DNA from: Massilia putida
GTDB lineage: Bacteria > Pseudomonadota > Gammaproteobacteria > Burkholderiales > Burkholderiaceae_D
Assembly: GCF_001941825.1 (NCBI RefSeq)
Contig: NZ_CP019038.1
Coordinates: 4,526,001-4,590,000, forward strand
Reading direction: 5' to 3'
DNA length: 64,000 nt
A program made the translations under genes and the position numbers. This document shows positions 1-64,000 of this stretch, piece after piece (the stretch's first letter is position 1; every line of letters starts with the position of its first letter). The notes below the pieces were generated by a model, which saw only the letters and a list, made by a program, of their open reading frames with translations, did no database searches and had not been told where the DNA came from.

Positions 1-449
1 GCCGACAGTTCGGACGTGTCGATCACGTGGCCCATCTTCTCGATCGGTCCCAAGCGGTCGCGCTCTTCCGAAATGCATTCGATCAGCGTGCGGCGCGACG
101 CGGGGTTCTCGCCCGGCCGCAGTTCGTGCGACAGCGGATGGCTGCGGCGCGTCTCGGAAAAGCGCGCGACGAGCGAGTGCGTGCTGGCGGTCAGGAAGAT
201 CACCTTGACCTGGTGACCGGCGTCGCGGAGCAGGGCGACGGTCGTCGGCAGTTCGGCCAGCGATTCGGCGCTGCGCGCGTCGACGGCGACGGCGATGCGT
301 TTCGTGTCGCCGCCTTCGATGGTGCCGACGAGGGCCGGCAGCAGGGCGGGGGGCAGGTTGTCGACGCAGTAATAGCCCGCGTCTTCGAGGACGTTCAGGG
401 CGACGGATTTACCGGAGCCCGAGATACCGGTGATGAGTAGGATGCGCAT
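1..449 (-). CDS. rapZ: RNase adapter protein RapZ, N-terminal part (cut by window edge)
   Basis: The first 149 codons of a minus-strand gene run off the left edge. The protein opens MRILLITGISGSGKS, a Walker A P-loop at residues 8-15, followed by a stretch with YYCVDNLPP around residues 29-37, both typical of the RapZ/YvcJ nucleotide-binding family. In enterobacteria RapZ directs RNase E to the sRNA GlmZ and so controls GlmS and cell-wall amino-sugar supply; in betaproteobacteria its target is less clear. It lies downstream of ptsN and hprK on the same strand, the usual PTS-Ntr order, but 246 bp of repeat-rich DNA separates it from hprK, so it may have its own promoter. The C-terminal RNA-binding half is outside the window. 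Confidence 0.93.
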   Translation of the reverse strand, partial: MRILLITGISGSGKSVALNVLEDAGYYCVDNLPPALLPALVGTIEGGDTKRIAVAVDARSAESLAELPTTVALLRDAGHQVKVIFLTASTHSLVARFSETRRSHPLSHELRPGENPASRRTLIECISEERDRLGPIEKMGHVIDTSELS

Positions 450-552
450 GGGGCGATGATAGCATCGGCCCGTGTTTGCCGCAGCGCACAAGGCTTATGG
501 TTGAGGTGTTTGCAACAGGCTCCGGCGGCGCGCTGTTCGATTTTTGAAACGC

Positions 553-688
553 TGTATGGACTCCCGCCTGCACGGGAAGTCGTTTCCGGCAATGCCGGGA
601 ATGACGGTCGTTTCAGGACCCGTATTTAGGTCGGTTCGGGATCCGTATTTAAAAACGTCGTTCCCGCGAAAGCGGGAACCCATACTGA
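553..688. repeat. Compound palindromic repeat between rapZ and hprK
   Basis: This intergenic stretch carries a repeat arm reading GTCGTTCCCGCG...GCGGGAAC then CCATACTGA at 657-688, and a more decayed opposite arm (TATGGACTCCCG) at about 555-580, with a further small palindrome (CCGGCAATGCCGG) between. It belongs to the dispersed family also seen at 10501, 18123, 21344, 36734 and 59008. It separates two genes that usually form one operon. Confidence 0.7.
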
Positions 689-695
689 ACATCCG

Positions 696-1631
696 TCAGT
701 CGCTCGACATCGCCTGCCGCTGCCGCTCCATGAACTCCTGCAGCGTATCGATCCCGCGCAGCTGCAGAATCGTATTGCGCACGGCGGCCTCCAGCAGCAC
801 CGCGATGTTGCGGCCGGCCGCGACGGGGATGACCACTTTGCGGATCGGCAGGCCCAGCACGTCCTCGGTGGGGAAGTGGAACGGAAGGCGTTCGACTTCT
901 TCGTCCAGCGCGCCGCGCTTGACGAGGTGGACGATCAGTTTGAGGCGCATCTTGCGGCGCACGGCCGTCTCGCCGAAGATCGCCTTGATGTCCAGCAGGC
1001 CCAGGCCGCGCACTTCGAGCAGGTTCTGCAGCAGCGGCGGGCAGCGGCCTTCGATCATGTTCGGCGCGATGCGCGAGAATTCGACGGCGTCGTCGGCAAC
1101 GAGGCCGTGCGAACGCGAGATCAGTTCCAGACCGAGCTCGCTCTTGCCGAGGCCCGAGTCGCCCGTGATCAGCACGCCGACACCCAGCACGTCCATGAAC
1201 ACGCCGTGCATGATGACGCGCTGCGCCAGCTTCTTCGACAGGTACACGCGCAGGTAGTCGATCACCTGCGCGGCCGGCAGCGGCGTCGAGAACAGCGGGA
1301 TGTTCTGCTCGTCGCAGATGGCGAGGATGTCCGGCGGCGTGTCGAGGCCCTGGGCGATGAACAGGGCCGGCGGGCCGCCCGCGATCAGTTCGCCGATCAG
1401 GTGGCTGCGCGAGCCGGACTTCAGGCGCTGGTAGTAATTCAGTTCCTGGTGACCGAACACCTGCATGCGGCCCGGGTGGATCAGGTTCAGGTGACCCACC
1501 TGGTCCGCGGCCGAGACGGCGTCGCCGGAAATCTGGCGTTCTCCACCCGGGAATCCTGCGAACCAGCCCAGTTGCAGGCTGTCGCGGTTGTCGTCGTACA
1601 GCCGTTGGATGGTCAGCGGAGTCTGCAGCAT
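696..1631 (-). CDS. hprK: HPr kinase/phosphorylase
   Basis: A 311-residue protein, normal length for HprK. The N-terminal domain (1-130) precedes the kinase core with the catalytic histidine in MHGVF (H142), the Walker A loop GDSGLGKS (157-164), the acidic pair D180-D181 and the signature EVRGLGLLD (206-214). HprK phosphorylates and dephosphorylates a serine of HPr-type phosphocarriers. In proteobacteria such as this it acts with PtsN in the nitrogen-related PTS, a regulatory rather than sugar-transporting chain. Its start lies 16 bp downstream of the ptsN stop, so the two are almost certainly co-transcribed. Confidence 0.96.
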
Positions 1632-1647
1632 GGTCGCTTTCGCAAGG

Positions 1648-2130
1648 TCAGCCGAGGGCTTGCAGGCTCGGCTGCCAGTTGATGATGCGTTCGTAGACGG
1701 ATTTCGGATCCGTGTCGGTCGTCAGGGCCGTGCGGATCGCCTCGTCGGAGAACAGTTCCGCGATCTCCGACAGGATCTCGAGGTGCTGTTGCGTGACATG
1801 ATCCGGGATCAGGAGGAAGAACAGCAGCTTGACCGGCTGGCCGTCCGGCGATTCGAACGGAATCGGTTCAAGCAGGCGCACGAACGCGGCCAGCGGCGAT
1901 TTGAGGCTTTTGCTGCCCTTGATGCGGCCGTGCGGCACGGCGACGCCGTGACCGAGTCCGGTGGAGCCGAGTCGCTCGCGCGCGAACAGATTGTCCGACA
2001 CGGTGGAGCGGGCGATGCCGCAGTTGTTCTCGAAGATCAGGCCGGCCTGCTCGAAGGCGCGCTTCTTGCTCGACACTTCCAGATCGAGCTGCACGTTCTC
2101 GAGCGAGAGGATTTTGCTTAGATTAGTCAT
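1648..2130 (-). CDS. ptsN: PTS IIA-like nitrogen regulatory protein PtsN (EIIA-Ntr)
   Basis: A 160-residue EIIA-type protein. The phosphorylated histidine is H67 in [10 protein letters not shown], the family signature. EIIA-Ntr is the end point of the PTS-Ntr phosphorelay (PtsP-NPr-PtsN) and in its unphosphorylated form regulates potassium transport and other processes. It heads the ptsN-hprK transcript. In many betaproteobacteria rpoN and hpf lie upstream; here they are absent and queF follows after a 357-bp gap, so the locus has been shortened or rearranged at this side. Confidence 0.95.
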
Positions 2131-2487
2131 AACACGCTTCTATTGCGGTGCACCCGGGGGTGCTTGCGAGCGGGAATTATAGGCCGGTTTTATGGCCGTG
2201 TAATTCGATTTTGCATGTCGTCGGGTGCTTGTCCAATCCCTGCCGCAAACGTGTGCGTAAAGACCAGGCACCCGACAACCTGACATGCGCAATTTCCGCC
2301 ACGAAATCCCGGGTTTCACGCATGAACCATTCTCCCGGGGCCTCTTTTACCGATTTTTCTAGCGCTCGGTTGAGCAAAATTGTCGCTTTGCACATCCAAC
2401 GGCATCGCAGACGCATCGCAGACGATGTCGCTGGAAACGTACACTGTAGATGGGGACGAACGACGAAAAATCACCCATCCGCACTGT
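2131..2487. other. Intergenic region between ptsN and queF
   Basis: This 357-bp gap should hold the ptsN promoter and the queF 3' end, since both genes run leftward. It is less GC-rich than the genes. An 11-bp unit CATCGCAGACG occurs twice in tandem at about 2402-2424. Short open frames on both strands have no family resemblance that I recognise, and no hpf-like gene is present. No convincing terminator or promoter box was found. Confidence 0.5.
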
Positions 2488-3318
2488 TCATTGACGTGCA
2501 GTACGCAAATTCGGCGGTTTTCCGGTGCTGAAATTGGCGCGCCAGGGGTTGATGTCCAGGCCGCCGCGGCGGGTGTAGCGGGCGTACACGGCCAACTTGT
2601 TCGGTTTGCACTGGCGCAAGATGTCCGTGAAGATGCGCTCGACACACTGCTCGTGGAATTCGTTGTGCTCGCGGAAACCGATCAGGTAGCGCAGCAGGCT
2701 TTCCTGGTCGATCTGCGGTCCGGCATAGCGGATCTGCACGCTGCCCCAGTCCGGCTGGCCAGTGACGAGGCAGTTCGACTTGAGCAGGTGCGACATGAGG
2801 GTTTCCTCGACCGCCGCTTCGTCGTGGTTGGCTTTAAGTAACTCCGGCGACGGACTGTAGTGGTCGACCTCGATGTCGAGGCGGTCGATCAAGAGGCCGT
2901 CCTGCTCGCCCATTTTGAGCTTGTCGAAGTCCTCGGGCAGGGTCAGCGCCACGTGCACGGGCGCGCCGACGGCGTTGGACAGGTCTTCGCGCAGCAGGGC
3001 CAGCAGGGCGTCCGTGTTGGCGAGCCGCGTCTGGTTGAACGAATTCAGGTAGAGCTTGAAGGATTTCGATTCGACGATATTGGGCGAATCGGCGGGCACG
3101 GTGAAGGTCGCGATGGCGACTTGCGGCTTGCCGCGCATGTTCAGCCACGACAATTCGTAGGCATTCCAGATGTCGACGCCGAAGAAGGGCAGCGTGCCCT
3201 TCAGGCCGAGCTCGTCGCGCTTTTGCTGGCGCGGGATGGGAAACAGCAGCTCCGGCGCATACTGGGTCTGGTAGGCCGAGTTTTTGCCGAGAGGCGAATG
3301 TTCAGGGGTATTGGTCAT
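2488..3318 (-). CDS. queF: NADPH-dependent 7-cyano-7-deazaguanine reductase QueF
   Basis: A 276-residue protein of the long bimodular QueF type found in proteobacteria. It reduces preQ0 to preQ1 in queuosine tRNA modification. Visible landmarks are the substrate motif [16 protein letters not shown] (83-98), the nucleophile C183 in [11 protein letters not shown] with the proton-donor D190 seven residues later, and the H222-E223 pair in the C-terminal half. C183 and D190 correspond to C190 and D197 of E. coli QueF. It stands alone between ptsN and ilvA on the same strand, with gaps on both sides. Confidence 0.96.
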
Positions 3319-3442
3319 GATGTTTTCTCGAAGCCGGCCACGTGCTCGTGACGTGCGTGGCGATGCCGGTCCGGCGGCGGCAAGGCGGCGTATCGTACAC
3401 CTTTCCCGAAAACGCTGCGCGTTCAGGTAACCGATGCGTTAC

Positions 3443-3472
3443 GGGTGGGGTGGACGGGAGACCCGCCCACCC
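3443..3472. repeat. Inverted repeat between ilvA and queF
   Basis: GGGTGGG (3443-3449) pairs with CCCACCC (3466-3472), with a nested GGG/CCC stem inside. There is no T-run on either side, so it is a poor intrinsic terminator. It may still help end ilvA transcription or be an intergenic repeat; a similar GGGTG-rich hairpin occurs at 63542. Confidence 0.5.
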
Positions 3473-3493
3473 TATGCAAATGCATGATCCGTA

Positions 3494-5026
3494 TCAAAGA
3501 AACAGCTTGTAGACCGGATTCGCGCTCTCGTCCCAATAGCGGTAACCCAGCGTCGCGAGGAACTGGCGGAATTCGTCCATCTCGCCCGACGGCACTTGCA
3601 GGCCGACGAGGATGCGGCCCACGTCGCCGCCCTGGTTCCGGTAGTGGAACAGCGAGATGTTCCAGTTCGGCGCCATGCTGTCCAGGAAGCGCATCAGCGC
3701 GCCCGGGCGTTCCGGAAACTCGAAGCGGTACAGCAGCTCGTCGTGCGCCAGCCCGCTCTTGCCGCCGACCAGGTGGCGCACGTGCTGTTTCGCCAGCTCG
3801 TCGTGCGTGAGGTCGAGGGTGCGGAAGCCGTGTTCCTCGAACGTGCGCGCGACGGTGCCCGATTCGCTGCGGCTGCCGATCTGCACGCCGACGAAGACGT
3901 GGGCTTCGCTCTCGTCGCTGATGCGGTAGTTGAACTCGGTGACGTTGCGCGGTCCGATCAGCGCGCAGAAGCGCTTGAAGCTGCCGCGCTGCTCGGGGAT
4001 CGTCACGGCGAATACCGCTTCGCGCGCCTCGCCCAGTTCGGCACGCTCGGCGACGAAGCGCAGGCGGTCGAAATTCATGTTGGCGCCGGACGGCACGGCG
4101 ACGAGCGTCTCGCCGCGCACCGGATTCTTCGACATCAGCGAACGTTCGACATACGCCTTGGCGCCCGCGACCGCGAGCGCGCCGGACGGCTCGACGATGC
4201 TGCGCGTGTCCTGGAACACGTCCTTGATGGCCGCGCAGATCGCGTCGTTGTCGACGATGATGATTTCATCGACCAGTTCCTGGCACAGGCGGAAGGTCTC
4301 CGAGCCGACGAGGCGCACGGCGGTGCCGTCCGCGAACAGGCCGACGTCGGACAGCGTCACGCGCTCGCCCGCCTTGAGGCTGCGCGCCATCGCGTCCGAA
4401 TCGTTCGTCTGCACGCCGATGATCTTGATGTCCGGGCGGATCTGCTTTACGTATGCGGCCACGCCGCTGATCAAGCCGCCGCCGCCGATCGCGAGGAAGA
4501 TCGCGTGGATCGGGCCCGCGTGCTGGCGCAGGATCTCGACGCCGATGGTGCCCTGGCCGGCGATGACGTCCGGATCGTCGAACGGGTGCACGAACGCCAG
4601 CTTCTGCTCCTTCTCCAGCATCTGCGCGTGGATGAAGGCGTCCGTGTACGATTCGCCGTGCAGGACGACTTCCACGTTGCTGCCGCCGAACGCGCGCACC
4701 GCATCGACCTTCACGCTGGGCGTGGTGGTCGGCATGACGATCACGGCGCGGCAGTTCAGCCGCGCCGCCGACATGGCGACGCCCTGCGCGTGGTTACCGG
4801 CCGACGCGCAAATCACGCCGCGGTTCAGCTGCGACTCCGACAGGTTCGCCATCTTGTTGTAGGCGCCGCGCAGCTTGAAGCTGAACACGCTTTGCATGTC
4901 CTCGCGCTTCAGGTAAATCTTGTTGTCGGTGCGCTTCGACAGGCTGGGGGCGTATTCCAGCGGGGTTTCGACGGCCACGTCGTAGACGCGCGCGGTGAGG
5001 ATTTTCTTGAGATAGTCGGTAGTCAT
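3494..5026 (-). CDS. ilvA: Threonine ammonia-lyase, biosynthetic
   Basis: A 510-residue PLP enzyme that deaminates threonine to 2-oxobutanoate, the first step of isoleucine synthesis. I start it at ATG 5026 (MTTDYLKK), not at the longer in-frame ATG at 5179, because the extra 51 residues look non-coding and family members begin like this. K51 in SFKLRGAYNKM is the PLP lysine, SAGNHAQG (75-82) binds substrate, and GGGGL (181-185) is the phosphate-binding loop. The C-terminal third has the paired ACT-like regulatory domains for isoleucine feedback inhibition. The gene stands alone and diverges from the YqaA-type gene at 5329. Confidence 0.96.
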   Translation of the reverse strand: MTTDYLKKILTARVYDVAVETPLEYAPSLSKRTDNKIYLKREDMQSVFSFKLRGAYNKMANLSESQLNRGVICASAGNHAQGVAMSAARLNCRAVIVMPTTTPSVKVDAVRAFGGSNVEVVLHGESYTDAFIHAQMLEKEQKLAFVHPFDDPDVIAGQGTIGVEILRQHAGPIHAIFLAIGGGGLISGVAAYVKQIRPDIKIIGVQTNDSDAMARSLKAGERVTLSDVGLFADGTAVRLVGSETFRLCQELVDEIIIVDNDAICAAIKDVFQDTRSIVEPSGALAVAGAKAYVERSLMSKNPVRGETLVAVPSGANMNFDRLRFVAERAELGEAREAVFAVTIPEQRGSFKRFCALIGPRNVTEFNYRISDESEAHVFVGVQIGSRSESGTVARTFEEHGFRTLDLTHDELAKQHVRHLVGGKSGLAHDELLYRFEFPERPGALMRFLDSMAPNWNISLFHYRNQGGDVGRILVGLQVPSGEMDEFRQFLATLGYRYWDESANPVYKLFL

Positions 5027-5180
5027 GATCGATGCGGGCTGTTCGGGTTCCGGGGCGACGCTGACTGTCCTGCTTGGCGGGTAACCGAGGCGAGCAGTGC
5101 GGCAGCTTGGCTTGGTAGAGCCTGGCGTACCGTGTCGTTGCGAATGGACACCTCGAAAAACCGTCGCGAGCGGCAGCAAC

Positions 5181-5233
5181 GTCGTTCGAGAAGCGCAGCT
5201 GTACGAATAGTACAGCGAGCATCGCGGAACGAC
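5181..5233. repeat. Nested inverted repeats in the ilvA/yqaA divergent region
   Basis: An inner repeat GCTGTAC-GAATA-GTACAGC (5198-5216) sits inside an outer repeat GTCGTTC (5181-5187) / GAACGAC (5227-5233). It lies about 155 bp upstream of the ilvA start in a 302-bp divergent intergenic region. It could be a dimeric regulator site or an RNA structure in the ilvA leader. No further gene is seen in the region. Confidence 0.55.
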
Positions 5234-5282
5234 AGTGCAACGCGCGGCAGGGTTTTCGACGTGCCCGGGTGTTTCTCCCCAT

Positions 5283-5288
5283 TATAAT
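5283..5288 (+). promoter_or_regulatory. Candidate -10 box for the YqaA-type gene
   Basis: A perfect TATAAT lies 41 bp before ATG 5329. No good -35 is visible at the proper distance. If used, transcription would begin near 5295, which rules out the earlier in-frame starts at 5269 and 5287. Confidence 0.5.
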
Positions 5289-5328
5289 GTACTGGACCCA
5301 TCCGTCTCCCGTCCATCCCTTCCCGCCG

Positions 5329-5832
5329 ATGATCGAATCCGCCGTACTGTGGCTGCTGAAATTCCTTGCCGTGCCCACCGTCGGGCTCACGTCGGTCTTC
5401 CTGATCGCCTTCGTCTCCGCCACCCTGCTGCCGCTCGGCTCGGAACCGGCCGTGTTCGCCGTCGTGAAAGCCAATCCCGCCATGTTCTGGCCCGTGATCC
5501 TCGTGGCCACGCTGGGCAACACGCTGGGCGGCGTCGTCGACTACTGGATCGGCTACCGCGCCAAGGTCGCCTTCGCGAAAGAGCGCTCGTCGCGCTGGTT
5601 CCACTGGCTGAAGCGCTACGGCGCGAAAACGATGCTGCTGTCGTGGGTGCCCGGCATCGGCGACCCGCTGTGCACGCTGGCCGGCTGGCTGCACCTGCCG
5701 TTCTGGCCCAGCGTGATCTATATGGCCGTCGGCAAGTTCGGGCGCTATGTGTTCATGACGGTCACGTTGCTGTACGTGCCGAACGGGTGGTGGAAGTGGC
5801 TGGGGGAGACGAGCAGCAGGCTGTTCGGGTAA
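5329..5832 (+). CDS. YqaA/DedA-type small membrane protein
   Basis: A 168-residue protein with four or five hydrophobic segments. The centre carries ATLGNTLGGVVDYWIGYRA and WVPGIGDPLCTLAGWL, matching the YqaA branch of the SNARE-associated/DedA superfamily (VTT domain), whose broader family includes lipid scramblases. E. coli YqaA is about 140 residues. I chose ATG 5329 because a TATAAT box lies just upstream and this start sits directly before the first hydrophobic segment; in-frame ATGs at 5269 and 5287 would add a hydrophilic tail. The exact function is unknown. It is a single-gene unit divergent from ilvA. Confidence 0.85.
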   Translation: MIESAVLWLLKFLAVPTVGLTSVFLIAFVSATLLPLGSEPAVFAVVKANPAMFWPVILVATLGNTLGGVVDYWIGYRAKVAFAKERSSRWFHWLKRYGAKTMLLSWVPGIGDPLCTLAGWLHLPFWPSVIYMAVGKFGRYVFMTVTLLYVPNGWWKWLGETSSRLFG

Positions 5833-6051
5833 GTGGGCATCCATCCGGCGTGGATAAGATGCCTCTTCTTTCATCACGCCGAGCTTTTGCTGGAAAATAT
5901 TGCATTTTGCCATAACAAATTTGTGCGGATCCGCCGTTTTCTGTGCATTTCTGCTTTAGAAGCGTTGCAAAAATCATTCCTTCCCAGCGTGGTGCATCGC
6001 AATAAGCTAGAATAGAGAGTCCTACGCGTCAGTAAGACAGTCGATCTCCCC

Positions 6052-9000
6052 ATGAACGCTCCTGCCAATATCCACGCCCTGCTCGAAGACAACGCGCCCA
6101 TCCGGCTGCGCGAAATCCCCTATAACTACACGTCGTTCTCCGATCGCGAGATCGTGATCCGTCTGCTGGGCGAGTCATCGTGGCAACTGTTGGACGAATT
6201 GCGCGGCGCCCGCCAGACCGGGCGTTCGGCGCGCATGCTGTACGAAGTCCTGGGCGACATCTGGGTCGTGCGCCGCAATCCGTACTTGCAGGACGACTTG
6301 CTGGACAACCCGAAGCGCCGCGCCAAGCTGATCGAAGCGCTGCACCACCGCCTGGCGGAAGTCGACAAGCGCCGCCTGACGGTGGATAGCAGCGAGGCCG
6401 ATGCGGCCACGGCGAGCCGCCGCAGCGCCGCCGTCGAGGAGCTGCTCGTCGCCGCGCGCAAGGCCGTCGACGACTTCGGCCGCGAGTTCCAGCAGACGTA
6501 CGACCTGCGCAAGCGCGCCCGCGCCGTGCTGGGCCGCTACACCGATAAACGCAACATCCGCTTCGACGGCATGCACCGCACGTCGCACGTGACGGATGCC
6601 ACCGACTGGCGCGTCGAATATCCGTTCCTCGTCCTGATGCCGGATTCGGAAGACGAGATGGCCGGCCTCGTGAAGGGCTGTATCGAGCTCGGTCTGACCA
6701 TCATCCCGCGCGGCGGCGGCACCGGCTACACGGGCGGCGCGATTCCGCTCACGCCCATGTCGGCCGTCATCAACACGGAAAAGCTGATCGGCATGGGCGC
6801 CGTCGAGATGACGCGCCTGCCGGGCGTCGACCGCGATTACGCGACGATCTATACCGGTGCCGGCGTCGTCACGCAGCAGGTGTCGCAGGCGGCCGAGAAG
6901 GCCGGCTTCGTGTTCGCCGTCGATCCGACGTCCGCGCACGCCTCGTGCATCGGCGGGAATATCGCGATGAACGCGGGCGGCAAGAAGGCCGTGCTGTGGG
7001 GCACGGCCCTCGACAACCTCGCGTCGTGGCGCATGGTCGACCCGAACGGCGACTGGCTCGACGTCACGCGCATCGACCACAACCTGGGCAAGATCCACGA
7101 CGCCCCGGTCGCGACGTTCAAGCTCGAATGGACGCATCCGTCGGAAAAGGGCGCGCCGAAGGGCGAGCCGTTCCGCACCGAGACGCTGGCCATCGAAGGC
7201 CGCCGCTTCCGCAAGGAAGGTCTCGGCAAGGACGTCACCGACAAATTCCTCGCGGGCCTGCCGGGCATCCAGAAAGAGGGCACCGATGGCCTGATCACGT
7301 CGGCCCGCTGGATCCTGCACAAGATGCCGAAGTACACGCGCACCGTCGCGCTGGAATTCTTCGGCCAGGCGCGCGATGCGATCCCGTCGATCGTCGAGAT
7401 CAAGGATTACCTGGACAGCCTGCCGAAGAGCGGCAAGCCGGAATTCGCGAGCCTGCGTCTCGCCGGCCTGGAGCACCTGGACGAGCGCTATCTGCGCGCC
7501 GTCGGCTACGCGACGAAATCCAAGCGCGGCACCCTGCCGAAGATGGCGCTGTTCGGCGACATCGTCGGCGACGACGAGAACGCCGTCGCGCTGGCCACGT
7601 CGGAAGTCGTGCGCCTCGCGAACACGCGCGTGGGCGAGGGCTTTATCGCCGTGAGCCCGGAAGCGCGTAAAAAATTCTGGCTCGACCGCTCGCGCACGGC
7701 CGCCATCGCGCGCCACACGAACGCTTTCAAGATCAACGAGGACGTCGTCATCCCGCTGAACCGGATGGGCGAGTACACGGACGGCATCGAGCGCATCAAC
7801 GTCGAGCTGTCGATCAAGAACAAGCTGCAGCTGGTCGAAGAACTGCACGCCTATTTCACGTCCGGGAACCTGGAAGTGACGAAGGCGGACGACGCGACCG
7901 GCGAAGGCGTGTCGAAGGAAGAGATCCTCGGCGACCGTTCGCAGCAGGGCGACGATCTGCTGGCCCGCGTGGCCGCGCGCTGGACCTGGATCATGGCGAA
8001 CCTCGACCAGCCGCTGGGCGCGGTGCTGGACAAGCTGGCCGACTTCGGCCTCGATGGTTTGAGCGGCACGTTCCAGGCGCGCCTCGCGCAGCAACCGGGC
8101 GCCACGCTGTTCGACGTCGTGCAGGACCACACCGTGCGCGTCTCGTGGAAGAACGAGATCCGCGCGCCGCTGCGCCAGATCTTCAACGGCGCGGCCTATA
8201 AACCGATCCTGGACGAGGCCACCGCGATCCACAAGCGCGTGCTGCGTTCGCGCGTGTTCGTCGCGCTGCACATGCACGCGGGCGACGGCAACGTGCACAC
8301 GAACCTGCCGGTGAACTCGGACGACTACGCGATGCTGCAGGATGCGCACAAAGCCGTCGAGCGCATCATGAAGCTCGCGCGTTCGCTGGACGGCGTGATC
8401 TCGGGCGAACACGGCATCGGCATCACGAAGCTGGAATTCCTCACCGAGGACGAGATCCGCGACTTCCGCGACTATAAGAAACGCGTCGACCCGGAAGGCC
8501 GCTTCAACAAGGGCAAGCTGCTCAACAGCGAGACCGCGTACGCCGACCTGCGCAACGCGTACACGCCGTCGTTCGGCCTGATGGGCCACGAATCGCTGAT
8601 CATGCAGCAGAGCGACATCGGCGAGATCGCCAACAGTGTCAAGGATTGCCTGCGCTGCGGTAAGTGCAAGCCCGTGTGCACGACGCACGTGCCGCAATCG
8701 AACCTGCTGTACTCGCCGCGCGACAAGATCCTCGCGACGTCCGCGCTGATCGAAGCGTTCCTGTACGAAGAGCAGACGCGCCGCGGCGTGTCGATCCGCC
8801 ACTGGGAAGAATTCGAGGACGTGTCCGACCACTGCACCGTGTGCCACAAGTGCGTGACGCCGTGCCCGGTCAACATCGACTTCGGCGACGTCTCGATGAA
8901 CATGCGTAACCTGCTGCGCAAGATGGACAAGCGCAGCTTCAAGCCGGCCCAGCGCGCGGGCATGTTCTTCCTGAACGCGACCGACCCGACGACGATCAAC

Positions 9001-10059
9001 ACGATGCGCAAGGGGATGATCGACTGGGGCTACAAGGCCCAGCGTTTAGGCAGCGCCGTGCTGAAGGCAGTCGCGAAAGAACAGACGAAGGCACCGCCTC
9101 CGACGACCGGCAAGGCGCCGATCCGCGAGCAGGTGATCCACTTCGTGAACAAGAAGATGCCGGGCAACCTGCCGAAGAAGACGGCGCGCGCGCTGCTGGA
9201 CATCGAGGACGACAAGGTCATCCCGATCATCCGCAATCCGAAGGTGACGAACGCCGATACGGAAGCCGTGTTCTACTTCCCGGGCTGCGGCTCCGAGCGC
9301 CTGTTCTCGCAGGTGGGCCTGGCCACGCAGGCGATGCTGTGGGAAGTGGGCGTGCAGACCGTGCTGCCGCCGGGCTATCTGTGCTGCGGCTATCCGCAGC
9401 GCGGCGCCGGCCAGTACGACAAGGCCGACAAGATGATGACGGATAACCGCGTGCTGTTCCACCGCATGGCCAACACGCTGAACTACCTCGACATCAAGAC
9501 GGTCCTCGTCTCGTGCGGCACCTGCTACGACCAGCTGGCGACGTACGAGTTCGACAAGATCTTCCCGGGCTGCCGCATCATGGACATCCACGAGTACCTG
9601 CTGGAGAAGGGCGTCAAGCTGGAAGGCGTGACCGGTACGCGCTACATGTACCACGACCCGTGCCATACGCCGATGAAGATGCAGGACTCGATGAAGACCG
9701 TGAACGCGCTGGTGCAGACCGTCGACAACGTCAAGATCGAGAAGAACGACCGCTGCTGCGGCGAGTCGGGCACATTCGCCGTGAGCCGTCCGGACATCTC
9801 GACCCAGGTCCGCTTCCGCAAGGAGCAGGAGATGGTGAAGGGCGCGGATAAACTGCGCGCCGACGGATTCGACGGCGACGTCAAGATCCTGACGAGCTGC
9901 CCGTCCTGCCTGCAAGGCCTGTCGCGCTACAACGACGACTCGGGCACCACGGCCGACTACATCGTCGTCGAAATCGCGCGCCACCTGCTGGGCGAGAACT
10001 GGATGCCGAACTACGTGGCCAACGCCAACAACGGCGGTATCGAGCGGGTGCTCGTATGA
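6052..10059 (+). CDS. DUF3683 / FAD-linked oxidase / Fe-S fusion oxidoreductase (D-2-hydroxyacid dehydrogenase type)
   Basis: A 1335-residue protein. The N-terminus ([18 protein letters not shown]) is the DUF3683 domain. Next come a PCMH-type FAD-binding domain with [11 protein letters not shown] near 218-228 and a GlcD-like C-terminal domain with [17 protein letters not shown] near 742-758. Two ferredoxin-type clusters follow (C866/C869/C872/C876 and C928/C931/C934/C938), then two CCG repeats (FPGCG near 1076, CCGYPQRG near 1111, HDPCH near 1201, RCCGESG near 1233). It looks like GlcD and GlcF fused in one chain, so a membrane-associated dehydrogenase of D-lactate or a similar 2-hydroxyacid feeding quinones is likely; the substrate is not known. 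A -10-like TAGAAT lies at 6008. It overlaps the HIT gene by 4 bp. Confidence 0.9.
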
Positions 10060-10490
10060 CGACGCGCGTGGCCGGCTGCGAGCTCTGCGACTTGAACGTG
10101 CCGACCGTCGTCGACAACGACAAGTTCGCCGTGATCCTGGTCGACGACGCGAACTATCCCGGCTTCGCGCGCGTGATCTGGAAGGATCATGTGCGCGAGG
10201 TGAGCGACCTTCCGGACGCCGATCGCCTGCTGCTGAACGACGCCGTCCACAAGCTCGAACTGGCGGTGCGCGACGTGATGCGGCCGCTGAAGGTCAACGT
10301 GGCGAGCCTCGGCAACGTCGTGCCGCACCTGCACTGGCACGTGATTCCGCGCTACGCCGACGACGCGCACTTCCCGGCGCCCGTGTGGACGCAGGCCGTG
10401 CGCGCGACGCCGGACGCGGTGCTTGCCGAGCGCAGGAAGCTCGTGCCGCAACTGGCGGAGGCGATCGCGCGCAGGTTCACCGACCGATAA
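10056..10490 (+). CDS. HIT family protein
   Basis: A 144-residue member of the histidine-triad superfamily. The catalytic triad is HLHWHVIPR (H91, H93, H95), and an N-terminal CxxC (C8, C11) resembles the zinc-binding pair of some HIT proteins. HIT enzymes hydrolyse nucleoside phosphoramidates or dinucleoside polyphosphates. The ATG overlaps the stop of the FAD/Fe-S gene (ATGA), so the two are translationally coupled. Confidence 0.92.
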
Positions 10491-10500
10491 AATATGCACC

Positions 10501-10580
10501 GTCGTTCCCGCGCACGCGGGATTCCATGCCGAGCCGACCGAAGATGCGCCGCATGGATTCCCGCTTCCGCGGAATGACGT
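10501..10580. repeat. Paired palindromic repeat, copy A
   Basis: Left arm GTCGTTCCCGCG then CGCGGGATTCCATGCCGA (10501-10532); right arm GCATGGATTCCCGC then GCGGAATGACG (about 10550-10580). Each arm is itself a small palindrome and the arms are inverted relative to each other. It fills the gap between the HIT and DUF971 genes. Confidence 0.75.
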
Positions 10581-10609
10581 TCTTGCTTTGCTACTGAACG
10601 GACCCCATC

Positions 10610-11038
10610 ATGCCCACTCCCACCAACCTCACCATCCGCCAGCAATCGAAGGTCCTGGAAATCGCCTTCGACGACGGCGCCGTCTTCGCCATCCCGTTCG
10701 AACTGCTGCGCGTGTACTCGCCGTCGGCCGAAGTGAAGGGCCACGGTCCGGGCCAGGAAGTGCTGCAGGTCGGCAAGCGCGACGTCGGCACCCGCGGCGC
10801 CGAGCCGGTCGGGAACTACGGCATCAAGCCGCTGTTTACGGACGGTCACGAGTCCGGCATCTACACGTGGGACTATCTGTACAAGCTGGGCAGCGAGCAG
10901 GACCGGCTGTGGCAGGATTACCTGGGCCGTCTGCACGCGGCGGGGTATGAGGGCGACAGCGGCCGCGAGGCCAGTGCCGTGCCGGTGGCCGGGCAAAAGG
11001 GTGGCGGTTGCGGCAGCGGTGGGTGCGGGGGACATTAA
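10610..11038 (+). CDS. DUF971 (GBBH-like N-terminal domain) protein
   Basis: A 142-residue protein with the DUF971 fold: a beta-rich domain with FAIPFELLRVYSPSAEVKGH (25-44) and HESGIYTWDYLY. The same fold is the N-terminal domain of gamma-butyrobetaine hydroxylase and also occurs in Fe-S assembly factors; the free-standing bacterial proteins are of unclear function. The tail is glycine/cysteine rich (KGGGCGSGGCGGH), which could bind metal. The gene is normally found just upstream of ubiE in betaproteobacteria; here 2.4 kb intervenes. The stop codon falls inside a 22-bp tandem repeat, so the last residues are repeat-encoded. Confidence 0.88.
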   Translation: MPTPTNLTIRQQSKVLEIAFDDGAVFAIPFELLRVYSPSAEVKGHGPGQEVLQVGKRDVGTRGAEPVGNYGIKPLFTDGHESGIYTWDYLYKLGSEQDRLWQDYLGRLHAAGYEGDSGREASAVPVAGQKGGGCGSGGCGGH

Positions 11039-11070
11039 GTCCGCCGCACGGGGACATTAAGTCCGCCGCA
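11028..11070. repeat. 22-bp tandem direct repeat over the DUF971 stop codon
   Basis: The 21-bp unit beginning GGGGACATTAAG and ending TCCGCCGCA occurs at 11028-11048 and 11050-11070, exact except for one spacer base. The DUF971 TAA (11036-11038) is in copy one. Confidence 0.85.
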
Positions 11071-11084
11071 TGCGGTCACTAACG

Positions 11085-11121
11085 AAAAAAGCGCCGGTTC
11101 GACACACGGCGCTTTTTTTTT
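11085..11121. terminator. Bidirectional intrinsic terminator between DUF971 and cspA
   Basis: A-run plus GCGCCG (11085-11096) pairs with CGGCGC plus T-run (11107-11118), loop of 10 nt, followed by more T. It has a U-tract on both strands and lies between convergent genes, so it can end both DUF971 and cspA transcripts. Confidence 0.9.
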
Positions 11122-11172
11122 CTTTGCCGGCCTGGTGGGCCGGCGCTATCCGGTCTGCGTTCCGGTCGGGAA

Positions 11173-11376
11173 TTATTGCGGCTGGATGTTTGCTGCCTGC
11201 TTGCCTTTCGGGCCCGAGGTCACGTCGAAGCTGACGCGCTGGTTTTCCGCCAGCGATTTGAAGCCGGCCGAATTGATGGCCGAGAAGTGTGCGAACAGAT
11301 CGTCGCCACCATCGTCAGGTTTGATGAAGCCAAAGCCTTTTGCGTCGTTGAACCATTTCACGGTGCCAGTCGCCAT
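11173..11376 (-). CDS. cspA: Cold-shock protein, CspA family
   Basis: A 67-residue single cold-shock domain. RNP1 is KGFGFIKP and RNP2 is LFAHFSAI. I start at ATG 11376 ([11 protein letters not shown]), the universal CspA start; the longer open frame from 11406 adds ten residues not found in the family. On the minus strand a purine-rich GAGAGAGAAAC precedes the start. It acts as a nucleic-acid chaperone. It is convergent with DUF971 and separated from it by a shared terminator. Paralogue numbering cannot be assigned, so the symbol is generic. Confidence 0.96.
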
Positions 11377-11486
11377 GTTTCTCTCTCTCAAGAAATTTTT
11401 TAACAAGTAATGAATTTAGCTGGCGGCACATGGTTAAGCGATAAGGCATCCCTGTTCCAGACTGTGCGCTAGCAAAAATCATTATA
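11377..11486 (-). promoter_or_regulatory. cspA leader and candidate promoter
   Basis: On the minus strand a TATAAT box lies at 11486-11481, giving a start near 11474 and an untranslated leader of about 98 nt rich in A and T. Long leaders are typical of cold-shock genes, where they control mRNA stability and translation at low temperature. The -35 is weak (ATCACT at 11509-11504). The rest of the gap up to 11697 holds only a weak plus-strand promoter candidate (TTGATG 11621, GACAAT 11643). Confidence 0.55.
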
Positions 11487-11697
11487 AGCAGAGTTTTAAC
11501 AATAGTGATGCACGATTGCTATTCTGTGTGGCAAAGCCGACATGTACGCCGCAGACGTCATGTTCACCGGCGCGTTGAGCTTCCTTAAACACGGACTATG
11601 AGCGATCTCAGCTGTGTCTTTTGATGTTGGGATAGGGTGTACGACAATGCGCTAGTTTGCGCTTCCTGCATTACCGAACGACTTGGTGAACGCCGCG

Positions 11698-13410
11698 ATG
11701 TCGATGCATGTTCTCGTGAGTTCCGCCGTCAGGACCTGTCGATTCCGCATCGATGACCATCCACGCGTGCTGCAGGCCAGCCTGAGTTTCGAGGCCTATG
11801 GCGATTTGCCCATGCGCGCGCTGCTTTTCAGGTTCTACCGGCCCGATGGCGCGCTTCTTCATGAAATCCATCCCGTGCGGGGCGCGATGTCCGAAGACAG
11901 TGTGCTCAGCCGTATCAGGAAGCTGCCGCTGGCGCTGCGGATGGAATATCTGATCCGGAGTCTGCTCCGTCGAAAGCTGTACTTTTCTCTCGACCTGCCG
12001 CCGTCCTGTCTTCAGTACCCTCGGTTTTCCGTGCGCGTGGAAAACGTCGGTGGCGCTCCCGTCGCGGTAGGCATGCCCCGGCTCAGTACGTCCACGCTTG
12101 CGCCGGACCGTCTCGAGCAGAATCTGCATTCGATCGAAGGATATGGCGACCGAATGAGCGTGTTCCCTGGCGAACCGCTGCAATTATTCGTCCATGCGCC
12201 ACGCCGGCGGTTCGCGCTGACCGTCATCCGTCACGGCGCGCGAGAGCAGTCCATGCTGTCCATCGGCGGGATCGAAGGCAAGCCTCAGCATTACGCCGCC
12301 AATGCTTACGAGTGCGGCGCCGCCTGGGAGCCCACCTTCACCCTGCAGGTCGGCGCGGATTGGTGCAGCGGGATGTACGCGGCGCGTATTTCCGACAGCA
12401 GTGGGGCCGCCTTCGATATTACGTTCATCGTCAAGAAACGCAGGCTCGGCAGGCCCGCCGGCGTGGCGGTATTGGCGTCGACCAATACCTGGCTGGCTTA
12501 CAACGCATGGGGTGGCGCGTCGCTGTACCGCTACGACATCGACGACGGCCTTGGCAAGCGGAGCGCATTCCGGGTACACATGCAACGGCCGAATCCGGCC
12601 GCATCGCCGGCCGGCGACGACGGCCACCTGGCAAACGCCGAAAAGCACATCCTGCGCTGGTTGGAGCAGAACGGCATCGCTTACGACTTGTACGCCGACA
12701 TCGACTTGCACGACACGCCAACCTTGCTACGGCAATACCCCACCTTGGTGATCAGTACCCATAGCGAATACTGGACGGACCCGATGTACCGTGGCCTGGA
12801 AAGCTTCCTCGATGCGGGAGGCAACCTGATCTACCTCTCGGGTAACGGCCTCTACTGGAAAGCGGAAATCCGCGCACAACAGCTCGAGGTCAAGTATGAC
12901 AGCGGCAGGCACACCTTCAGTGGTGAAGCGGGCGGGCGCTGGCGCGATTGCGGGCGCTCGGAAACCAGGATGCTCGGCATTCGTTTCACGTTGGCCGGCA
13001 AATCCACGTACGGTCCTTACAAGGTGATCGCGCCCCGCCACTGGATCTTTGACGGCACCGGCGTCGAAACAGGCAGCTTGATCGGCAAGGCAGGATTGAA
13101 CATGGGCGGCGCTTCGGGATGGGAAATGGACAAGATCGACCCCCGCAACAAACCCGCCGGACTGGTCCACCTGGCCAAGGGGACCAATCGCTGGCGCAGC
13201 GGTGCGGACATGACGTATTTCACGCACGCCGGTGGGGGCGGTGTATTTTCGGCCGGATCGATTACCTTCGGCGGCAGCCTGGCGATCGATCCCGTATTGA
13301 GCCGGATGCTGCGCAACGTGTTTGCCAGATTCTCGCGACCGTGCGCCGAAGCGGAGACGACGGGCGCGTCCGGTCGCGCGCACGTGGCGGTCGCGGTAAG
13401 ACAGCTTTAA
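11698..13410 (+). CDS. N,N-dimethylformamidase beta-subunit-like protein
   Basis: A 570-residue protein whose C-terminal half resembles the large-subunit C-terminal domain of N,N-dimethylformamidase, with TNTWLAYNAWGG, STHSEYWTDPMYRG and NLIYLSGNGLYW. The H-S-E triplet (H355, E357) corresponds in my reading to two of the mononuclear iron ligands of that enzyme (Tyr-His-Glu site); a tyrosine lies in the NAWGGASLYRYD stretch upstream. Whether it hydrolyses formamides is unknown, as many relatives are uncharacterised. No small-subunit gene is next to it. Start codon uncertain (TTG 11683 is also possible) and no strong ribosome site is seen. It sits between genes that are normally neighbours, with less extreme codon use, suggesting a later insertion. 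Confidence 0.7.
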   Translation: MSMHVLVSSAVRTCRFRIDDHPRVLQASLSFEAYGDLPMRALLFRFYRPDGALLHEIHPVRGAMSEDSVLSRIRKLPLALRMEYLIRSLLRRKLYFSLDLPPSCLQYPRFSVRVENVGGAPVAVGMPRLSTSTLAPDRLEQNLHSIEGYGDRMSVFPGEPLQLFVHAPRRRFALTVIRHGAREQSMLSIGGIEGKPQHYAANAYECGAAWEPTFTLQVGADWCSGMYAARISDSSGAAFDITFIVKKRRLGRPAGVAVLASTNTWLAYNAWGGASLYRYDIDDGLGKRSAFRVHMQRPNPAASPAGDDGHLANAEKHILRWLEQNGIAYDLYADIDLHDTPTLLRQYPTLVISTHSEYWTDPMYRGLESFLDAGGNLIYLSGNGLYWKAEIRAQQLEVKYDSGRHTFSGEAGGRWRDCGRSETRMLGIRFTLAGKSTYGPYKVIAPRHWIFDGTGVETGSLIGKAGLNMGGASGWEMDKIDPRNKPAGLVHLAKGTNRWRSGADMTYFTHAGGGGVFSAGSITFGGSLAIDPVLSRMLRNVFARFSRPCAEAETTGASGRAHVAVAVRQL

Positions 13411-13432
13411 GCTGAGCGCAGCACCCGGCTTG

Positions 13433-13438
13433 TATAAT
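13433..13438 (+). promoter_or_regulatory. Candidate -10 box for ubiE
   Basis: TATAAT 26 bp upstream of the ubiE ATG. No clear -35. It suggests ubiE has its own promoter and does not depend on readthrough from the inserted gene upstream. Confidence 0.45.
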
Positions 13439-13464
13439 GTGGCAAGACTATACGGCTTGCTACT

Positions 13465-14199
13465 ATGACCAACACCACGCATTTCGGCTACAAGACCGTC
13501 TCGGAAGACGAGAAGGTCCACGAGGTAGCCAAGGTATTCCACTCGGTCGCGTCCAAATACGACGTGATGAACGACCTGATGTCCGCCGGCCTGCACCGCG
13601 TGTGGAAGGCGTTCACCATCGCCCAGGCCGGCATTCGTCCCGGCTTCAAGGTGCTCGACATCGCGGGTGGCACGGGCGATCTGTCGAAGGCGTTCGCCAA
13701 GCAGGCGGGGCCGAGTGGCGAGGTCTGGCTCACCGACATCAACGAGTCGATGCTGCGCGTGGGCCGCGATCGTCTATTGAACAAGGGTCTCGTCACCCCC
13801 ACCTTACTGTGTGACGCGGAAAAACTGCCGTTCCCGGACAATTATTTCGATCGCGTCAGCGTGGCGTTCGGCCTGCGCAATATGACGCACAAGGATCAGG
13901 CGCTGGCGGAAATGCGCCGCGTGCTCAAGCCGGGCGGCAAGCTGCTCGTGCTGGAGTTCTCGAAAGTCGCGGCGCCGCTGCAAAAGCCGTACGACGTGTA
14001 TTCGTTTTCGGTGCTGCCGTGGCTGGGCCAGCGCATCGCGGGCGATGCCGAAAGCTACCGCTATCTGGCGGAATCGATCCGCATGCACCCGGACCAGGAG
14101 ACGTTGAAATCGATGATGGAAACGGCGGGTCTGGAACGCGTGCAGTACTACAACCTGACGGCCGGTGTTGCCGCACTGCACACCGGCATCAAACTTTGA
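13465..14199 (+). CDS. ubiE: Ubiquinone/menaquinone C-methyltransferase UbiE
   Basis: A 244-residue class I SAM methyltransferase. Motif I is [12 protein letters not shown] (62-73); FGLRNMTHK and the block with [12 protein letters not shown] are UbiE/COQ5 signatures. It methylates the quinone ring carbon in ubiquinone (and menaquinone) synthesis. It heads a run ubiE-Tim44-like-ubiJ-ubiB typical of betaproteobacteria, all on the same strand and closely spaced. Confidence 0.96.
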
Positions 14200-14208
14200 G
14201 GTGAGCAG

Positions 14209-15156
14209 ATGAAAAAATTCTTGGCCAGCATGATGATCGCGCTGATGACGCTGTCCAGCGTCGCCGACGCGCGTCCGCTCGGCGGCAGCCGCTCGTTCGG
14301 CCGCCAGTCGCAGTCGGTCAGCCGGATGCGTGCCCCGGCGCCTGCGCCGGCGCCCGCGCCTTACCAGCAGCCGTCGTACCAGCGTCCGGCTCCGGCGCCC
14401 GCCGTGCCGGCCCCGCTGCCGGTAAAACGGCCGAGCATGTGGAAAGGCGTGCTGGGCGGGGCGCTGCTCGGCCTCGGCCTGGGCGCGCTGTTCTCGCACT
14501 TCGGCATCGGCGGGGCGATGGCCAGCGCCTTGTCGTCGGTGCTGATGATCCTGCTGCTCGTGTTCGCGGTGATGTTTATCGTGCGTATGTTCCGCCGCAA
14601 GGACACGCCGGCCAATCCGGCGTTTACCGGTTTTAACCAGACCCCCATGCCGGCCTCGGCCACGCCGGAAATCGGTTCCGGCCTGAACAGCGGCTACCAG
14701 GGCAACCAGGGCGGCTTCCAGCCGGGCTTCGCGAGCGCGCCGTCGCTCGACAAGGCCGCGCCTGCGCACCAGCAGTGGGGCGTGCCGGCCGGGTTCGACA
14801 CGGAGGCTTTCCTGCGCCACGCCAAGGCCTCGTTCATCCGCATGCAGGCCGCCTGGGACCGCGGCGACCTGGCCGACCTGCGCGAGTTCACGTCGCCCGA
14901 GGTATATGCCGAACTGTCGCTGCAGATCCAGGAGCGGGGCGGCCAGCCCGACTTCACGGAAGTCGTCAATATCGATTCCCAACTGCTGGGCATCGAGACG
15001 ACCGAGCGCGACTACTTGGCCAGCGTGCAGTTCAACGGCATGATCCGCAACGCGCCGGGCGCGCCGGCGGAACCGTTCGTCGAGGTCTGGAACCTGTCCA
15101 AGCCGCTCAACGGCAGCGGCGGTTGGGTCCTGGCGGGCATTCAGCAAATTACTTAA
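14209..15156 (+). CDS. Tim44-like domain inner-membrane protein
   Basis: A 315-residue protein with an N-terminal signal or anchor (KKFLASMMIALMTLSSVADA), a proline/alanine-rich linker (residues 44-75), a glycine-rich hydrophobic pair of segments at about 80-128, and a C-terminal Tim44/calcium-transporter-like domain (about 195-315). Related bacterial proteins such as Caulobacter TimA localise to the membrane. It starts 9 bp after ubiE with a GAGGTGAG ribosome site, so it belongs to the quinone operon. Its role is unknown. Confidence 0.85.
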   Translation: MKKFLASMMIALMTLSSVADARPLGGSRSFGRQSQSVSRMRAPAPAPAPAPYQQPSYQRPAPAPAVPAPLPVKRPSMWKGVLGGALLGLGLGALFSHFGIGGAMASALSSVLMILLLVFAVMFIVRMFRRKDTPANPAFTGFNQTPMPASATPEIGSGLNSGYQGNQGGFQPGFASAPSLDKAAPAHQQWGVPAGFDTEAFLRHAKASFIRMQAAWDRGDLADLREFTSPEVYAELSLQIQERGGQPDFTEVVNIDSQLLGIETTERDYLASVQFNGMIRNAPGAPAEPFVEVWNLSKPLNGSGGWVLAGIQQIT

Positions 15157-15217
15157 AAACTTCGCAATAAAAAGCTTGTGCTCCGGGTTTTATGCTCCGG
15201 TGAACTGGTAAGATCGA

Positions 15218-15249
15218 AACCGCCCGACCTATGCCGGGCGGTTTTATTT
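15218..15249 (+). terminator. Intrinsic terminator after the Tim44-like gene
   Basis: CCGCCCG pairs with CGGGCGG, loop about 8 nt, followed by TTTTATTTT. It lies directly before ubiJ, so ubiJ-ubiB may be partly uncoupled from ubiE. Confidence 0.8.
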
Positions 15250-15261
15250 TGTGTAGGTGAA

Positions 15262-15930
15262 ATGGCGATGCTTTCGACTCCCTCTTTCCTGTCGCCCACG
15301 GCCCCGGCCGTGGCGACGATCAATCACCTGCTGGCGCAGGAAGCCTGGGCGCGCGACGGCCTGATGCGCCATGCCGGCAAAACGGCCTGTATCGATATGG
15401 GCCATGTCGCGTTACGTATGCGCGTCGCGCGCGACGGCATGCTCGAGACGGCGGGCGCCGATGACGCGGCCAGCGTCACGATCCACGTCAAGCTGAGCGA
15501 CCTGCCGCTGATCGTGCAGAACCGCGATCGCGCGTTTTCGTATGTGCGCATCGAGGGCGATGCCGAGTTCGCCAACACGATCTCGCAATTGTCCAAAGGC
15601 CTGCGCTGGGACGCGGAGCACGACCTCGAGCGCGTGTTCGGGCCGATCGGCGCCGTGCGCCTGGCCGGCGGGGCGCGCTCCGTTGTGACCGGTGCGGCCA
15701 CGGCCGGGCGCCGCCTGGCGGAAAACGTCGCCGAATTCCTGCTGGAAGAACGCCGCGTGCTCGTGCGGCCAGCGGCGGTCGACGCATTCGCCGACGATGT
15801 CGGCCGCCTGCGCGACGACGTCGAGCGCACGGCCAAGCGCATCGCCAAACTGGAACAAAAATTGGCGCAACAAGCCGAGCGCCGCGCCGCGCCCGTACCG
15901 ACGATCCCTGATACGCCTTCGGACCACTGA
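15262..15930 (+). CDS. ubiJ: Ubiquinone biosynthesis accessory factor UbiJ (SCP2 domain)
   Basis: A 222-residue protein with an N-terminal SCP2-type lipid-binding domain and a C-terminal charged coiled coil ([20 protein letters not shown]). UbiJ organises the soluble ubiquinone biosynthesis complex and binds its lipid intermediates. I start at ATG 15262, preceded by AGGTGA, not at 15178, because the upstream part contains the terminator. The last base of the stop is the first of ubiB (TGATG), so the genes are coupled. Confidence 0.9.
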
Positions 15931-17498
15931 TGATCCTGAAATTCCTGCGCCTGCTGAAGATCTTCACCGTCATCGTCAAATATGGCCTGGACGAGATCGC
16001 AATTTCCGGCCTGCACGTACCACGCACCGCCCGCCTGATCAATACTGTCTTCTTCTGGCGCAGGATCACCTCGCCGCGCGCGATCCGCCTGCGCCTGGCA
16101 CTGGAAGAACTCGGACCGATCTTCGTGAAATTCGGCCAAGTGCTGTCGACCCGTCCCGACCTGATGCCGCCCGACATCGTGGCCGAGCTGTCGCTGCTGC
16201 AGGACCGCGTGCCGCCGTTCGATTCCGACGTGGCCGTCGCCCAGATCACGCGTTCCCTCGGCGCGGCGCCGGACATGCTGTTCGCCGCGTTCGAGCGCAC
16301 CCCGGTCGCGTCGGCATCGATCGCCCAGGTCCACTTCGCGACGCTGAAAAACGGCAAGGAAGTCGCGGTGAAAGTGCTGCGTCCGGGCATGAAGTCGACG
16401 ATAGATGAAGACATCGCCCTGATGCAGATGGCCGCCGGCCTCATCGAAAAAGTCTGGGCCGATAGCCGCCGCCTGAAGCCGCGCGAAGTCGTGGCCGAGT
16501 TCGACAAATACCTGCACGACGAGCTCGACCTGATGCGCGAGGCGGCCAACGCCAGCCAGTTGCGCCGCAACTTCGCGAATTCCGATTTGCTGCTCGTGCC
16601 GGAAATGTATTGGGATTATTGTTCCAGCAGCGTGATCGTGATGGAGCGCATGAACGGCATCCCGATCTCGCAGACGGATCGCCTCGTCGCGGCCGGCGTC
16701 GACCTCAAGAAATTGTCCAGCGACGGTGTCGAGATTTTTTTCACGCAAGTCTTCCGCGACGGCTTTTTTCACGCGGATATGCACCCGGGTAACATCCTCG
16801 TGTCCATCGATCCGGCCACGTTCGGCCGCTACATCGCGCTGGACTTCGGCATCGTCGGCACCCTGAACGATTTCGACAAGGATTACCTGTCGCAGAACTT
16901 CGTCGCCTTCTTCCGCCGCGACTACAAGCGCGTGGCCGAGGCGCACATCGAATCCGGCTGGGCACCGCGCGAAACCCGTGTCGACGAACTGGAAGCGGCC
17001 GTGCGCGCCACGTGCGAACCGATCTTCGACCGGCCCCTAAAAGACATTTCTTTCGGCCAAGTGCTGCTGCGCCTGTTCCAGACGTCGCGCCGCTTCAACG
17101 TCGAGGTGCAGCCGCAGCTCGTGCTGTTGCAGAAGACCATGCTGAACATCGAGGGCCTGGGTCGCCAGCTCGACCCGGAGCTCGATCTGTGGAAGACCGC
17201 GAAGCCGTACCTGGAGCGCTGGATGGCGGAACAGGTCGGCTGGCGCGCCTTCGTCGACCATTTGCGCGACGAGGCGCCGCGTTACGCGGCGATCTTCCCG
17301 CAACTGCCGCGCTTGGCGCATCAGGTGCTGGAAAAACATGCGCACCGCGAAGTCGACCAGGACGTCGTCATGGCCATGCTGCTGCACGAGCAGCGCCGCA
17401 CCAACCGCCTGCTGATGTTCGTCGCCTGCGTGGCGGGCGTGCTGGCCGTGCTCGTCGTCGGCATGCATGTCGCCCAGCGCTGGCACTGGGGCTTCTGA
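15930..17498 (+). CDS. ubiB: ABC1/ADCK atypical kinase UbiB
   Basis: A 522-residue UbiB-family protein kinase-like ATPase needed for ubiquinone synthesis. Family marks are the KxGQ motif KFGQ (67-70), the VAVKVLRPG lysine strand, HADMHPGN (H281 to N288) and the DFG triad at D305. The C-terminus ([20 protein letters not shown]) is a transmembrane anchor, as in other UbiB proteins. It overlaps ubiJ by one base and the downstream methyltransferase by one base (TGATG both times), forming a coupled unit. Confidence 0.95.
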
Positions 17499-18118
17499 TG
17501 GCGTCGACGCCGGATTTCGCCAGCCGCGATCCGCTGTCGCCGCAATTCTGGGACGAGCGTTTCGAGCGCGATTTCACGCCGTGGGACCGGGGCGGCGTGC
17601 CGCTGGCGTTGCGGCGCTTCGTCGCGGCGTCCGAACGGCCCCTGACGGTGCTGATTCCCGGGTGCGGCTCCGCGCACGAGCTGGCGCTGATGTGCGAGGC
17701 CGGCTGGGACGCCATCGCCATCGATTTCTCGCACGAAGCCGTCGCCCGCGCCCGCGCGCTGGCCGGACCGGGCGGCGCTCCGTCGTGGGCGGACCGCATC
17801 GTGCAGGCCGATTTTTTCGCGTACACACCGCCGCGGCCGCTGGACCTCGTCTACGAACAGGCGTTCTTCTGCGCGCTGCCGCCGGCAAGACGGTCCGACG
17901 TGGCGCGGCGCTGGGCCGAATTGCTGGGGCAGGGTGGTTTGCTGGCGGGTTATTTTTACTTCGACGATGCGCTGAAGGGACCGCCGTTCGGCATCACGCG
18001 CGCCGAGCTCGATGCGCTGCTGGTGCCCACGTTCGAGTGCATCGTGGATGAGGCCGTCGAGGATTCGATCCCGGTATTCGCCGGCAAGGAACGCTGGATG
18101 GTCTGGCAGCGCACCTAG
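17498..18118 (+). CDS. TPMT-family class I SAM methyltransferase
   Basis: A 206-residue protein with the thiopurine S-methyltransferase family layout: the N-terminal FWDERFERDFTPWDRGG, SAM motif I LIPGCGSAHEL and the late block PPFGITRAELDALL. In bacteria this family includes enzymes acting on thiol, selenium or tellurium compounds; the substrate here is unknown. The start is fixed by the TGATG overlap with ubiB; the longer open frame from 17012 only reads through ubiB. Confidence 0.88.
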   Translation: MASTPDFASRDPLSPQFWDERFERDFTPWDRGGVPLALRRFVAASERPLTVLIPGCGSAHELALMCEAGWDAIAIDFSHEAVARARALAGPGGAPSWADRIVQADFFAYTPPRPLDLVYEQAFFCALPPARRSDVARRWAELLGQGGLLAGYFYFDDALKGPPFGITRAELDALLVPTFECIVDEAVEDSIPVFAGKERWMVWQRT

Positions 18119-18122
18119 GTAC

Positions 18123-18146
18123 GTCATTCCCGCGCACGGGAACGAC
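18123..18146. repeat. Single-arm palindromic repeat, copy F
   Basis: GTCATTCCCGCG-CACGGGAACGAC, a compact one-palindrome form of the family seen in paired form at 10501, 21344, 36734 and 59008. Confidence 0.6.
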
Positions 18147-18155
18147 GGGCTATCG

Positions 18156-18181
18156 AAAAGAAAAAGGCCCGCAAGCGGGCC
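18156..18181 (-). terminator. Minus-strand intrinsic terminator
   Basis: On the minus strand GGCCCGC-TT-GCGGGCC (18181-18166) is followed by TTTTTCTTTT. On the plus strand the A-run precedes the stem, so it terminates leftward transcription only. No minus-strand protein gene ends here; it fits the structured RNA just upstream (18183-18356). Confidence 0.8.
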
Positions 18182-18182
18182 C

Positions 18183-18356
18183 CGATTTGAAGTGTTCTTC
18201 TATGGTATTGCGGCGGGCCGGCAGAGCCGGTCGCGCAAACTTCTGTTTCTTAAACCTTGCACAGCATCGTTCCTGCTGAGGAATGCTATTTAAACAGTTA
18301 AGTTGATGTTCGGCAAACGGAACGCATCTGTGCGCTGACGAAAAACAACACTGTTT
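18183..18356 (-). ncRNA. ssrS: Structured RNA, probable 6S RNA
   Basis: About 170 nt on the minus strand with no good ORF but strong structure. The ends pair (AGTGTT near 18352-18347 with AACACT near 18194-18199, plus flanking U/A pairs). A long interrupted central stem joins CTGTTTAAA with TTTAAGAAACAG and is capped by TCCT-CAGC-AGGA. The 3' side has a small hairpin ACCGGC-TCT-GCCGGC. The fold (closing stem, large bubble, long terminal stem), the length and the downstream terminator all match 6S RNA, which sequesters sigma-70 RNA polymerase. I could not align it to known 6S sequences; another sRNA is possible. A TATAAA box on this strand lies near 18408-18403, shared with the fmdB -10. Confidence 0.5.
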
Positions 18357-18404
18357 CCATGGTGCAGCAAGATGGCCATGCGTCCATCTACCCGGCAAAA
18401 GCTT

Positions 18405-18410
18405 TATAAT
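18405..18410 (+). promoter_or_regulatory. Candidate -10 box for fmdB
   Basis: TATAAT 34 bp upstream of the fmdB ATG. Because TTATAA is nearly symmetric it could also serve leftward transcription of the RNA at 18183-18356. No consensus -35 on either side. Confidence 0.45.
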
Positions 18411-18443
18411 TCAGGGTTTTGATGATTTTTGCGGAGTATTCAG

Positions 18444-18752
18444 ATGCCGATTTACGCCTACCGCTGCGAAGAATGCGGTTTTGCCAAGGATGTACTGCAA
18501 AAGATTTCCGATCCGGTTCTGACCGTTTGCCCGTCGTGCGGCAAGTCATCGTTCAAGAAGCAAGTCACCGCTGCCGGTTTCCAGTTGAAAGGTACGGGCT
18601 GGTACGTGACCGACTTCCGCGGTGGCTCTGCTCCGGCGACCGGCACGGCACCAACGACGCCGGCCTCGTCCGACAGCGGCGGCAGCAGTGCCGAATCGTC
18701 GGCCGCGCCGGCGCCCGCGGCCGCACCGGCCAAGGACAGCAGCAGTACCTGA
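18444..18752 (+). CDS. FmdB-type zinc ribbon protein
   Basis: A 102-residue protein. The N-terminal zinc ribbon has two CxxC pairs (YRCEECG and VCPSCGK) in the regulatory FmdB family arrangement, then a low-complexity tail rich in alanine, proline and serine. The start MPIYAYRC is the family start and has GCGGAG upstream; an in-frame ATG at 18429 is less likely. It heads fmdB-DUF502-aspS-nudB, an order common in betaproteobacteria. Function is unknown. Confidence 0.9.
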   Translation: MPIYAYRCEECGFAKDVLQKISDPVLTVCPSCGKSSFKKQVTAAGFQLKGTGWYVTDFRGGSAPATGTAPTTPASSDSGGSSAESSAAPAPAAAPAKDSSST

Positions 18753-18829
18753 CAACGGCGCCGGCCCTGCGTGGGCGGCGCATAATGAGCACCCGATACT
18801 TTCACCGGACGAATCCGTCACGACAATCG

Positions 18830-19453
18830 ATGCGTAAATATTTCATCACCGGCGCGCTGGTGCTGGTTCCCCTGGCGATCACGGCCTGGGTGCTGCACTT
18901 CGTGATCGCTACGCTGGACCAGTCGCTCGTCCTCGTGCCGACCGCGTGGCAGCCGCGCAAGTACATCCCCGGCCTCGGCGCGATCATCACGCTGGCCATC
19001 GTGTTCCTGACGGGCGTGCTGACCAATAACCTGGTCGGCAAGTGGTTCGTCCGCATGTGGGAGCGGGTGCTGCAGCGCATCCCCGTCGTGAATTCGGTGT
19101 ACGGCAGCGTCAAGCAGGTATCCGATACGTTGTTCTCGTCGTCGGGCAACGCGTTCCGCAAGGCCGTGCTGATCCCGTACCCGCACGAGAATTCGTACAC
19201 GATCGCTTTTCTCACCGGCGTGCCGGGCGGCGACGTCAAGAATCACCTGGTGGGCGACTACGTGAGCGTGTACGTGCCGACCACGCCCAATCCGACTTCC
19301 GGCTTCTTCCTGATGATGGAAAAGAGCCGCGTCGTCGAGCTGGACATGTCGGTCGACGCGGCCCTCAAGTACATCGTCTCGATGGGCGTCGTGGCGCCAC
19401 CGCCGCCGCTTGAAGCCGCGGCCGACGCACGCGCCGCCGTCGCGGCGCAATAA
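18830..19453 (+). CDS. DUF502 family membrane protein
   Basis: A 207-residue protein starting [20 protein letters not shown], the standard DUF502 start, with two transmembrane segments (about 5-27 and 45-67) and then a soluble domain with [15 protein letters not shown] and [14 protein letters not shown], both typical of the family. An in-frame ATG at 18785 would add 15 residues; neither start has a clear ribosome site. The family is conserved next to aspS but its function is unknown. Confidence 0.88.
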
Positions 19454-19530
19454 AAGAACAAGGCAGCAAAGAATCCAGGGCCTGCGATAGAAGCGGGCCC
19501 ACCGAATCAACCAACCAGGATCGAAAAATT

Positions 19531-21333
<1,803 letters not shown>

Positions 21334-21343
21334 GAGCCACCAC

Positions 21344-21443
21344 GTCGTTCCCGCGAAAGCGGGAACAGCCCATCGGGCTGTTCCCCCATACCGAGTGTGC
21401 TGTATCCAACTCGGCATGGGTCCCGCTTGCGCGGGGGCGACGT
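21344..21443. repeat. Paired palindromic repeat, copy B
   Basis: Left arm GTCGTTCCCGCG-AAA-GCGGGAAC (21344-21366), right arm TCGGCATGGGTCCCGC ending GCGACG (about 21411-21443). It fills the gap between aspS and nudB. Confidence 0.75.
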
Positions 21444-21465
21444 CGATTGACGCTACAATCCGGGC

Positions 21466-21921
21466 ATGCCCCACAAAATCCCTGAATCCGTCCTCGTCGT
21501 CATCCACACCGCCGACCTGGACGTCCTGCTGATCGAACGCGCCGACCGCCCCGGCTTCTGGCAATCCGTCACCGGTTCCCTCGGCCGCCCCGACGAGCCG
21601 CTGCTGGACACTGCAACGCGCGAATTGTTCGAGGAAACCGGCATCGTCGCCGACGGCGAACGCATCGTCCTCAACGACTGGCACCTGTCGAACATCTACG
21701 AGATCTACGAAACCTGGCGCCACCGCTACGCGCCCGGCGTCACCCATAACACCGAGCACGTGTTCTCCGTCTGCGTACCGCGCGATATCGCGATCACCCT
21801 CGCGCCGCGCGAACACCTGCAATACGCCTGGCTGCCACTCCTGGCAGCGGCGGACCGGTGCTTTTCCAGCTCCAACGCGGAAGCGATCCTGCAATTGCCG
21901 CGCCACGTCCGCGGCGCGTAA
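21466..21921 (+). CDS. nudB: Dihydroneopterin triphosphate diphosphatase (Nudix, NudB type)
   Basis: A 151-residue Nudix hydrolase. The Nudix helix is RELFEETGI, preceded by TGSLGRPDEPLLD; counting back from the helix the loop is one residue longer than the standard G-x5-E spacing. The N-terminus (PESVLVVIHT) and the aspS neighbourhood match NudB, which removes pyrophosphate from dihydroneopterin triphosphate in folate synthesis. The assignment leans on context; another Nudix substrate is possible. Confidence 0.82.
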   Translation: MPHKIPESVLVVIHTADLDVLLIERADRPGFWQSVTGSLGRPDEPLLDTATRELFEETGIVADGERIVLNDWHLSNIYEIYETWRHRYAPGVTHNTEHVFSVCVPRDIAITLAPREHLQYAWLPLLAAADRCFSSSNAEAILQLPRHVRGA

Positions 21922-22007
21922 ACAAACACGGTCTATTTCAACCGTGCGCCCCGGAATCTGTGCTATTTTGCCTTGCTTTGTAGCAATGACATTCCGATCG
22001 ACATCCC

Positions 22008-23693
22008 ATGCGTAGCGAAAGACATCTGAAATTCGTTGCCCTTGCCGTCTTCACCGTCATGGTAACGGTGACGGCCGTGCCGTTTTCGCTGAACCGTTCC
22101 GTCAACGTCCTGATGGCGCAGTCGAGCGCCGACCAGGCCGCGCAGCAGCGCCTCGATGACATCCTGACCAGCATGCGCGACGCCGAGACGGCGCAGCGCG
22201 GCTTCGTCATCACCGGCAACGATGCTTTCCTCGAACCCTACGACCGGGCCCGACGCACGCTGCCTTCGGCCCTGCACGATGCCAAGGAAAAGGCACGCAC
22301 GGACGCCGAGCGGGCGACCGTATGGCGCATCACGCGCCTGGTGGAACTCAAGCTGGCGGAACTCGACGAAACCATCCTGCTGCGCCGCCGCGCGGGGTTC
22401 GAGGCCGCCGAGCGCGTGGTCAGCTCGAAGCGCGGCAAGGCATACATGGACGACTTGCGCCAGCTCGTCGCGGCGGAAGACGCGCGCGGCGCGGCCAGGC
22501 GCGCCGCGCTGCGGACCGAATTGCTGGCACGCTCGCAGCGGTCGTTCGTCGTCGACGTCGTGGGCACCGCCTGCAACATCCTCGCGCTGGGCGTGCTGCT
22601 GCTGGTCGTGCTGCGCATGCTGCGCACCCGGCGCGCCGTCGCCGCGCAGCTGAAGACGCAGGCCGGCCAGCTCGCGGAAGCGGTTGCCCTGACGTCGCGC
22701 CACAACCGCGAACTGAAACTGGTCGCGGAACTGCTGCGCGCCGTGGAGGCCGTGGCGGCGCTGCCCGATGCCGGCCCCGTGATCGCGCGCTTCATGCCGA
22801 AACTGCTGCCCGGCGTGGCCGGCACGCTGTTCCTGCTGCGCGACGACGACGACAACATGCTGGACCGCCAGACGCAGTGGGGCGGGCCGTCCGACCAGCC
22901 CCTGGCCATCGACATCGATGCCTGCTGGGCGCTGCGCCACGGCGCGCGCTACAAGACGGCCGACTACGGCGATCCGGCATGCGCCCATTACCGCGAGTCG
23001 GAGACGGATGCGGCGGCGCGCCTGTGCATCCCGCTGGTCACGCACGATGAACTGGTCGGCATGCTGCATCTGGAAGGATTGACGGCAGGTCCGCTGCAGG
23101 AGGAGCAGGAGCGCCTGGCGGTGACGGTCGCGGAGCAGCTCGCGCTGGCGCTCGGGAATGCGCGCCTGCGCGAATCGCTGCGCCGGCAATCGGTGCTCGA
23201 TCCGCTCACCGGCCTGTTCAACCGGCGCCACTTCGACGCCGCCCTGAAACGCGAACTGGCGCGCTCGCGCCGCAAGAACGTCCCGGTGAGCCTGGTGCTC
23301 GTCGACATCGACCATTTTAAAAACGTCAACGACGGCTACGGTCACGCCGTCGGCGACGCCGTGCTGCGCACCATCGCCCAGCAGCTGCGCCTCGGCATCC
23401 GCGAAGGCGACATCGCCTGCCGCTACGGCGGCGAGGAGATGGTCCTGCTGCTCCCGGAATGCACGGCCGCGGACGCGGGCATGCGCGCGGAGGCGATCCG
23501 CGTCGCCCTGGCTGCCATCACGCCCAATCCGGAAGGCGAGGGGCCGGAACGGATCACGGCGTCGTTCGGCGTCGCTTCCTATCCCCTCCATGCCCAGGAC
23601 GCCGAGTCGCTGTTCTGGGCGGCCGACAAGGCGCTGTACCGCGCCAAGCAGCATGGGCGCAACCGGGTGGTGACGGGGGCCGAGGTAACTTGA
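22008..23693 (+). CDS. Membrane diguanylate cyclase (CHASE3-GAF-GGDEF)
   Basis: A 561-residue protein. Two transmembrane segments (about 8-28 and 183-203) flank a periplasmic CHASE3-type helical sensor that includes TGNDAFLEPY. A GAF-like domain follows (about 235-385), then a GGDEF domain with FNRRHFDAALKREL and the active site GGEEM (474-478). The inhibitory I-site RxxD (R465 to D468) lies exactly five residues before it, so product inhibition by c-di-GMP is expected. It makes c-di-GMP in response to an unknown signal. The next two genes are an HD-GYP protein and a histidine kinase, so turnover is probably local. Confidence 0.93.
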   Translation: MRSERHLKFVALAVFTVMVTVTAVPFSLNRSVNVLMAQSSADQAAQQRLDDILTSMRDAETAQRGFVITGNDAFLEPYDRARRTLPSALHDAKEKARTDAERATVWRITRLVELKLAELDETILLRRRAGFEAAERVVSSKRGKAYMDDLRQLVAAEDARGAARRAALRTELLARSQRSFVVDVVGTACNILALGVLLLVVLRMLRTRRAVAAQLKTQAGQLAEAVALTSRHNRELKLVAELLRAVEAVAALPDAGPVIARFMPKLLPGVAGTLFLLRDDDDNMLDRQTQWGGPSDQPLAIDIDACWALRHGARYKTADYGDPACAHYRESETDAAARLCIPLVTHDELVGMLHLEGLTAGPLQEEQERLAVTVAEQLALALGNARLRESLRRQSVLDPLTGLFNRRHFDAALKRELARSRRKNVPVSLVLVDIDHFKNVNDGYGHAVGDAVLRTIAQQLRLGIREGDIACRYGGEEMVLLLPECTAADAGMRAEAIRVALAAITPNPEGEGPERITASFGVASYPLHAQDAESLFWAADKALYRAKQHGRNRVVTGAEVT

Positions 23694-23814
23694 CCCTCCG
23701 GGAATGTGTCATGAATTCCACATGGGAACAAATGTTTCTTGACCGAAATAGTGGGGGTTGATACTTTCGGTCTTGAAGACTTCACTCATCCGTGCCCACG
23801 TTTCGAGGCGCAAC

Positions 23815-25098
23815 ATGGCCGACACGCTTACTATTCCCATCGACCAGGTCCAGATCGGCCTGTATGTGTACCTGGACCTGAAATGGTTCCAGCACCCGTT
23901 CGCCTTCAGCCATTTCAAGGTCAAGACCGAGGACCAGCTCCGCATCCTGCGCGGCCTGGGCCTTGCCACCGTGCGCGTCGACGCCGCGCTCAGCGATATC
24001 CCGGTGCCCACGCCGGCGCCGAACCGGCCCGTGCCGCCGGCGCCGCCCCCGATGTCGCCGGAGGCGCGTGCCGAGTCGCCGGTCATGGCGGCGAAACGCG
24101 AGATGATGGAGCGCATCCGCGAGCAGCGCGAGAACGCGGCGCGCATCGAGCAGGCGTTCGTGAACACGGCGCGCGCCATCCGCGACATCGACCGCAATCT
24201 GTTCTCCCAGCCGGCCGAAACGATCCGCGTGGCCGGCAAGTTGATTGGCCAGATCACGGAGTCGATCCTGTCCGCGCCCGAACTGGCCATCAACCTGATG
24301 GGCGATAAGCTGGGCGGCGAGGAAGTCTATGTGCATTCCCTGAACGTCACGATGCTGTCGATGATGATCGCACGCGACATCAAGCTGCCGCACGAGGTGG
24401 CCAGCCTGCTCGGCATGGGCGCGCTGTTCCACGACGTCGGAACGAAGAACATCCCGGACAAGGTGCTGAACAAGCTCGATCCGTACAACCACGCCGAGCA
24501 GGCGCTGGTCGAAACCCATTGTCACGGCGGCTTCGAGATCGGCCAGAAGCTGGGCCTGGCGGCGCCGGCGCTGGCCATCATCCGCGACCACCACGAGATG
24601 TTCGACGGCAGCGGCTATCCGCGCCATCTGCAAGGGGAGGCGGCCAGTGTCCTCGCCCGGATCGTCTCGATCGCGAACCATTACGATGAATTGTGCAACC
24701 CGCGCAATCCGGCCGACGCGCTCACGCCGCACGAGGCGCTGTCGCTGATGTTCGCCAAGATGCGCAGCCGCTTCGATCCCAAGCTGCTGCAGGTGTTCAT
24801 CCGCTGCCTCGGCGTGTACCCGCCGGGCACGATCGTCCAGCTGGCCAACGGCGTCGTCGGCATGGTCGTCAACGTCAACACCGCCAAGCCGACGAGGCCC
24901 CAGGTCATGATCTACGAGGCCAGCGTGCCGCGCGAGGAAGCCATCGTGGTCAACCTCGAGCAGCAGCCGGACCTGAACATCGTGAAGTCGATCCGTCCGT
25001 CCCAGGTGCCGAAGGACATGTACAACTACCTCAGCCCGCGCAAGCGCGTCAGTTACTACTTCGATGCGAGCGACCCGGCGCGGAGGAGCCAGTCATGA
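23815..25098 (+). CDS. HD-GYP domain protein with DUF3391 (c-di-GMP phosphodiesterase type)
   Basis: A 427-residue soluble protein. The N-terminal DUF3391-like domain (1-65, IPIDQVQIGLYVYLDL) is followed by a proline-rich linker and an HD-GYP domain with VYVHSLNVT, ALFHDVG, HCHGGFEIG and HHEMFDGSGYP. The metal-ligand histidines and aspartates are present. In the HDxGK motif, however, the lysine is replaced by threonine (HDVGTKNIP), so activity may be altered. Start taken at ATG 23815 (MADTLTI) with CGAGGCG upstream; an in-frame ATG at 23758 is less likely. The stop overlaps the kinase start by ATGA. Confidence 0.9.
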   Translation: MADTLTIPIDQVQIGLYVYLDLKWFQHPFAFSHFKVKTEDQLRILRGLGLATVRVDAALSDIPVPTPAPNRPVPPAPPPMSPEARAESPVMAAKREMMERIREQRENAARIEQAFVNTARAIRDIDRNLFSQPAETIRVAGKLIGQITESILSAPELAINLMGDKLGGEEVYVHSLNVTMLSMMIARDIKLPHEVASLLGMGALFHDVGTKNIPDKVLNKLDPYNHAEQALVETHCHGGFEIGQKLGLAAPALAIIRDHHEMFDGSGYPRHLQGEAASVLARIVSIANHYDELCNPRNPADALTPHEALSLMFAKMRSRFDPKLLQVFIRCLGVYPPGTIVQLANGVVGMVVNVNTAKPTRPQVMIYEASVPREEAIVVNLEQQPDLNIVKSIRPSQVPKDMYNYLSPRKRVSYYFDASDPARRSQS

Positions 25099-26771
25099 AC
25101 CTGCACCAGCTGATGATTGACCACAGCCCCTATATGGTGATGGTGGTCGATCCGGCCGACCTGCGCATCGTCGTCGCCAACCGCACGGTGGAACAGGTGC
25201 TCGGTTACCCGGCCGCGCAGTTGAGTGGAATGGTGATCACCGACATCGAAAGCTCGTTGCAGGACGTGTTTTATTGGGAGGACGTGCGCGGCGGCCAGTA
25301 TCTCGACATCGAGGCGCAGGAGGGCGAGTACCAGTGCGCCGACGCCTCGCTGCTGACGGTGATGAAGTCGGTGCGCGTGATCCGCGACGGCGGGCGTCCG
25401 CTGCTGCTGGTGCGCGCGCGCGACTGCCGCCACGAGCGCCAGGTCGAGGCCCTGCTCGAGCAGACCCTGGCCCAGTTGCGCACGACGCTGGAATCGACCG
25501 CGGACGGCATCCTCGTGATCGACTGGCACGGCAAGATCACGAGCATGAACCGCCTGTTCTCGGCGATGTGGGACATCCCCGCCGCGCTGCTGCAGGCCGG
25601 CGACGACGACGACATCATCGAATTCATCGCGGGCCAGGTCGAGGAGGACGAATTGATCCGCAGCCGGTTGCGCCAGGTGGCCGATACCACCGAGACGCAG
25701 GACCTGTTCCGGCTCAAGAGCGGCCGCTTCTTCGAATGCCGCTCGCGTCCCCAGTTCCTGGGCGAGCGCGTGATCGGCCGGGTGTTCGGCTACACCGACG
25801 TCACCGAGCGCCACCGGGCCGAGGAAGCGCTGCGTGAATCGCGCGACCAGCTGGAATCGAAAGTGCGCGAACGCACCCGCGATCTGCAGGAAGCGAATGC
25901 GACCCTGGAAAAGGAAAAGGCGCGCCAGGCGGACCTGATCAAGAGACTGGGCGAGGCGCAGAGCCAGCTGCTGCAATCGGAAAAGATGGCCTCCATCGGC
26001 GTGCTGGCGGCCGGCGTCGCGCACGAGATCAACAACCCGATCGGCTTCGTCAATTCGAACCTGGGCAGCCTGCAAAAATATGCCCAGGCGATGCTCCGGC
26101 TGCTCGACAGCTACGAGGCGCTGGAAGACTCGTTCAGCCCGAACGACCGCGCCGAGATCGCGAAGATCAAAAAGGAAGTCGACGCCGACTACCTGCGCGA
26201 AGACCTGGAGCCGCTGCTGCGCGAATCCCTCGACGGCATCGACCGCGTACGCCGCATCGTGCAGGACATGAAAGACTTCTCGCACGTCGACGGCGGCGGC
26301 CTGCAGTACGCCGACCTCGAGGCGGGCCTGAACAGCACGCTGAACGTGGTCTGGAACGAGATCAAGTACAAGGCCGAGGTGACCAAGGAGTACGCGCAGA
26401 TCCCGCAGATCGAGTGCTACCCGTCGCAGCTGAACCAGGTGTTCATGAACCTGCTGGTCAATTCCGCGCACGCGATCGAGAAGCACGGCCGCATCACCCT
26501 GCGCACGGGCTACGACGAGAAACAGGTGTGGATCGAAGTCGAGGACACCGGCACCGGCATCCCCAAGGACAAGCTGGGACGCATCTTCGAGCCTTTCTTC
26601 ACGACGAAGCCGGTGGGCAAAGGGACCGGCCTCGGCCTGTCGCTGTCCTACGGCATCGTGCAGAAGCACGGCGGCCGCTTCGACGTGCACAGCGAAGTGG
26701 GCAAAGGCACGCGGTTCCGCATCGTCCTGCCGCGTTTCCGGCCGGTGCCCGAAGCGGGCGTCGCCATCTAG
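25095..26771 (+). CDS. PAS-PAS sensor histidine kinase
   Basis: A 558-residue soluble kinase. Two PAS-like domains (about 8-120 and 135-255), the second ending GRVFGYTDVTERHRAEE, lead into a coiled coil (about 258-300) and a dimerisation domain whose phosphoacceptor is H310 in AAGVAHEINNP. The ATPase domain has the N box near NQVFMNLLVNSAHAI, the G1 box DTGTGIP and the G2 box GTGLGLSLSYGIV. No transmembrane segment, so it senses a cytoplasmic cue. No response-regulator gene is adjacent. It is coupled by a 4-bp overlap to the HD-GYP gene. Confidence 0.93.
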   Translation: MNLHQLMIDHSPYMVMVVDPADLRIVVANRTVEQVLGYPAAQLSGMVITDIESSLQDVFYWEDVRGGQYLDIEAQEGEYQCADASLLTVMKSVRVIRDGGRPLLLVRARDCRHERQVEALLEQTLAQLRTTLESTADGILVIDWHGKITSMNRLFSAMWDIPAALLQAGDDDDIIEFIAGQVEEDELIRSRLRQVADTTETQDLFRLKSGRFFECRSRPQFLGERVIGRVFGYTDVTERHRAEEALRESRDQLESKVRERTRDLQEANATLEKEKARQADLIKRLGEAQSQLLQSEKMASIGVLAAGVAHEINNPIGFVNSNLGSLQKYAQAMLRLLDSYEALEDSFSPNDRAEIAKIKKEVDADYLREDLEPLLRESLDGIDRVRRIVQDMKDFSHVDGGGLQYADLEAGLNSTLNVVWNEIKYKAEVTKEYAQIPQIECYPSQLNQVFMNLLVNSAHAIEKHGRITLRTGYDEKQVWIEVEDTGTGIPKDKLGRIFEPFFTTKPVGKGTGLGLSLSYGIVQKHGGRFDVHSEVGKGTRFRIVLPRFRPVPEAGVAI

Positions 26772-26895
26772 CCGCCGACGCACCATATGCGCGAAATCTT
26801 TTAACGAAAACGGCATATTAAAAAGCGAAAGCATTCGTTCCGGTTCGGTTGGCCCGGCGGTAGCCTGTGGCCATCCTCATCGACCCGGAACGACC

Positions 26896-27468
26896 ATGAC
26901 TGTCCTCCTGTTGGGCGCAAGCCCATCCTCGCCCTCGACGACCTGGCGCCTGCAGCAACTGGTGGGTGAACGCCTGGCGGAACGGGGCCATCGCACCGTC
27001 GCGCTGCAGGTGCGCGAACTCCCGGCCCAGGCGCTGCTGCGCGCCGACCTCAAGGACCCGGCCATCCTGGACGCCGTCGCCCGCGTGCGTGACGCCGAGG
27101 CGATCGTCGTCGGCACGCCCATCTATAAAGCCTCGTTCAGCGGCGTGCTGAAAGCCTTTCTCGACCTCCTGCCGCAGGACGGCCTGGCGCACAAGCTCGT
27201 GCTGCCGCTGGCCACCGGCGGCAGCCAGTCGCACATGCTGGCGCTGGATTATGCGCTGCGGCCCGTCCTGGCCTCGCTCGCGCCGCGCCATGTCCTCCCC
27301 GGCATCTACGCCACGCCGGAGCAGCTCCCTTGGGATCAGGAACTGGGCCTGCGCCCCGTGCGGGCCATCGCCGCGCGCATCGCTGCCGGCGTCGAACAGC
27401 TGCACGACGAATTGCAACGGGCAGCGCGACACAACGTCACAACCAGACAAGGATGCATCCATGAGTGA
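26896..27468 (+). CDS. ssuE: NADPH-dependent FMN reductase SsuE
   Basis: A 190-residue flavodoxin-like reductase. TPIYKASFSGVLKAFLD (74-90) and GGSQSHMLALDYALRP (108-123) are SsuE signatures; Y119 corresponds to the pi-helix tyrosine (Y118) of E. coli SsuE. It supplies reduced FMN to SsuD. It is first in ssuEADCB, the same order as in E. coli, and overlaps ssuA by 8 bp. The 124-bp upstream gap is A/T-rich (ATCTTTTAACGAAAACGG) and is the likely place for sulfur-starvation control (CysB/Cbl type), but no site can be defined by eye. Confidence 0.94.
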   Translation: MTVLLLGASPSSPSTTWRLQQLVGERLAERGHRTVALQVRELPAQALLRADLKDPAILDAVARVRDAEAIVVGTPIYKASFSGVLKAFLDLLPQDGLAHKLVLPLATGGSQSHMLALDYALRPVLASLAPRHVLPGIYATPEQLPWDQELGLRPVRAIAARIAAGVEQLHDELQRAARHNVTTRQGCIHE

Positions 27469-28462
27469 TCCGTTCGATGCCGGCACGCGGCGCGGGCAGC
27501 GCCGCCGTACGCTCGGCATGTTGTTTGCCGCCGCGGTCGCGGTTCCCTTGACGGACCTGCCGCAGGCGCACGCCGCCGGCGCCCCGCGCGAAGTGCGCAT
27601 CGGTTACCAGAAGTACGGCACGCTCACGCTGCTCAAGGGCCGGGGCACGCTGGAAAAACGCCTGGCCGAGAAGAACATCGCGGTCAAGTGGACCGAGTTC
27701 CCGGCCGGCCCGGCGCTGCTCGAAGGCCTGAACGTGGGCAGCATCGATTTCGGCACGGTCGGCGAAGCGCCGCCGATCTTCGCCCAGGCCGCGGGCGCGA
27801 ACCTGGTCTACGTGGGCAACGAGCCGCCGTCGCCGGGGTCGGAAGCGATCGTCGTGCCGAGGGATTCGGTACTGCGCAGCGTGGCGGAACTGAAGGGCAG
27901 GAAGGTGGCCTTCAACAAGGGCTCGAACGTGCACTACCTGCTCGTGAAGGCGCTGGAACAGGCCGGCGTGGACTACCGCGCCATCCAGACCGTGTACCTG
28001 CCGCCGGCCGAGGCCCGCGCCGCGTTCGAGCGGGGCGCCGTCGACGCCTGGGTGATCTGGGACCCGTTCCTCGCCGCGGCCGAGAAGCAGCTGGGGGCGC
28101 GCGTGCTCGCGGACGCCAAGGGCCTCGCCGCCAACCACCAGTTCTACGTGGCCGCGCGGCCGTTCGCCGAGCAGTACGGGGACGTCGTGCGCATCGTGAT
28201 CGACGAACTGGCCAAGGTCGACGAGTGGGGCCGCACGCACCAGCAGGAAGTCGCCGCCATCCTCGCCGCGCAAACGGGTCTGCCGGTGGACGTGGTGGCC
28301 CTGGCGGCGCAGCGCTATGCCTACGGCGTGCGCACCGTGACGCCGGACGTGCTGGCCGCGCAGCAGAAAATCGCCGACACCTTTTACAACCTCAGATTGA
28401 TCCCGAAACCGATCGTCGTGCGCGCTGCGCAGCCGCCGGCGCAACTGTTCGCAAAGGAATGA
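27461..28462 (+). CDS. ssuA: Aliphatic sulfonate ABC transporter substrate-binding protein SsuA
   Basis: A 333-residue periplasmic binding protein. An N-terminal signal with an arginine-rich start ([16 protein letters not shown]) ends near QAHAA, so a Tat route is possible. The mature protein has the NMT1/THI5-like fold: [31 protein letters not shown] and [15 protein letters not shown]. It captures alkanesulfonates for the SsuC-SsuB permease. The start at ATG 27461 is preceded by AAGGA inside the ssuE end; the longer frame from 27251 is only ssuE antiframe. Confidence 0.93.
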
Positions 28463-28463
28463 T

Positions 28464-29627
28464 ATGACGACGCCGGATATCTTCTGGTTCATCCCGACCC
28501 ACGGCGACAGCCGCTATCTCAGCACCAGCCGGGGCGCGCGCGCCGTCGACGCCGACTACACGCGCCAGATCGCCGTGGCGGCCGACACGCTCGGCTACGA
28601 CGGCGTGCTGCTGCCCACCGGGCGCTCCTGCGAGGATGCGTGGGTGGTCGCCTCGTCGCTGATCCACGCCACGCGCCAGCTGAAGTTCCTCGTCGCGATC
28701 CGCCCCGGCCTGTCGTCGCCGGGCCTCTCGGTGCGCATGGCGTCGACGTTCGACCGCCTGTCGAACGGCCGGCTCCTGATCAACGTCGTCACGGGCGGCG
28801 ACCAGGCGGAGCTGGAAGCGGACGGCGTCTTCGCCGACCACGAACAGCGCTACGAGATCTCGGACGAATTCATCCGCATCTGGCGTGCCGCGCTGGCCGG
28901 GGAGGGCGGCGACGACGGCTATCACTTCAGCGGCAAGCACCTGACCGTGAAGGGTACGCGGACACTCTATCCGCCCGTGCAGAAGCCGTATCCGCCGCTG
29001 TACTTCGGCGGCTCGTCGGACGCGGCGCACGAACTGGCCGCCGAGCAGCTGGACGTGTACCTGACGTGGGGAGAGCCGCCGGCCGCCGTGGCCGCGAAGA
29101 TCGCGGACATCCGCGCGCGCGCCGCGAAACATGGCCGCGCTTTGAAATTCGGCATCCGCCTGCACGTGATCGTGCGCGAGACGAACGAGGAAGCGTGGGC
29201 CGCGGCCGATAAGCTGATCAGCCACCTGGACGACACCACCATCGCGAAGGCGCAGGCCGCGCTCGCGAAGATGGATTCGGTCGGCCAGCGCCGCATGGCC
29301 GCGCTGCACGGCGGCCGGCGCGACAAGCTGGAAGTGTCGCCGAACCTGTGGGCCGGCGTGGGCCTCGTGCGCGGCGGCGCCGGCACGGCCCTCGTCGGCG
29401 ATCCGGACACGGTGGCCGCGCGCATGCGCGAGTACCAGGACCTCGGCATCGAGACGTTCATCCTGTCCGGCTATCCGCACCTGGAAGAATCGTATCGCTT
29501 CGCGGAGCTCGTGTTCCCGCTGCTGGGCAAAGGCAAGTCGCGCGGTGAACACTCGATCACCGGTCCGTTCGGCGAAGTGATGGCCGTCGATATCGTGCCG
29601 GATCGCGTGCCGAAAAAGGTGGCGTGA
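28464..29627 (+). CDS. ssuD: FMNH2-dependent alkanesulfonate monooxygenase SsuD
   Basis: A 387-residue bacterial-luciferase-family enzyme that releases sulfite from alkanesulfonates with FMNH2 and oxygen. The N-terminus [15 protein letters not shown] and the active-site block [18 protein letters not shown] (C56, equivalent to E. coli C54) are specific to SsuD, as is the insertion region after [12 protein letters not shown]. It starts one base after the ssuA stop and its TGA overlaps the ssuC ATG. Confidence 0.95.
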
Positions 29628-30445
29628 TGCGTCCCGCGGTCCAGGCTCTCCCGGCGTCCGCGCAGCCTGACGGTGCGGCATCCGCCCGCCGCCTGTTCGC
29701 GCCGCTGGCGCCGTGGGCGCTGCCCATCTTCCTGATCGCCGCTTGGCAGGTCGCGGCGCATACTGGCGTGTTGTCGAGCCGTATCCTGCCCGAGCCCCTC
29801 GCCGTCGCCAGGGCGTTCCGCGACCTGGCGCTGTCCGGCGAACTGTGGACGCACCTGCGCGTGAGCCTGTGGCGCGCGGCGGCCGGCTTCGGCCTCGGCG
29901 CCGCGCTGGGGCTCGCGCTGGGCCTCCTGAACGGCAGCAGCCGGCGCGCGGCCGCGCTGCTCGACACGACGGTGCAAATGGTGCGCAACATCCCGGCCCT
30001 TGCGCTGATCCCGCTCGTGATCCTGTGGTTCGGCATCGACGAGGCGGCGAAACTGTTCCTGCTGTCGGTCGGCGTTTTCTTCCCCGTCTACCTGAACACC
30101 TTCCACGGTATCCGGGCGGTGGATCCTGGCCTGATCGAGATGGCGCGCAGCTACGGCCTGTCCGGCCGGGCGCTGTACCGCGACGTGATCCTGCCGGGCG
30201 CGCTGCCTTCGATTCTCGTCGGCGTGCGTTTTTCGCTGGGTCTCGTGTGGGTACTCCTGATCGTCGCCGAAACCATTTCCGCGCAGGCCGGCATCGGCTA
30301 CATGACGATGAATGCGCGCGAATTCCTGCAGACCGACGTCGTGCTGGTCGGGGTGCTGCTGTACGCCCTGCTGGGCAAGGCCGCCGACCTCGCGGCGCGC
30401 GGCCTGGAACGCCGCTTCCTGCGCTGGAATCCCGCCTACCGCTGA
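29627..30445 (+). CDS. ssuC: Aliphatic sulfonate ABC transporter permease SsuC
   Basis: A 272-residue BPD-type permease with about six transmembrane helices. The EAA loop is GLSGRALYRDVILPGALP, the contact site for the ATPase. A hydrophilic N-terminal tail of about 25 residues precedes the first helix. ATG 29627 overlaps the ssuD stop (TGATG). Confidence 0.94.
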   Translation: MRPAVQALPASAQPDGAASARRLFAPLAPWALPIFLIAAWQVAAHTGVLSSRILPEPLAVARAFRDLALSGELWTHLRVSLWRAAAGFGLGAALGLALGLLNGSSRRAAALLDTTVQMVRNIPALALIPLVILWFGIDEAAKLFLLSVGVFFPVYLNTFHGIRAVDPGLIEMARSYGLSGRALYRDVILPGALPSILVGVRFSLGLVWVLLIVAETISAQAGIGYMTMNAREFLQTDVVLVGVLLYALLGKAADLAARGLERRFLRWNPAYR

Positions 30446-30460
30446 TCCCACAAGGTTCTC

Positions 30461-31198
30461 ATGCACATCAACCAGATCGCCGCGCGCGGCGCTCACCTCA
30501 ATCTGCACGGCCTCACCAAGCGCTATGCCGGACGCACGGTGCTCGACGCCGTCAACCTCATGATCCAGCCGGGAGAATTCGTCGCCGTCGTCGGCCGCAG
30601 CGGCTGCGGCAAGAGCACCTTGCTGCGCGCGATCGCGGGTCTGGAACTTCCGGACAGCGGGCAGGTCAAAATTGGCGGTGGCGGACTGAAGCCCGAGGTG
30701 CGGATGATGTTTCAGGACGCACGTCTGCTGCCATGGAAGACCGTGCTGCAGAACGTGGCGCTGGGCCTGAGGGACGGGGCGGCGCCGGCGCGGGCGGCGC
30801 TCGCCAGCGTCGGCTTGCTGGACCGCGCGGAGGACTGGCCGGCCGCGCTGTCCGGCGGCCAGCGCCAGCGTGTGGCCCTGGCGCGCGCGCTCGTGCACGA
30901 ACCGCAACTGCTGTTGCTGGACGAACCGCTCGGCGCGCTGGATGCCCTCACGCGCATCGAGATGCAGCAACTGATCGAATCGCTGTGGACGGCGCGCGGC
31001 TTCACGGCCGTGCTCGTTACGCACGACGTGCAGGAGGCCGTGGTGCTGGCCGACCGCATCCTGTTGATCGAACAGGGCCGGCTTGCGCTCGACCTGGACG
31101 TCGGCCTCGCGCGTCCGCGCGCGCGGGGCAGTGCGGCATTCGGGACGATGGAACGCCAAGTGCTCGATCGCGTGCTACAAACACATCAATCCATGTGA
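30461..31198 (+). CDS. ssuB: Aliphatic sulfonate ABC transporter ATPase SsuB
   Basis: A 245-residue ABC ATPase. Walker [13 protein letters not shown]-loop [10 protein letters not shown], signature [15 protein letters not shown], Walker [13 protein letters not shown] and the switch histidine in VTHDVQEA are all intact. It powers SsuC/SsuA uptake of sulfonates. It is the last ssu gene; the sequence becomes abruptly A/T-rich right after it. Confidence 0.94.
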
Positions 31199-31315
31199 TT
31201 TTTTGAGAGATTTGCTTGGATTGATCGTGTTCGATTCTTTGACGAGCGTCCGATCTCCACTATATGCACGAAATTAAATTTAGGGAAAATAGATTCGCAC
31301 AATACAATCGTTCGT

Positions 31316-31373
31316 TTGACAGTGAGAAATGATTTTATTAAGGTCCAGAAGTCGTTTCTGACGACTTTTCATT
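31316..31373 (+). promoter_or_regulatory. A/T-rich leader with -35-like box and hairpin before the 64-residue ORF
   Basis: TTGACA at 31316-31321 is followed by an A/T-rich stretch with TATTAA (spacing only 14). A hairpin AAGTCGT-TTCTG-ACGACTT (31349-31367) runs into a T-rich tail (TTCATTTT), resembling an intrinsic terminator, 18 bp before the ribosome site GGGAGGA. The whole 31199-31400 gap is far lower in GC than its surroundings. Confidence 0.45.
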
Positions 31374-31400
31374 TTAGCAATGTCCAACAAGGGAGGAATC

Positions 31401-31595
31401 ATGAGCGAACGCAGACACGAGCAGAAGGTCAAGGACGTTGGCGTTGATAACGATTACCTGTGTATCGAGCTATTGAGCGGTCTCCGCCTGATGGGCCCGC
31501 TGCGCACCAACCCGGTCTACCGCGACCCCGTCATCCCACCCGAAGCGCGTCCTCTGCCGAACGGCGAATTCAGGCACGCCGCCGTTTCCCCTTAA
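31401..31595 (+). CDS. Small hypothetical protein
   Basis: A 64-residue ORF starting MSERRHEQKVKDVGV, with a strong ribosome site GGGAGGA four bases before ATG 31401; the in-frame ATG at 31380 has none. The sequence continues DNDYLCIELLSGLRLMGPLR and ends in a proline-rich tail. I do not recognise a family; there is no signal peptide or membrane segment. The first half could form a short beta-rich fold. It lies alone between ssuB and the EEP-family gene behind an A/T-rich leader. Confidence 0.6.
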   Translation: MSERRHEQKVKDVGVDNDYLCIELLSGLRLMGPLRTNPVYRDPVIPPEARPLPNGEFRHAAVSP

Positions 31596-31702
31596 GCACT
31601 TCCCCCAACGCCTTTTCCGGCCAAAAGCCGGGGAAGGCTCCGCGCGCACGATTGCGCTCCCTACCTCGGAAAGGCACGGACTGATGGGGTTACAATGTTC
31701 CC

Positions 31703-32530
31703 ATGAAAATCCGTGTTGCGACCTACAACATCCACAAGGGCGTCTCTTCCTTTCGTAGTACGCCGCGCGTGTTGGCGCTGAAAAAAGCCATCGGTACGTT
31801 CGGTGCGGACGTCGTGTTTTTGCAGGAGGTGCAGGGGCGGCACGACCGCTACCAGGCCCGCTACGGCGAAAAGCTGCGCAGCCCCCATCATCATTGGCCG
31901 GAAAAGGCCCAGCACGAGTTCTTTGCCGGCGAAAATCTGCACGCGGCTTATGGCATGAACGCCGTGTACGACCACGGCCACCACGGCAACGCGCTGCTGT
32001 CCGGTTATCCGATCTCGAATACGCGCAACCACGACGTGTCCGACCACGCCTACGAGCAGCGCGGCATCCTGCACTGCGTGCTGGAGACGCCGTCCGGCAA
32101 TGTCCACTGCTATGTCGTCCACCTGGGCCTGTTCGAAGGCAGCCGTCGGCGCCAGACTGACTTACTGATTAATTGTGTGCAGGATTCGGCGCCGAACGGC
32201 GAGCCGGTCATCATCGCAGGCGACTTCAACGACTGGCGCAATACGCTCAGCGATTGCCTGCGCGTGAAGCTGGGCGTCGTTGAGGTATTCGATGAATTGG
32301 AACGGCCGGGCCGGCTCGGCGTCAAGATCGGTGATATGGTGCGGAATGTGGCTGGGCGCGAAAAACGCCTGGTCCCGGCGCGGACGTTTCCCGCCGCGCT
32401 GCCCTGGTTCCGGCTCGACCGGATTTATGTGCGCGGCTTCCAGGTCGAGCATGCCGAAGTGCTGCACGGCCCCCAGTGGGCGCGCCTGTCCGACCACGCA
32501 CCGATCGTGGCCAACCTGCAGCTGGCATAG
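31703..32530 (+). CDS. Endonuclease/exonuclease/phosphatase family protein (YbhP type)
   Basis: A 275-residue EEP-fold hydrolase. Family motifs are RVATYNIHKG, FLQEVQG (metal-binding Glu), HLGLFEGSRRRQ, IAGDFNDW and the terminal SDHAPIVANL. It lies just before clsB, matching the ybhP-ybhO(clsB) arrangement in E. coli; YbhP-like proteins are of unknown substrate. A -10-like TACAAT at 31692 precedes it. Confidence 0.88.
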   Translation: MKIRVATYNIHKGVSSFRSTPRVLALKKAIGTFGADVVFLQEVQGRHDRYQARYGEKLRSPHHHWPEKAQHEFFAGENLHAAYGMNAVYDHGHHGNALLSGYPISNTRNHDVSDHAYEQRGILHCVLETPSGNVHCYVVHLGLFEGSRRRQTDLLINCVQDSAPNGEPVIIAGDFNDWRNTLSDCLRVKLGVVEVFDELERPGRLGVKIGDMVRNVAGREKRLVPARTFPAALPWFRLDRIYVRGFQVEHAEVLHGPQWARLSDHAPIVANLQLA

Positions 32531-32532
32531 CG

Positions 32533-33693
32533 ATGCGCACCGTTACCTATGTAGCGAACAACGACGTCACCCTCCTCGAAAGCGGCAGCACTTATTTCCC
32601 GGCGCTGCTGGCCGCCATCGACGCGGCCCAGCATGAGATCCTGTACGAAACCTATATCTATGCCGAGGACGACACGGCCCGCGCCGTCACCGACGCGCTG
32701 ATCCGTGCCGCCAAGCGCGGCGTCAAGGTGCGCGTGTTGGTCGACTGGTTCGGCACCGGCAACCGCATCGCCTGCCGCCTCAAGGAGGAATTCTGCGCGG
32801 TGTGCGTGCACTACCGCATGTTCAATCCGTGGTTCAAGCGGGGTGCCGCGCGCAGTCACCGCAAGATCGCCGTGATGGATCGCCAGGTCGCCTTCGTCGG
32901 CGGCATCAATACGAACGACGACAATCTGCACGACTACGAACCGCATGCACCGCTGCCGGCGCCCCGCTGGGATTTCGCCGTGTGCGTGCGCGGCCCGCTC
33001 GTGGCGGAAATCCACCGCGAAGCCCAGGCGCAGTGGACGCGCGCGGGCCATCTGCCGCTCGTCCGGCGCATCAACCTGTTCCGCGAATTGCGTAAGCAGC
33101 CGGCCGCATTGGGCGATCATCCGATGCGCGCCGCGTTCGTCGTGCGCGACAACCTGCGCAACCGCCGCACGATCCAGCGTGCATACCTGCAGGCGATCGG
33201 CCGCGCGCGCAAGCGCGTGCTGATGGCCACGCCATATTTCGCGCCGGGCCGCAAGTTCCGCGATGCGCTGTGCCAGGCGGCGCGGCGCGGCGTCGACGTC
33301 TGCCTGATGATCGGCGTGGGCGAGTTCCGCATGCAGGATGCCGTCGCCTCGTCGTTCTATCCGCAACTGCTGGCGGCCGGGGTGCGCATCGTCGAGTACC
33401 GCAGGACCCAGCTGCACGCGAAGGTCGCCGTCGTGGACGACAACTGGGCCACGGTCGGTTCCAGCAATTGCGACGGGCTGTCGCTGTTCGTCAACCAGGA
33501 GGCGAACGTCGTCGTGCGCGATGCGAAATTTGCCGCCAGCCTCGCGCGCCAGATCGAGCGGGGCGTGGCCGACGGCGTGCAAGTGTGCCTGGATGATTTA
33601 AGGCAACTCAGTTGGGTGCGCCGCTGCGGCCACGAAATGGCCTATCTTCTCTATAAAATGACCATGCGGGTCGTCGCGATCGGCTATGCATGA
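32533..33693 (+). CDS. clsB: Cardiolipin synthase ClsB
   Basis: A 386-residue phospholipase D superfamily enzyme with two HKD motifs: SHRKIAVMDRQVAFVGG in the first half and LHAKVAVVDDNWATVGSSN in the second. ClsB makes cardiolipin from phosphatidylglycerol and lacks the N-terminal transmembrane helices of ClsA, as here. It follows the EEP gene after 2 bp and overlaps the hsp15 start by 4 bp. ATG 32533 is used because the longer frame from 32476 lies inside the EEP gene. Confidence 0.92.
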   Translation: MRTVTYVANNDVTLLESGSTYFPALLAAIDAAQHEILYETYIYAEDDTARAVTDALIRAAKRGVKVRVLVDWFGTGNRIACRLKEEFCAVCVHYRMFNPWFKRGAARSHRKIAVMDRQVAFVGGINTNDDNLHDYEPHAPLPAPRWDFAVCVRGPLVAEIHREAQAQWTRAGHLPLVRRINLFRELRKQPAALGDHPMRAAFVVRDNLRNRRTIQRAYLQAIGRARKRVLMATPYFAPGRKFRDALCQAARRGVDVCLMIGVGEFRMQDAVASSFYPQLLAAGVRIVEYRRTQLHAKVAVVDDNWATVGSSNCDGLSLFVNQEANVVVRDAKFAASLARQIERGVADGVQVCLDDLRQLSWVRRCGHEMAYLLYKMTMRVVAIGYA

Positions 33694-34088
33694 GTGGAAC
33701 TGCTATGACGGAACATGAAAACGTAAGAATCGATAAATGGTTGTGGGCGGCGCGCTTCTTCAAAACGCGCTCGCTGGCGGCGGATGCGGTCGATCGGGGA
33801 CGGGTGCGGATCGGCGGCGAGCCCGTCAAACCCGCCCGCTCCGTGAAAGTCGATGATAAGATTTTCATCGACAACGGCTCGAACCGCTGGGAAGTGGTCG
33901 TGCTGGGCCTGTCCGACAAGCGGGGGCCGGCCCCCGTCGCCCAGGCGCTCTACCGCGAGACGGAAGAGAGCATCGTGCGCCGGGAAAACGACCAAGAGGC
34001 ACGCCGCTTGTTCCCCGAACCGGGCAGCACGATCAAGGGCCGCCCGACCAAGCGCGACCGTCGCGCCATCACCCGCGCCGGCGGCTGA
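33690..34088 (+). CDS. hslR: Hsp15-type S4 RNA-binding protein
   Basis: A 132-residue protein with an N-terminal S4 domain (VRIDKWLWAARFFKTRSLA, then GRVRIGGEPVKPAR) and a basic tail (GRPTKRDRRAI). Hsp15 rescues stalled 50S subunits carrying peptidyl-tRNA. The start may be ATG 33690, overlapping clsB, or ATG 33705 with AGTGGA upstream; the difference is five residues. Confidence 0.9.
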   Translation: MSGTAMTEHENVRIDKWLWAARFFKTRSLAADAVDRGRVRIGGEPVKPARSVKVDDKIFIDNGSNRWEVVVLGLSDKRGPAPVAQALYRETEESIVRRENDQEARRLFPEPGSTIKGRPTKRDRRAITRAGG

Positions 34089-34142
34089 CACGCCGCCGCG
34101 TGTTGCGGCCAAGGCACTAGAACGGTGCCTCTAAGTTCCCGT

Positions 34143-34182
34143 TTGACATTTCACGGCTGGTAGATAATAGTACGAGCGTTCG
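34143..34182 (+). promoter_or_regulatory. Candidate promoter and operator for the tetR-fad unit
   Basis: TTGACA (34143-34148) is followed after 16 bp by TAATAG (34165-34170). A near-palindrome CGAGCGTTCG (34173-34182) lies just downstream, a natural place for autoregulation by the TetR protein encoded next. Binding specificity is not known. Confidence 0.4.
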
Positions 34183-34246
34183 GATTTTTTCGGTCAGAAG
34201 AAATTCTCTCTTACGCGAGGCAATTATTAATACGACAGCTAAATCG

Positions 34247-34882
34247 ATGAGCATGCGCAAAGGCGAGATGACGCGGGCCGCCATCCTCGATGTTGCGCTC
34301 GAGCTCGCCAGCCGCGACGGCCTCGAAGGCCTGACGATCGGCCTGCTGGCCGACCGCATGAGCATGAGCAAATCGGGCGTCTTCGCGCACTTCGGTTCGC
34401 GCGAAGACCTGCAGATCGACGTGCTCAAGCTGTACCACCGTCGCTTCGAGCAGGAAGTCTTTTTCCCCAGCCTGAAGGAAGCGCGCGGCCTGCCGCGTCT
34501 GGAGACGATGTTCAATCTCTGGCTCCAGCGCGTCTCGGTCGAGATCGCGTCCGGCTGCATCTATATCAGTGGCGCGGTCGAATACGACGACCGCCCGGGC
34601 CCGATCCGCGAAGAACTCGTCGCCATGGTCCGCACGTGGCAGGGTGCCCTGCTGCGCTGCGCGCAACAGGCGATCGACATCGGCGACCTGAAGGCGGACA
34701 CGGATCCCGAACAACTGGTCTACGAAATGTACGGCCTTGTGCTGGCGGTGCACCACGATGCGCGCTTCCTGCGCATCCCGGGCGCCGTCGACCGCGCGCA
34801 CCGCGGCTTCGCGCGCCTCGTCCAAGATTATCGCAACCCCAACAAGCAAAGCGGCCAGGCGCACACCGCCCGCGCTCAGTAA
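34247..34882 (+). CDS. TetR-family regulator of the beta-oxidation genes
   Basis: A 211-residue TetR protein. The N-terminal helix-turn-helix spans about 8-55 (TRAAILDVALELASRDG, then MSMSKSGVFAHFGSREDLQ). The C-terminal ligand domain has no motif I can assign. It lies 39 bp upstream of an acyl-CoA dehydrogenase on the same strand, so it probably represses fatty-acid degradation and responds to acyl-CoA, as FadR/PsrA-type TetR proteins do. Confidence 0.88.
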   Translation: MSMRKGEMTRAAILDVALELASRDGLEGLTIGLLADRMSMSKSGVFAHFGSREDLQIDVLKLYHRRFEQEVFFPSLKEARGLPRLETMFNLWLQRVSVEIASGCIYISGAVEYDDRPGPIREELVAMVRTWQGALLRCAQQAIDIGDLKADTDPEQLVYEMYGLVLAVHHDARFLRIPGAVDRAHRGFARLVQDYRNPNKQSGQAHTARAQ

Positions 34883-34921
34883 TTTCAAGCCAACAAATAT
34901 TTACCTGTCAGGAGAACAACC

Positions 34922-36712
34922 ATGGGTCAGTACGTCGCGCCACTTCGGGATATGCAGTTCGTTCTGCACGAGTTCCTCAACGTCACCGAAGAATTCAAGA
35001 ACCTGCCGGCGTACCAGGAGATCGACGCCGACATCATCAACCAGGTGCTGGAAGAGGGCGCGAAATTCACGCAGGAAGTGCTGTTCCCGCTGAACCACAG
35101 CGGTGACCGCGAAGGCTGCCACTACGACGCCGCCACCAAGACCGTCACCACGCCGAAAGGTTTCAAGGAAGCCTATAAACAGTATGTGGAAGGCGGCTGG
35201 GCGGCGCTGGCCTGCGATCCGGAATACGGCGGCCAGGGCTTGCCGGTCTCGCTGAACAACTCGTTCTACGAGATGCTGAACTCCTCGAACCAGGCATGGA
35301 CCATGTACCCGGGCCTGTCGCACGGCGCGTACGAGTGCCTGAAGGAACACGGCACCGACGACCAGAAGAAGTTCTACCTGCCGAAACTGGTGTCCGGCGA
35401 ATGGACCGGCACGATGTGCCTGACCGAAGCGCACTGCGGCACCGACCTGGGCCTGCTGCGCACGAAGGCCGAACCGCAGGCCGACGGCACGTACAGCATC
35501 ACCGGCTCGAAGATCTTCATCTCGGCCGGCGAGCACGACATGTCGGAAAACATTGTCCACCTGGTGCTGGCCCGCCTGCCGGACGCGCCGGAAGGCTCGA
35601 AAGGCATCTCGCTGTTCCTCGTGCCGAAGTTCCTGCCGAACGCGGACGGTTCCGTCGGCAAGCGCAACGGCATCACCTGCGGCGCCATCGAAGAAAAGAT
35701 GGGCATCCACGGTAACTCGACCTGCCAGATGAACCTAGACGGCGCCATCGGCACCCTGATCGGCCAGCCGCACAAGGGCCTGAACGCGATGTTCGTGTTC
35801 ATGAACGCCGCCCGCCTGGGCGTCGGCATGCAGTCGCTGGGCCTGACGGAAGTCGCGTACCAGAACGCCCTGGTGTATGCGAAAGACCGCATCCAGATGC
35901 GCAGCCTGTCGGGCCCGAAGGCGCCGGACAAGCCGGCCGACCCGATCATCGTCCACCCGGACGTGCGCCGCATGCTGCTGACGGCCAAGGCTTATGCCGA
36001 AGGCGCGCGCGCCCTGACGTCGTACGTCGCGCTGCAGATCGACCGCGAACTGAACCACCCGGACGAAGCGGTCCGCAAGGAAGCCGCCGATGAAGTCGCG
36101 CTCCTGACCCCGGTCGTGAAAGCCTTCATCACCGACAACGGCTGGATCGCCACGTCGGAAGCGATGCAGGTGTACGGCGGCCACGGCTACATCGCCGAGT
36201 GGGGCATGGAGCAGTATGTGCGCGACGCCCGCATCAACATGATTTACGAAGGCACGAACACCGTGCAATCGCTCGACCTGCTGGGCCGTAAGATCCTGAT
36301 GGACAACGGCGCCAAGCTGCGCGCCTTCGGCGAAAAGGTCAAGGCGTTCGTCGAAGAGAACGGCCTGGACGAGCAGATGGCCGAATTCGTCAGCCCGCTG
36401 GGCGAACTGGGCGAGAAGGTCGGCAAGCTGACGATGGAAATCGGCATGAAGGCCTTCCAGAACCAGGACGAAGTGGGCGCCGCCGCCGTGCCTTACCTGC
36501 GCGTCGTGGGCCACATGGTGTTCTCGTACTTCTTCGCGCAGATGGCGAAGATCGCGCTGGCCAAGAAGGATTCGGGCGACAAGTTCTACGAATCGAAACT
36601 GGCGACCGCACGCTTCTACTTTGCCCGCCTGTACCCGGAAACCGCGATGCTGATCCGCCAGGCGCGTTCGGGCGCGGCTAACCTGCTGGCGCTGGACGCA
36701 GACCTGTTCTAA
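34922..36712 (+). CDS. Acyl-CoA dehydrogenase (long form)
   Basis: A 596-residue flavoprotein with an additional N-terminal helical domain and a C-terminal extension, the long form common in proteobacterial beta-oxidation operons. CLTEAHCGTDLGLL is the FAD/substrate block; MYGGHGYIAEWGMEQYVRDA leads to YEGTN, where E443 is the likely catalytic base. It introduces the alpha-beta double bond in acyl-CoA. An AGGAG ribosome site precedes it. The next gene, the HAD-ECH fusion, follows after a repeat element. Confidence 0.94.
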   Translation: MGQYVAPLRDMQFVLHEFLNVTEEFKNLPAYQEIDADIINQVLEEGAKFTQEVLFPLNHSGDREGCHYDAATKTVTTPKGFKEAYKQYVEGGWAALACDPEYGGQGLPVSLNNSFYEMLNSSNQAWTMYPGLSHGAYECLKEHGTDDQKKFYLPKLVSGEWTGTMCLTEAHCGTDLGLLRTKAEPQADGTYSITGSKIFISAGEHDMSENIVHLVLARLPDAPEGSKGISLFLVPKFLPNADGSVGKRNGITCGAIEEKMGIHGNSTCQMNLDGAIGTLIGQPHKGLNAMFVFMNAARLGVGMQSLGLTEVAYQNALVYAKDRIQMRSLSGPKAPDKPADPIIVHPDVRRMLLTAKAYAEGARALTSYVALQIDRELNHPDEAVRKEAADEVALLTPVVKAFITDNGWIATSEAMQVYGGHGYIAEWGMEQYVRDARINMIYEGTNTVQSLDLLGRKILMDNGAKLRAFGEKVKAFVEENGLDEQMAEFVSPLGELGEKVGKLTMEIGMKAFQNQDEVGAAAVPYLRVVGHMVFSYFFAQMAKIALAKKDSGDKFYESKLATARFYFARLYPETAMLIRQARSGAANLLALDADLF

Positions 36713-36733
36713 ATCGCACCATCACATCAAACC

Positions 36734-36849
36734 GTCATCCCCGCGAAAGCGGGGATCCATACTGAAGAACAGAATTCGGAAGCCGTCCTGTAAGGCGAAT
36801 CGACCGAGTTCCGAAGCTCAGCATGGGTTCCCGCCTTCGCGGGAACGAC
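36734..36849. repeat. Paired palindromic repeat, copy C
   Basis: Left arm GTCATCCCCGCG-AAA-GCGGGGATCCATACTGA (36734-36765); right arm TCAGCATGGGTTCCCGC then GCGGGAACGAC (36818-36849). The terminal arms are inverted copies around about 50 bp of unrelated DNA. It lies inside the fad operon. Confidence 0.8.
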
Positions 36850-36871
36850 GACTCATCAAAGGATAACGAGA

Positions 36872-39268
36872 ATGTCCAACTTCATCGTCAAGAAAGTCGC
36901 TGTGCTGGGCGCCGGCGTGATGGGCGCGCAGATCGCTGCGCACTGCGTCAACGCCAAGGTCCCGGTCGTGCTGTTCGACCTGCCGGCAAAAGAGGGTAAT
37001 AAAAACGGCATCGTTTTGAAAGCCATCGAGAACCTGAAAAAACTGTCGCCGGCCCCGCTGGGCAACAAGGAAGACGCCGCGCTGATCGAAGTCGCCAACT
37101 ACGAGGACAACCTCGACGTGCTGGCCGGCTGCGACCTGATCATCGAAGCCATCGCCGAGCGCATGGACTGGAAGCACGACCTGTACAAGAAGGTCGCCCC
37201 GCACATTGGCGCGAACGCCATCTTCGCCTCGAACACGTCGGGCCTGTCGATCGAGAAGCTGGCCGAAGGCTTCGACGCCGAGCTGAAGTCGCGCTTCTGC
37301 GGCGTGCACTTCTTCAACCCGCCGCGCTACATGCATCTGGTCGAGCTGATCCCGACCGCTGCCACTAAGCCGGAAATCCTCGACCAGCTCGAAACGTTCC
37401 TGACCTCGACCCTGGGCAAGGGCGTCGTGCGTGCGAAAGACACGCCGAACTTCATCGCCAACCGCGTCGGCATCTTCGGCATGCTGGCCACGATCCACGA
37501 AGCCGAGAAGTTCGGCCTGTCCGTGGACGTCGTCGACGACCTGACCGGCGCGAAGCTGGGCCGCGCCAAGTCGGGCACGTTCCGCACGGCGGACGTCGTC
37601 GGCCTGGACACGATGGGCCACGTCATCAAGACGATGCAGGACAACCTGCAAGACGACCCGTTCTTCAGCGTCTACAAGACGCCGGACGTGCTGGCCAAGC
37701 TGATCGAGAAGGGCGCGCTGGGCCAGAAGACGGGCGCCGGCTTCTATAAAAAGGTCGGCAAGGAGATCATGCGCCTGGACGCAGCGACCGGCGAATACGT
37801 GCCGGGCGGCGCCAAGGCCGCCGACATCGTCGCGCGCATCCTGAAAGAGAAAGACCCGGTCAAGAAATTCAAGGCGATGCGCGAGTCGACCAACCCGCAG
37901 GCGCAGTTCCTGTGGGCGATCTTCCGCGACGCCTTCCACTACATCGCGTTCCACCTCGACAGCATCGCCGACAACGCGCGCGACGTCGACTTCGCGATGC
38001 GCTGGGGCTTCGGCTGGAGCGTCGGCCCGTTCGAGACGTGGCAGGCCGCCGGCTGGAACACGATCGCCCAGTGGGTCAAGGAAGACATCGAGGCCGGCAA
38101 GGCCCTGACGGACGCTCCGCTCCCAAGCTGGGTATTCAGCGCACCGGTCGCGGAGAAGGGTGTGCACACGCCTGAAGGTTCGTATTCCGTCACGAAGAAC
38201 GCGTACGTACCGCGTTCCGACCTGCCGGTCTATCAGCGCCAGCAGTTCCGCGCACCGGTCGTGGGCGCGGGCGGCGACGATCCGAAGACCGCCGGCACCA
38301 CCGTGTTCGAAGACGATTCCGTGCGCCTGTGGCACTCGGGCGACGAGGTGCTGGTCATCTCGCTGAAGACGAAGATGCACGTGATCGGCGACGGCGTGAT
38401 CAAGGGCATCCAGCGCGCGCTGGCGGAAGCCGAGAAGGGCTTCAAGGGCATCGTCATCTGGAATACCGATGCGGCGGACGGCGGCGCGTTCTCGGCCGGC
38501 GCCGACCTGCAATCGGCCCTGCCGGCCTTCATGGCGGGTGGCGCGAAAGCGATGGACCCGATCGTCAAGGAACTGCAGGACACGTTCATGGCGATGAAAT
38601 ACTCGAACATCCCGGTCGTGGCCGCGGTGGCGGGCCTGGCGCTGGGCGGCGGTTGCGAGATGGCGCTGCACGCATCCAAGCGCGTCGCGGCTATCGAGTC
38701 GTACATCGGCCTCGTGGAAGTCGGCGTCGGCCTGGTGCCGGCCGGCGGCGGCCTGAAGGAAGCGGCCGTGCGTGCTGCCAATGATTCGAAGGGCAACGAC
38801 ATCCTGCAATTCCTGAAGACGGGCTTCACCAACGCGGCCACCGCGCAGGTATCGAAGTCGGCCCTGGAAGCGAAGGCGATGGGCTACCTGAAGGACGACG
38901 ACATCATCGTCTTCAACCCGTACGAACTGCTGCACGTGGCGAAGGTCACCGCGCGCTCGATGTTCGACGCCGGCTACCGCGCGCCTCTGGCAAGGCCCGT
39001 GACCGTGACCGGCCGCTACGGCTGGGGCACGATCCGCGGCCAGCTGGTCAACATGCGCGACGGCGGCTTCATCTCGGCGTACGACTACCAGCTGGGCGAC
39101 ATGATCGCGGAGATCGTCTCCGGCGGCGACATCGACCAGGGCAGCGTCGTGTCCGAGCAGTGGCTGCTCGACATGGAGCGTAAAGCATTCGTCTCCCTGC
39201 TGAACAATCCGAAAACGCAGGAACGCATCATGGGCATGATGCAGACCGGTAAACCAGTGCGTAACTGA
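36872..39268 (+). CDS. 3-hydroxyacyl-CoA dehydrogenase / enoyl-CoA hydratase fusion
   Basis: A 798-residue bifunctional enzyme. The N-terminal NAD Rossmann fold (VAVLGAGVMGAQIAAHCVN) and the HAD C-terminal domain with CGVHFFNPPRYMHLVELIP come first; the crotonase domain is C-terminal (about 480-720, with AGLALGGGCEMALHASKRVA). This is the reverse of E. coli FadB and matches the FadN-type order. It hydrates enoyl-CoA and oxidises the hydroxyacyl-CoA in beta-oxidation. Downstream is the thiolase. Confidence 0.94.
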   Translation: MSNFIVKKVAVLGAGVMGAQIAAHCVNAKVPVVLFDLPAKEGNKNGIVLKAIENLKKLSPAPLGNKEDAALIEVANYEDNLDVLAGCDLIIEAIAERMDWKHDLYKKVAPHIGANAIFASNTSGLSIEKLAEGFDAELKSRFCGVHFFNPPRYMHLVELIPTAATKPEILDQLETFLTSTLGKGVVRAKDTPNFIANRVGIFGMLATIHEAEKFGLSVDVVDDLTGAKLGRAKSGTFRTADVVGLDTMGHVIKTMQDNLQDDPFFSVYKTPDVLAKLIEKGALGQKTGAGFYKKVGKEIMRLDAATGEYVPGGAKAADIVARILKEKDPVKKFKAMRESTNPQAQFLWAIFRDAFHYIAFHLDSIADNARDVDFAMRWGFGWSVGPFETWQAAGWNTIAQWVKEDIEAGKALTDAPLPSWVFSAPVAEKGVHTPEGSYSVTKNAYVPRSDLPVYQRQQFRAPVVGAGGDDPKTAGTTVFEDDSVRLWHSGDEVLVISLKTKMHVIGDGVIKGIQRALAEAEKGFKGIVIWNTDAADGGAFSAGADLQSALPAFMAGGAKAMDPIVKELQDTFMAMKYSNIPVVAAVAGLALGGGCEMALHASKRVAAIESYIGLVEVGVGLVPAGGGLKEAAVRAANDSKGNDILQFLKTGFTNAATAQVSKSALEAKAMGYLKDDDIIVFNPYELLHVAKVTARSMFDAGYRAPLARPVTVTGRYGWGTIRGQLVNMRDGGFISAYDYQLGDMIAEIVSGGDIDQGSVVSEQWLLDMERKAFVSLLNNPKTQERIMGMMQTGKPVRN

Positions 39269-39297
39269 TCGCGGCGCGGACAACAAGGACTACTGAC

Positions 39298-40494
39298 ATG
39301 AGCAAACAACTTCAAGACGCATACATCGTCGCAGCGACCCGCACCCCCATCGGCAAGGCGCCGCGCGGCTTCTTCAACAAGACCCGTCCGGACGATCTGC
39401 TGGTGCACGCGATCCGCGGCGCGATGGCCGCCGTGCCGAACCTCGACCCGGCGCTGATCGTCGACGCGATCGTCGGCTGCTCGTTCCCGGAAGCGGAGCA
39501 GGGCTTCAACGTGGCCCGTAACGCCGTCGTGCTGGCCGGCCTGCCGAACACCGTCGGCGGCGTGACCGTCAACCGCTACTGCGCCTCGGGCATCACCGCC
39601 CTGGCCATGGCCGCGGACCGCATCCGCGTCGGCGAGGCCGACGTGATGATCGCCGGCGGCGTCGAGTCGATGTCGATGGTGCCGATGATGGGCCACCACC
39701 CGTCGATCAACATGGAGACGTTCAAGGACGAGAACGTGGGCCTGGCCTACGGCATGGGCCTGACGGCCGAGAAGGTCGCGGCCCAGTGGAAGGTGAGCCG
39801 CGAAGACCAGGATGCGTTCGGCCTGGAATCGCACCGCAAGGCCATCGCCGCCCAGCAGGCCGGCCTGTTCAAGGACGAGATCACCCCGGTCGAAATCGTC
39901 ACCCGCACGCCGGACCTGGCGAGCGGCGAGATCAAGGTCAAGCGCCGCACCGTCGACCTGGACGAAGGCCCGCGCGCCGACGCCAGCATGGAAGGCATGG
40001 CGAAGCTCAAGCCCGTCTTCGCCGCCAAGGGCAGCGTGACGGCGGCGACGTCGTCGCAGATGTCGGACGGCGCCGGCGCGCTGATCGTCGTCAGCGAGAA
40101 GATCCTGCGCGAACACAACCTGACCCCGCTGGCCAAGTTCTCCTCGTTCGCCGTGCGCGGCGTGCCGCCGGAGATCATGGGCATCGGTCCGAAGGTCGCG
40201 ATTCCCGCGGCGCTGGCCGCCGCCGGCATCACGCAGGACCAGCTGGACTGGATCGAACTGAACGAAGCCTTCGCGGCACAGGCATTGGCCGTCATCCGCG
40301 ACCTGGGCCTGGACACCAGCAAAGTGAACCCGCTGGGCGGCGCGATCGCCCTGGGCCACCCGCTGGGCGCGACCGGTGCGATCCGCGCCGCGACCGTCGT
40401 CCACGCCCTGCGCCGCAACAACCTGAAGTACGGCATGGTCACCATGTGCGTCGGCGCCGGCATGGGCGCGGCGGGCATCATCGAACGCGTGTAA
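39298..40494 (+). CDS. fadA: Acetyl-CoA C-acyltransferase (thiolase)
   Basis: A 398-residue thiolase. C95 in NRYCASG is the acyl-binding cysteine; H354 in ALGHPLGATGA and C384 in TMCVGAGMGAA complete the catalytic set. It performs the last step of the beta-oxidation spiral. It follows the HAD-ECH gene after 29 bp and is closed by a strong terminator at 40515. Confidence 0.95.
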   Translation: MSKQLQDAYIVAATRTPIGKAPRGFFNKTRPDDLLVHAIRGAMAAVPNLDPALIVDAIVGCSFPEAEQGFNVARNAVVLAGLPNTVGGVTVNRYCASGITALAMAADRIRVGEADVMIAGGVESMSMVPMMGHHPSINMETFKDENVGLAYGMGLTAEKVAAQWKVSREDQDAFGLESHRKAIAAQQAGLFKDEITPVEIVTRTPDLASGEIKVKRRTVDLDEGPRADASMEGMAKLKPVFAAKGSVTAATSSQMSDGAGALIVVSEKILREHNLTPLAKFSSFAVRGVPPEIMGIGPKVAIPAALAAAGITQDQLDWIELNEAFAAQALAVIRDLGLDTSKVNPLGGAIALGHPLGATGAIRAATVVHALRRNNLKYGMVTMCVGAGMGAAGIIERV

Positions 40495-40514
40495 TCCACA
40501 CGACGTAGACGGGA

Positions 40515-40549
40515 GGGTGGGTACGGCACAACCGTTCCCGCCCTTTTTT
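40515..40549 (+). terminator. Intrinsic terminator after fadA
   Basis: A 12-bp stem GGGTGGGTACGG with CCGTTCCCGCCC (one mismatch, one G-U), loop CACAA, followed by TTTTTT. It separates fadA from the next enoyl-CoA hydratase gene only 23 bp further on. Confidence 0.85.
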
Positions 40550-40571
40550 ATATGAATAAGCGAGACATCGA

Positions 40572-41345
40572 ATGGACATCCTGACCACCACCGCCGACGG
40601 CATCCTCACCCTCGAATTCAACCGCCCCGAACGCAAGAACGCGATCACGGGCGCCATGTACTCCATGCTGGCCGAGGCGCTGCGCGCGGCCGACACCGAC
40701 CCGCACGTCCGCGCCATCCTCATCACGGGCAAGCCCGAGATTTTCACGGCCGGTAACGACCTGGAAGACTTCCTGCACAACGTCGGTCCGGGCTCGATGC
40801 TGGAATCGCGTCCCGTCTTCCAGTTCATGCAGGCACTGGAAGGCTGCACCAAGCCGGTGGTCGCGGCGGTCGCCGGCGCCGCCGTCGGCATCGGCACGAC
40901 CTTGCTCATGCACTGCGACCTCGTGTACGCGGCCGACAACGCTAAATTCTCGATGCCGTTCAGCCAGCTGGGCCTGTGCCCGGAATTCGCCTCGTCGCTG
41001 CTCGTCGCGCAAGCGGCCGGCTACACGCGCGCGGCGGAAAAGCTGATGCTGGGCGAGGCGTTCGGCGCACAGGAAGCGTTCGAGATGGGCATCGTGGCCA
41101 AGGTGCTGCCGGCCGCCGAGTTGCTCGGGTTCGCGCAGGGGCAGGCCGCCAAGCTCGTGAAACTGCCGGCTGCATCGATCCGGACGACCAAGGCGCTCAT
41201 GAAGCGCCCGCGCGCGGCGCTGGTGAAGGAGACCATCATGGCCGAGAACGAACGCTTCAGCGCGATGCTGACCGGCGCCGAGGCGAAGGAAGCCTTCACG
41301 GCATTCTTCGAGAAGCGCAAGCCGGACTTCAGCAAGTTCGACTAA
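40572..41345 (+). CDS. Enoyl-CoA hydratase/isomerase family protein
   Basis: A 257-residue crotonase. Oxyanion-hole regions are FTAGNDLEDF and VAGAAVGIGTTLLMHCDLV; the substrate pocket follows FSMPFSQLGLCPEFASS. The glutamates that serve hydratases are not both obvious, so an isomerase or auxiliary role is possible. It lies after the fadA terminator but shares strand and likely pathway. Immediately downstream lies the transposase relic. Confidence 0.9.
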   Translation: MDILTTTADGILTLEFNRPERKNAITGAMYSMLAEALRAADTDPHVRAILITGKPEIFTAGNDLEDFLHNVGPGSMLESRPVFQFMQALEGCTKPVVAAVAGAAVGIGTTLLMHCDLVYAADNAKFSMPFSQLGLCPEFASSLLVAQAAGYTRAAEKLMLGEAFGAQEAFEMGIVAKVLPAAELLGFAQGQAAKLVKLPAASIRTTKALMKRPRAALVKETIMAENERFSAMLTGAEAKEAFTAFFEKRKPDFSKFD

Positions 41346-41350
41346 GAGCC

Positions 41351-41519
41351 GCTACCACAAGCCATCGACACAGCCTGAGCAGATGACGGCGGCGCCAGCG
41401 AAAGGAGCGCGACATGGATGTCTAGTCTGCGCTCGAAACGGATGCGCAACTTGCCGAAGCCGGCGAACCGGGCGTGGTGTCGCTCGACCACCCAGCGATA
41501 CCGGTCCGGAGGCCGGCCG
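41351..41519 (-). pseudogene. IS5-family transposase C-terminal relic, frameshifted
   Basis: On the minus strand, reading from 41519, the fragment DRYRWVVERHHARF then FGKLRIRFERRLDIHVALL is a typical C-terminus of IS5-type DDE transposases (the E of the DDE triad lies in WVVER). Near 41395 the frame must shift by one base to continue as AAVICSGCVDGLW and a stop. The rest of the gene and both inverted ends are gone. The surviving piece fills the 176 bp between the enoyl-CoA hydratase and the dehydrogenase genes. Confidence 0.8.
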
Positions 41520-41521
41520 AA

Positions 41522-42598
41522 TCACACCGCCGCGGCAATCGCCTTGCCGACCTCCGTCGTATTCGCCGTACCGCCCAGGTCCGGCGTCTTCGGCCCCTGC
41601 GCCAGCACCAGCTCGATCGCCTTCATGATGGCCTCGTTCGCAGCCTGGTAACGCTCGTCGCCGTTGCCGAGGAATTCCAGCATCATCGCGCCGGACCAGA
41701 TCATGCCGATCGGATTGGCGATGTTCTTGCCGTAGATGTCGGGCGCGGAACCGTGCACGGGCTCGAACAGTGACGGGAAGGTGCGTTCCGGGTTCAGGTT
41801 GGCCGACGGTGCGATGCCGATGGTGCCGGTGCAGGCCGGGCCCAGGTCCGACAGGATGTCGCCGAACAGGTTGGAGGCGACCACGACGTCGAAACGTTCC
41901 GGCGACAGCACGAAGCGGGCGCACAGGATGTCGATGTGGTACTTGTCCCACTTCACGTCCGGATAGGACTCTCCCATCGCTTCGACCCGCTGGTCCCAGT
42001 AGGGCATGCTGATCGAGATGCCGTTCGACTTGGTGGCGGAGGTCAGGTGTTTTTTCGGACGGCTCTGGGCCAGGTCGAAGGCGTATTTCAAGATGCGGTC
42101 CGTGCCCTTGCGGGTGAACACGGCGTCCTGCACCACGAATTCGCGGTCAGTGCCTTCGAACATCTTGCCGCCCACGGAAGAATATTCTCCCTCCGTGTTT
42201 TCGCGCACCACATAAAAGTCGATGTCGCCGGGCTTGCGGTTGGCCAGCGGGCTCGGCACGCCGGGCATCAGACGCACCGGGCGCAGGTTGACGTACTGGT
42301 CGAACTCGCGGCGGAACTTCAGCAGCGAACCCCACAGGGAGATATGGTCGGGAACCAGGTTGGGCATGCCGGCGGCGCCGAAATAGATGGCGTCGAAGCC
42401 TTCGAGCTGTGTGCGCCAGTCGTCCGGCATCATCTGGCCGTGCTCGAGGTAGTAATCGCAATTGGCCCAGGCCATGGTCGTGAATTCGAGGTCGAGCCCG
42501 AAACGGCTGGCGGCGGCCTCCAGCACGCGCAGGCCTTCCGGCATCACTTCGTTGCCGATGCCGTCGCCGGCGATGACTGCAATCTTCTGCTTCTTCAT
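41522..42598 (-). CDS. Tartrate/D-malate dehydrogenase (DmlA/TtuC family)
   Basis: A 358-residue member of the isocitrate/isopropylmalate dehydrogenase family. The start MKKQKIAVIAGDGIGNEV at ATG 42598 has AAGGAATCACC before it; the longer frame from 42721 is not used. Family marks are RENTEGEYSSVGG, NLFGDILSDLGP and EPVHGSAPDIYGKNIANP. Relatives oxidatively decarboxylate D-malate to pyruvate, or act on tartrate. Placed beside a carnitine-oxygenase set, D-malate is the more likely substrate, because L-carnitine cleavage should yield the R isomer of malate. It points away from the transporter operon but next to its presumed regulator. Its stop abuts the IS relic. Confidence 0.9.
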   Translation of the reverse strand: MKKQKIAVIAGDGIGNEVMPEGLRVLEAAASRFGLDLEFTTMAWANCDYYLEHGQMMPDDWRTQLEGFDAIYFGAAGMPNLVPDHISLWGSLLKFRREFDQYVNLRPVRLMPGVPSPLANRKPGDIDFYVVRENTEGEYSSVGGKMFEGTDREFVVQDAVFTRKGTDRILKYAFDLAQSRPKKHLTSATKSNGISISMPYWDQRVEAMGESYPDVKWDKYHIDILCARFVLSPERFDVVVASNLFGDILSDLGPACTGTIGIAPSANLNPERTFPSLFEPVHGSAPDIYGKNIANPIGMIWSGAMMLEFLGNGDERYQAANEAIMKAIELVLAQGPKTPDLGGTANTTEVGKAIAAAV

Positions 42599-42625
42599 GG
42601 GGTGATTCCTTGAACAGGGTTGACG

Positions 42626-42666
42626 TTGTCGACAAGCATATCGAATACGATCCAACATGTAATCAA
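42626..42666 (-). promoter_or_regulatory. Candidate promoter and operators of the D-malate dehydrogenase gene
   Basis: On the minus strand TTGATT (42666-42661), 17-bp spacer and CGATAT (42643-42638) form a fair sigma-70 promoter. Two palindromes overlap it: ATCG-AATA-CGAT (42640-42651) in the spacer region and TTGTCGACAA (42626-42635) near the start point. Such placement suggests repression, by the neighbouring XRE-PAS protein or another regulator. Confidence 0.4.
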
Positions 42667-42911
42667 GGGATCCGTGAACCGAAAAGACACGAAGCGTAAA
42701 TAATCCTTCGGATGCTTCCACGTCCCATGCGCCCAGAGCTCAGTGCCAGCCGGACCTCGGCACCGTGGCCCACCGGTTCTGGAAGTGCAGGTCGAATTGC
42801 TGGACTGGCCGATCAACTGAGCGCCGAAGGCTTCCAGAGCGCGCTCGGGAACGATGGCAATGTGCGCGTTTGCGTCGCCTTCCTCGAAGAGTGGCTCAAC
42901 GCATCCTGGGT
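42667..42911. other. Intergenic region, possible decayed gene fragment
   Basis: Between the dehydrogenase promoter and the XRE-PAS stop. On the minus strand a segment reading VEPLFEEGDANAHIAIVPER, and in another frame further on VQQFDLHFQNRWATVPRSGWH up to a stop near 42739, has coding-like character split over two frames. I do not recognise the family. No intact gene. Confidence 0.3.
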
Positions 42912-43901
42912 CTATCGGGGCTGGATCGCGACGACGACCCAGGCTAGCGCGCCATCGTCGCGCCTTCCGGCCGTCATGCGGACTTGCGCCGGCAGCGCTT
43001 CGCCGCGGCTGTCCTGCAGGGCGGTCTCGAAGGGGGAGGGCGATTTGGCGCGCGCACTCCGGCGCAGGCGGGCACCGCCGTCGGCGAACCGCTTCAGCAA
43101 GGCCTCGCCTTCCAACTCCGCCTTCGGGTAGCCGAGCCAGGCCGCCAGCGCGTCGTTGACGGACTCGCAGCGCAAGTCGGCATCCAGCAGGGCCATGCCA
43201 TCGGACCCCAGATCGAGCACCGCGCGGCAGCGCGCCCGTTCGTCGCGCAAGGCCTGCTCGACCAGCTTTTGCGCGGTGTTCTCCATGCTGATGCCGACGA
43301 ACTTGATGACGCGTCCGTCGAACTCGCGCACCGGCGTGGCGCGGGAGCTGATCCAGCGGACCGTGCCGTCGGGCTGGATCAGGCGGAAATCGAATTCGTG
43401 CGGGGTGCCGAGACGGATCGACTCTTCGTAGATCCGCTGCATCATCGGGATGTCGTCCGGGTGCACGTGCGTATAGAAGGCTTCGTTGCTCTCGACCTGC
43501 CAGCCGTAGACGGATTCCACGTTCGACGAGTACTTGACGTCGTCGGTGATGAGATCCCATTCCCAGGTCACGATGCGGGCGCCTTCCTGGGCCAGCTTCA
43601 TGCGTGCTTCATTCGCCACCACCTCGGCCGTGTAGCGGCGCCGCACGTCGGTCATCGGCAGGTCGACGCTCGTCGCGCTTTCCATTTCGTGCTGCGCCTG
43701 TTCGCCGTAGCGCAGCCAGACCCAGTTCACGCCCAGGAAGGCCGCCAGCTTGCGCAGCTTCTCGTAATCGATCTCGCCGCCCTTGGTCCACTTGTGCACC
43801 GCCGGCCGGGATACGCCCAACACAGTCGCGACCGCCTGCAAGGTCAGGTTCTTGTGTTCGAGCAGCTCCTTGAGGCGGAACGCAAAACTGTTTTCTGTCA
43901 T
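42912..43901 (-). CDS. XRE-type HTH regulator with PAS domains
   Basis: A 329-residue protein starting MTENSFAF at 43901; an in-frame ATG at 43913 adds four residues. Residues 1-65 are a cI/Cro-like helix-turn-helix (LQAVATVLGVSRPAVHKWTK). A PAS fold with PAC follows (about 95-215, with DITYSSNV-like and RWISSRATPVREFDGRVIKF), then a second, shorter PAS-like segment (about 220-329). It is divergent from the BCCT transporter; two palindromes near that promoter suit a dimeric XRE protein. It is therefore the likely local regulator, probably a repressor relieved by carnitine or a breakdown product. The ligand is not known. Confidence 0.85.
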   Translation of the reverse strand: MTENSFAFRLKELLEHKNLTLQAVATVLGVSRPAVHKWTKGGEIDYEKLRKLAAFLGVNWVWLRYGEQAQHEMESATSVDLPMTDVRRRYTAEVVANEARMKLAQEGARIVTWEWDLITDDVKYSSNVESVYGWQVESNEAFYTHVHPDDIPMMQRIYEESIRLGTPHEFDFRLIQPDGTVRWISSRATPVREFDGRVIKFVGISMENTAQKLVEQALRDERARCRAVLDLGSDGMALLDADLRCESVNDALAAWLGYPKAELEGEALLKRFADGGARLRRSARAKSPSPFETALQDSRGEALPAQVRMTAGRRDDGALAWVVVAIQPR

Positions 43902-43988
43902 AAATCGATCCAAGGTTGGCGGTATGGCACGGTGCCGCTCGAAAGTATAGCTCAGCGACCCCGTGCGTAAAAAACCCGCAAATTCTGC

Positions 43989-44017
43989 TTGTACGCGGCG
44001 CGCAAATTCCCTAGAAT
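43989..44017 (+). promoter_or_regulatory. Promoter of the BCCT-cntA operon
   Basis: TTGTAC (43989-43994), exactly 17 bp, then TAGAAT (44012-44017): a good sigma-70 promoter. The expected start is near 44024, leaving a leader of about 119 nt before ATG 44143. Confidence 0.65.
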
Positions 44018-44023
44018 GAATTC

Positions 44024-44058
44024 GTAAACCGTAGTTTTACCGTAAACCATGAGTTTAC
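44024..44058 (+). promoter_or_regulatory. Tandem operator palindromes at the BCCT-cntA promoter
   Basis: Two imperfect copies lie in tandem: GTAAAC-CGTA-GTTTTAC (44024-44040) and GTAAAC-CATGA-GTTTAC (44042-44058), 18 bp apart. They cover the expected transcription start to about +35, ideal for repression. The size and symmetry fit a dimeric helix-turn-helix protein such as the divergent XRE-PAS product. Confidence 0.6.
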
Positions 44059-44116
44059 AGAACTCCGCAGATGGGCGCCAGTACTGGACCAGACTGCGGC
44101 ACAAATAAATAATCCA

Positions 44117-44130
44117 TGTGAAAGTTCACA
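44117..44130 (+). promoter_or_regulatory. Palindrome before the BCCT ribosome site
   Basis: TGTGAA-AG-TTCACA directly followed by the ribosome site GGAGGAG and ATG 44143. The four-base core is too short for a standard CRP site. It may be another operator or a small RNA hairpin affecting translation. Confidence 0.4.
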
Positions 44131-44142
44131 GGAGGAGACTGT

Positions 44143-45753
44143 ATGAGAAATACCTCGCTACGCAGCGACGGGTTCCTGACCGGCTGCACCATCGCGGCCG
44201 TGCTGGTAACCGTCGTCGCCCTGGCGGAATGGCCTGCCGAGGCAGCTGCCACCGCTTCCCACCTCTTCGAATGGTCGACGCGTGCCTTCGGGGCGTTGGT
44301 CCAGGTACTCGCCTTCGGCTGCGTCCTGGCGTGCCTGGCCCTCGCTTTCAGCACGTACGGCAACGTGAGGCTGGGCGAAGACAAGCCGGAATATTCGACC
44401 CTCTCCTGGATCTTCATGTTCATCTGCGCCGGCATGGGTTCTTCCACCATGTACTGGGGCGTGATGGAGTGGGTCTACTATTACCAGACGCCGGGCCTGA
44501 ACGTCGTCAGCGGCAGCCGCGACGCGCTGGAGTACAGCATCAGCTACTCCTTCTTCCACTGGGGCCTGAGCGCGTGGGCGATCTATGCGCTGCCGTCCCT
44601 GGCCATGGCCTACCACTTCCACGTGAGGAAGAACAAGGGCCTGAACCTGGCCTCCATCGTCGAGGCCATCACGGGCTTCCGCGCTGCCGGCCCGGTCGGG
44701 CGGGTGGTCGACCTGATCTTCCTGCTGACGATGTTCGGCGCGCTGACCGTCTCGATCGCGCTGACCGCCTCGACCCTCACGCGCGGCCTGGCCAGCCTGA
44801 CCGGCGTGCCCGATACCTTCACCACCCAGCTCGTCATCATCATCGGCGTGTCGATCCTGTTCTCGCTGAGCGCCTACGTCGGCATCGACGGCGGCATGCA
44901 GCGCCTGAGCCATATGGTGTGCTGGGGCGCGCTGCTGCTGGCCGCGGTGGTGTTCGTGATCGGTCCGACCCAGTTCACCGGCAGTAATATCGTGAATGGC
45001 CTCGGCCGCATGCTGCAGGACTATGTGCATATGAGCCTCTTCACCGACCCGACCGGGGATGGTTCCTTCAGCCGCAACTGGACGGTGTTCTACTGGCTCT
45101 GGTGGGTGTCGTACTCGCCGGGTGTCGCGATGTTCGTCGCCCGCGTATCGAAGGGCCGCAAGATCAAGGAAGTGATCATGGCGCTCCTGCTGGGCGGCAG
45201 CGTCGGATGCTGGTTCTTCTTCGGCGCGCTCGAAAGCTACAGCATGCACCAGTTCCTGTCGGGCGCCATCGACGTGCCGCGCATCCTGAAGGAGCACGGC
45301 GGCGAAGAGGCGGTCCAGATCCTGCTGAACGCCATGCCGGCCGGTAAATTCTTCCTGGGCGTCTATCTGGCCATCATGGTGGTCTTCCTCGCCGCCCACG
45401 TGGATGCCGTCGCCTATGCCGTGGCCGCCACCACCACCCGCAACCTGCGCGAAGGCGAGGACCCGAGCCCGACCAGCCGCGTGTTCTGGTGCGTGATGCT
45501 GACCCTGGTGCCGCTGGCCATGCTGTTCACCAAGGCGTCGCTGGAAACCATGAAGACCGCCGTGGTGCTGACCGCGATTCCCTTCCTGGCCATCCTCGCC
45601 GTGAAGCTGTTCGGCCTGTTCCGCTGGCTGATCCAGGATTACGGCAACACGCCGGCCCACCTGATCGAGTCGTCCACGATGCCGCCGCCGCATGCGATGC
45701 GTGCGCCGCGGGACCGGGACGCCGGCAGCAAGCGGGCCGCCATCGCGGAGTAA
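44143..45753 (+). CDS. BCCT-family transporter, CaiT-like (carnitine or related betaine)
   Basis: A 536-residue BCCT protein with about 12 transmembrane helices. The substrate helix reads [20 protein letters not shown] (about residues 97-116), closer to CaiT (which has EWAYYYQTP) than to the BetP glycine-rich motif; the family signature [15 protein letters not shown] follows near 312. CaiT-type carriers move carnitine or gamma-butyrobetaine. A methionine two residues before FVAR falls near the place where CaiT replaces the sodium site, so exchange rather than sodium symport is possible. Strong ribosome site GGAGGAG. It heads the operon with the oxygenase genes. Confidence 0.9.
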
Positions 45754-45818
45754 GACCACGGCATCCCCGCCCTGCGTTCGCCGAGCCACATACTCTTTAT
45801 ATTTTTTTACCGTTGTGT

Positions 45819-45831
45819 TAACCAATGGTTA
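45819..45831 (+). promoter_or_regulatory. Palindrome before cntA
   Basis: TAACCA-A-TGGTTA in an A/T-rich 99-bp gap between the transporter and cntA, 21 bp before the cntA start. It may be a second control point, with AT-rich flanks (TATATTTTTTTACC, GTTAAACGTGAGGA). Confidence 0.4.
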
Positions 45832-45852
45832 TCTGTTAAACGTGAGGATACA

Positions 45853-46974
45853 ATGAATCATATCGCCAAGCTGCCGGCCGACTTCTGCGCCGATACCGAA
45901 AACGCCTGGACGCTGCCGGCGTCCTACTACACCGACCCCGCCATCTTCGAGTACGAGAAGGAAAAGATCTTCGCCCACAGCTGGATCTGCGTGGCCCACC
46001 GCAGCGAGCTGGCGGAGACGAACGACTACGTCACCCGCGAGGTGATCGGCGAAAGCATCGTGGTGCTGCGCGACCGCGACGGCGTGCTGCGCGCCTTCTA
46101 CAACGTGTGCCCGCACCGCGGCCACCAGCTGCTGACCGGCAGCGGCCGCGCGCGCAACGTGATCACCTGTCCCTACCACGCCTGGACCTTCAAGCTGGAC
46201 GGCGAGCTGGCCCATGCGCGCAATTGCGACAACGTGCCGAATTTCGACAAGGACAAGTCCAGCCTGGTCCCGCTCAAGGTGGAGGAGTACGCGGGCTTCA
46301 TCTTCATCAACATGGACCCCGAGGCCGGCACCGTGGAAGAGCAGCTGCCCGGCCTGGAAAGCCGTCTGCGCGCGGCCTGTCCGGTGATCGACCAGCTGCA
46401 TCTCGGCGCCCGCTTCGTCACCGAGACGGCCGCCAACTGGAAGAGCATCGTCGACAACTACATGGAGTGCTATCACTGCGGACCGGCCCACCCCGGCTTT
46501 TCCGATTCCGTGCAGGTCGACAAATACGTTCACACCCTGCACGGCAACTGGACCCTGCAGTTCGGCCTGGCCAAGTCCTCGGAAAAATCGTTCAAGCTCG
46601 ACCCCTCGATCAAGGATCCGAGCTTCAGCGGTTTCTGGGCCTGGCCCTGCACCATGTTCAACGTGCCGCCGGGCGCCGACTTCATGACCGTGATCTATGA
46701 ATTGCCGGTCAGCGCCGAGGTCACGCTGCAGCACTACGACATCTACTTCCTCAACAAGGAACTGACCGAGGAGCAGACCAAGCTGGTCGAGTGGTACCGC
46801 ACCGTGTTCCGCCCGGAAGACCTGAATCTGGTCGAAAGCGTGCAGCGCGGCCTGAAGTCGCGCGGCTACCGCGGCCAGGGCCGCATCATGGTGGACCGCC
46901 AACGCAGCGGCATCAGCGAGCACGGCATCGTCCACTTCCACCGCAAGATGGCGAACGAGTACGGCGATGAGTGA
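45853..46974 (+). CDS. cntA: Rieske oxygenase of the carnitine monooxygenase type (CntA/YeaW-like)
   Basis: A 373-residue oxygenase. The Rieske cluster ligands are C86-x-H88 (CPHRGH) and C106-x2-H109 (CPYHAW). The mononuclear site is E205-C-Y-H208 and H213 in the run [12 protein letters not shown], with D323 in [11 protein letters not shown] glutamate at 205 bridging the two centres, where most Rieske oxygenases have aspartate, is the mark of CntA/YeaW; even the numbering agrees with Acinetobacter CntA as I recall it. The enzyme cleaves the C-N bond of carnitine to trimethylamine and malic semialdehyde. Related quaternary amines (gamma-butyrobetaine, betaine) are alternatives. It overlaps the aldehyde dehydrogenase by 8 bp. 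Confidence 0.88.
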
Positions 46975-48445
46975 GCGCGGCCACCTGGAAGGCGCCCCGC
47001 GCCTGAACGACGAGACCCTGTTCCGCCAGCAGGCCTGCATCGGCGGGGAATGGCGCGATGCGGCAAATGGCGCCACCGTGCAGGTGTTCGATCCCGCCGG
47101 CGCCGGGCGCATCGGCAGCGTGCCCTGCATGGGCGAGGCCGAGACGGTGGCGGCGATCGAAGCCGCCCACGCCGCCCTGCCGGCATGGCGCGCCCGCACC
47201 GCGAAGGAACGTGCGGCGCTGCTGCGCGCATGGTACGAGCTGGTCCTGCGGCATGAAGACGACCTGGCCGCCATCATGACCTGGGAGCAGGGCAAACCGC
47301 TGCACGAGGCGCGCGGCGAGATCCGCTACGCCGCCTCCTTCATCGAATGGTTTGCCGAGGAAGGCAAGCGGGTGTACGGCGACGTGATCCCGTCGCCGGG
47401 CGCCGACAAGCGCCTGGTGGTCGTGCGCGAACCGGTCGGCGTCTGCGCCGCCATCACGCCGTGGAACTTCCCGGCCGCGATGATCGCCCGCAAGGCCGGA
47501 CCGGCCCTGGCCGCCGGTTGCACCATGGTCGTCAAGCCCGCCAACGAGACGCCGTTCAGCGCGCTGGCGCTGGCCGATCTCGCGCTGCGGGCCGGCATTC
47601 CCGCCGGCGTGCTGAACGTCGTCACCGGCGATGCCGTCGCCATCGGCAGCCAGCTCACCGGCCATCCGCTGGTGCGCAAGCTGTCGTTCACCGGCTCCAC
47701 GCCGGTCGGGCGCCTGCTGATGCAGCAGTGCGCCGGCACCGTCAAGAAGGTCTCGCTCGAACTGGGCGGCAATGCGCCCTTCATCGTGTTCGAGGATGCC
47801 GACATCGACGCCGCCGTCGACGGCGCACTGCAGGCCAAGTACCGCAACGCCGGCCAGACCTGCGTCTGCGTCAACCGCCTCTACGTGCACGACGCCGTCT
47901 ACGAGCGCTTCGTCGAGCGGTTCTCGGCCAGGGTCGCGCAGCTGCGCGTCGGGCGCGGCTTCGACGCCGCATCCGAGATCGGACCGCTCATCAGCGGCAA
48001 GGCCATCGACAAGGTGGCCGAGCTGGTGGCCGATGCGGTCGGCAAGGGCGCGCGGGTGGCGGTCGGCGGCGCCAAGCATGCCGCCGGCCCCGGCTTCTAT
48101 GCGCCGACGGTGCTGACGGAGGTCGCGCCGGGCATGCGCATCCTCGACGAGGAAGTGTTCGGACCCGTGGCGCCGATCGTGCGCTTCCATGCCGAGGACG
48201 AGGTCGTGCGCATGGCGAACGACACCATCTACGGGCTCGCGGCCTACTTCTACAGCCGGGACATCGGCCGCGCCTGGCGCGTGGCGGAGCAGCTCGAGTA
48301 CGGCATGGTCGGCATCAACACCGGCCTGATCTCGAACGAAGTCGCGCCCTTCGGCGGCGTGAAGCAGTCGGGGCTCGGGCGCGAAGGCTCGCGCTACGGC
48401 ATCGAGGACTACATGGAAATGAAATACCTCTGCATGGCCGTGTAG
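46967..48445 (+). CDS. NAD(P)-dependent aldehyde dehydrogenase, probable malic semialdehyde dehydrogenase
   Basis: A 492-residue member of the succinate-semialdehyde (GabD-like) branch. The base E265 lies in [10 protein letters not shown] and the nucleophile C299 in [23 protein letters not shown] binds the cofactor. Its place between the oxygenase and reductase genes argues that it removes the toxic aldehyde made by CntA, giving malate. Family members with succinate semialdehyde as substrate cannot be excluded by sequence alone. Start overlaps the cntA stop. Confidence 0.9.
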
Positions 48446-48473
48446 GCCAGCGAGGATCGAAGAGATCGCAGCA

Positions 48474-49451
48474 ATGGAAAATTCATATCGGACCATCCCG
48501 GTCAGGGTGGCGCGCATCGAGACCGTCACCCCGCTGATCAAGCGTTTCACCCTCGAAGCCGCCGACGGCGGCACGCTGCCTCCCTTTACCGGCGGCAGCC
48601 ACGTCATCGTGCAGATGCGTGACGGCGCACGGCGCTACAGCAATGCCTATTCGCTGATGAGTTCACCGGAAGCCTTGGGCGCCTACCAGATCGGGGTGCG
48701 CCGCGAGACCCCGTCGAAAGGCGGCTCGGCCTTCCTCCACGACCGGGTGAAGGAGGGCGATCTGCTCGACATCACCACGCCGAACAATCTGTTCGCGCTG
48801 TCGGAGGACGCGCGGCATCACGTGCTGATCGCGGGCGGCATCGGGATCACGCCCTTCATGTCGCAGATGCACGAGCTGCGCCGGCGCGGCGCCTCCCACG
48901 AGCTGCACTACGCCTTCCGCGGGCCCGAGCACGGCGCCTTCAGCCAGGAGCTGGAGGCGCTGGCCGGACAGTCGGCGGGCAAGGTCCGGTTCTATGTCGA
49001 CAGCCTCGGGCAGCAGTTGGACCTGGGCGGCCTGTTCGGCGGCCTGGTTGAAGGCGCGCACATCTACGTCTGCGGCCCGGCGGGCTTGATCGAGGCGGTG
49101 CGCAATGCGGCGCAGGCGGCCGGCGTCGATCCCGGGCGCGTGCACTGGGAGCAGTTTGCCGCCTCCGTGTCCGCGAACGATGGCGCTTTCACGGTGGTGC
49201 TGGCGAAGTCCGGCAAGACCGTCGAAGTCGGCGCCGGGGAATCGATCCTGGCGGCGATCGAAAGGGACAACGCCGTGCAGGTCGAATGCCTGTGTCGCGA
49301 AGGCGTGTGCGGGACCTGCGAGACCCGCATCCTCGAAGGCGAAGCCGAACACCTCGACCAATACCTCAGCAATGCCGAAAAGGACGCCCAGCGGACCATG
49401 ATGATCTGCGTGTCGCGCGCCCGGAACGGCAAGCTGGTGCTGGATCTGTAA
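48474..49451 (+). CDS. cntB: Carnitine monooxygenase reductase subunit (CntB-type)
   Basis: A 325-residue reductase of the phthalate-dioxygenase-reductase layout. A flavin-binding barrel with RRYSNAYSLMSSP, an NAD-binding domain with VLIAGGIGITPFMSQM, and a C-terminal plant-type 2Fe-2S ferredoxin with C274-x4-C279-x2-C282-x29-C312. It passes electrons from NAD(P)H to the Rieske centre of the oxygenase. It follows the aldehyde dehydrogenase after 28 bp and lies just upstream of a porin. Confidence 0.9.
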   Translation: MENSYRTIPVRVARIETVTPLIKRFTLEAADGGTLPPFTGGSHVIVQMRDGARRYSNAYSLMSSPEALGAYQIGVRRETPSKGGSAFLHDRVKEGDLLDITTPNNLFALSEDARHHVLIAGGIGITPFMSQMHELRRRGASHELHYAFRGPEHGAFSQELEALAGQSAGKVRFYVDSLGQQLDLGGLFGGLVEGAHIYVCGPAGLIEAVRNAAQAAGVDPGRVHWEQFAASVSANDGAFTVVLAKSGKTVEVGAGESILAAIERDNAVQVECLCREGVCGTCETRILEGEAEHLDQYLSNAEKDAQRTMMICVSRARNGKLVLDL

Positions 49452-49486
49452 TTCCAAGAGAGCGATAGAACGCCATGGAGGAGACA

Positions 49487-50587
49487 ATGATGAAAGACGC
49501 GGGTTCGTGGAAGAGGGCGGCCGTTTTCTGGCTGACCGCAGGCATGCTGACGCCGCTGACGGCAGCCGCCGAATCGGGGGTGACGGTGTACGGCGTGATC
49601 AGTTCGGCGCTGAGATACACCTCGAATATCGACGGCAGGGAACATAATAAAACCGAAGTGGTGGCCAGCGGGATCGGCGGCAGCCGCCTGGGCATCTCCG
49701 GAACCGAGGATCTCGGCGGCGGCAACAAGGCCATCTTCCAGCTCGAGAGCGGTTTCGGCACCGATACCGGCCAGCCCGAGTACGGCATCCTGTTCGGCAG
49801 GCAGGCCTTCGTGGGCTTGAGCGGTTCCTGGGGCAGCCTGACTGTCGGCCGCCAGTACAACGCCGTGAACAACGTCGGCTGGTCCTTCAATCCACTGGAC
49901 CAGAGCTGGGGCAACTACTGGTCCGATCCGTACTACACGGGCGGCGACATCTTCATGCAGGGCTACCGCATCAACAACAGCGTCATCTACAAGCGCACCA
50001 TCGGCCCGGTCAGCCTCCAGCTCGATTACGGGGCGGGCGAGCAGACGGGCGGCGGTACGCGCGGCTCGACCTTCGGCGGCGGCATCATGTATTCGAAGGA
50101 GGGCCTGGGACTGGGCGCCGCCTACGACGAGCGCCGCGCGGCGTCGAGCGACGGCAACACCGTGAGCAACTACACCCTGGGCGCATCCTACGCCGCCGGC
50201 AAGGCGACCACTTATCTCGGCCGGATGGGGCGCCACGAAAGCGCCGGCCACGCGCGCTTCGCCATCTCCTTCATCGGTCTGGGCTACCAGCTCACGCCGG
50301 CCCTGCATCTGTCGGGCGCCTTTTACCGCTACGTCCAGAACGGCGGCGTGACGACCCAGTTCGAGGCGACGCCGCTACCGCTCGGCAGCGGCCATACCAA
50401 TGTGTTCGCTGCCGTGGCGGACTATGCGCTGTCCAAGCGCACCAGCCTGTTCCTGGAAGCGGATGTGAACGATGCGCACGACGGCGCGGTGGGCCGCGAG
50501 ACCGAATACTGGGGCTCGGGACCGGTCATCGGCATCGGCCATGCGGCTCGCAAGGGGGTGATGCTCGGCTTGCGGCACCAGTTCTAG
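49487..50587 (+). CDS. Gram-negative porin
   Basis: A 366-residue outer-membrane barrel of the betaproteobacterial Omp32-type family. A signal peptide (KRAAVFWLTAGMLTPLTAAA) is followed by SGVTVYGVISSALRY, and the chain ends in the sorting signal phenylalanine (LGLRHQF). KLTVGRQY-like GSLTVGRQYN and SRLGISGTEDLGGG are family blocks. GGAGGAGA precedes ATG 49487 (49490 is also possible). Only 35 bp separate it from cntB, so it is probably the outer-membrane entry port for the operon's substrate. Confidence 0.9.
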   Translation: MMKDAGSWKRAAVFWLTAGMLTPLTAAAESGVTVYGVISSALRYTSNIDGREHNKTEVVASGIGGSRLGISGTEDLGGGNKAIFQLESGFGTDTGQPEYGILFGRQAFVGLSGSWGSLTVGRQYNAVNNVGWSFNPLDQSWGNYWSDPYYTGGDIFMQGYRINNSVIYKRTIGPVSLQLDYGAGEQTGGGTRGSTFGGGIMYSKEGLGLGAAYDERRAASSDGNTVSNYTLGASYAAGKATTYLGRMGRHESAGHARFAISFIGLGYQLTPALHLSGAFYRYVQNGGVTTQFEATPLPLGSGHTNVFAAVADYALSKRTSLFLEADVNDAHDGAVGRETEYWGSGPVIGIGHAARKGVMLGLRHQF

Positions 50588-50767
50588 CTGGTTCCGGCGC
50601 ACATTCCATGAAAGGGACGCGCGACCTGTTCACATATCCAGGCAGGTCGCACGGCTGGGGCCGCGGTTACGCTGCACCCAGCGCAGGTTTGCCGTGTGAG
50701 CGATTCACGGCCGCGCTTGACCATCATCGTGACTTGTGCCGGTGGCTCCTAAGAACGCGCGCCCGGA

Positions 50768-51445
50768 TCAGTACGCCAGCGAGCCCGCCATCGCGGACTG
50801 CACCAGGTCGTCGATCTCGCCGGTGACGTTGGTCATCGTGCTCGCCACGACGGCGAACTCGTTGCCGACCGGGCCGGCGCGCGCGGCCACGATCTGCGCG
50901 TTGAACGCGATCATGCGGGCCTGGCGCGCGATGGTCTTGATGTCGGCCATCATGTCCTGCATCTGTTTGCGCTGCTGCTGGGCATGACGCTTGGACTGTT
51001 CTTCATAGACCAGCGTCAAGGTGTTGAGCACACCGAGCAGCGGCGTCGCGCTGCGCACCAGGTCGTCGAGCAGGGCCGGCACGCGGGGCGATGCCGCGCC
51101 GATGGCGTCCAGCGTCGTTCCGGCCAGCGCGATGAACTCCCGGATGATCCGGTCGCCCTGCAACGTCCCGAAATAGGCATCGTGCAATTGCCGGCAGAAG
51201 ATGCCCGGCAATCCTTTCTTGCCCTCGACCAACGTGATGTGCGCATCGGTGAACGCGGCCAGCACCTCGCGGGCGGTCTGGTCCGCGCCTTCATGGCCGA
51301 GCGACGCCAGCACCGCATACAGTACCGCCCGCTGGGACGTGAAGCGCCGCCGGCCGGACAGGTTGATCAAGACACCGAACACATCGCCGGACAGTTTGGT
51401 CTCGGGGGCAGCAGGGCGGGTAGCGGGAATTTCGGCGTACAGCAT
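50768..51445 (-). CDS. Short MCP-like signalling-tip protein
   Basis: A 225-residue soluble protein. The N-terminal 150 residues have no family I recognise; the last 50 include the core of a methyl-accepting chemotaxis hairpin (IAFNAQIVAARAG, then GNEFAVVASTM), preceded by a coiled coil (EEQSKRHAQQQRKQMQDMMA). There is no membrane segment and no room for methylation helices. Start at ATG 51445 is preceded by GGAG; the frame extends to 51541. It may dock to CheA/CheW or be a cytosolic sensor. The neighbours give no clue: it is convergent with the porin and divergent from lysR. Confidence 0.65.
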   Translation of the reverse strand: MLYAEIPATRPAAPETKLSGDVFGVLINLSGRRRFTSQRAVLYAVLASLGHEGADQTAREVLAAFTDAHITLVEGKKGLPGIFCRQLHDAYFGTLQGDRIIREFIALAGTTLDAIGAASPRVPALLDDLVRSATPLLGVLNTLTLVYEEQSKRHAQQQRKQMQDMMADIKTIARQARMIAFNAQIVAARAGPVGNEFAVVASTMTNVTGEIDDLVQSAMAGSLAY

Positions 51446-51650
51446 GATGAGCTCCATTCGGTTCGACCGCCTGCGGGGCGGCTGACGGGATACACGTTGC
51501 AGGTTCCATGCCAACCCGGATCGGGCTTTTCCGCCATCCATGCACCGACTTGAACCAGGTCCTCACGAAATCTGCACCCGGACGTGAGCACGCCGCCCCG
51601 AGAATGCGCAAGTCGGTAGCGCTTGACGGCACATGCGACAATAGTCAGCC

Positions 51651-52547
51651 ATGAACCTGCATCGTCTCGACCTCGTCTCGCTTTCCCTGTTCAGCCAGGT
51701 GGTGCGCTCCGGCAGCATCAGCAAGGGCGCGCTGCTCGCCAACCTGGCCGTCGGGGCGGCGAGCAAGCGCATTTCCGACCTGGAGGCCGCCGTCGGCGCC
51801 GCGCTGTTCGAACGCCACTCGCGCGGCATCACGCCCACCGCGGCCGGCCTCGCGCTGGCCCGGCATGCGCAGCGCATCCTCGGCGACGTCAACCTGCTGG
51901 CCGCCGAACTGCACGACCACGCCAGCGGCATCGTCGGCGTGGCGCGCCTGTGGGCCAACACCTCCGCCATCACCCAGTTCCTGCCGGCCGACATCGCGGC
52001 CTTCGCCAAGGCCAATCCGGCGATCCGGATCGAGCTCGCGGAACTCAACAGCGGCGAGATCGTGCTGGGCGTGCTGGAAGGCCGCGCCGACATCGGCATC
52101 TTCGCCGACCGCACCCCGGCCCTCGGCCTGCACCTGATGTCCTACCGCGAAGACCGCCTCGTGCTGGTGGTCCCGGCCGGCCATCCGCTCGCCAAGCGCC
52201 GCAGCCTGCGGTTCGAGGAGGCGACCGACTACGATGTCGTCAGCCTGTCGCAGGGCACCTCGCTGGCGCAGCGGCTGCAGGCCGAGACGGAAGCGATGGG
52301 ACGGCGCCTGCGCGTGCGCATCCAGGTGCGCAGCTTCGACGCGATGTGCCAGATGGTGGCGGCCGGCCTGGGCGTCGCGGTGCTGCCGGCCGACGCCGTG
52401 CGCGCGCTCGTGCGCTCGCTGAACCTGCGCCAGATTCCGCTCACCGATGCGTGGGCGCGGCGCCAGCTCCTGATCGGCGTGCGCGACCTGGAGACCCTGC
52501 CGCGCCACGCGCGCCTGCTCGTGGACCACCTCGCCGGCGGCGCCTAG
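51651..52547 (+). CDS. LysR-family transcriptional regulator
   Basis: A 298-residue LysR protein. The winged helix-turn-helix is about 5-65 (FSQVVRSGSISKGALLANL, FERHSRGITPTAAG); the effector domain follows (90-295, with DIGIFADRTPALGL). It lies 146 bp upstream of the MFS-CoA transferase-lyase genes on the same strand and is the likely activator of that operon. The preceding 205-bp gap holds no other gene. Confidence 0.9.
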   Translation: MNLHRLDLVSLSLFSQVVRSGSISKGALLANLAVGAASKRISDLEAAVGAALFERHSRGITPTAAGLALARHAQRILGDVNLLAAELHDHASGIVGVARLWANTSAITQFLPADIAAFAKANPAIRIELAELNSGEIVLGVLEGRADIGIFADRTPALGLHLMSYREDRLVLVVPAGHPLAKRRSLRFEEATDYDVVSLSQGTSLAQRLQAETEAMGRRLRVRIQVRSFDAMCQMVAAGLGVAVLPADAVRALVRSLNLRQIPLTDAWARRQLLIGVRDLETLPRHARLLVDHLAGGA

Positions 52548-52557
52548 AACCGGGCGA

Positions 52558-52578
52558 GCTTTCGCGAAACGCGAAAGC
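52558..52578. terminator. Hairpin after lysR
   Basis: GCTTTCGCG-AAA-CGCGAAAGC, a perfect 9-bp stem starting 10 bp after the lysR stop. No T-run follows, so it may be a weak terminator, a 3' stabiliser or an operator. Confidence 0.5.
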
Positions 52579-52693
52579 GGGGTTCACACCTTGATCATTC
52601 CGCACTCACGGGAGTACTGCCAGAATCGCATCCATCATCACGCCGTCAAGAGCGTGCGGGTCATTCGACGACTTACCAATCCGGAGACAACAC

Positions 52694-54025
52694 ATGAGCA
52701 AGATCCTTTCCGCCTCGACCGGCGCGGCCGACATCGCCGTCCCGGACATGGCGCGGATCGTGGCGAAGGTGGCATGGCGCATCATGCCCCTCATCATGAT
52801 CTGCTACCTGTTCGCCTTTTTCGACCGCATCAACATCAGCTTCGCCAAGTTCGCTTTGCAAAGCAGCTTGTCGCTGTCCGACACCGCGTACGGCCTCGGT
52901 GCCGGGCTGTTCTCGGTCGGCTACGTCCTGTTCGAAGTCCCCAGCAACATGATGCTGTACAAGGTCGGCGCGCGGCGCTGGATCGCGCGCATCATGGTCT
53001 CGTGGGGCGTCGCCACCGCGCTGATGGCGCTGGTGCAGAACGAGTGGCAGTTCTATGTGCTGCGCTTCCTGATCGGCGCCATGGAAGCCGGCTTCGCACC
53101 CGGCGTGCTGTACTTCCTGACGCTGTGGTTCCCGACCGCGTACCGCGGCCGCATCACGTCGATGCTGTTCCTCGCCTCCGCCTTTTCCGGCCTCGTCGGC
53201 GCACCGGCCGCGGGATTGGTGCTGGCCCACCTGGACGGCGTGCTCGGCATGTCCGGCTGGCACTGGCTGTTCCTCGTGGGCGGCCTGCCGTGCATCGTGC
53301 TGGGCGCCGTCGTGTTCCTCGTGCTGAAGGACAAGGTCGAGGACGCGTCCTGGCTGGCCCCGCAGGAACGATCGCTGCTGTCGGCGCGCATCGCCGAGCA
53401 GAGCCGGCAGATCGGCAACCACTCGCTGCTGGACGCCCTCAAGACGCCGGGTTTCTTTACGCTGGGCCTGGTCTACTTCCTGATCCAGGTGAGTTCCTAC
53501 GGCCTGAACTTCTGGGCGCCGCACATGATCCGCAGCGCCGGCACGACGAATCCGACCGCCATCGGCCTGCTCACCGCCGTTCCCTACCTGTGCGGCGCGA
53601 TCGCGATGGTGCTGGTCGGCCGGCTGTCGGACGCCAGCGGCGAGCGCAGGAAATTCGTGATCGGCCTCGTGCTGCTGGGCGCGGCCGGCTTTTGCGGCGC
53701 GGGCCTGTTCGACCACAGTCCGGGCCTGCTGGTCGCGGCACTGGCCGTGATGGGCGCGGGTGTGGTAGCGTCGATCCCCGCGTTCTGGGCGCTGCCGCCG
53801 AAACTGGTGACGGGGGCCGGCGCGGCGGGCGGCATCGCACTGATCAATACGCTGGGGCAGCTGGGCGGCATCGTCAGCCCGGTGATGGTGGGACGCATCA
53901 AGGACGTCATCGGCAGCACCACGCCCGCCCTGTACGTGATCGCGGCGTCCGGCGTGATCTGCGCCGCGGTGCTGGCCTTCGGCCTGCCCGAACGGCTGCG
54001 CCAGCGCGAACAAACTGGAAACTGA
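52694..54025 (+). CDS. MFS transporter, anion:cation symporter family
   Basis: A 443-residue 12-helix carrier. LFAFFDRINISFAKFALQ at the first helix, then SVGYVLFEVPSNMMLYKVGARRWIARIM, are hallmarks of the ACS branch that takes up organic anions such as tartrate, phthalate or hydroxyphenylacetate. The central loop is DKVEDASWLAPQE. CCGGAGAC precedes the ATG. With the CoA transferase and lyase downstream, a dicarboxylate such as 3-hydroxy-3-methylglutarate or itaconate-type acid is a reasonable guess. Confidence 0.9.
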   Translation: MSKILSASTGAADIAVPDMARIVAKVAWRIMPLIMICYLFAFFDRINISFAKFALQSSLSLSDTAYGLGAGLFSVGYVLFEVPSNMMLYKVGARRWIARIMVSWGVATALMALVQNEWQFYVLRFLIGAMEAGFAPGVLYFLTLWFPTAYRGRITSMLFLASAFSGLVGAPAAGLVLAHLDGVLGMSGWHWLFLVGGLPCIVLGAVVFLVLKDKVEDASWLAPQERSLLSARIAEQSRQIGNHSLLDALKTPGFFTLGLVYFLIQVSSYGLNFWAPHMIRSAGTTNPTAIGLLTAVPYLCGAIAMVLVGRLSDASGERRKFVIGLVLLGAAGFCGAGLFDHSPGLLVAALAVMGAGVVASIPAFWALPPKLVTGAGAAGGIALINTLGQLGGIVSPVMVGRIKDVIGSTTPALYVIAASGVICAAVLAFGLPERLRQREQTGN

Positions 54026-54035
54026 CGAGGACAAC

Positions 54036-55247
54036 ATGACGGCTGCTAGCACGATGTCCGCCACGGCCCTGCAGGGCGTGCGCGTGATCGAGATGGGACA
54101 ATTGATCGCCGGGCCGTTCGCCGGCAAGACGCTGGGCGAATTCGGCGCCGACGTGATCAAGATCGAGGCGCCGGGCGCCGGCGATCCGCTGCGCAACTGG
54201 CGCATGATGAAGGACGGCACCTCGGTCTGGTGGCAGGTCCAGTCGCGCAACAAGCGCTCGCTCGCCCTGGACCTCCGCAGCGAGGAAGGGCAGGACATCG
54301 CGCGCAAGCTGATCGCCGAGGCCGACGTGCTGGTCGAAAATTTCCGCCCCGGCACCCTGGAAGGCTGGGGCATGGGGTGGGAGGTGCTGTCCGAGCTGAA
54401 CCCGGGCCTCGTGATGCTGCGCATCTCGGGCTATGGCCAGACGGGCCCGTACCGCGACCTGCCGGGCTTCGGTGCGATCGGCGAGGCGATGGGCGGCCTG
54501 CGCCACCTGACCGGCGAGCCGGGACGCGTGCCGGTGCGCTGCGGCATCTCGATCGGCGACACCTTGGCCGCGCTGCACGGCACCATCGGCGTGTTGACGG
54601 CGCTGTACCACCGCAAGGTCAATGGCGGACGCGGCCAGGTGATCGACGTCGCGCTGCACGAAGCCGTGTTCAACGTGATGGAAAGCCTGATCCCCGAATA
54701 CAGCGCGTTCGGCGCCGTGCGCGAGGCCGCCGGCAGCGCGCTGCCGGGCATCGCGCCCTCGAATGCGTACCGCTGCGTCGACGGCTATGTGCTGGTGGCC
54801 GGTAACGGCGACAGCATCTTCAAACGCCTGATGCAGGTGATCGGCCGGTCCGACCTGGGCGAGGCGCCCGATCTGGCGAACAATGCGGGCCGTGTCGCCC
54901 GCGTGGACGAGATCGATGCCGCCATCGGCGCCTGGACGGCCGGCCGCACCGTGGCGGACGTGTTGTCCATCCTGGGCGACGCCCGCGTCCCGGCCGGCAA
55001 GGTCTACACGGCGAAGGATATCGCGGAAGACCCGCACTACCGGGCGCGCGACATGATTCTCACCCAGCAGACGAGAGACGGCTACGAGGTGGAAGTGCCG
55101 GGCATCGTGCCGAAGCTGATGGGTACGCCGGGCAGCGTGCGTTCGGCGGCGCCGCGGCTGGGCGAGGATACGGACGCCGTGCTGCGCGAAATCGGCCTCA
55201 CCGAAGACCAGATCGCGGCGCTGCGCGCGCGCAAGGTGGTCGCATGA
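54036..55247 (+). CDS. CaiB/BaiF family CoA transferase
   Basis: A 403-residue class III CoA transferase. GVRVIEMGQLIAGPFAGKTL at the N-terminus and the catalytic aspartate D175 (GISIGDTLAAL, equivalent to D169 of formyl-CoA transferase) are clear. It moves CoA from a donor such as succinyl-CoA to a carboxylic acid. GAGGACAAC precedes the ATG, 11 bp after the MFS stop, and the stop overlaps the lyase start. Despite the family name it is not part of the carnitine cluster. Confidence 0.92.
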   Translation: MTAASTMSATALQGVRVIEMGQLIAGPFAGKTLGEFGADVIKIEAPGAGDPLRNWRMMKDGTSVWWQVQSRNKRSLALDLRSEEGQDIARKLIAEADVLVENFRPGTLEGWGMGWEVLSELNPGLVMLRISGYGQTGPYRDLPGFGAIGEAMGGLRHLTGEPGRVPVRCGISIGDTLAALHGTIGVLTALYHRKVNGGRGQVIDVALHEAVFNVMESLIPEYSAFGAVREAAGSALPGIAPSNAYRCVDGYVLVAGNGDSIFKRLMQVIGRSDLGEAPDLANNAGRVARVDEIDAAIGAWTAGRTVADVLSILGDARVPAGKVYTAKDIAEDPHYRARDMILTQQTRDGYEVEVPGIVPKLMGTPGSVRSAAPRLGEDTDAVLREIGLTEDQIAALRARKVVA

Positions 55248-56191
55248 GCGCCTTCATCGGCGCCGGCCGCCGCATCCACATCCAGGAAGTCGGCTTGCGC
55301 GACGGCCTGCAAGCCGAATGCCGCTTCGTGCCGACGGCCGACAAGATCGCGCTGGCCGATGTGCTGTCGGGCGCCGGTCTCGCGAAGATCGAAGTCAGTT
55401 CCTTCGTGTCGCCCAAGGCCGTGCCCGTGCTGGCCGATGCGGCCGAGGTGTTCGCCGGCATCGCGCGCCGGCCCGGCGTCGTGTATAGCGCCCTCGTGCC
55501 GAACGTGCGCGGCGCCGAGCGCGCCGTCGCGGCCGGCGTCGACGAGATGAACCTCGTCATGTCGGCCAGCGAAAGCCATAACTTGAGTAACCTGCGCATG
55601 ACCCGCGAGCAATCCTTCGCCGGCCTGGCCGAAGTCGCCGCGCTGGCGCGGCGCCACGGCATCGCCGTCAACGTGTCGCTGTCGTGCAGCTTCGGCTGTC
55701 CGATGGAAGGCGACGTGGCGCAGCAAGCCGTGCTGGACTGGTGCGCGCGCTTCGTCGACGAACTTGGCGTGCACGGCATCACGCTGTGCGACACCACCGG
55801 CATGGCCTACCCGACGCAAGTGCGCGCGCTCACGGAGGAGGTGCGCGCGCGCTGGCCCGGCATCGAGTTGACCCTGCACTTCCATAACACGCGCGGCATG
55901 GGCCTGGCCAATGTGCTGGCCGCCATCGACGCGGGTGCCGACCGCTTCGACGCTTCCCTCGGCGGCATCGGCGGCTGCCCGTATGCGCCCGGCGCCACCG
56001 GCAATGTGTGCACGGAGGAAGTCGTCCACGCGCTCGCGTTGATGGGCTATGACACCGGCGTCGACCTGGCCGTGTTGCTGGACGCCGCGCGCCGCCTCCA
56101 GGACCTGGTGGGCCACGAGGTGCCGAGCCAGATCGTCAAGGCGGGGCGGCGTCTGGACCTGCACGCACGGCCGGCCGCGCAGGCCGCCTGA
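55244..56191 (+). CDS. Hydroxymethylglutaryl-CoA lyase family protein
   Basis: A 315-residue HMG-CoA lyase-type aldol-cleaving enzyme with a TIM barrel. QEVGLRDGLQ begins the barrel; HFHNTRGMGLAN gives metal-binding histidines; GGIGGCPYAPGATGNV holds the active-site cysteine C245. It cleaves HMG-CoA to acetoacetate and acetyl-CoA, or a related CoA ester such as citramalyl-CoA. Coupled by a 4-bp overlap to the CoA transferase: the pair would activate then cleave a branched dicarboxylic acid. Confidence 0.92.
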   Translation: MSAFIGAGRRIHIQEVGLRDGLQAECRFVPTADKIALADVLSGAGLAKIEVSSFVSPKAVPVLADAAEVFAGIARRPGVVYSALVPNVRGAERAVAAGVDEMNLVMSASESHNLSNLRMTREQSFAGLAEVAALARRHGIAVNVSLSCSFGCPMEGDVAQQAVLDWCARFVDELGVHGITLCDTTGMAYPTQVRALTEEVRARWPGIELTLHFHNTRGMGLANVLAAIDAGADRFDASLGGIGGCPYAPGATGNVCTEEVVHALALMGYDTGVDLAVLLDAARRLQDLVGHEVPSQIVKAGRRLDLHARPAAQAA

Positions 56192-56204
56192 AGGACACCA
56201 GTCA

Positions 56205-56619
56205 GCGTATCACCGCTTCGCAGCGCGATCTCCGTCCGCCCGCGCCTGGCCACGATCCCGCCGCCATACAGCGGCAGGTCGAGGTAAGCCCGCGCGTCGC
56301 GCGCACGGCCGGCACACAGGCCTCGCGCACCGCTTGTGGCGCAGGACGACGCGCCACGTAGGCCGGGGCCAGCGCGCTGCGGCTTGCGTTGCCCAGGTCG
56401 AGGTAGCCGAACTGCAGGGCCGCCGGTTCCACGAGGCCGCCCGGTCCGGCATCCACCGGTCGCGGGCCGCACCTGCACGTCGAGGCGGCCGTCGCCGGCG
56501 AGCCGCAACGCGCCGAACCCCTGGTAGACCATGGCGCGCCGTCCGGGCAGGTGAGGTCCCCCGCCGTGCTCGCGCGCGTGGCTGACGTAGCGGATGGCGT
56601 CGGCACCGGCTCTTGCCAT
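56205..56619 (-). pseudogene. Frame-disrupted ORF of unknown family
   Basis: On the minus strand three pieces with gene-like third-position GC run on in alternating frames: MARAGADAIRYVSHAREHGG up to VQVRPATG (56619 to about 56452), VDAGPGGLVEPAALQFGYLD onward (to about 56297), and ARAYLDLPLYGGGIVARRG onward. Two frameshifts join them. No family recognised. It ends against the HMG-CoA lyase 3' end. The remainder of the 669-bp gap (56620-56860) shows no gene. Confidence 0.35.
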
Positions 56620-56860
56620 GGTTGTCTCCTGGAAATGCCGGTCGCATGAATGCCGGCCCAGCCCCTGTACGGTAGCGGCACGCGATCGACGCCGGCCTGC
56701 TCCGCGTCAGCCGTGCATGCGCACGCCCTCGATGCGGCGCGAGTACGTCCCATACGAAACACGATAGTGATGACGCGAGGAATCATTACGATCCCCGGTC
56801 GCGTGTGTCGGTCCCGCCGGGGATGCGCTACAGTGGGAGGATGTCGTGACAGGAGTTATC

Positions 56861-58381
56861 ATGGAGTGTGAAATCAAATTGACGGTGGACGCGGCCGGCG
56901 CCGCCCAGATCAAGAAATCCGCCGTGCTGCGCGAGCACGCCGTGTCGAAACCGCAGGACCAGGACCACGTCGACCGCTATTTCGACACCGGCGGCTTCGA
57001 TTTGTGGAAGCACGGTTTCGCCCTGCGCGTGCGCAGCGCCGACGGGCGCCACGTGCAGACATTGAAGGGCGGCGGCAGCGCCGTGGCCGGCCTGCACCGG
57101 CGCACCGAGCTGGAAGCCGAGATCCCGTCCGAGACGCCCGACCACGATCTGTTCGACAAGCAGCTGCGCCAAGCGTTGCCCGATCTCGCGCACAGCCTGG
57201 ACAGCCGCCAGCTTGCCGACGAACCGGTCTTCGTCAACCGCACGAAGCGCACGTCGTGGATGCTCGCGCTGCCGGACGGCACGCACGTCGAGTGCGCGCT
57301 GGACGTCGGCGAATTGCAGCACGGCGAGCGCACGGCCCAGGTGCGCGAACTGGAACTCGAAGTCAAGGACGGCGATCCGGCCTGCCTGTACGAACTGGCG
57401 CGCCGGGTGCACGAGACGACGCCCGTGCGCATCGAAAACATCAGCAAGGCCGAGCGTGGTTATGCGCTGGCCACCGAGGACAAGCCACACGCCGTCAAGG
57501 CTACGCCCGTGACGGTCAAGCGCAAGGCCACGCTGGGCGACGCCCTGGGCGCCATCCTGCAGAACTGCCTGCAGCAGATGCAGGCCAACGAGCGGGGCGT
57601 GCTGGCGGGCGACGTCGAGAGCCTGCACCAGATGCGCGTCGGCCTGCGCCGCCTGCGCGCCGCCCAGGCGATGATGCAGAGCCTCGTGCAGCTGCCCGAG
57701 CCGCTGGCGGCCGACATCGAATGGCTCGCGGGCGAGCTGGGCGACGCGCGCAACTGGGACGTGTTCCTCGAATCCGTGCTGCCCGGCCTGCCGTTGTCGG
57801 AGGCGCAGAAACCGTCGCTGGCGCGCGTGGAGGCGGCCGCGCGCGAGGAAGCGGAGCGCCACCGCGCACGCGTGCGGTCGGCGGTCGGCAGTCCGCGCTA
57901 CACGACGCTGATGCTGGCGCTGGGCGGCTGGATCGCGGGCAAGGGCTGGCAGCAGACGACCTTGCCGTCCGACCCGCTCGAGCAAAAGGTCGCGAAGGCC
58001 GCGCCGCAGCTGGTGCAGCACGCGGCCGCGCGCGTGCGCAAGCGCGCCCGCGGCTACGACCTGAAACGGCCGGAATGCCTGCACAAGGTGCGTATCGCGG
58101 CCAAGAAGGAGCGCTATGCGCGCGAGTTCTTCGTCGCGCTGTCGCACGACCGCAAGGCGACCAGGCGCCACGATCTGCTGACCGGCATGCAGGACGAGCT
58201 GGGCGAGATCAACGACGCGTTCGTCGCGCGCGAACTGGTCGCGCAATTGCGTGACCGGGTGCCGCAGGAGGCGGGGCTGCTCGGCTTCATCGAGGGCGTG
58301 CTGGCCGAGCGTGCAATCGATGCGATGCCGCGGGCGCGCCGTCACGTGAAGGGACGGCTGCGCAACCGGGCGCGCTTTTGA
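56861..58381 (+). CDS. CYTH-CHAD domain inorganic triphosphatase-like protein
   Basis: A 506-residue protein. The CYTH tunnel domain starts with the ExExK motif (ECEIKL, residues 2-7) and spans about 1-205; the helical CHAD domain follows, with LHQMRVGLRRLRAA and HKVRIAAKKERYAREF, rich in conserved histidines and arginines that bind polyphosphate. E. coli YgiF, with this layout, is an inorganic triphosphatase. AGGAG precedes ATG 56861; the frame extends five codons upstream. It is convergent with the O-methyltransferase, 3 bp apart. Confidence 0.92.
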   Translation: MECEIKLTVDAAGAAQIKKSAVLREHAVSKPQDQDHVDRYFDTGGFDLWKHGFALRVRSADGRHVQTLKGGGSAVAGLHRRTELEAEIPSETPDHDLFDKQLRQALPDLAHSLDSRQLADEPVFVNRTKRTSWMLALPDGTHVECALDVGELQHGERTAQVRELELEVKDGDPACLYELARRVHETTPVRIENISKAERGYALATEDKPHAVKATPVTVKRKATLGDALGAILQNCLQQMQANERGVLAGDVESLHQMRVGLRRLRAAQAMMQSLVQLPEPLAADIEWLAGELGDARNWDVFLESVLPGLPLSEAQKPSLARVEAAAREEAERHRARVRSAVGSPRYTTLMLALGGWIAGKGWQQTTLPSDPLEQKVAKAAPQLVQHAAARVRKRARGYDLKRPECLHKVRIAAKKERYAREFFVALSHDRKATRRHDLLTGMQDELGEINDAFVARELVAQLRDRVPQEAGLLGFIEGVLAERAIDAMPRARRHVKGRLRNRARF

Positions 58382-58384
58382 GCC

Positions 58385-58969
58385 TCAGGCCTTCACGGCC
58401 AGGAATTCGCCTTTCCCGACCGGGACCAGGCTCGCCGTGAAGGCGCGGTCGGCGCGCACGGCGGCCGTGAATCCGGCCATCTCTTCCGCATGCGACGTCG
58501 CGTTGTCGACGACGAGCAGGCCGCCCCGACGCAGCACGCGGCGGATGTCGGGCCACCAGTCCGGATAGGCGCTGCGCTGCGCATCGAGGAAGATCAGGTC
58601 GAACGAGGCGTCGAACAGGCTCTCCAGCATCGTGCCGGCATCGCCTTCGAGCAGGGTGATGCGGGTATCCAGGCCGGCCCGCGCGAAGTTGGCGCGGGCC
58701 ATCTCGATCTTGGTCTGGGCCAGTTCGATCGTCGTGACGGCACCGCCGACGTCCGCCACGGCATCGGCCAGCCACAGCGTCGAATAGCCGTTCGACGTGC
58801 CGATCTCCAGGATGCGGCGCGCCCCCGTCGCCTTGGCCAGCAAGGCCAGGAATTCGCCCGTGGCGGGCGTGATGTTGAGCAAGCGCCCAGTGTGGTTGGC
58901 GGGATCGCCGTCGTGCGCGGCGCCGAAGGCGGCAAGTTCGTCGAGCAGGGTCTTGAGGTGCCGATCCAA
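58385..58969 (-). CDS. O-methyltransferase (class I SAM, COMT-like)
   Basis: A 194-residue enzyme. SAM motif I is LEIGTSNGYSTLWLA, with ELAQTKIEMA and FDLIFLDAQRSAYPDW containing the metal-binding aspartate region of catechol/caffeoyl-CoA O-methyltransferases. The chain is shorter than plant members, as is usual in bacteria. Substrate unknown. Its promoter lies in the repeat-bearing gap to the right. Confidence 0.88.
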   Translation of the reverse strand: MDRHLKTLLDELAAFGAAHDGDPANHTGRLLNITPATGEFLALLAKATGARRILEIGTSNGYSTLWLADAVADVGGAVTTIELAQTKIEMARANFARAGLDTRITLLEGDAGTMLESLFDASFDLIFLDAQRSAYPDWWPDIRRVLRRGGLLVVDNATSHAEEMAGFTAAVRADRAFTASLVPVGKGEFLAVKA

Positions 58970-59007
58970 AACAATCTCCTATCGTGGGCGGTCCGTAAAC
59001 ACCAAAT

Positions 59008-59133
59008 GTCGTTCCCGCGCAGGCGGGAACCCATACTGAATCACGGAACCCGCTACGTTGGAAGCACTGCGACGCCTTCAACGTACCGACTCCGGAACCT
59101 CGGCATGGATTCCCGCTTTCGCGGGAACGACGA
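59008..59133. repeat. Paired palindromic repeat, copy D
   Basis: Left arm GTCGTTCCCGCG-CAG-GCGGGAACCCATACTGA (59008-59039), right arm TCGGCATGGATTCCCGC then GCGGGAACGACG (59100-59133). The best-preserved pair, with inverted ends around about 60 bp. It occupies most of the 302-bp gap between the O-methyltransferase and the protease gene; the remainder shows no gene. Confidence 0.85.
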
Positions 59134-59271
59134 ATAAATTTGGTGCCGGTATGTTTCCCGACCGCCGGCGCCGGTAGGGCGGCCGCGCCGCCTTGTGCTC
59201 TTTTCCCTAGGAGCGACGCGTATTCTGACGGCCGAATATGACGCCGGTTTGACGTCCATGTGACGGCGCCG

Positions 59272-60648
59272 TTACGGCGCGCCGGCGGCCACTATCGTGC
59301 CGCCCCATTTGCCCAGCAGGCCGGAAAGCAGCGGCGTGCGCTTGTCTTCCGGCGTGAGGACGGCCACCGCGGTCTGCAGGGCCTTGTCGCCGCGCGTGCC
59401 GAACGTGCGCGTGGATTCCGGCGGTTCGCGCTTCGCGGCCGCCGTCGTGTCCAGCGGTTGCGCCGGCGGCAAGTGGTTCGCAAGGTCCGCTTCGCGCAGC
59501 AGCAGGTCGTCGTCGGCCGCGACGGCCGGTGTGACGGCGATGTCGGGCGTGACGCCGCGCGCCTGGATCTCGTGGCCGTTCGGCGTGAAGTAGCGCGCCA
59601 CGGTGAACTTGATGCCGCTGTCCTCGTCCAGCGAAATGACGGACTGGATCGAGCCCTTGCCGAACGTGCGCGTGCCGATCACGGTGGCGCGGTGCTGGTC
59701 CTGCAGGGCGCCCGTGACCAGTTCGGCGGCCGAGGCGGACGCGCCGTTCACGAGCACCGTCAGCGGCACGGTGCGGGTCCAGGCGGGCAGACCGGCCAGG
59801 ACGTCGGGCTGGCCAAGTGCGTGATAATAGCGCTCGTCGACGGTGACGGTGGCGTTGGCGCCCGGCTCGCGCCCGCGCGCCGAGAACAGCACGGTGCCCG
59901 GCTGCAGGAACGCGCCGGCGACCGCGACCCCCGTCGCCACCAGGCCGCCCGGATCGTTGCGCAGGTCCAGGATCAGGCCGCGCGGCGGGTCCTTGCCGTC
60001 CAGTTTTTTCAGGGCCGCCGCCAGATCGCCCGCCGTGGCGCCGCCGAATTCGGAGATGCGGATCCAGGCCAGGCCCGGCGCGGCCATCTTGACGTGCACC
60101 GTGTCGTCGTGCAGGTCCGCGCGCGTGATGCGCAGCGTCTCGACCTTGCCGCCGCGCGCGACGCCGATGGCGACGACGGTTCCCGGCGCGCCGTGCATGC
60201 GCCGCGCGACATCGTCGCCCGCCAGGCCGGCGACGGGCGCGCCGTCCACGGAAAGGATCACGTCGCCCGGCCGGATGCCCGCGCGTTCGGCCGGCGAACC
60301 GTCGGTGGCGGCGACGACGCGCAGCCGGTCGCGGTTGCCTTCGACCTCGATGCCGATGCCCACGTACTCGCCGCTGTTCTCGCGTCCGACGTCGCGCATG
60401 GCGTCCTTGTCCAGGTAGCGCGAGTGCGCGTCCAGCGCGGCCAGCATGCCGGACAGGGCGCCGTCGAACAGCGCCTTGTCGTCCGTCTCGCCGACGTAGT
60501 TCTGCTTGATCAGCGCATAAGCCGCCAGCAGGCGCTCCACCTGCGCCTGCGGCAGCGTCAAGGCAGGCGCCGCCGTGTCCTCGGCGTGGACGATGGGCGC
60601 GCAGGCCAGGACGAGGGCGCCGATGGCGGCGCGCGCGATGCGTTTCAT
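59272..60648 (-). CDS. S41 family C-terminal processing peptidase
   Basis: A 458-residue exported protease. A signal peptide (MKRIARAAIGALVLACAPIVHA) is followed by a PDZ domain (about 95-175, GEYVGIGIEVEG, RPGDVILSVDG) and the S41 domain. The catalytic S306 lies in NGASASAAEL and K331 in TFGKGSIQ with Q335, spaced as in E. coli Prc. Such enzymes trim or degrade periplasmic proteins from their C-termini. It diverges from the phosphatase gene. Confidence 0.92.
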   Translation of the reverse strand: MKRIARAAIGALVLACAPIVHAEDTAAPALTLPQAQVERLLAAYALIKQNYVGETDDKALFDGALSGMLAALDAHSRYLDKDAMRDVGRENSGEYVGIGIEVEGNRDRLRVVAATDGSPAERAGIRPGDVILSVDGAPVAGLAGDDVARRMHGAPGTVVAIGVARGGKVETLRITRADLHDDTVHVKMAAPGLAWIRISEFGGATAGDLAAALKKLDGKDPPRGLILDLRNDPGGLVATGVAVAGAFLQPGTVLFSARGREPGANATVTVDERYYHALGQPDVLAGLPAWTRTVPLTVLVNGASASAAELVTGALQDQHRATVIGTRTFGKGSIQSVISLDEDSGIKFTVARYFTPNGHEIQARGVTPDIAVTPAVAADDDLLLREADLANHLPPAQPLDTTAAAKREPPESTRTFGTRGDKALQTAVAVLTPEDKRTPLLSGLLGKWGGTIVAAGAP

Positions 60649-60740
60649 GGAGATCCTTTCGTCGATTCGTTCCTGGCATTCTGGCGCGCCGGGATGTTAA
60701 GCGCCGTTAAACGGGGGTAAATCGGCGTTAAGGAGTTGTA

Positions 60741-60804
60741 AGCGATCGCTGTCGCTTTTTGCCCGTATTGACGGGCCTTTTTCTTTTGCCGATGGCAAAA
60801 AGAA
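60741..60804. promoter_or_regulatory. Palindromes and hairpins in the S41/AcpA divergent region
   Basis: Three elements in 64 bp: the perfect palindrome AGCGATCGCT (60741-60750); a hairpin GCCCGT-ATTG-ACGGGC followed by CTTTTTCTTT (60761-60784), which is terminator-like in the plus direction; and TTTTGCC-GAT-GGCAAAA (about 60784-60800). The second lies upstream of the phosphatase gene, where an attenuator could act. Confidence 0.5.
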
Positions 60805-60840
60805 CAGATAATCATTTCTTTGCCGCCACAGGAGAAGGTC

Positions 60841-62493
60841 ATGCAAGACCACGACGATCACGACCGCCATCCGGAAGACCTGCCCGCCAGCCCCGCGCGC
60901 CGCCGCATCTTCCAGGCCGCGGCGGCCGTGGGCCTGTCCGCCTCGGTGGCGCCGGCCAGCGAGGCGAAGCCCAGGCACGTCAAACCCGTCGCCGGCTCGC
61001 TGGACGCGAAGCTCAAGGCGCACGTCAAGAACGTCGTCGTGATCTACCTGGAGAACCGCAGCTTCAACAACCTGTTCGCCGGTTTCCCCGGACTCGCGCA
61101 ACCGCTGCCGCCGGCGCAGGGCGTGCAGAAGGACCGCGACGGCAGCGTGCTGCCGGAACTGCCGAAGATCTGGGGCGGCATGGTGCCGGCGCGCCAGAAC
61201 ATCGGCGGCAAGGATTACCTGATCAAGGAAGACGACATCCAGCACCTGCCGAACGCGCCGTTCAAGCTGACGGATGCCGCGGGCAAGCCGCTGCCGGAAG
61301 GGATCATCACGCGCGACTTGTGGCACCTGTTCTACCAAAACCAGATGCAGATCAACGGCGGCAGGAACGACGGCTTCGTGGCCTGGGGCGACAACGGCGC
61401 GCTGACGATGGGGCATTACGGCGAGACGTCGAAGAATCTGGGGCTGTGGCAGATCGCGCGCGAGTTCACGCTGTGCGACAACTTCTTCATGGGCGCGTTC
61501 GGCGGCTCCTATCTGAACCACCAGTTCCTGATCAGCGGCCGCGTGCCGGAATTCTTCAATGCGGCATCCACACCGGCAGCAAAGAAGATCGCCGTGCTGG
61601 ACGACGGTCCGACGGGTTATCGCCTCGCGACCGCGCCCGATTCGCCCAAGTCGGCGCTGGACGGCAAGCCGAAGTTCGTCAACAACGGCACCATCACGCC
61701 GGACGGCTACGCGGTCAACACGATGGCGCCGCCGTACCAGCCGAGCTGGGTGCGTCCGGCTCCCGACGGCGACGCGCACCTGGCCGATCCGCAGGATCCG
61801 GCCGTGCTGCCGCCGCAGACGTATGCGACGATCGGCGACCTGTTGTCCGAACAAGGCGTCAGCTGGGCGTGGTATGCGGGCGCGTGGCAGGCGGCGCTGG
61901 ACGGCCGCGGCGAAGGCGAACGTCCGAACTTCCAGTTCCACCACCAGCCCTTCAATTACTTCAAGCAGTTCGGGCCGGGCACCGCGGCGCGCGCCGCGCA
62001 CCTGCGCGACGGCGGCCTGGGCGACAGTCCGATCTCGAACAAATTCATCGCCGACGCCGTCAAAGGGAAGCTTCCGGCCGTCACGTTCTACAAGCCGCAG
62101 GGGAATTTGAACCTGCATGCGGGTTATTCGGATGTCGAATCGGGCGACGCCCACGTGGCCAACGTGATCGAGCACCTCAAGAAATCGCCGCAGTGGAAAG
62201 ACATGGTCGTCGTGATCGCTTTCGACGAGAACGGCGGCTGGTGGGACCACGTTGCGCCGCCGCAGGGCGACCGCTGGGGACCCGGCTCGCGCATTCCGGC
62301 CATCGTCGTGTCGCCGTATGCGAAGAAGGGCGCGGTCGACCACAATTTCTACGACACGACGTCGATCCTGCGCTTCATTACGCGCCTGCACGGCCTGCCC
62401 CTGCTGGAAGGCCTGGCCGCGCGCAACGCGGCGTTCGCGGCGCGCGGCGCGCGCCCGCCGGGCGACTTGACGGGCGCGCTGAGCTTCCGCTGA
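60841..62493 (+). CDS. AcpA/phospholipase C-type phosphoesterase (acid phosphatase)
   Basis: A 550-residue phosphoesterase. The Tat-like signal has RRRIFQAAAAVGLSASVA. YLENRSFNNLFAGFPG near the start and AFDENGGWWDHVAPP near the end carry the metal ligands of the family that includes Francisella AcpA and phospholipase C. It is exported and cleaves phosphate esters; the substrate is not fixed by sequence. AGGAGAAGG precedes ATG 60841; an in-frame ATG at 60820 is less likely. Confidence 0.88.
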   Translation: MQDHDDHDRHPEDLPASPARRRIFQAAAAVGLSASVAPASEAKPRHVKPVAGSLDAKLKAHVKNVVVIYLENRSFNNLFAGFPGLAQPLPPAQGVQKDRDGSVLPELPKIWGGMVPARQNIGGKDYLIKEDDIQHLPNAPFKLTDAAGKPLPEGIITRDLWHLFYQNQMQINGGRNDGFVAWGDNGALTMGHYGETSKNLGLWQIAREFTLCDNFFMGAFGGSYLNHQFLISGRVPEFFNAASTPAAKKIAVLDDGPTGYRLATAPDSPKSALDGKPKFVNNGTITPDGYAVNTMAPPYQPSWVRPAPDGDAHLADPQDPAVLPPQTYATIGDLLSEQGVSWAWYAGAWQAALDGRGEGERPNFQFHHQPFNYFKQFGPGTAARAAHLRDGGLGDSPISNKFIADAVKGKLPAVTFYKPQGNLNLHAGYSDVESGDAHVANVIEHLKKSPQWKDMVVVIAFDENGGWWDHVAPPQGDRWGPGSRIPAIVVSPYAKKGAVDHNFYDTTSILRFITRLHGLPLLEGLAARNAAFAARGARPPGDLTGALSFR

Positions 62494-62661
62494 CGGTCGC
62501 TTATTTTTCGCATATCGACAAAACTTTCCTGTTGGCTAACGCGCGCTGTTCAAGAAAACACAGCGATACACTTTGCTACGGCCGTTGTCATTTGAACACG
62601 AGCTTGCGCACGGCTTGTCCCCGCCAGGCGCCAACTTCATAACAGAGTTCAGGAGAGCAAA

Positions 62662-63525
62662 ATGCAGAAAAATAAAACCTTGAAGGCACTGCTGGCCGTC
62701 TCGACGGTGGCCGCCATGTTCAGCGCCGCCGGCGTGCAGGCGCAGAATACGGTCAGCCAGACCCCCAGCCAGACCGGCACCAGCAGCACCCCCGGCAAAC
62801 AGAACACCTCCGGCAAGACCACCCGCGAAGGCACCATCGACAACAGCAACAGCACCGGCATGGAAAACCGCGCCAAGCAGGCGGGCGGCACGGGTTCCTC
62901 GGGCATGGCCGGCCACAGCGCATCCGGCATGTCGGGTCAGGCCACGGGCAACTCCAGCACGGCAGGCGCGGCCGGCATGACCGGTAAAAGCACGAGCAGC
63001 ACCAGCAGCACGAGCATGGGCGCGAGCGGCGCCGGCCAGTCGGCGGCGGGTGCCCCCACCGGCGCCAAGCTGAACGCCGGCGACGAAAAAATCCTCAAGG
63101 AAATGGCGATAGCCGACATGTCCGAAGTCGAAGGCGGCAAGCTGGCCCAGAGCAAGAGCCAGAACAGCGAGGTGAAGGCCTTCGCCCAGCAGATGATCGA
63201 CGACCACACGTCGAACCTGAACGACGTGAAGGCCCTGGCCCAGGCGCGCGGCGTGACCCTGCCGGCCGAGCCGGACGCCAAGCACAAGGCCATGGCCGCC
63301 AAGCTGGAAAAGATGAGCGGCGACGCCTTCGACAAGGCCTATATGAAGCAGGCCGGCGTGCAGGATCACAAGACCGTCCACGCCAAGCTGATGGCGGCGG
63401 CGAAGAAAGCCAAGGATGCGGAAGTGAAAGCACTGGTCGAAAAAACCGAGCCGGTGGTCGCGCAGCACCTGAAATCCGCCGAACAGATGAAGATGGCGAA
63501 GTCGGGCACGACGTCCGGCAAGTAA
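62662..63525 (+). CDS. DUF4142 exported protein
   Basis: A 287-residue protein: signal peptide to about 27 (LLAVSTVAAMFSAAGVQA), a low-complexity serine/threonine/glycine stretch (about 30-133), and a C-terminal four-helix DUF4142 domain (about 137-275, EMAIADMSEVEGGKLAQ, AFAQQMIDDHTSNLNDVKAL). The domain is ferritin-like in fold and is linked to envelope stress in other bacteria; function unknown. AGGAG lies upstream (TTCAGGAGAGC). The 168-bp gap before it is A/T-rich. Confidence 0.9.
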   Translation: MQKNKTLKALLAVSTVAAMFSAAGVQAQNTVSQTPSQTGTSSTPGKQNTSGKTTREGTIDNSNSTGMENRAKQAGGTGSSGMAGHSASGMSGQATGNSSTAGAAGMTGKSTSSTSSTSMGASGAGQSAAGAPTGAKLNAGDEKILKEMAIADMSEVEGGKLAQSKSQNSEVKAFAQQMIDDHTSNLNDVKALAQARGVTLPAEPDAKHKAMAAKLEKMSGDAFDKAYMKQAGVQDHKTVHAKLMAAAKKAKDAEVKALVEKTEPVVAQHLKSAEQMKMAKSGTTSGK

Positions 63526-63541
63526 CGGGAGTTGTAGGGTG

Positions 63542-63572
63542 GGGTGATTGATGCCCCCGGCATCAATCACCC
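63542..63572. terminator. Hairpin between DUF4142 and PaiB-like genes
   Basis: A perfect 14-bp stem GGGTGATTGATGCC-CCC-GGCATCAATCACCC between convergent genes. No T-run, so perhaps a 3' stabiliser or rho-associated; the start GTAGGGTGGGGTG resembles the hairpin at 3443. Confidence 0.6.
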
Positions 63573-63586
63573 ACCATGCGCTGGCG

Positions 63587-64000
63587 CTACCGCATCGCCG
63601 CCAGCACGCGCGCCCGTTCCTCGGGCGTGCGGTTCTGGCTCATCTTGAATTTGGCTTCCAGCCGTTCGACGACGATCTCGATGCCGACCGTCGCCCGCAC
63701 GAGCTTCTCGATGTACCCGCGCGGCGCATCCTCCACTTTCCAGCCGGCGCGCGCATCCTCGTGGCGCCCCGTCATCCTGGTCATCTGTCCCAGAATCCAC
63801 GCGGGATCGTCGATCGCGCGCAGCCGCCCGTGCGCATGCACGACGGCGTAGTTCCACGTCGGCACGGCGCGTCCTTCCGCCGCCTCCAGGTCGTACAGCA
63901 GCGGCGACACATAGCTCGACGCGCCCTGGAACAGCACGAGCACCGGCGATCCATCCGATTGCCAGACCGGGTTCGCGCGCGCCACGTGGGCGCGCAGCAC
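63587..64000 (-). CDS. FMN-binding PaiB-like protein, partial (cut by window edge)
   Basis: The C-terminal 137 residues of a minus-strand gene that enters from beyond the right edge. LRAHVARANPVWQ, VLFQGASSYVSPLLY, VPTWNYAVVHAHG and the tail KMSQNRTPEERARV are the order seen in the FMN-binding PaiB/negative regulator family (split-barrel flavin fold). Members affect protease or sporulation genes in Bacillus, but their biochemical role in betaproteobacteria is unclear. The first ~50-60 residues are missing. Confidence 0.9.
   Translation of the reverse strand: MLRAHVARANPVWQSDGSPVLVLFQGASSYVSPLLYDLEAAEGRAVPTWNYAVVHAHGRLRAIDDPAWILGQMTRMTGRHEDARAGWKVEDAPRGYIEKLVRATVGIEIVVERLEAKFKMSQNRTPEERARVLAAMR

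Follow-up and report, generated by a model that had tools for sequence, protein, structure and literature searches.

The closest described counterpart of the locus presented here is the operon of Acinetobacter baumannii, which consists of carR, mdh, bcct, hyd, cntA, msadh, and cntB. According to PMC11353897, the enzyme steps were shown for the Acinetobacter enzymes, the pathway was reconstituted, and CarR is a LysR-type activator whose binding depends on L-carnitine. The Escherichia coli cluster, dmlR-dmlA-yeaV-yeaW-yeaX, likewise includes a D-malate dehydrogenase, a carrier, and a monooxygenase pair. On the Psychrobacter plasmid pP32BP2, a carnitine module (CAR) is preceded by a LysR gene and was, in the view of its authors, acquired by transfer; PMC6514802 contains no mention of ‘XRE’. 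In our search of open-access papers, the control of cntAB was described only for the LysR form.

The window analyzed in this work is a stretch of 64,000 nucleotides from Massilia putida (contig NZ_CP019038.1). Between positions 41522 and 50587, it encodes a complete CntAB-type L-carnitine pathway. The initial annotation had proposed a full gene set for breakdown to pyruvate at this place, and this reading held, as all seven genes are intact ORFs and each family call is backed by family scans. On the minus strand lie the genes of a D-malate/tartrate dehydrogenase, DmlA/MDH (41522..42598), and of an XRE-PAS transcriptional regulator (42912..43901); their starts (ATG 42598 and ATG 43901, respectively) are our choice and make them shorter than the longest ORFs. 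The plus strand carries the genes of a BCCT carrier of the YeaV/Aci01347 type, predicted to take up L-carnitine (44143..45753), CntA, the Rieske oxygenase of carnitine monooxygenase (45853..46974), a GabD-like, predicted malic semialdehyde dehydrogenase (MSA-DH, 46967..48445), the flavin/ferredoxin reductase CntB (48474..49451), and an outer-membrane porin (49475..50587).

Orthologues of mdh, bcct, cntA, msadh, and cntB are shared with Acinetobacter (compared with A. nosocomialis L064), and so is the predicted chemistry. In contrast to the A. baumannii operon, hyd is missing, carR is decayed, XRE-PAS and the porin are additional, and dmlA lies on the opposite strand. The E. coli cluster (see also PMC11353897) is without the aldehyde dehydrogenase, XRE-PAS, and porin, while the CAR module of pP32BP2 differs from the Massilia island in being plasmid-borne and Acinetobacter-like. 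We hold with good confidence that the locus is best explained as a horizontally inserted L-carnitine catabolic island, the operon of which is most likely controlled by a divergent XRE-PAS regulator at tandem operators and in which CarR has decayed.

A very similar organization is found in Cupriavidus, Pandoraea, and Burkholderiaceae bacterium 16, where XRE-PAS, BCCT, CntA (85-89% identity), MSA-DH, CntB, and the porin occur together with the operator site (with one mismatch in L015). Unlike in the Massilia window, an adjacent LysR gene is kept in all six of these loci, and dmlA was not found nearby in two of them. The porin follows cntB in 9 of 80 relatives, all belonging to Massilia, Cupriavidus, Pandoraea, Burkholderiaceae bacterium 16, or Achromobacter. 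XRE-PAS and the porin were therefore rejected as Massilia specialities, since both are also present in these groups, including part of Achromobacter; the earlier view of a form peculiar to an Oxalobacteraceae soil bacterium is not supported. PMC5433236 already reports cntA in Betaproteobacteria, Cupriavidus included. With the pathway reconstituted from Acinetobacter (PMC11353897) and cntA known in Betaproteobacteria, the chemistry is thus not new.

Within the genus Massilia, the island is rare, occurring in 2 of 62 genomes, that of the window included. The synteny which the initial annotation had suggested looking for in other Massilia genomes was accordingly found in Massilia sp. PDC64, which has the same island at the same genomic site with 94-98% protein identity, but in no further genome. 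PDC64 differs in its intact carR, in a left edge without the transposase-like stretch, and in a right edge without the 257-aa ORF. Judging by its translation, that stretch (41346..41521, minus strand) may be what is left of the C-terminus of a DDE transposase, with a weak DDE_Tnp_1 match (13.7 bits, E 0.054) under the cut-off of 23. Horizontal insertion is the most likely origin of the island: comparison with the empty site gives flanks 92-93% identical, and homology to the cluster-free genome G015 stops at 41352 and resumes at 51649. Among 15 plasmid records with CntA, all show 60-80% identity (the top one, Burkholderia multivorans, 77%), and therefore none represents a close donor.

CarR, the second regulator, has decayed in this strain, as judged from fragments of its 912-bp gene (42727..42910, plus strand). 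Comparison with PDC64, where an intact ORF of 303 aa occupies the same place (L009 6160-7071), delimits the remnants at about 42727-42752, 42779-42830, and 42839-42910, and the window has no intact LysR gene beside the operon through which CarR control could act. The notion of a self-contained system with its own porin and PAS-type regulator stands as far as these two genes are concerned, but not for the LysR gene. Another LysR gene, at 51651-52547, was rejected as the cluster's own regulator because it occupies the same position in G015, G017, G018, G022, G023, G031, and G057, which are among 15 cluster-free stretches. It is fairly unlikely that the island, although complete in enzymes, is hardly or not at all expressed here owing to the loss of its activator. 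The fragmentary carR, the activator role of CarR in Acinetobacter, and the modest identity (52%) of the best remaining CarR-like candidate in the genome are consistent with this reading; however, none of the seven genes listed above is disrupted, their proteins are 94-98% identical to those of PDC64, and in Achromobacter XRE-PAS is present while CarR is absent from the fetched stretch in 4 of 4 loci. Moreover, the divergent arrangement of the carR-dmlA pair suggests that CarR may serve DmlA alone. DmlA could be poorly expressed after the loss of CarR.

The operon of carrier, cntA, aldehyde dehydrogenase, cntB, and porin is likely regulated by XRE-PAS. The family assignment made at the outset is supported by Pfam matches (HTH_3 and PAS) and by a structure model (pLDDT 85, pTM 0.49) with a predicted helix-turn-helix and two PAS folds. 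Before the operon, the palindrome GTwAAC-N5-GTTwAC occurs in tandem copies at 44024-44058, namely the operator-like sites O1 (GTAAACCGTAGTTTTAC, 44024..44040) and O2 (GTAAACCATGAGTTTAC, 44042..44058); O2 fits GTAAAC-N5-GTTTAC exactly, and no second exact site exists anywhere in the 7.5-Mb genome. The gene and the site together make the window a predicted member of the proposed regulon. XRE-PAS was detected in 38 of 80 cntA loci, and the palindrome (at most one mismatch) lies at most 200 bp upstream of the carrier gene or cntA in 34 of these 38, whereas the background of these loci would predict 0.0045, with the proviso that relatives are not independent; in the other four, it is missing from the carrier gene and cntA.

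It is quite unlikely that another factor binds the palindromes and that XRE-PAS is a passenger. Such an arrangement would agree with the 10 of 42 loci (nine named Pseudomonas and one Pantoea sp.) that carry the site with at most one mismatch and have no XRE-PAS gene detected in the fetched stretch; two of them end near its expected place, and eight do not. On the other hand, the 41 exact palindromes found in 1.59 Mb comprise 30 located at most 350 bp upstream of the carrier gene or cntA and 11 located at a near-fixed distance, 65-68 bp, before XRE-PAS genes themselves, and the 21 Acinetobacter and four Aquitalea loci have neither XRE-PAS nor the upstream palindrome.

Under control by XRE-PAS, the divergently encoded protein would act on the tandem operators; it may be a repressor that carnitine or a product of the pathway releases. 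The repressor mode is suggested by a weak match to a possible sigma-70-type promoter, TTGTAC-17-TAGAAT (43989..44017, plus strand), just before O1, which scored 8 of 12 consensus matches in our own script, run with no shuffled control. A promoter scan tool that needs 9 of 12 left 43989-44017 unreported and named other sites, including 44085-44113; with the latter promoter, the palindromes would lie upstream, as for an activator. Taxa combine the two regulators in different ways: LysR CarR without XRE-PAS is found in Acinetobacter (21/21 loci), and E. coli has DmlR alone; both types are kept in Pseudomonas (20/33) and Cupriavidus (4/4); XRE-PAS alone occurs in the Massilia putida window and in Achromobacter (4/4). 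For the broader proposal that carnitine-to-trimethylamine operons in Pseudomonas and Burkholderiales alike are switched by an undescribed, ligand-sensing XRE-PAS protein through the GTwAAC-N5-GTTwAC operator, with taxa differing in their use of LysR and XRE-PAS, we consider the chances evenly balanced. No paper on this regulator was found among open-access publications, and neither the protein nor its conserved DNA site seems to have been described.

The enzyme steps of the Massilia locus are predicted from homology and conserved residues. Carnitine would enter through the porin and then, by homology, through the BCCT carrier. CntB would pass electrons from NADH to CntA, which would cleave the C-N bond of carnitine to give trimethylamine plus malic semialdehyde. 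Oxidation of the latter to D-malate would fall to the aldehyde dehydrogenase, and DmlA would decarboxylate D-malate to pyruvate and CO2. The initial description of the carrier as CaiT-like had to be abandoned: it passes NF007412, which we take to be the YeaV-type model (846 bits, cut-off 647), but with 333 bits does not reach the cut-off of 541 set for NF002887, the CaiT model, and therefore is not of CaiT type. Its identity is 55.6% to the Acinetobacter BCCT (L064) and 60.8% to E. coli YeaV. The other calls were confirmed at family level, with FAD, NAD, and Fer2 domains in CntB (54.4% to Acinetobacter CntB), a Porin_4 match of 139 bits in the porin, a TIGR02089 score of 566 bits (cut-off 470) for the tartrate/D-malate dehydrogenase, which is 71.8% identical to Acinetobacter MDH (L064) and 75.4% to E. 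coli DmlA, and a GabD-like aldehyde dehydrogenase encoded by an intact ORF.

The aldehyde dehydrogenase is 62.7% identical to the Acinetobacter MSA-DH orthologue and 65.6% to its nearest GabD-like paralogue in the genome; it passes the SSADH subfamily model TIGR01780 and falls just under the GabD model NF008415 (797 bits, cut-off 828). All seven checked MSA-DH residues are kept, with Cys290, Glu256, Arg166, Arg284, Ser447, and Asn184 all retained (for their roles, including that of Asn184 in dual cofactor use, see PMC11353897). At the Asn position, the protein has Asn193, where its three closest GabD-like paralogues have Glu; these paralogues share most of the other checked residues.

It is very unlikely that the main substrate is another quaternary amine (gamma-butyrobetaine, choline, or a betaine) and carnitine a secondary one. 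Succinic semialdehyde is the expected product from gamma-butyrobetaine, and a GabD-like aldehyde dehydrogenase would suit it too. Turnover of butyrobetaine by CntA and YeaW, and of choline by YeaW, is reported in PMC5433236; in CntA, however, Y203, Y295, F216, F247, F258, and F319 are all kept, and a D-malate dehydrogenase in the island suits the product of carnitine and not those of the other amines. As to a further use of trimethylamine, no sign of Tmm was seen, the sole FMO-family match being above the threshold but short (23.2 bits, Pfam cut-off 22, 41 of 532 positions). Nor was there any sign of the TIGR03105 synthetase, presumably a marker of the methylamine route, as its four matches are all under the cut-off.

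Against 6y8j, a carnitine monooxygenase of solved structure, CntA scores 667 bits over 366 residues, and it is 73% identical to Acinetobacter CntA, with 16 of 16 checked residues kept in the alignment, in agreement with the CntA-type identity assigned initially. Bridging Glu205, Tyr203, the Cys206/Cys209 pair, and His208/His213/Asp323, which we take to be the Fe ligands, are identical and have the same numbering. The roles of Tyr203 (pi-cation), Glu205 (bridging), and the Cys206/Cys209 pair follow PMC7948474 and PMC10952381. In a tree that contained no characterised betaine demethylase and had 10 of 33 inner branches open, CntA groups with PDC64 (100/99) and next with Cupriavidus, Pandoraea, and Achromobacter (89/83), and five paralogues from its own genome fall beyond a 100/100 branch. 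The 6y8j match and the tree place it in the CntA/YeaW sequence clade (Rieske group Va), apart from GbcA-type oxygenases. A role as demethylase of glycine betaine (GbcA) or stachydrine is extremely improbable: GbcA is its top NCBIfam match, but NF058607 gives 154 bits, far under the cut-off of 670, 4qup, presumably stachydrine demethylase, reaches 108 bits over 209 residues, and the GbcA-like paralogue of the same genome lies outside in the tree.

The enzymes are of known kind, while the XRE-PAS regulator and its conserved site seem undescribed. Carnitine-derived trimethylamine is a TMAO precursor, and with a regulator and operator common to many Pseudomonas and Burkholderiales cntA loci, it could be judged from sequence which strains with cntA may be inducible. 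The pair also constitutes a small, directly testable regulatory system, and the island illustrates the entry of this pathway into a genus that is mostly without it.

An ORF check of the window upheld all seven genes of the initial annotation, each intact and in its assigned position, and a family scan characterized their products. DmlA (41522-42598, minus strand) passes the tartrate/D-malate dehydrogenase model, and the regulator XRE-PAS (42912-43901, minus strand) combines HTH_3 and PAS domains. On the plus strand follow a BCCT carrier scoring above the NF007412 cut-off (44143-45753), the Rieske oxygenase CntA (45853-46974), a GabD-like aldehyde dehydrogenase (46967-48445), the reductase CntB with FAD, NAD and 2Fe-2S domains (48474-49451), and an outer-membrane protein of the Porin_4 family (49475-50587).

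The solved structures closest to the oxygenase are carnitine monooxygenase 6y8j (667 bits) and its variant 6y9c (663 bits), the next-best molecule scoring 114 bits. The proposed alignment with CntA and YeaW bore out this identity, with 73.0% identity to CntA of Acinetobacter nosocomialis (L064), 69.5% to E. coli YeaW, and agreement at 16 of 16 checked positions (the Rieske Cys/His set, Tyr203, Glu205, Cys206, His208, Cys209, His213, Phe216, Phe247, Phe258, Tyr295, Phe319 and Asp323); PMC7948474 and PMC10952381 describe what Tyr203, Glu205, Tyr295 and the cysteine pair do. In a tree of 36 rows, hand-picked from 91 extracted sequences, the window CntA groups with Massilia sp. PDC64 (support 100/99), joined next by Cupriavidus, Pandoraea and Achromobacter at 89/83, under the starred level. 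With 10 open branches among the 33 inner ones, and with very long branches leading to the paralogues, finer placement is unsure. The comparisons speak against the grouping with betaine or proline-betaine demethylases named as refuting. Five Rieske paralogues from the same genome lie beyond a single 100/100 branch; for characterised betaine demethylases, which are not among the tree rows, the evidence is the gap in profile and structure scores.

The aldehyde dehydrogenase shares 62.7% identity with its L064 orthologue and keeps the residues named for malic semialdehyde dehydrogenase (MSA-DH) in PMC11353897, including the Asn of dual cofactor use, a position occupied by Glu in all three of its closest paralogues in the genome (65.6%, 63.5% and 55.5% identity). 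Because the nearest paralogue is slightly closer overall than the orthologue, and the protein also passes a succinate-semialdehyde dehydrogenase subfamily model, its putative role as MSA-DH rests on this Asn and the gene context. CntB and the carrier are 54.4% and 55.6% identical to the L064 proteins. For DmlA, identity is 71.8% to the Acinetobacter enzyme and 75.4% to that of E. coli. The pathway chemistry is already known, since PMC11353897 reports a reconstitution in which carnitine yields trimethylamine, malic semialdehyde, D-malate and pyruvate.

Gene content was compared in the best 80 of at least 570 relatives, using our own thresholds on fetched stretches only, so that absences may stem from contig ends or genes sited elsewhere. 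XRE-PAS occurs in 38 of these 80 cntA loci, a CarR/DmlR-type LysR in 71, both together in 31, a GabD/MSA-DH-type enzyme in 58, DmlA in 67, and hyd, the extra gene of the Acinetobacter operon, in 27 (Acinetobacter 21, Aquitalea 4, Neisseriaceae 2). The porin is found in nine: Massilia (1), Cupriavidus (4), Pandoraea (1), Burkholderiaceae bacterium 16, and two of four Achromobacter. The presence of cntA in Betaproteobacteria is already published (PMC5433236). CntA-class matches occur in 4 of 62 genomes of the genus, two (the window's and G052, taken as PDC64) at 98-100% and two at only ~52%; in 4 of 392 genomes of the family sample, three at >=70% (the window's, G052 and G177 at 71%); and in 15 of 72,556 plasmid records, none above 80% identity. 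G177, from a second genus of the family, carries CntA and CntB (L134 7108-9359); XRE-PAS, carrier and cnt-type aldehyde dehydrogenase were not found in the 16 kb fetched.

Three other Massilia-genus genomes carry a sister cluster (L131 1158-10521, L132 7148-16815, L133 6950-16306) with XRE-PAS, a CntA-like oxygenase (50-52%), a Gcw_chp protein and a CntB-like reductase. In L133, the oxygenase has Tyr295 replaced by Phe and Phe216 and Phe319 by Leu, and a betaine-aldehyde-dehydrogenase-like protein falls below the cut-off; L131 encodes a choline dehydrogenase passing TIGR01810 and a permease passing the TMAO-permease model NF053774. This is possibly a choline/betaine pathway built on a CntA relative.

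The cluster lies on an island absent from 15 of 16 stretches compared around the flanking enoyl-CoA hydratase gene, the exception being G052. Homology between the window and the empty site of G015 ends at 41352 and restarts at 51649; in G015, 37 bp, stop codon counted, separate the hydratase from the flanking LysR gene. Six genomes (G017, G018, G022, G023, G031, G057) have the same LysR gene 0.5 to 4 kb off with other DNA between, and it was not found in the other eight island-free stretches. PDC64 shares both the island and its site; identity is 92.3% and 93.3% in the flanks and, within the island, 94.8% and 96.3% in the two long pieces. We infer gain from a Cupriavidus-like donor; a transposase remnant may tentatively be read at the left edge. 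Between the hydratase and the flanking LysR gene, the DNA differs among genomes of the genus (window 41352-51649 and the matching interval of L115, L117, L118, L123, L124), as at an insertion hot spot. A 257-aa ORF at 50768-51541, which matches part of an MCP signalling domain (54 of the profile's 172 positions), is missing at the same place in PDC64.

Between dmlA and XRE-PAS, PDC64 has a 303-aa LysR gene, carR (L009 6160-7071), which in the window has decayed to ~150 bp in three pieces, with a 53-bp piece matching at 88.7%; the best remaining CarR-like match in the genome has 52% identity. CarR is described as a LysR-type activator with L-carnitine-dependent binding (PMC11353897). Layouts such as L015 (Cupriavidus/Pandoraea/Burkholderiaceae bacterium 16 group), where carR diverges from dmlA and XRE-PAS from bcct-cntA, suggest that CarR serves dmlA and XRE-PAS the remaining genes.

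A motif search of the divergent region between XRE-PAS and bcct (43902-44142) revealed two palindromes, O1 (44024-44040) and O2 (44042-44058), which form a candidate operator. Allowing one mismatch, they are the sole sites in the 64-kb window (0.01 expected by shuffling); the 7.5-Mb genome contains a single exact GTAAAC-N5-GTTTAC (control 0) and six copies of the looser GTNAAC-N5-GTTNAC (control one). Across the best 80 of at least 570 relatives (1.59 Mb), the latter has 41 exact copies: 30 precede bcct by no more than 350 bp (or cntA, at loci with no bcct found ahead of it), 11 lie 65-68 bp before an XRE-PAS gene, and none lies elsewhere. In this sample, an exact upstream site marks 25 of 38 XRE-PAS loci vs 5 of 42 others (Fisher p = 6.5e-7); when one mismatch is allowed and the distance is capped at 200 bp, the counts become 34 of 38 vs 10 of 42 (p = 1.7e-9; background 35 matches in 1.56 Mb), the relatives not being independent. 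Four XRE-PAS loci lack the upstream site (L017, L041, L060, L061), and L060 and L061 have a one-mismatch site before XRE-PAS instead. The ten site-bearing loci without detected XRE-PAS are L032, L034, L035, L043, L045, L048, L049, L050, L051 (named Pseudomonas) and L054 (named Pantoea); the L032 and L034 stretches stop shortly past cntB. The left arm is altered to GTTATC or GTTACC in L034, L035, L045, L048 and L054, perhaps through decay.

Our own script, which had no shuffled control, put TTGTAC-17-TAGAAT immediately ahead of O1. In 14 out of 19 hand-chosen rows it finds a -10-like element that precedes the operator by 6 to 27 bp. A stricter scan names TGGACC-17-AATAAT at 44085-44113 and one minus-strand site (2 found, 0.1 expected); because the two differ, repression by XRE-PAS is a guess. 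The predicted structure (pLDDT 85, pTM 0.49) comprises a helix-turn-helix and two PAS folds, with FixL PAS domains as closest structural relatives. Most recognition-helix residues and several first-PAS aromatics are invariant across 18 aligned proteins; speculatively, the aromatics could form a cage for a quaternary amine. An XRE-PAS paralogue (46%) adjoins an aldehyde dehydrogenase (39%) in the window's own genome (G000:C3:1517514-1519807), with no CntA-like match found beside it.

No report fitting an XRE-PAS carnitine regulator was found in the open-access literature searched. We regard the pathway as known and the regulatory variant as new, and the latter merits a bench test.
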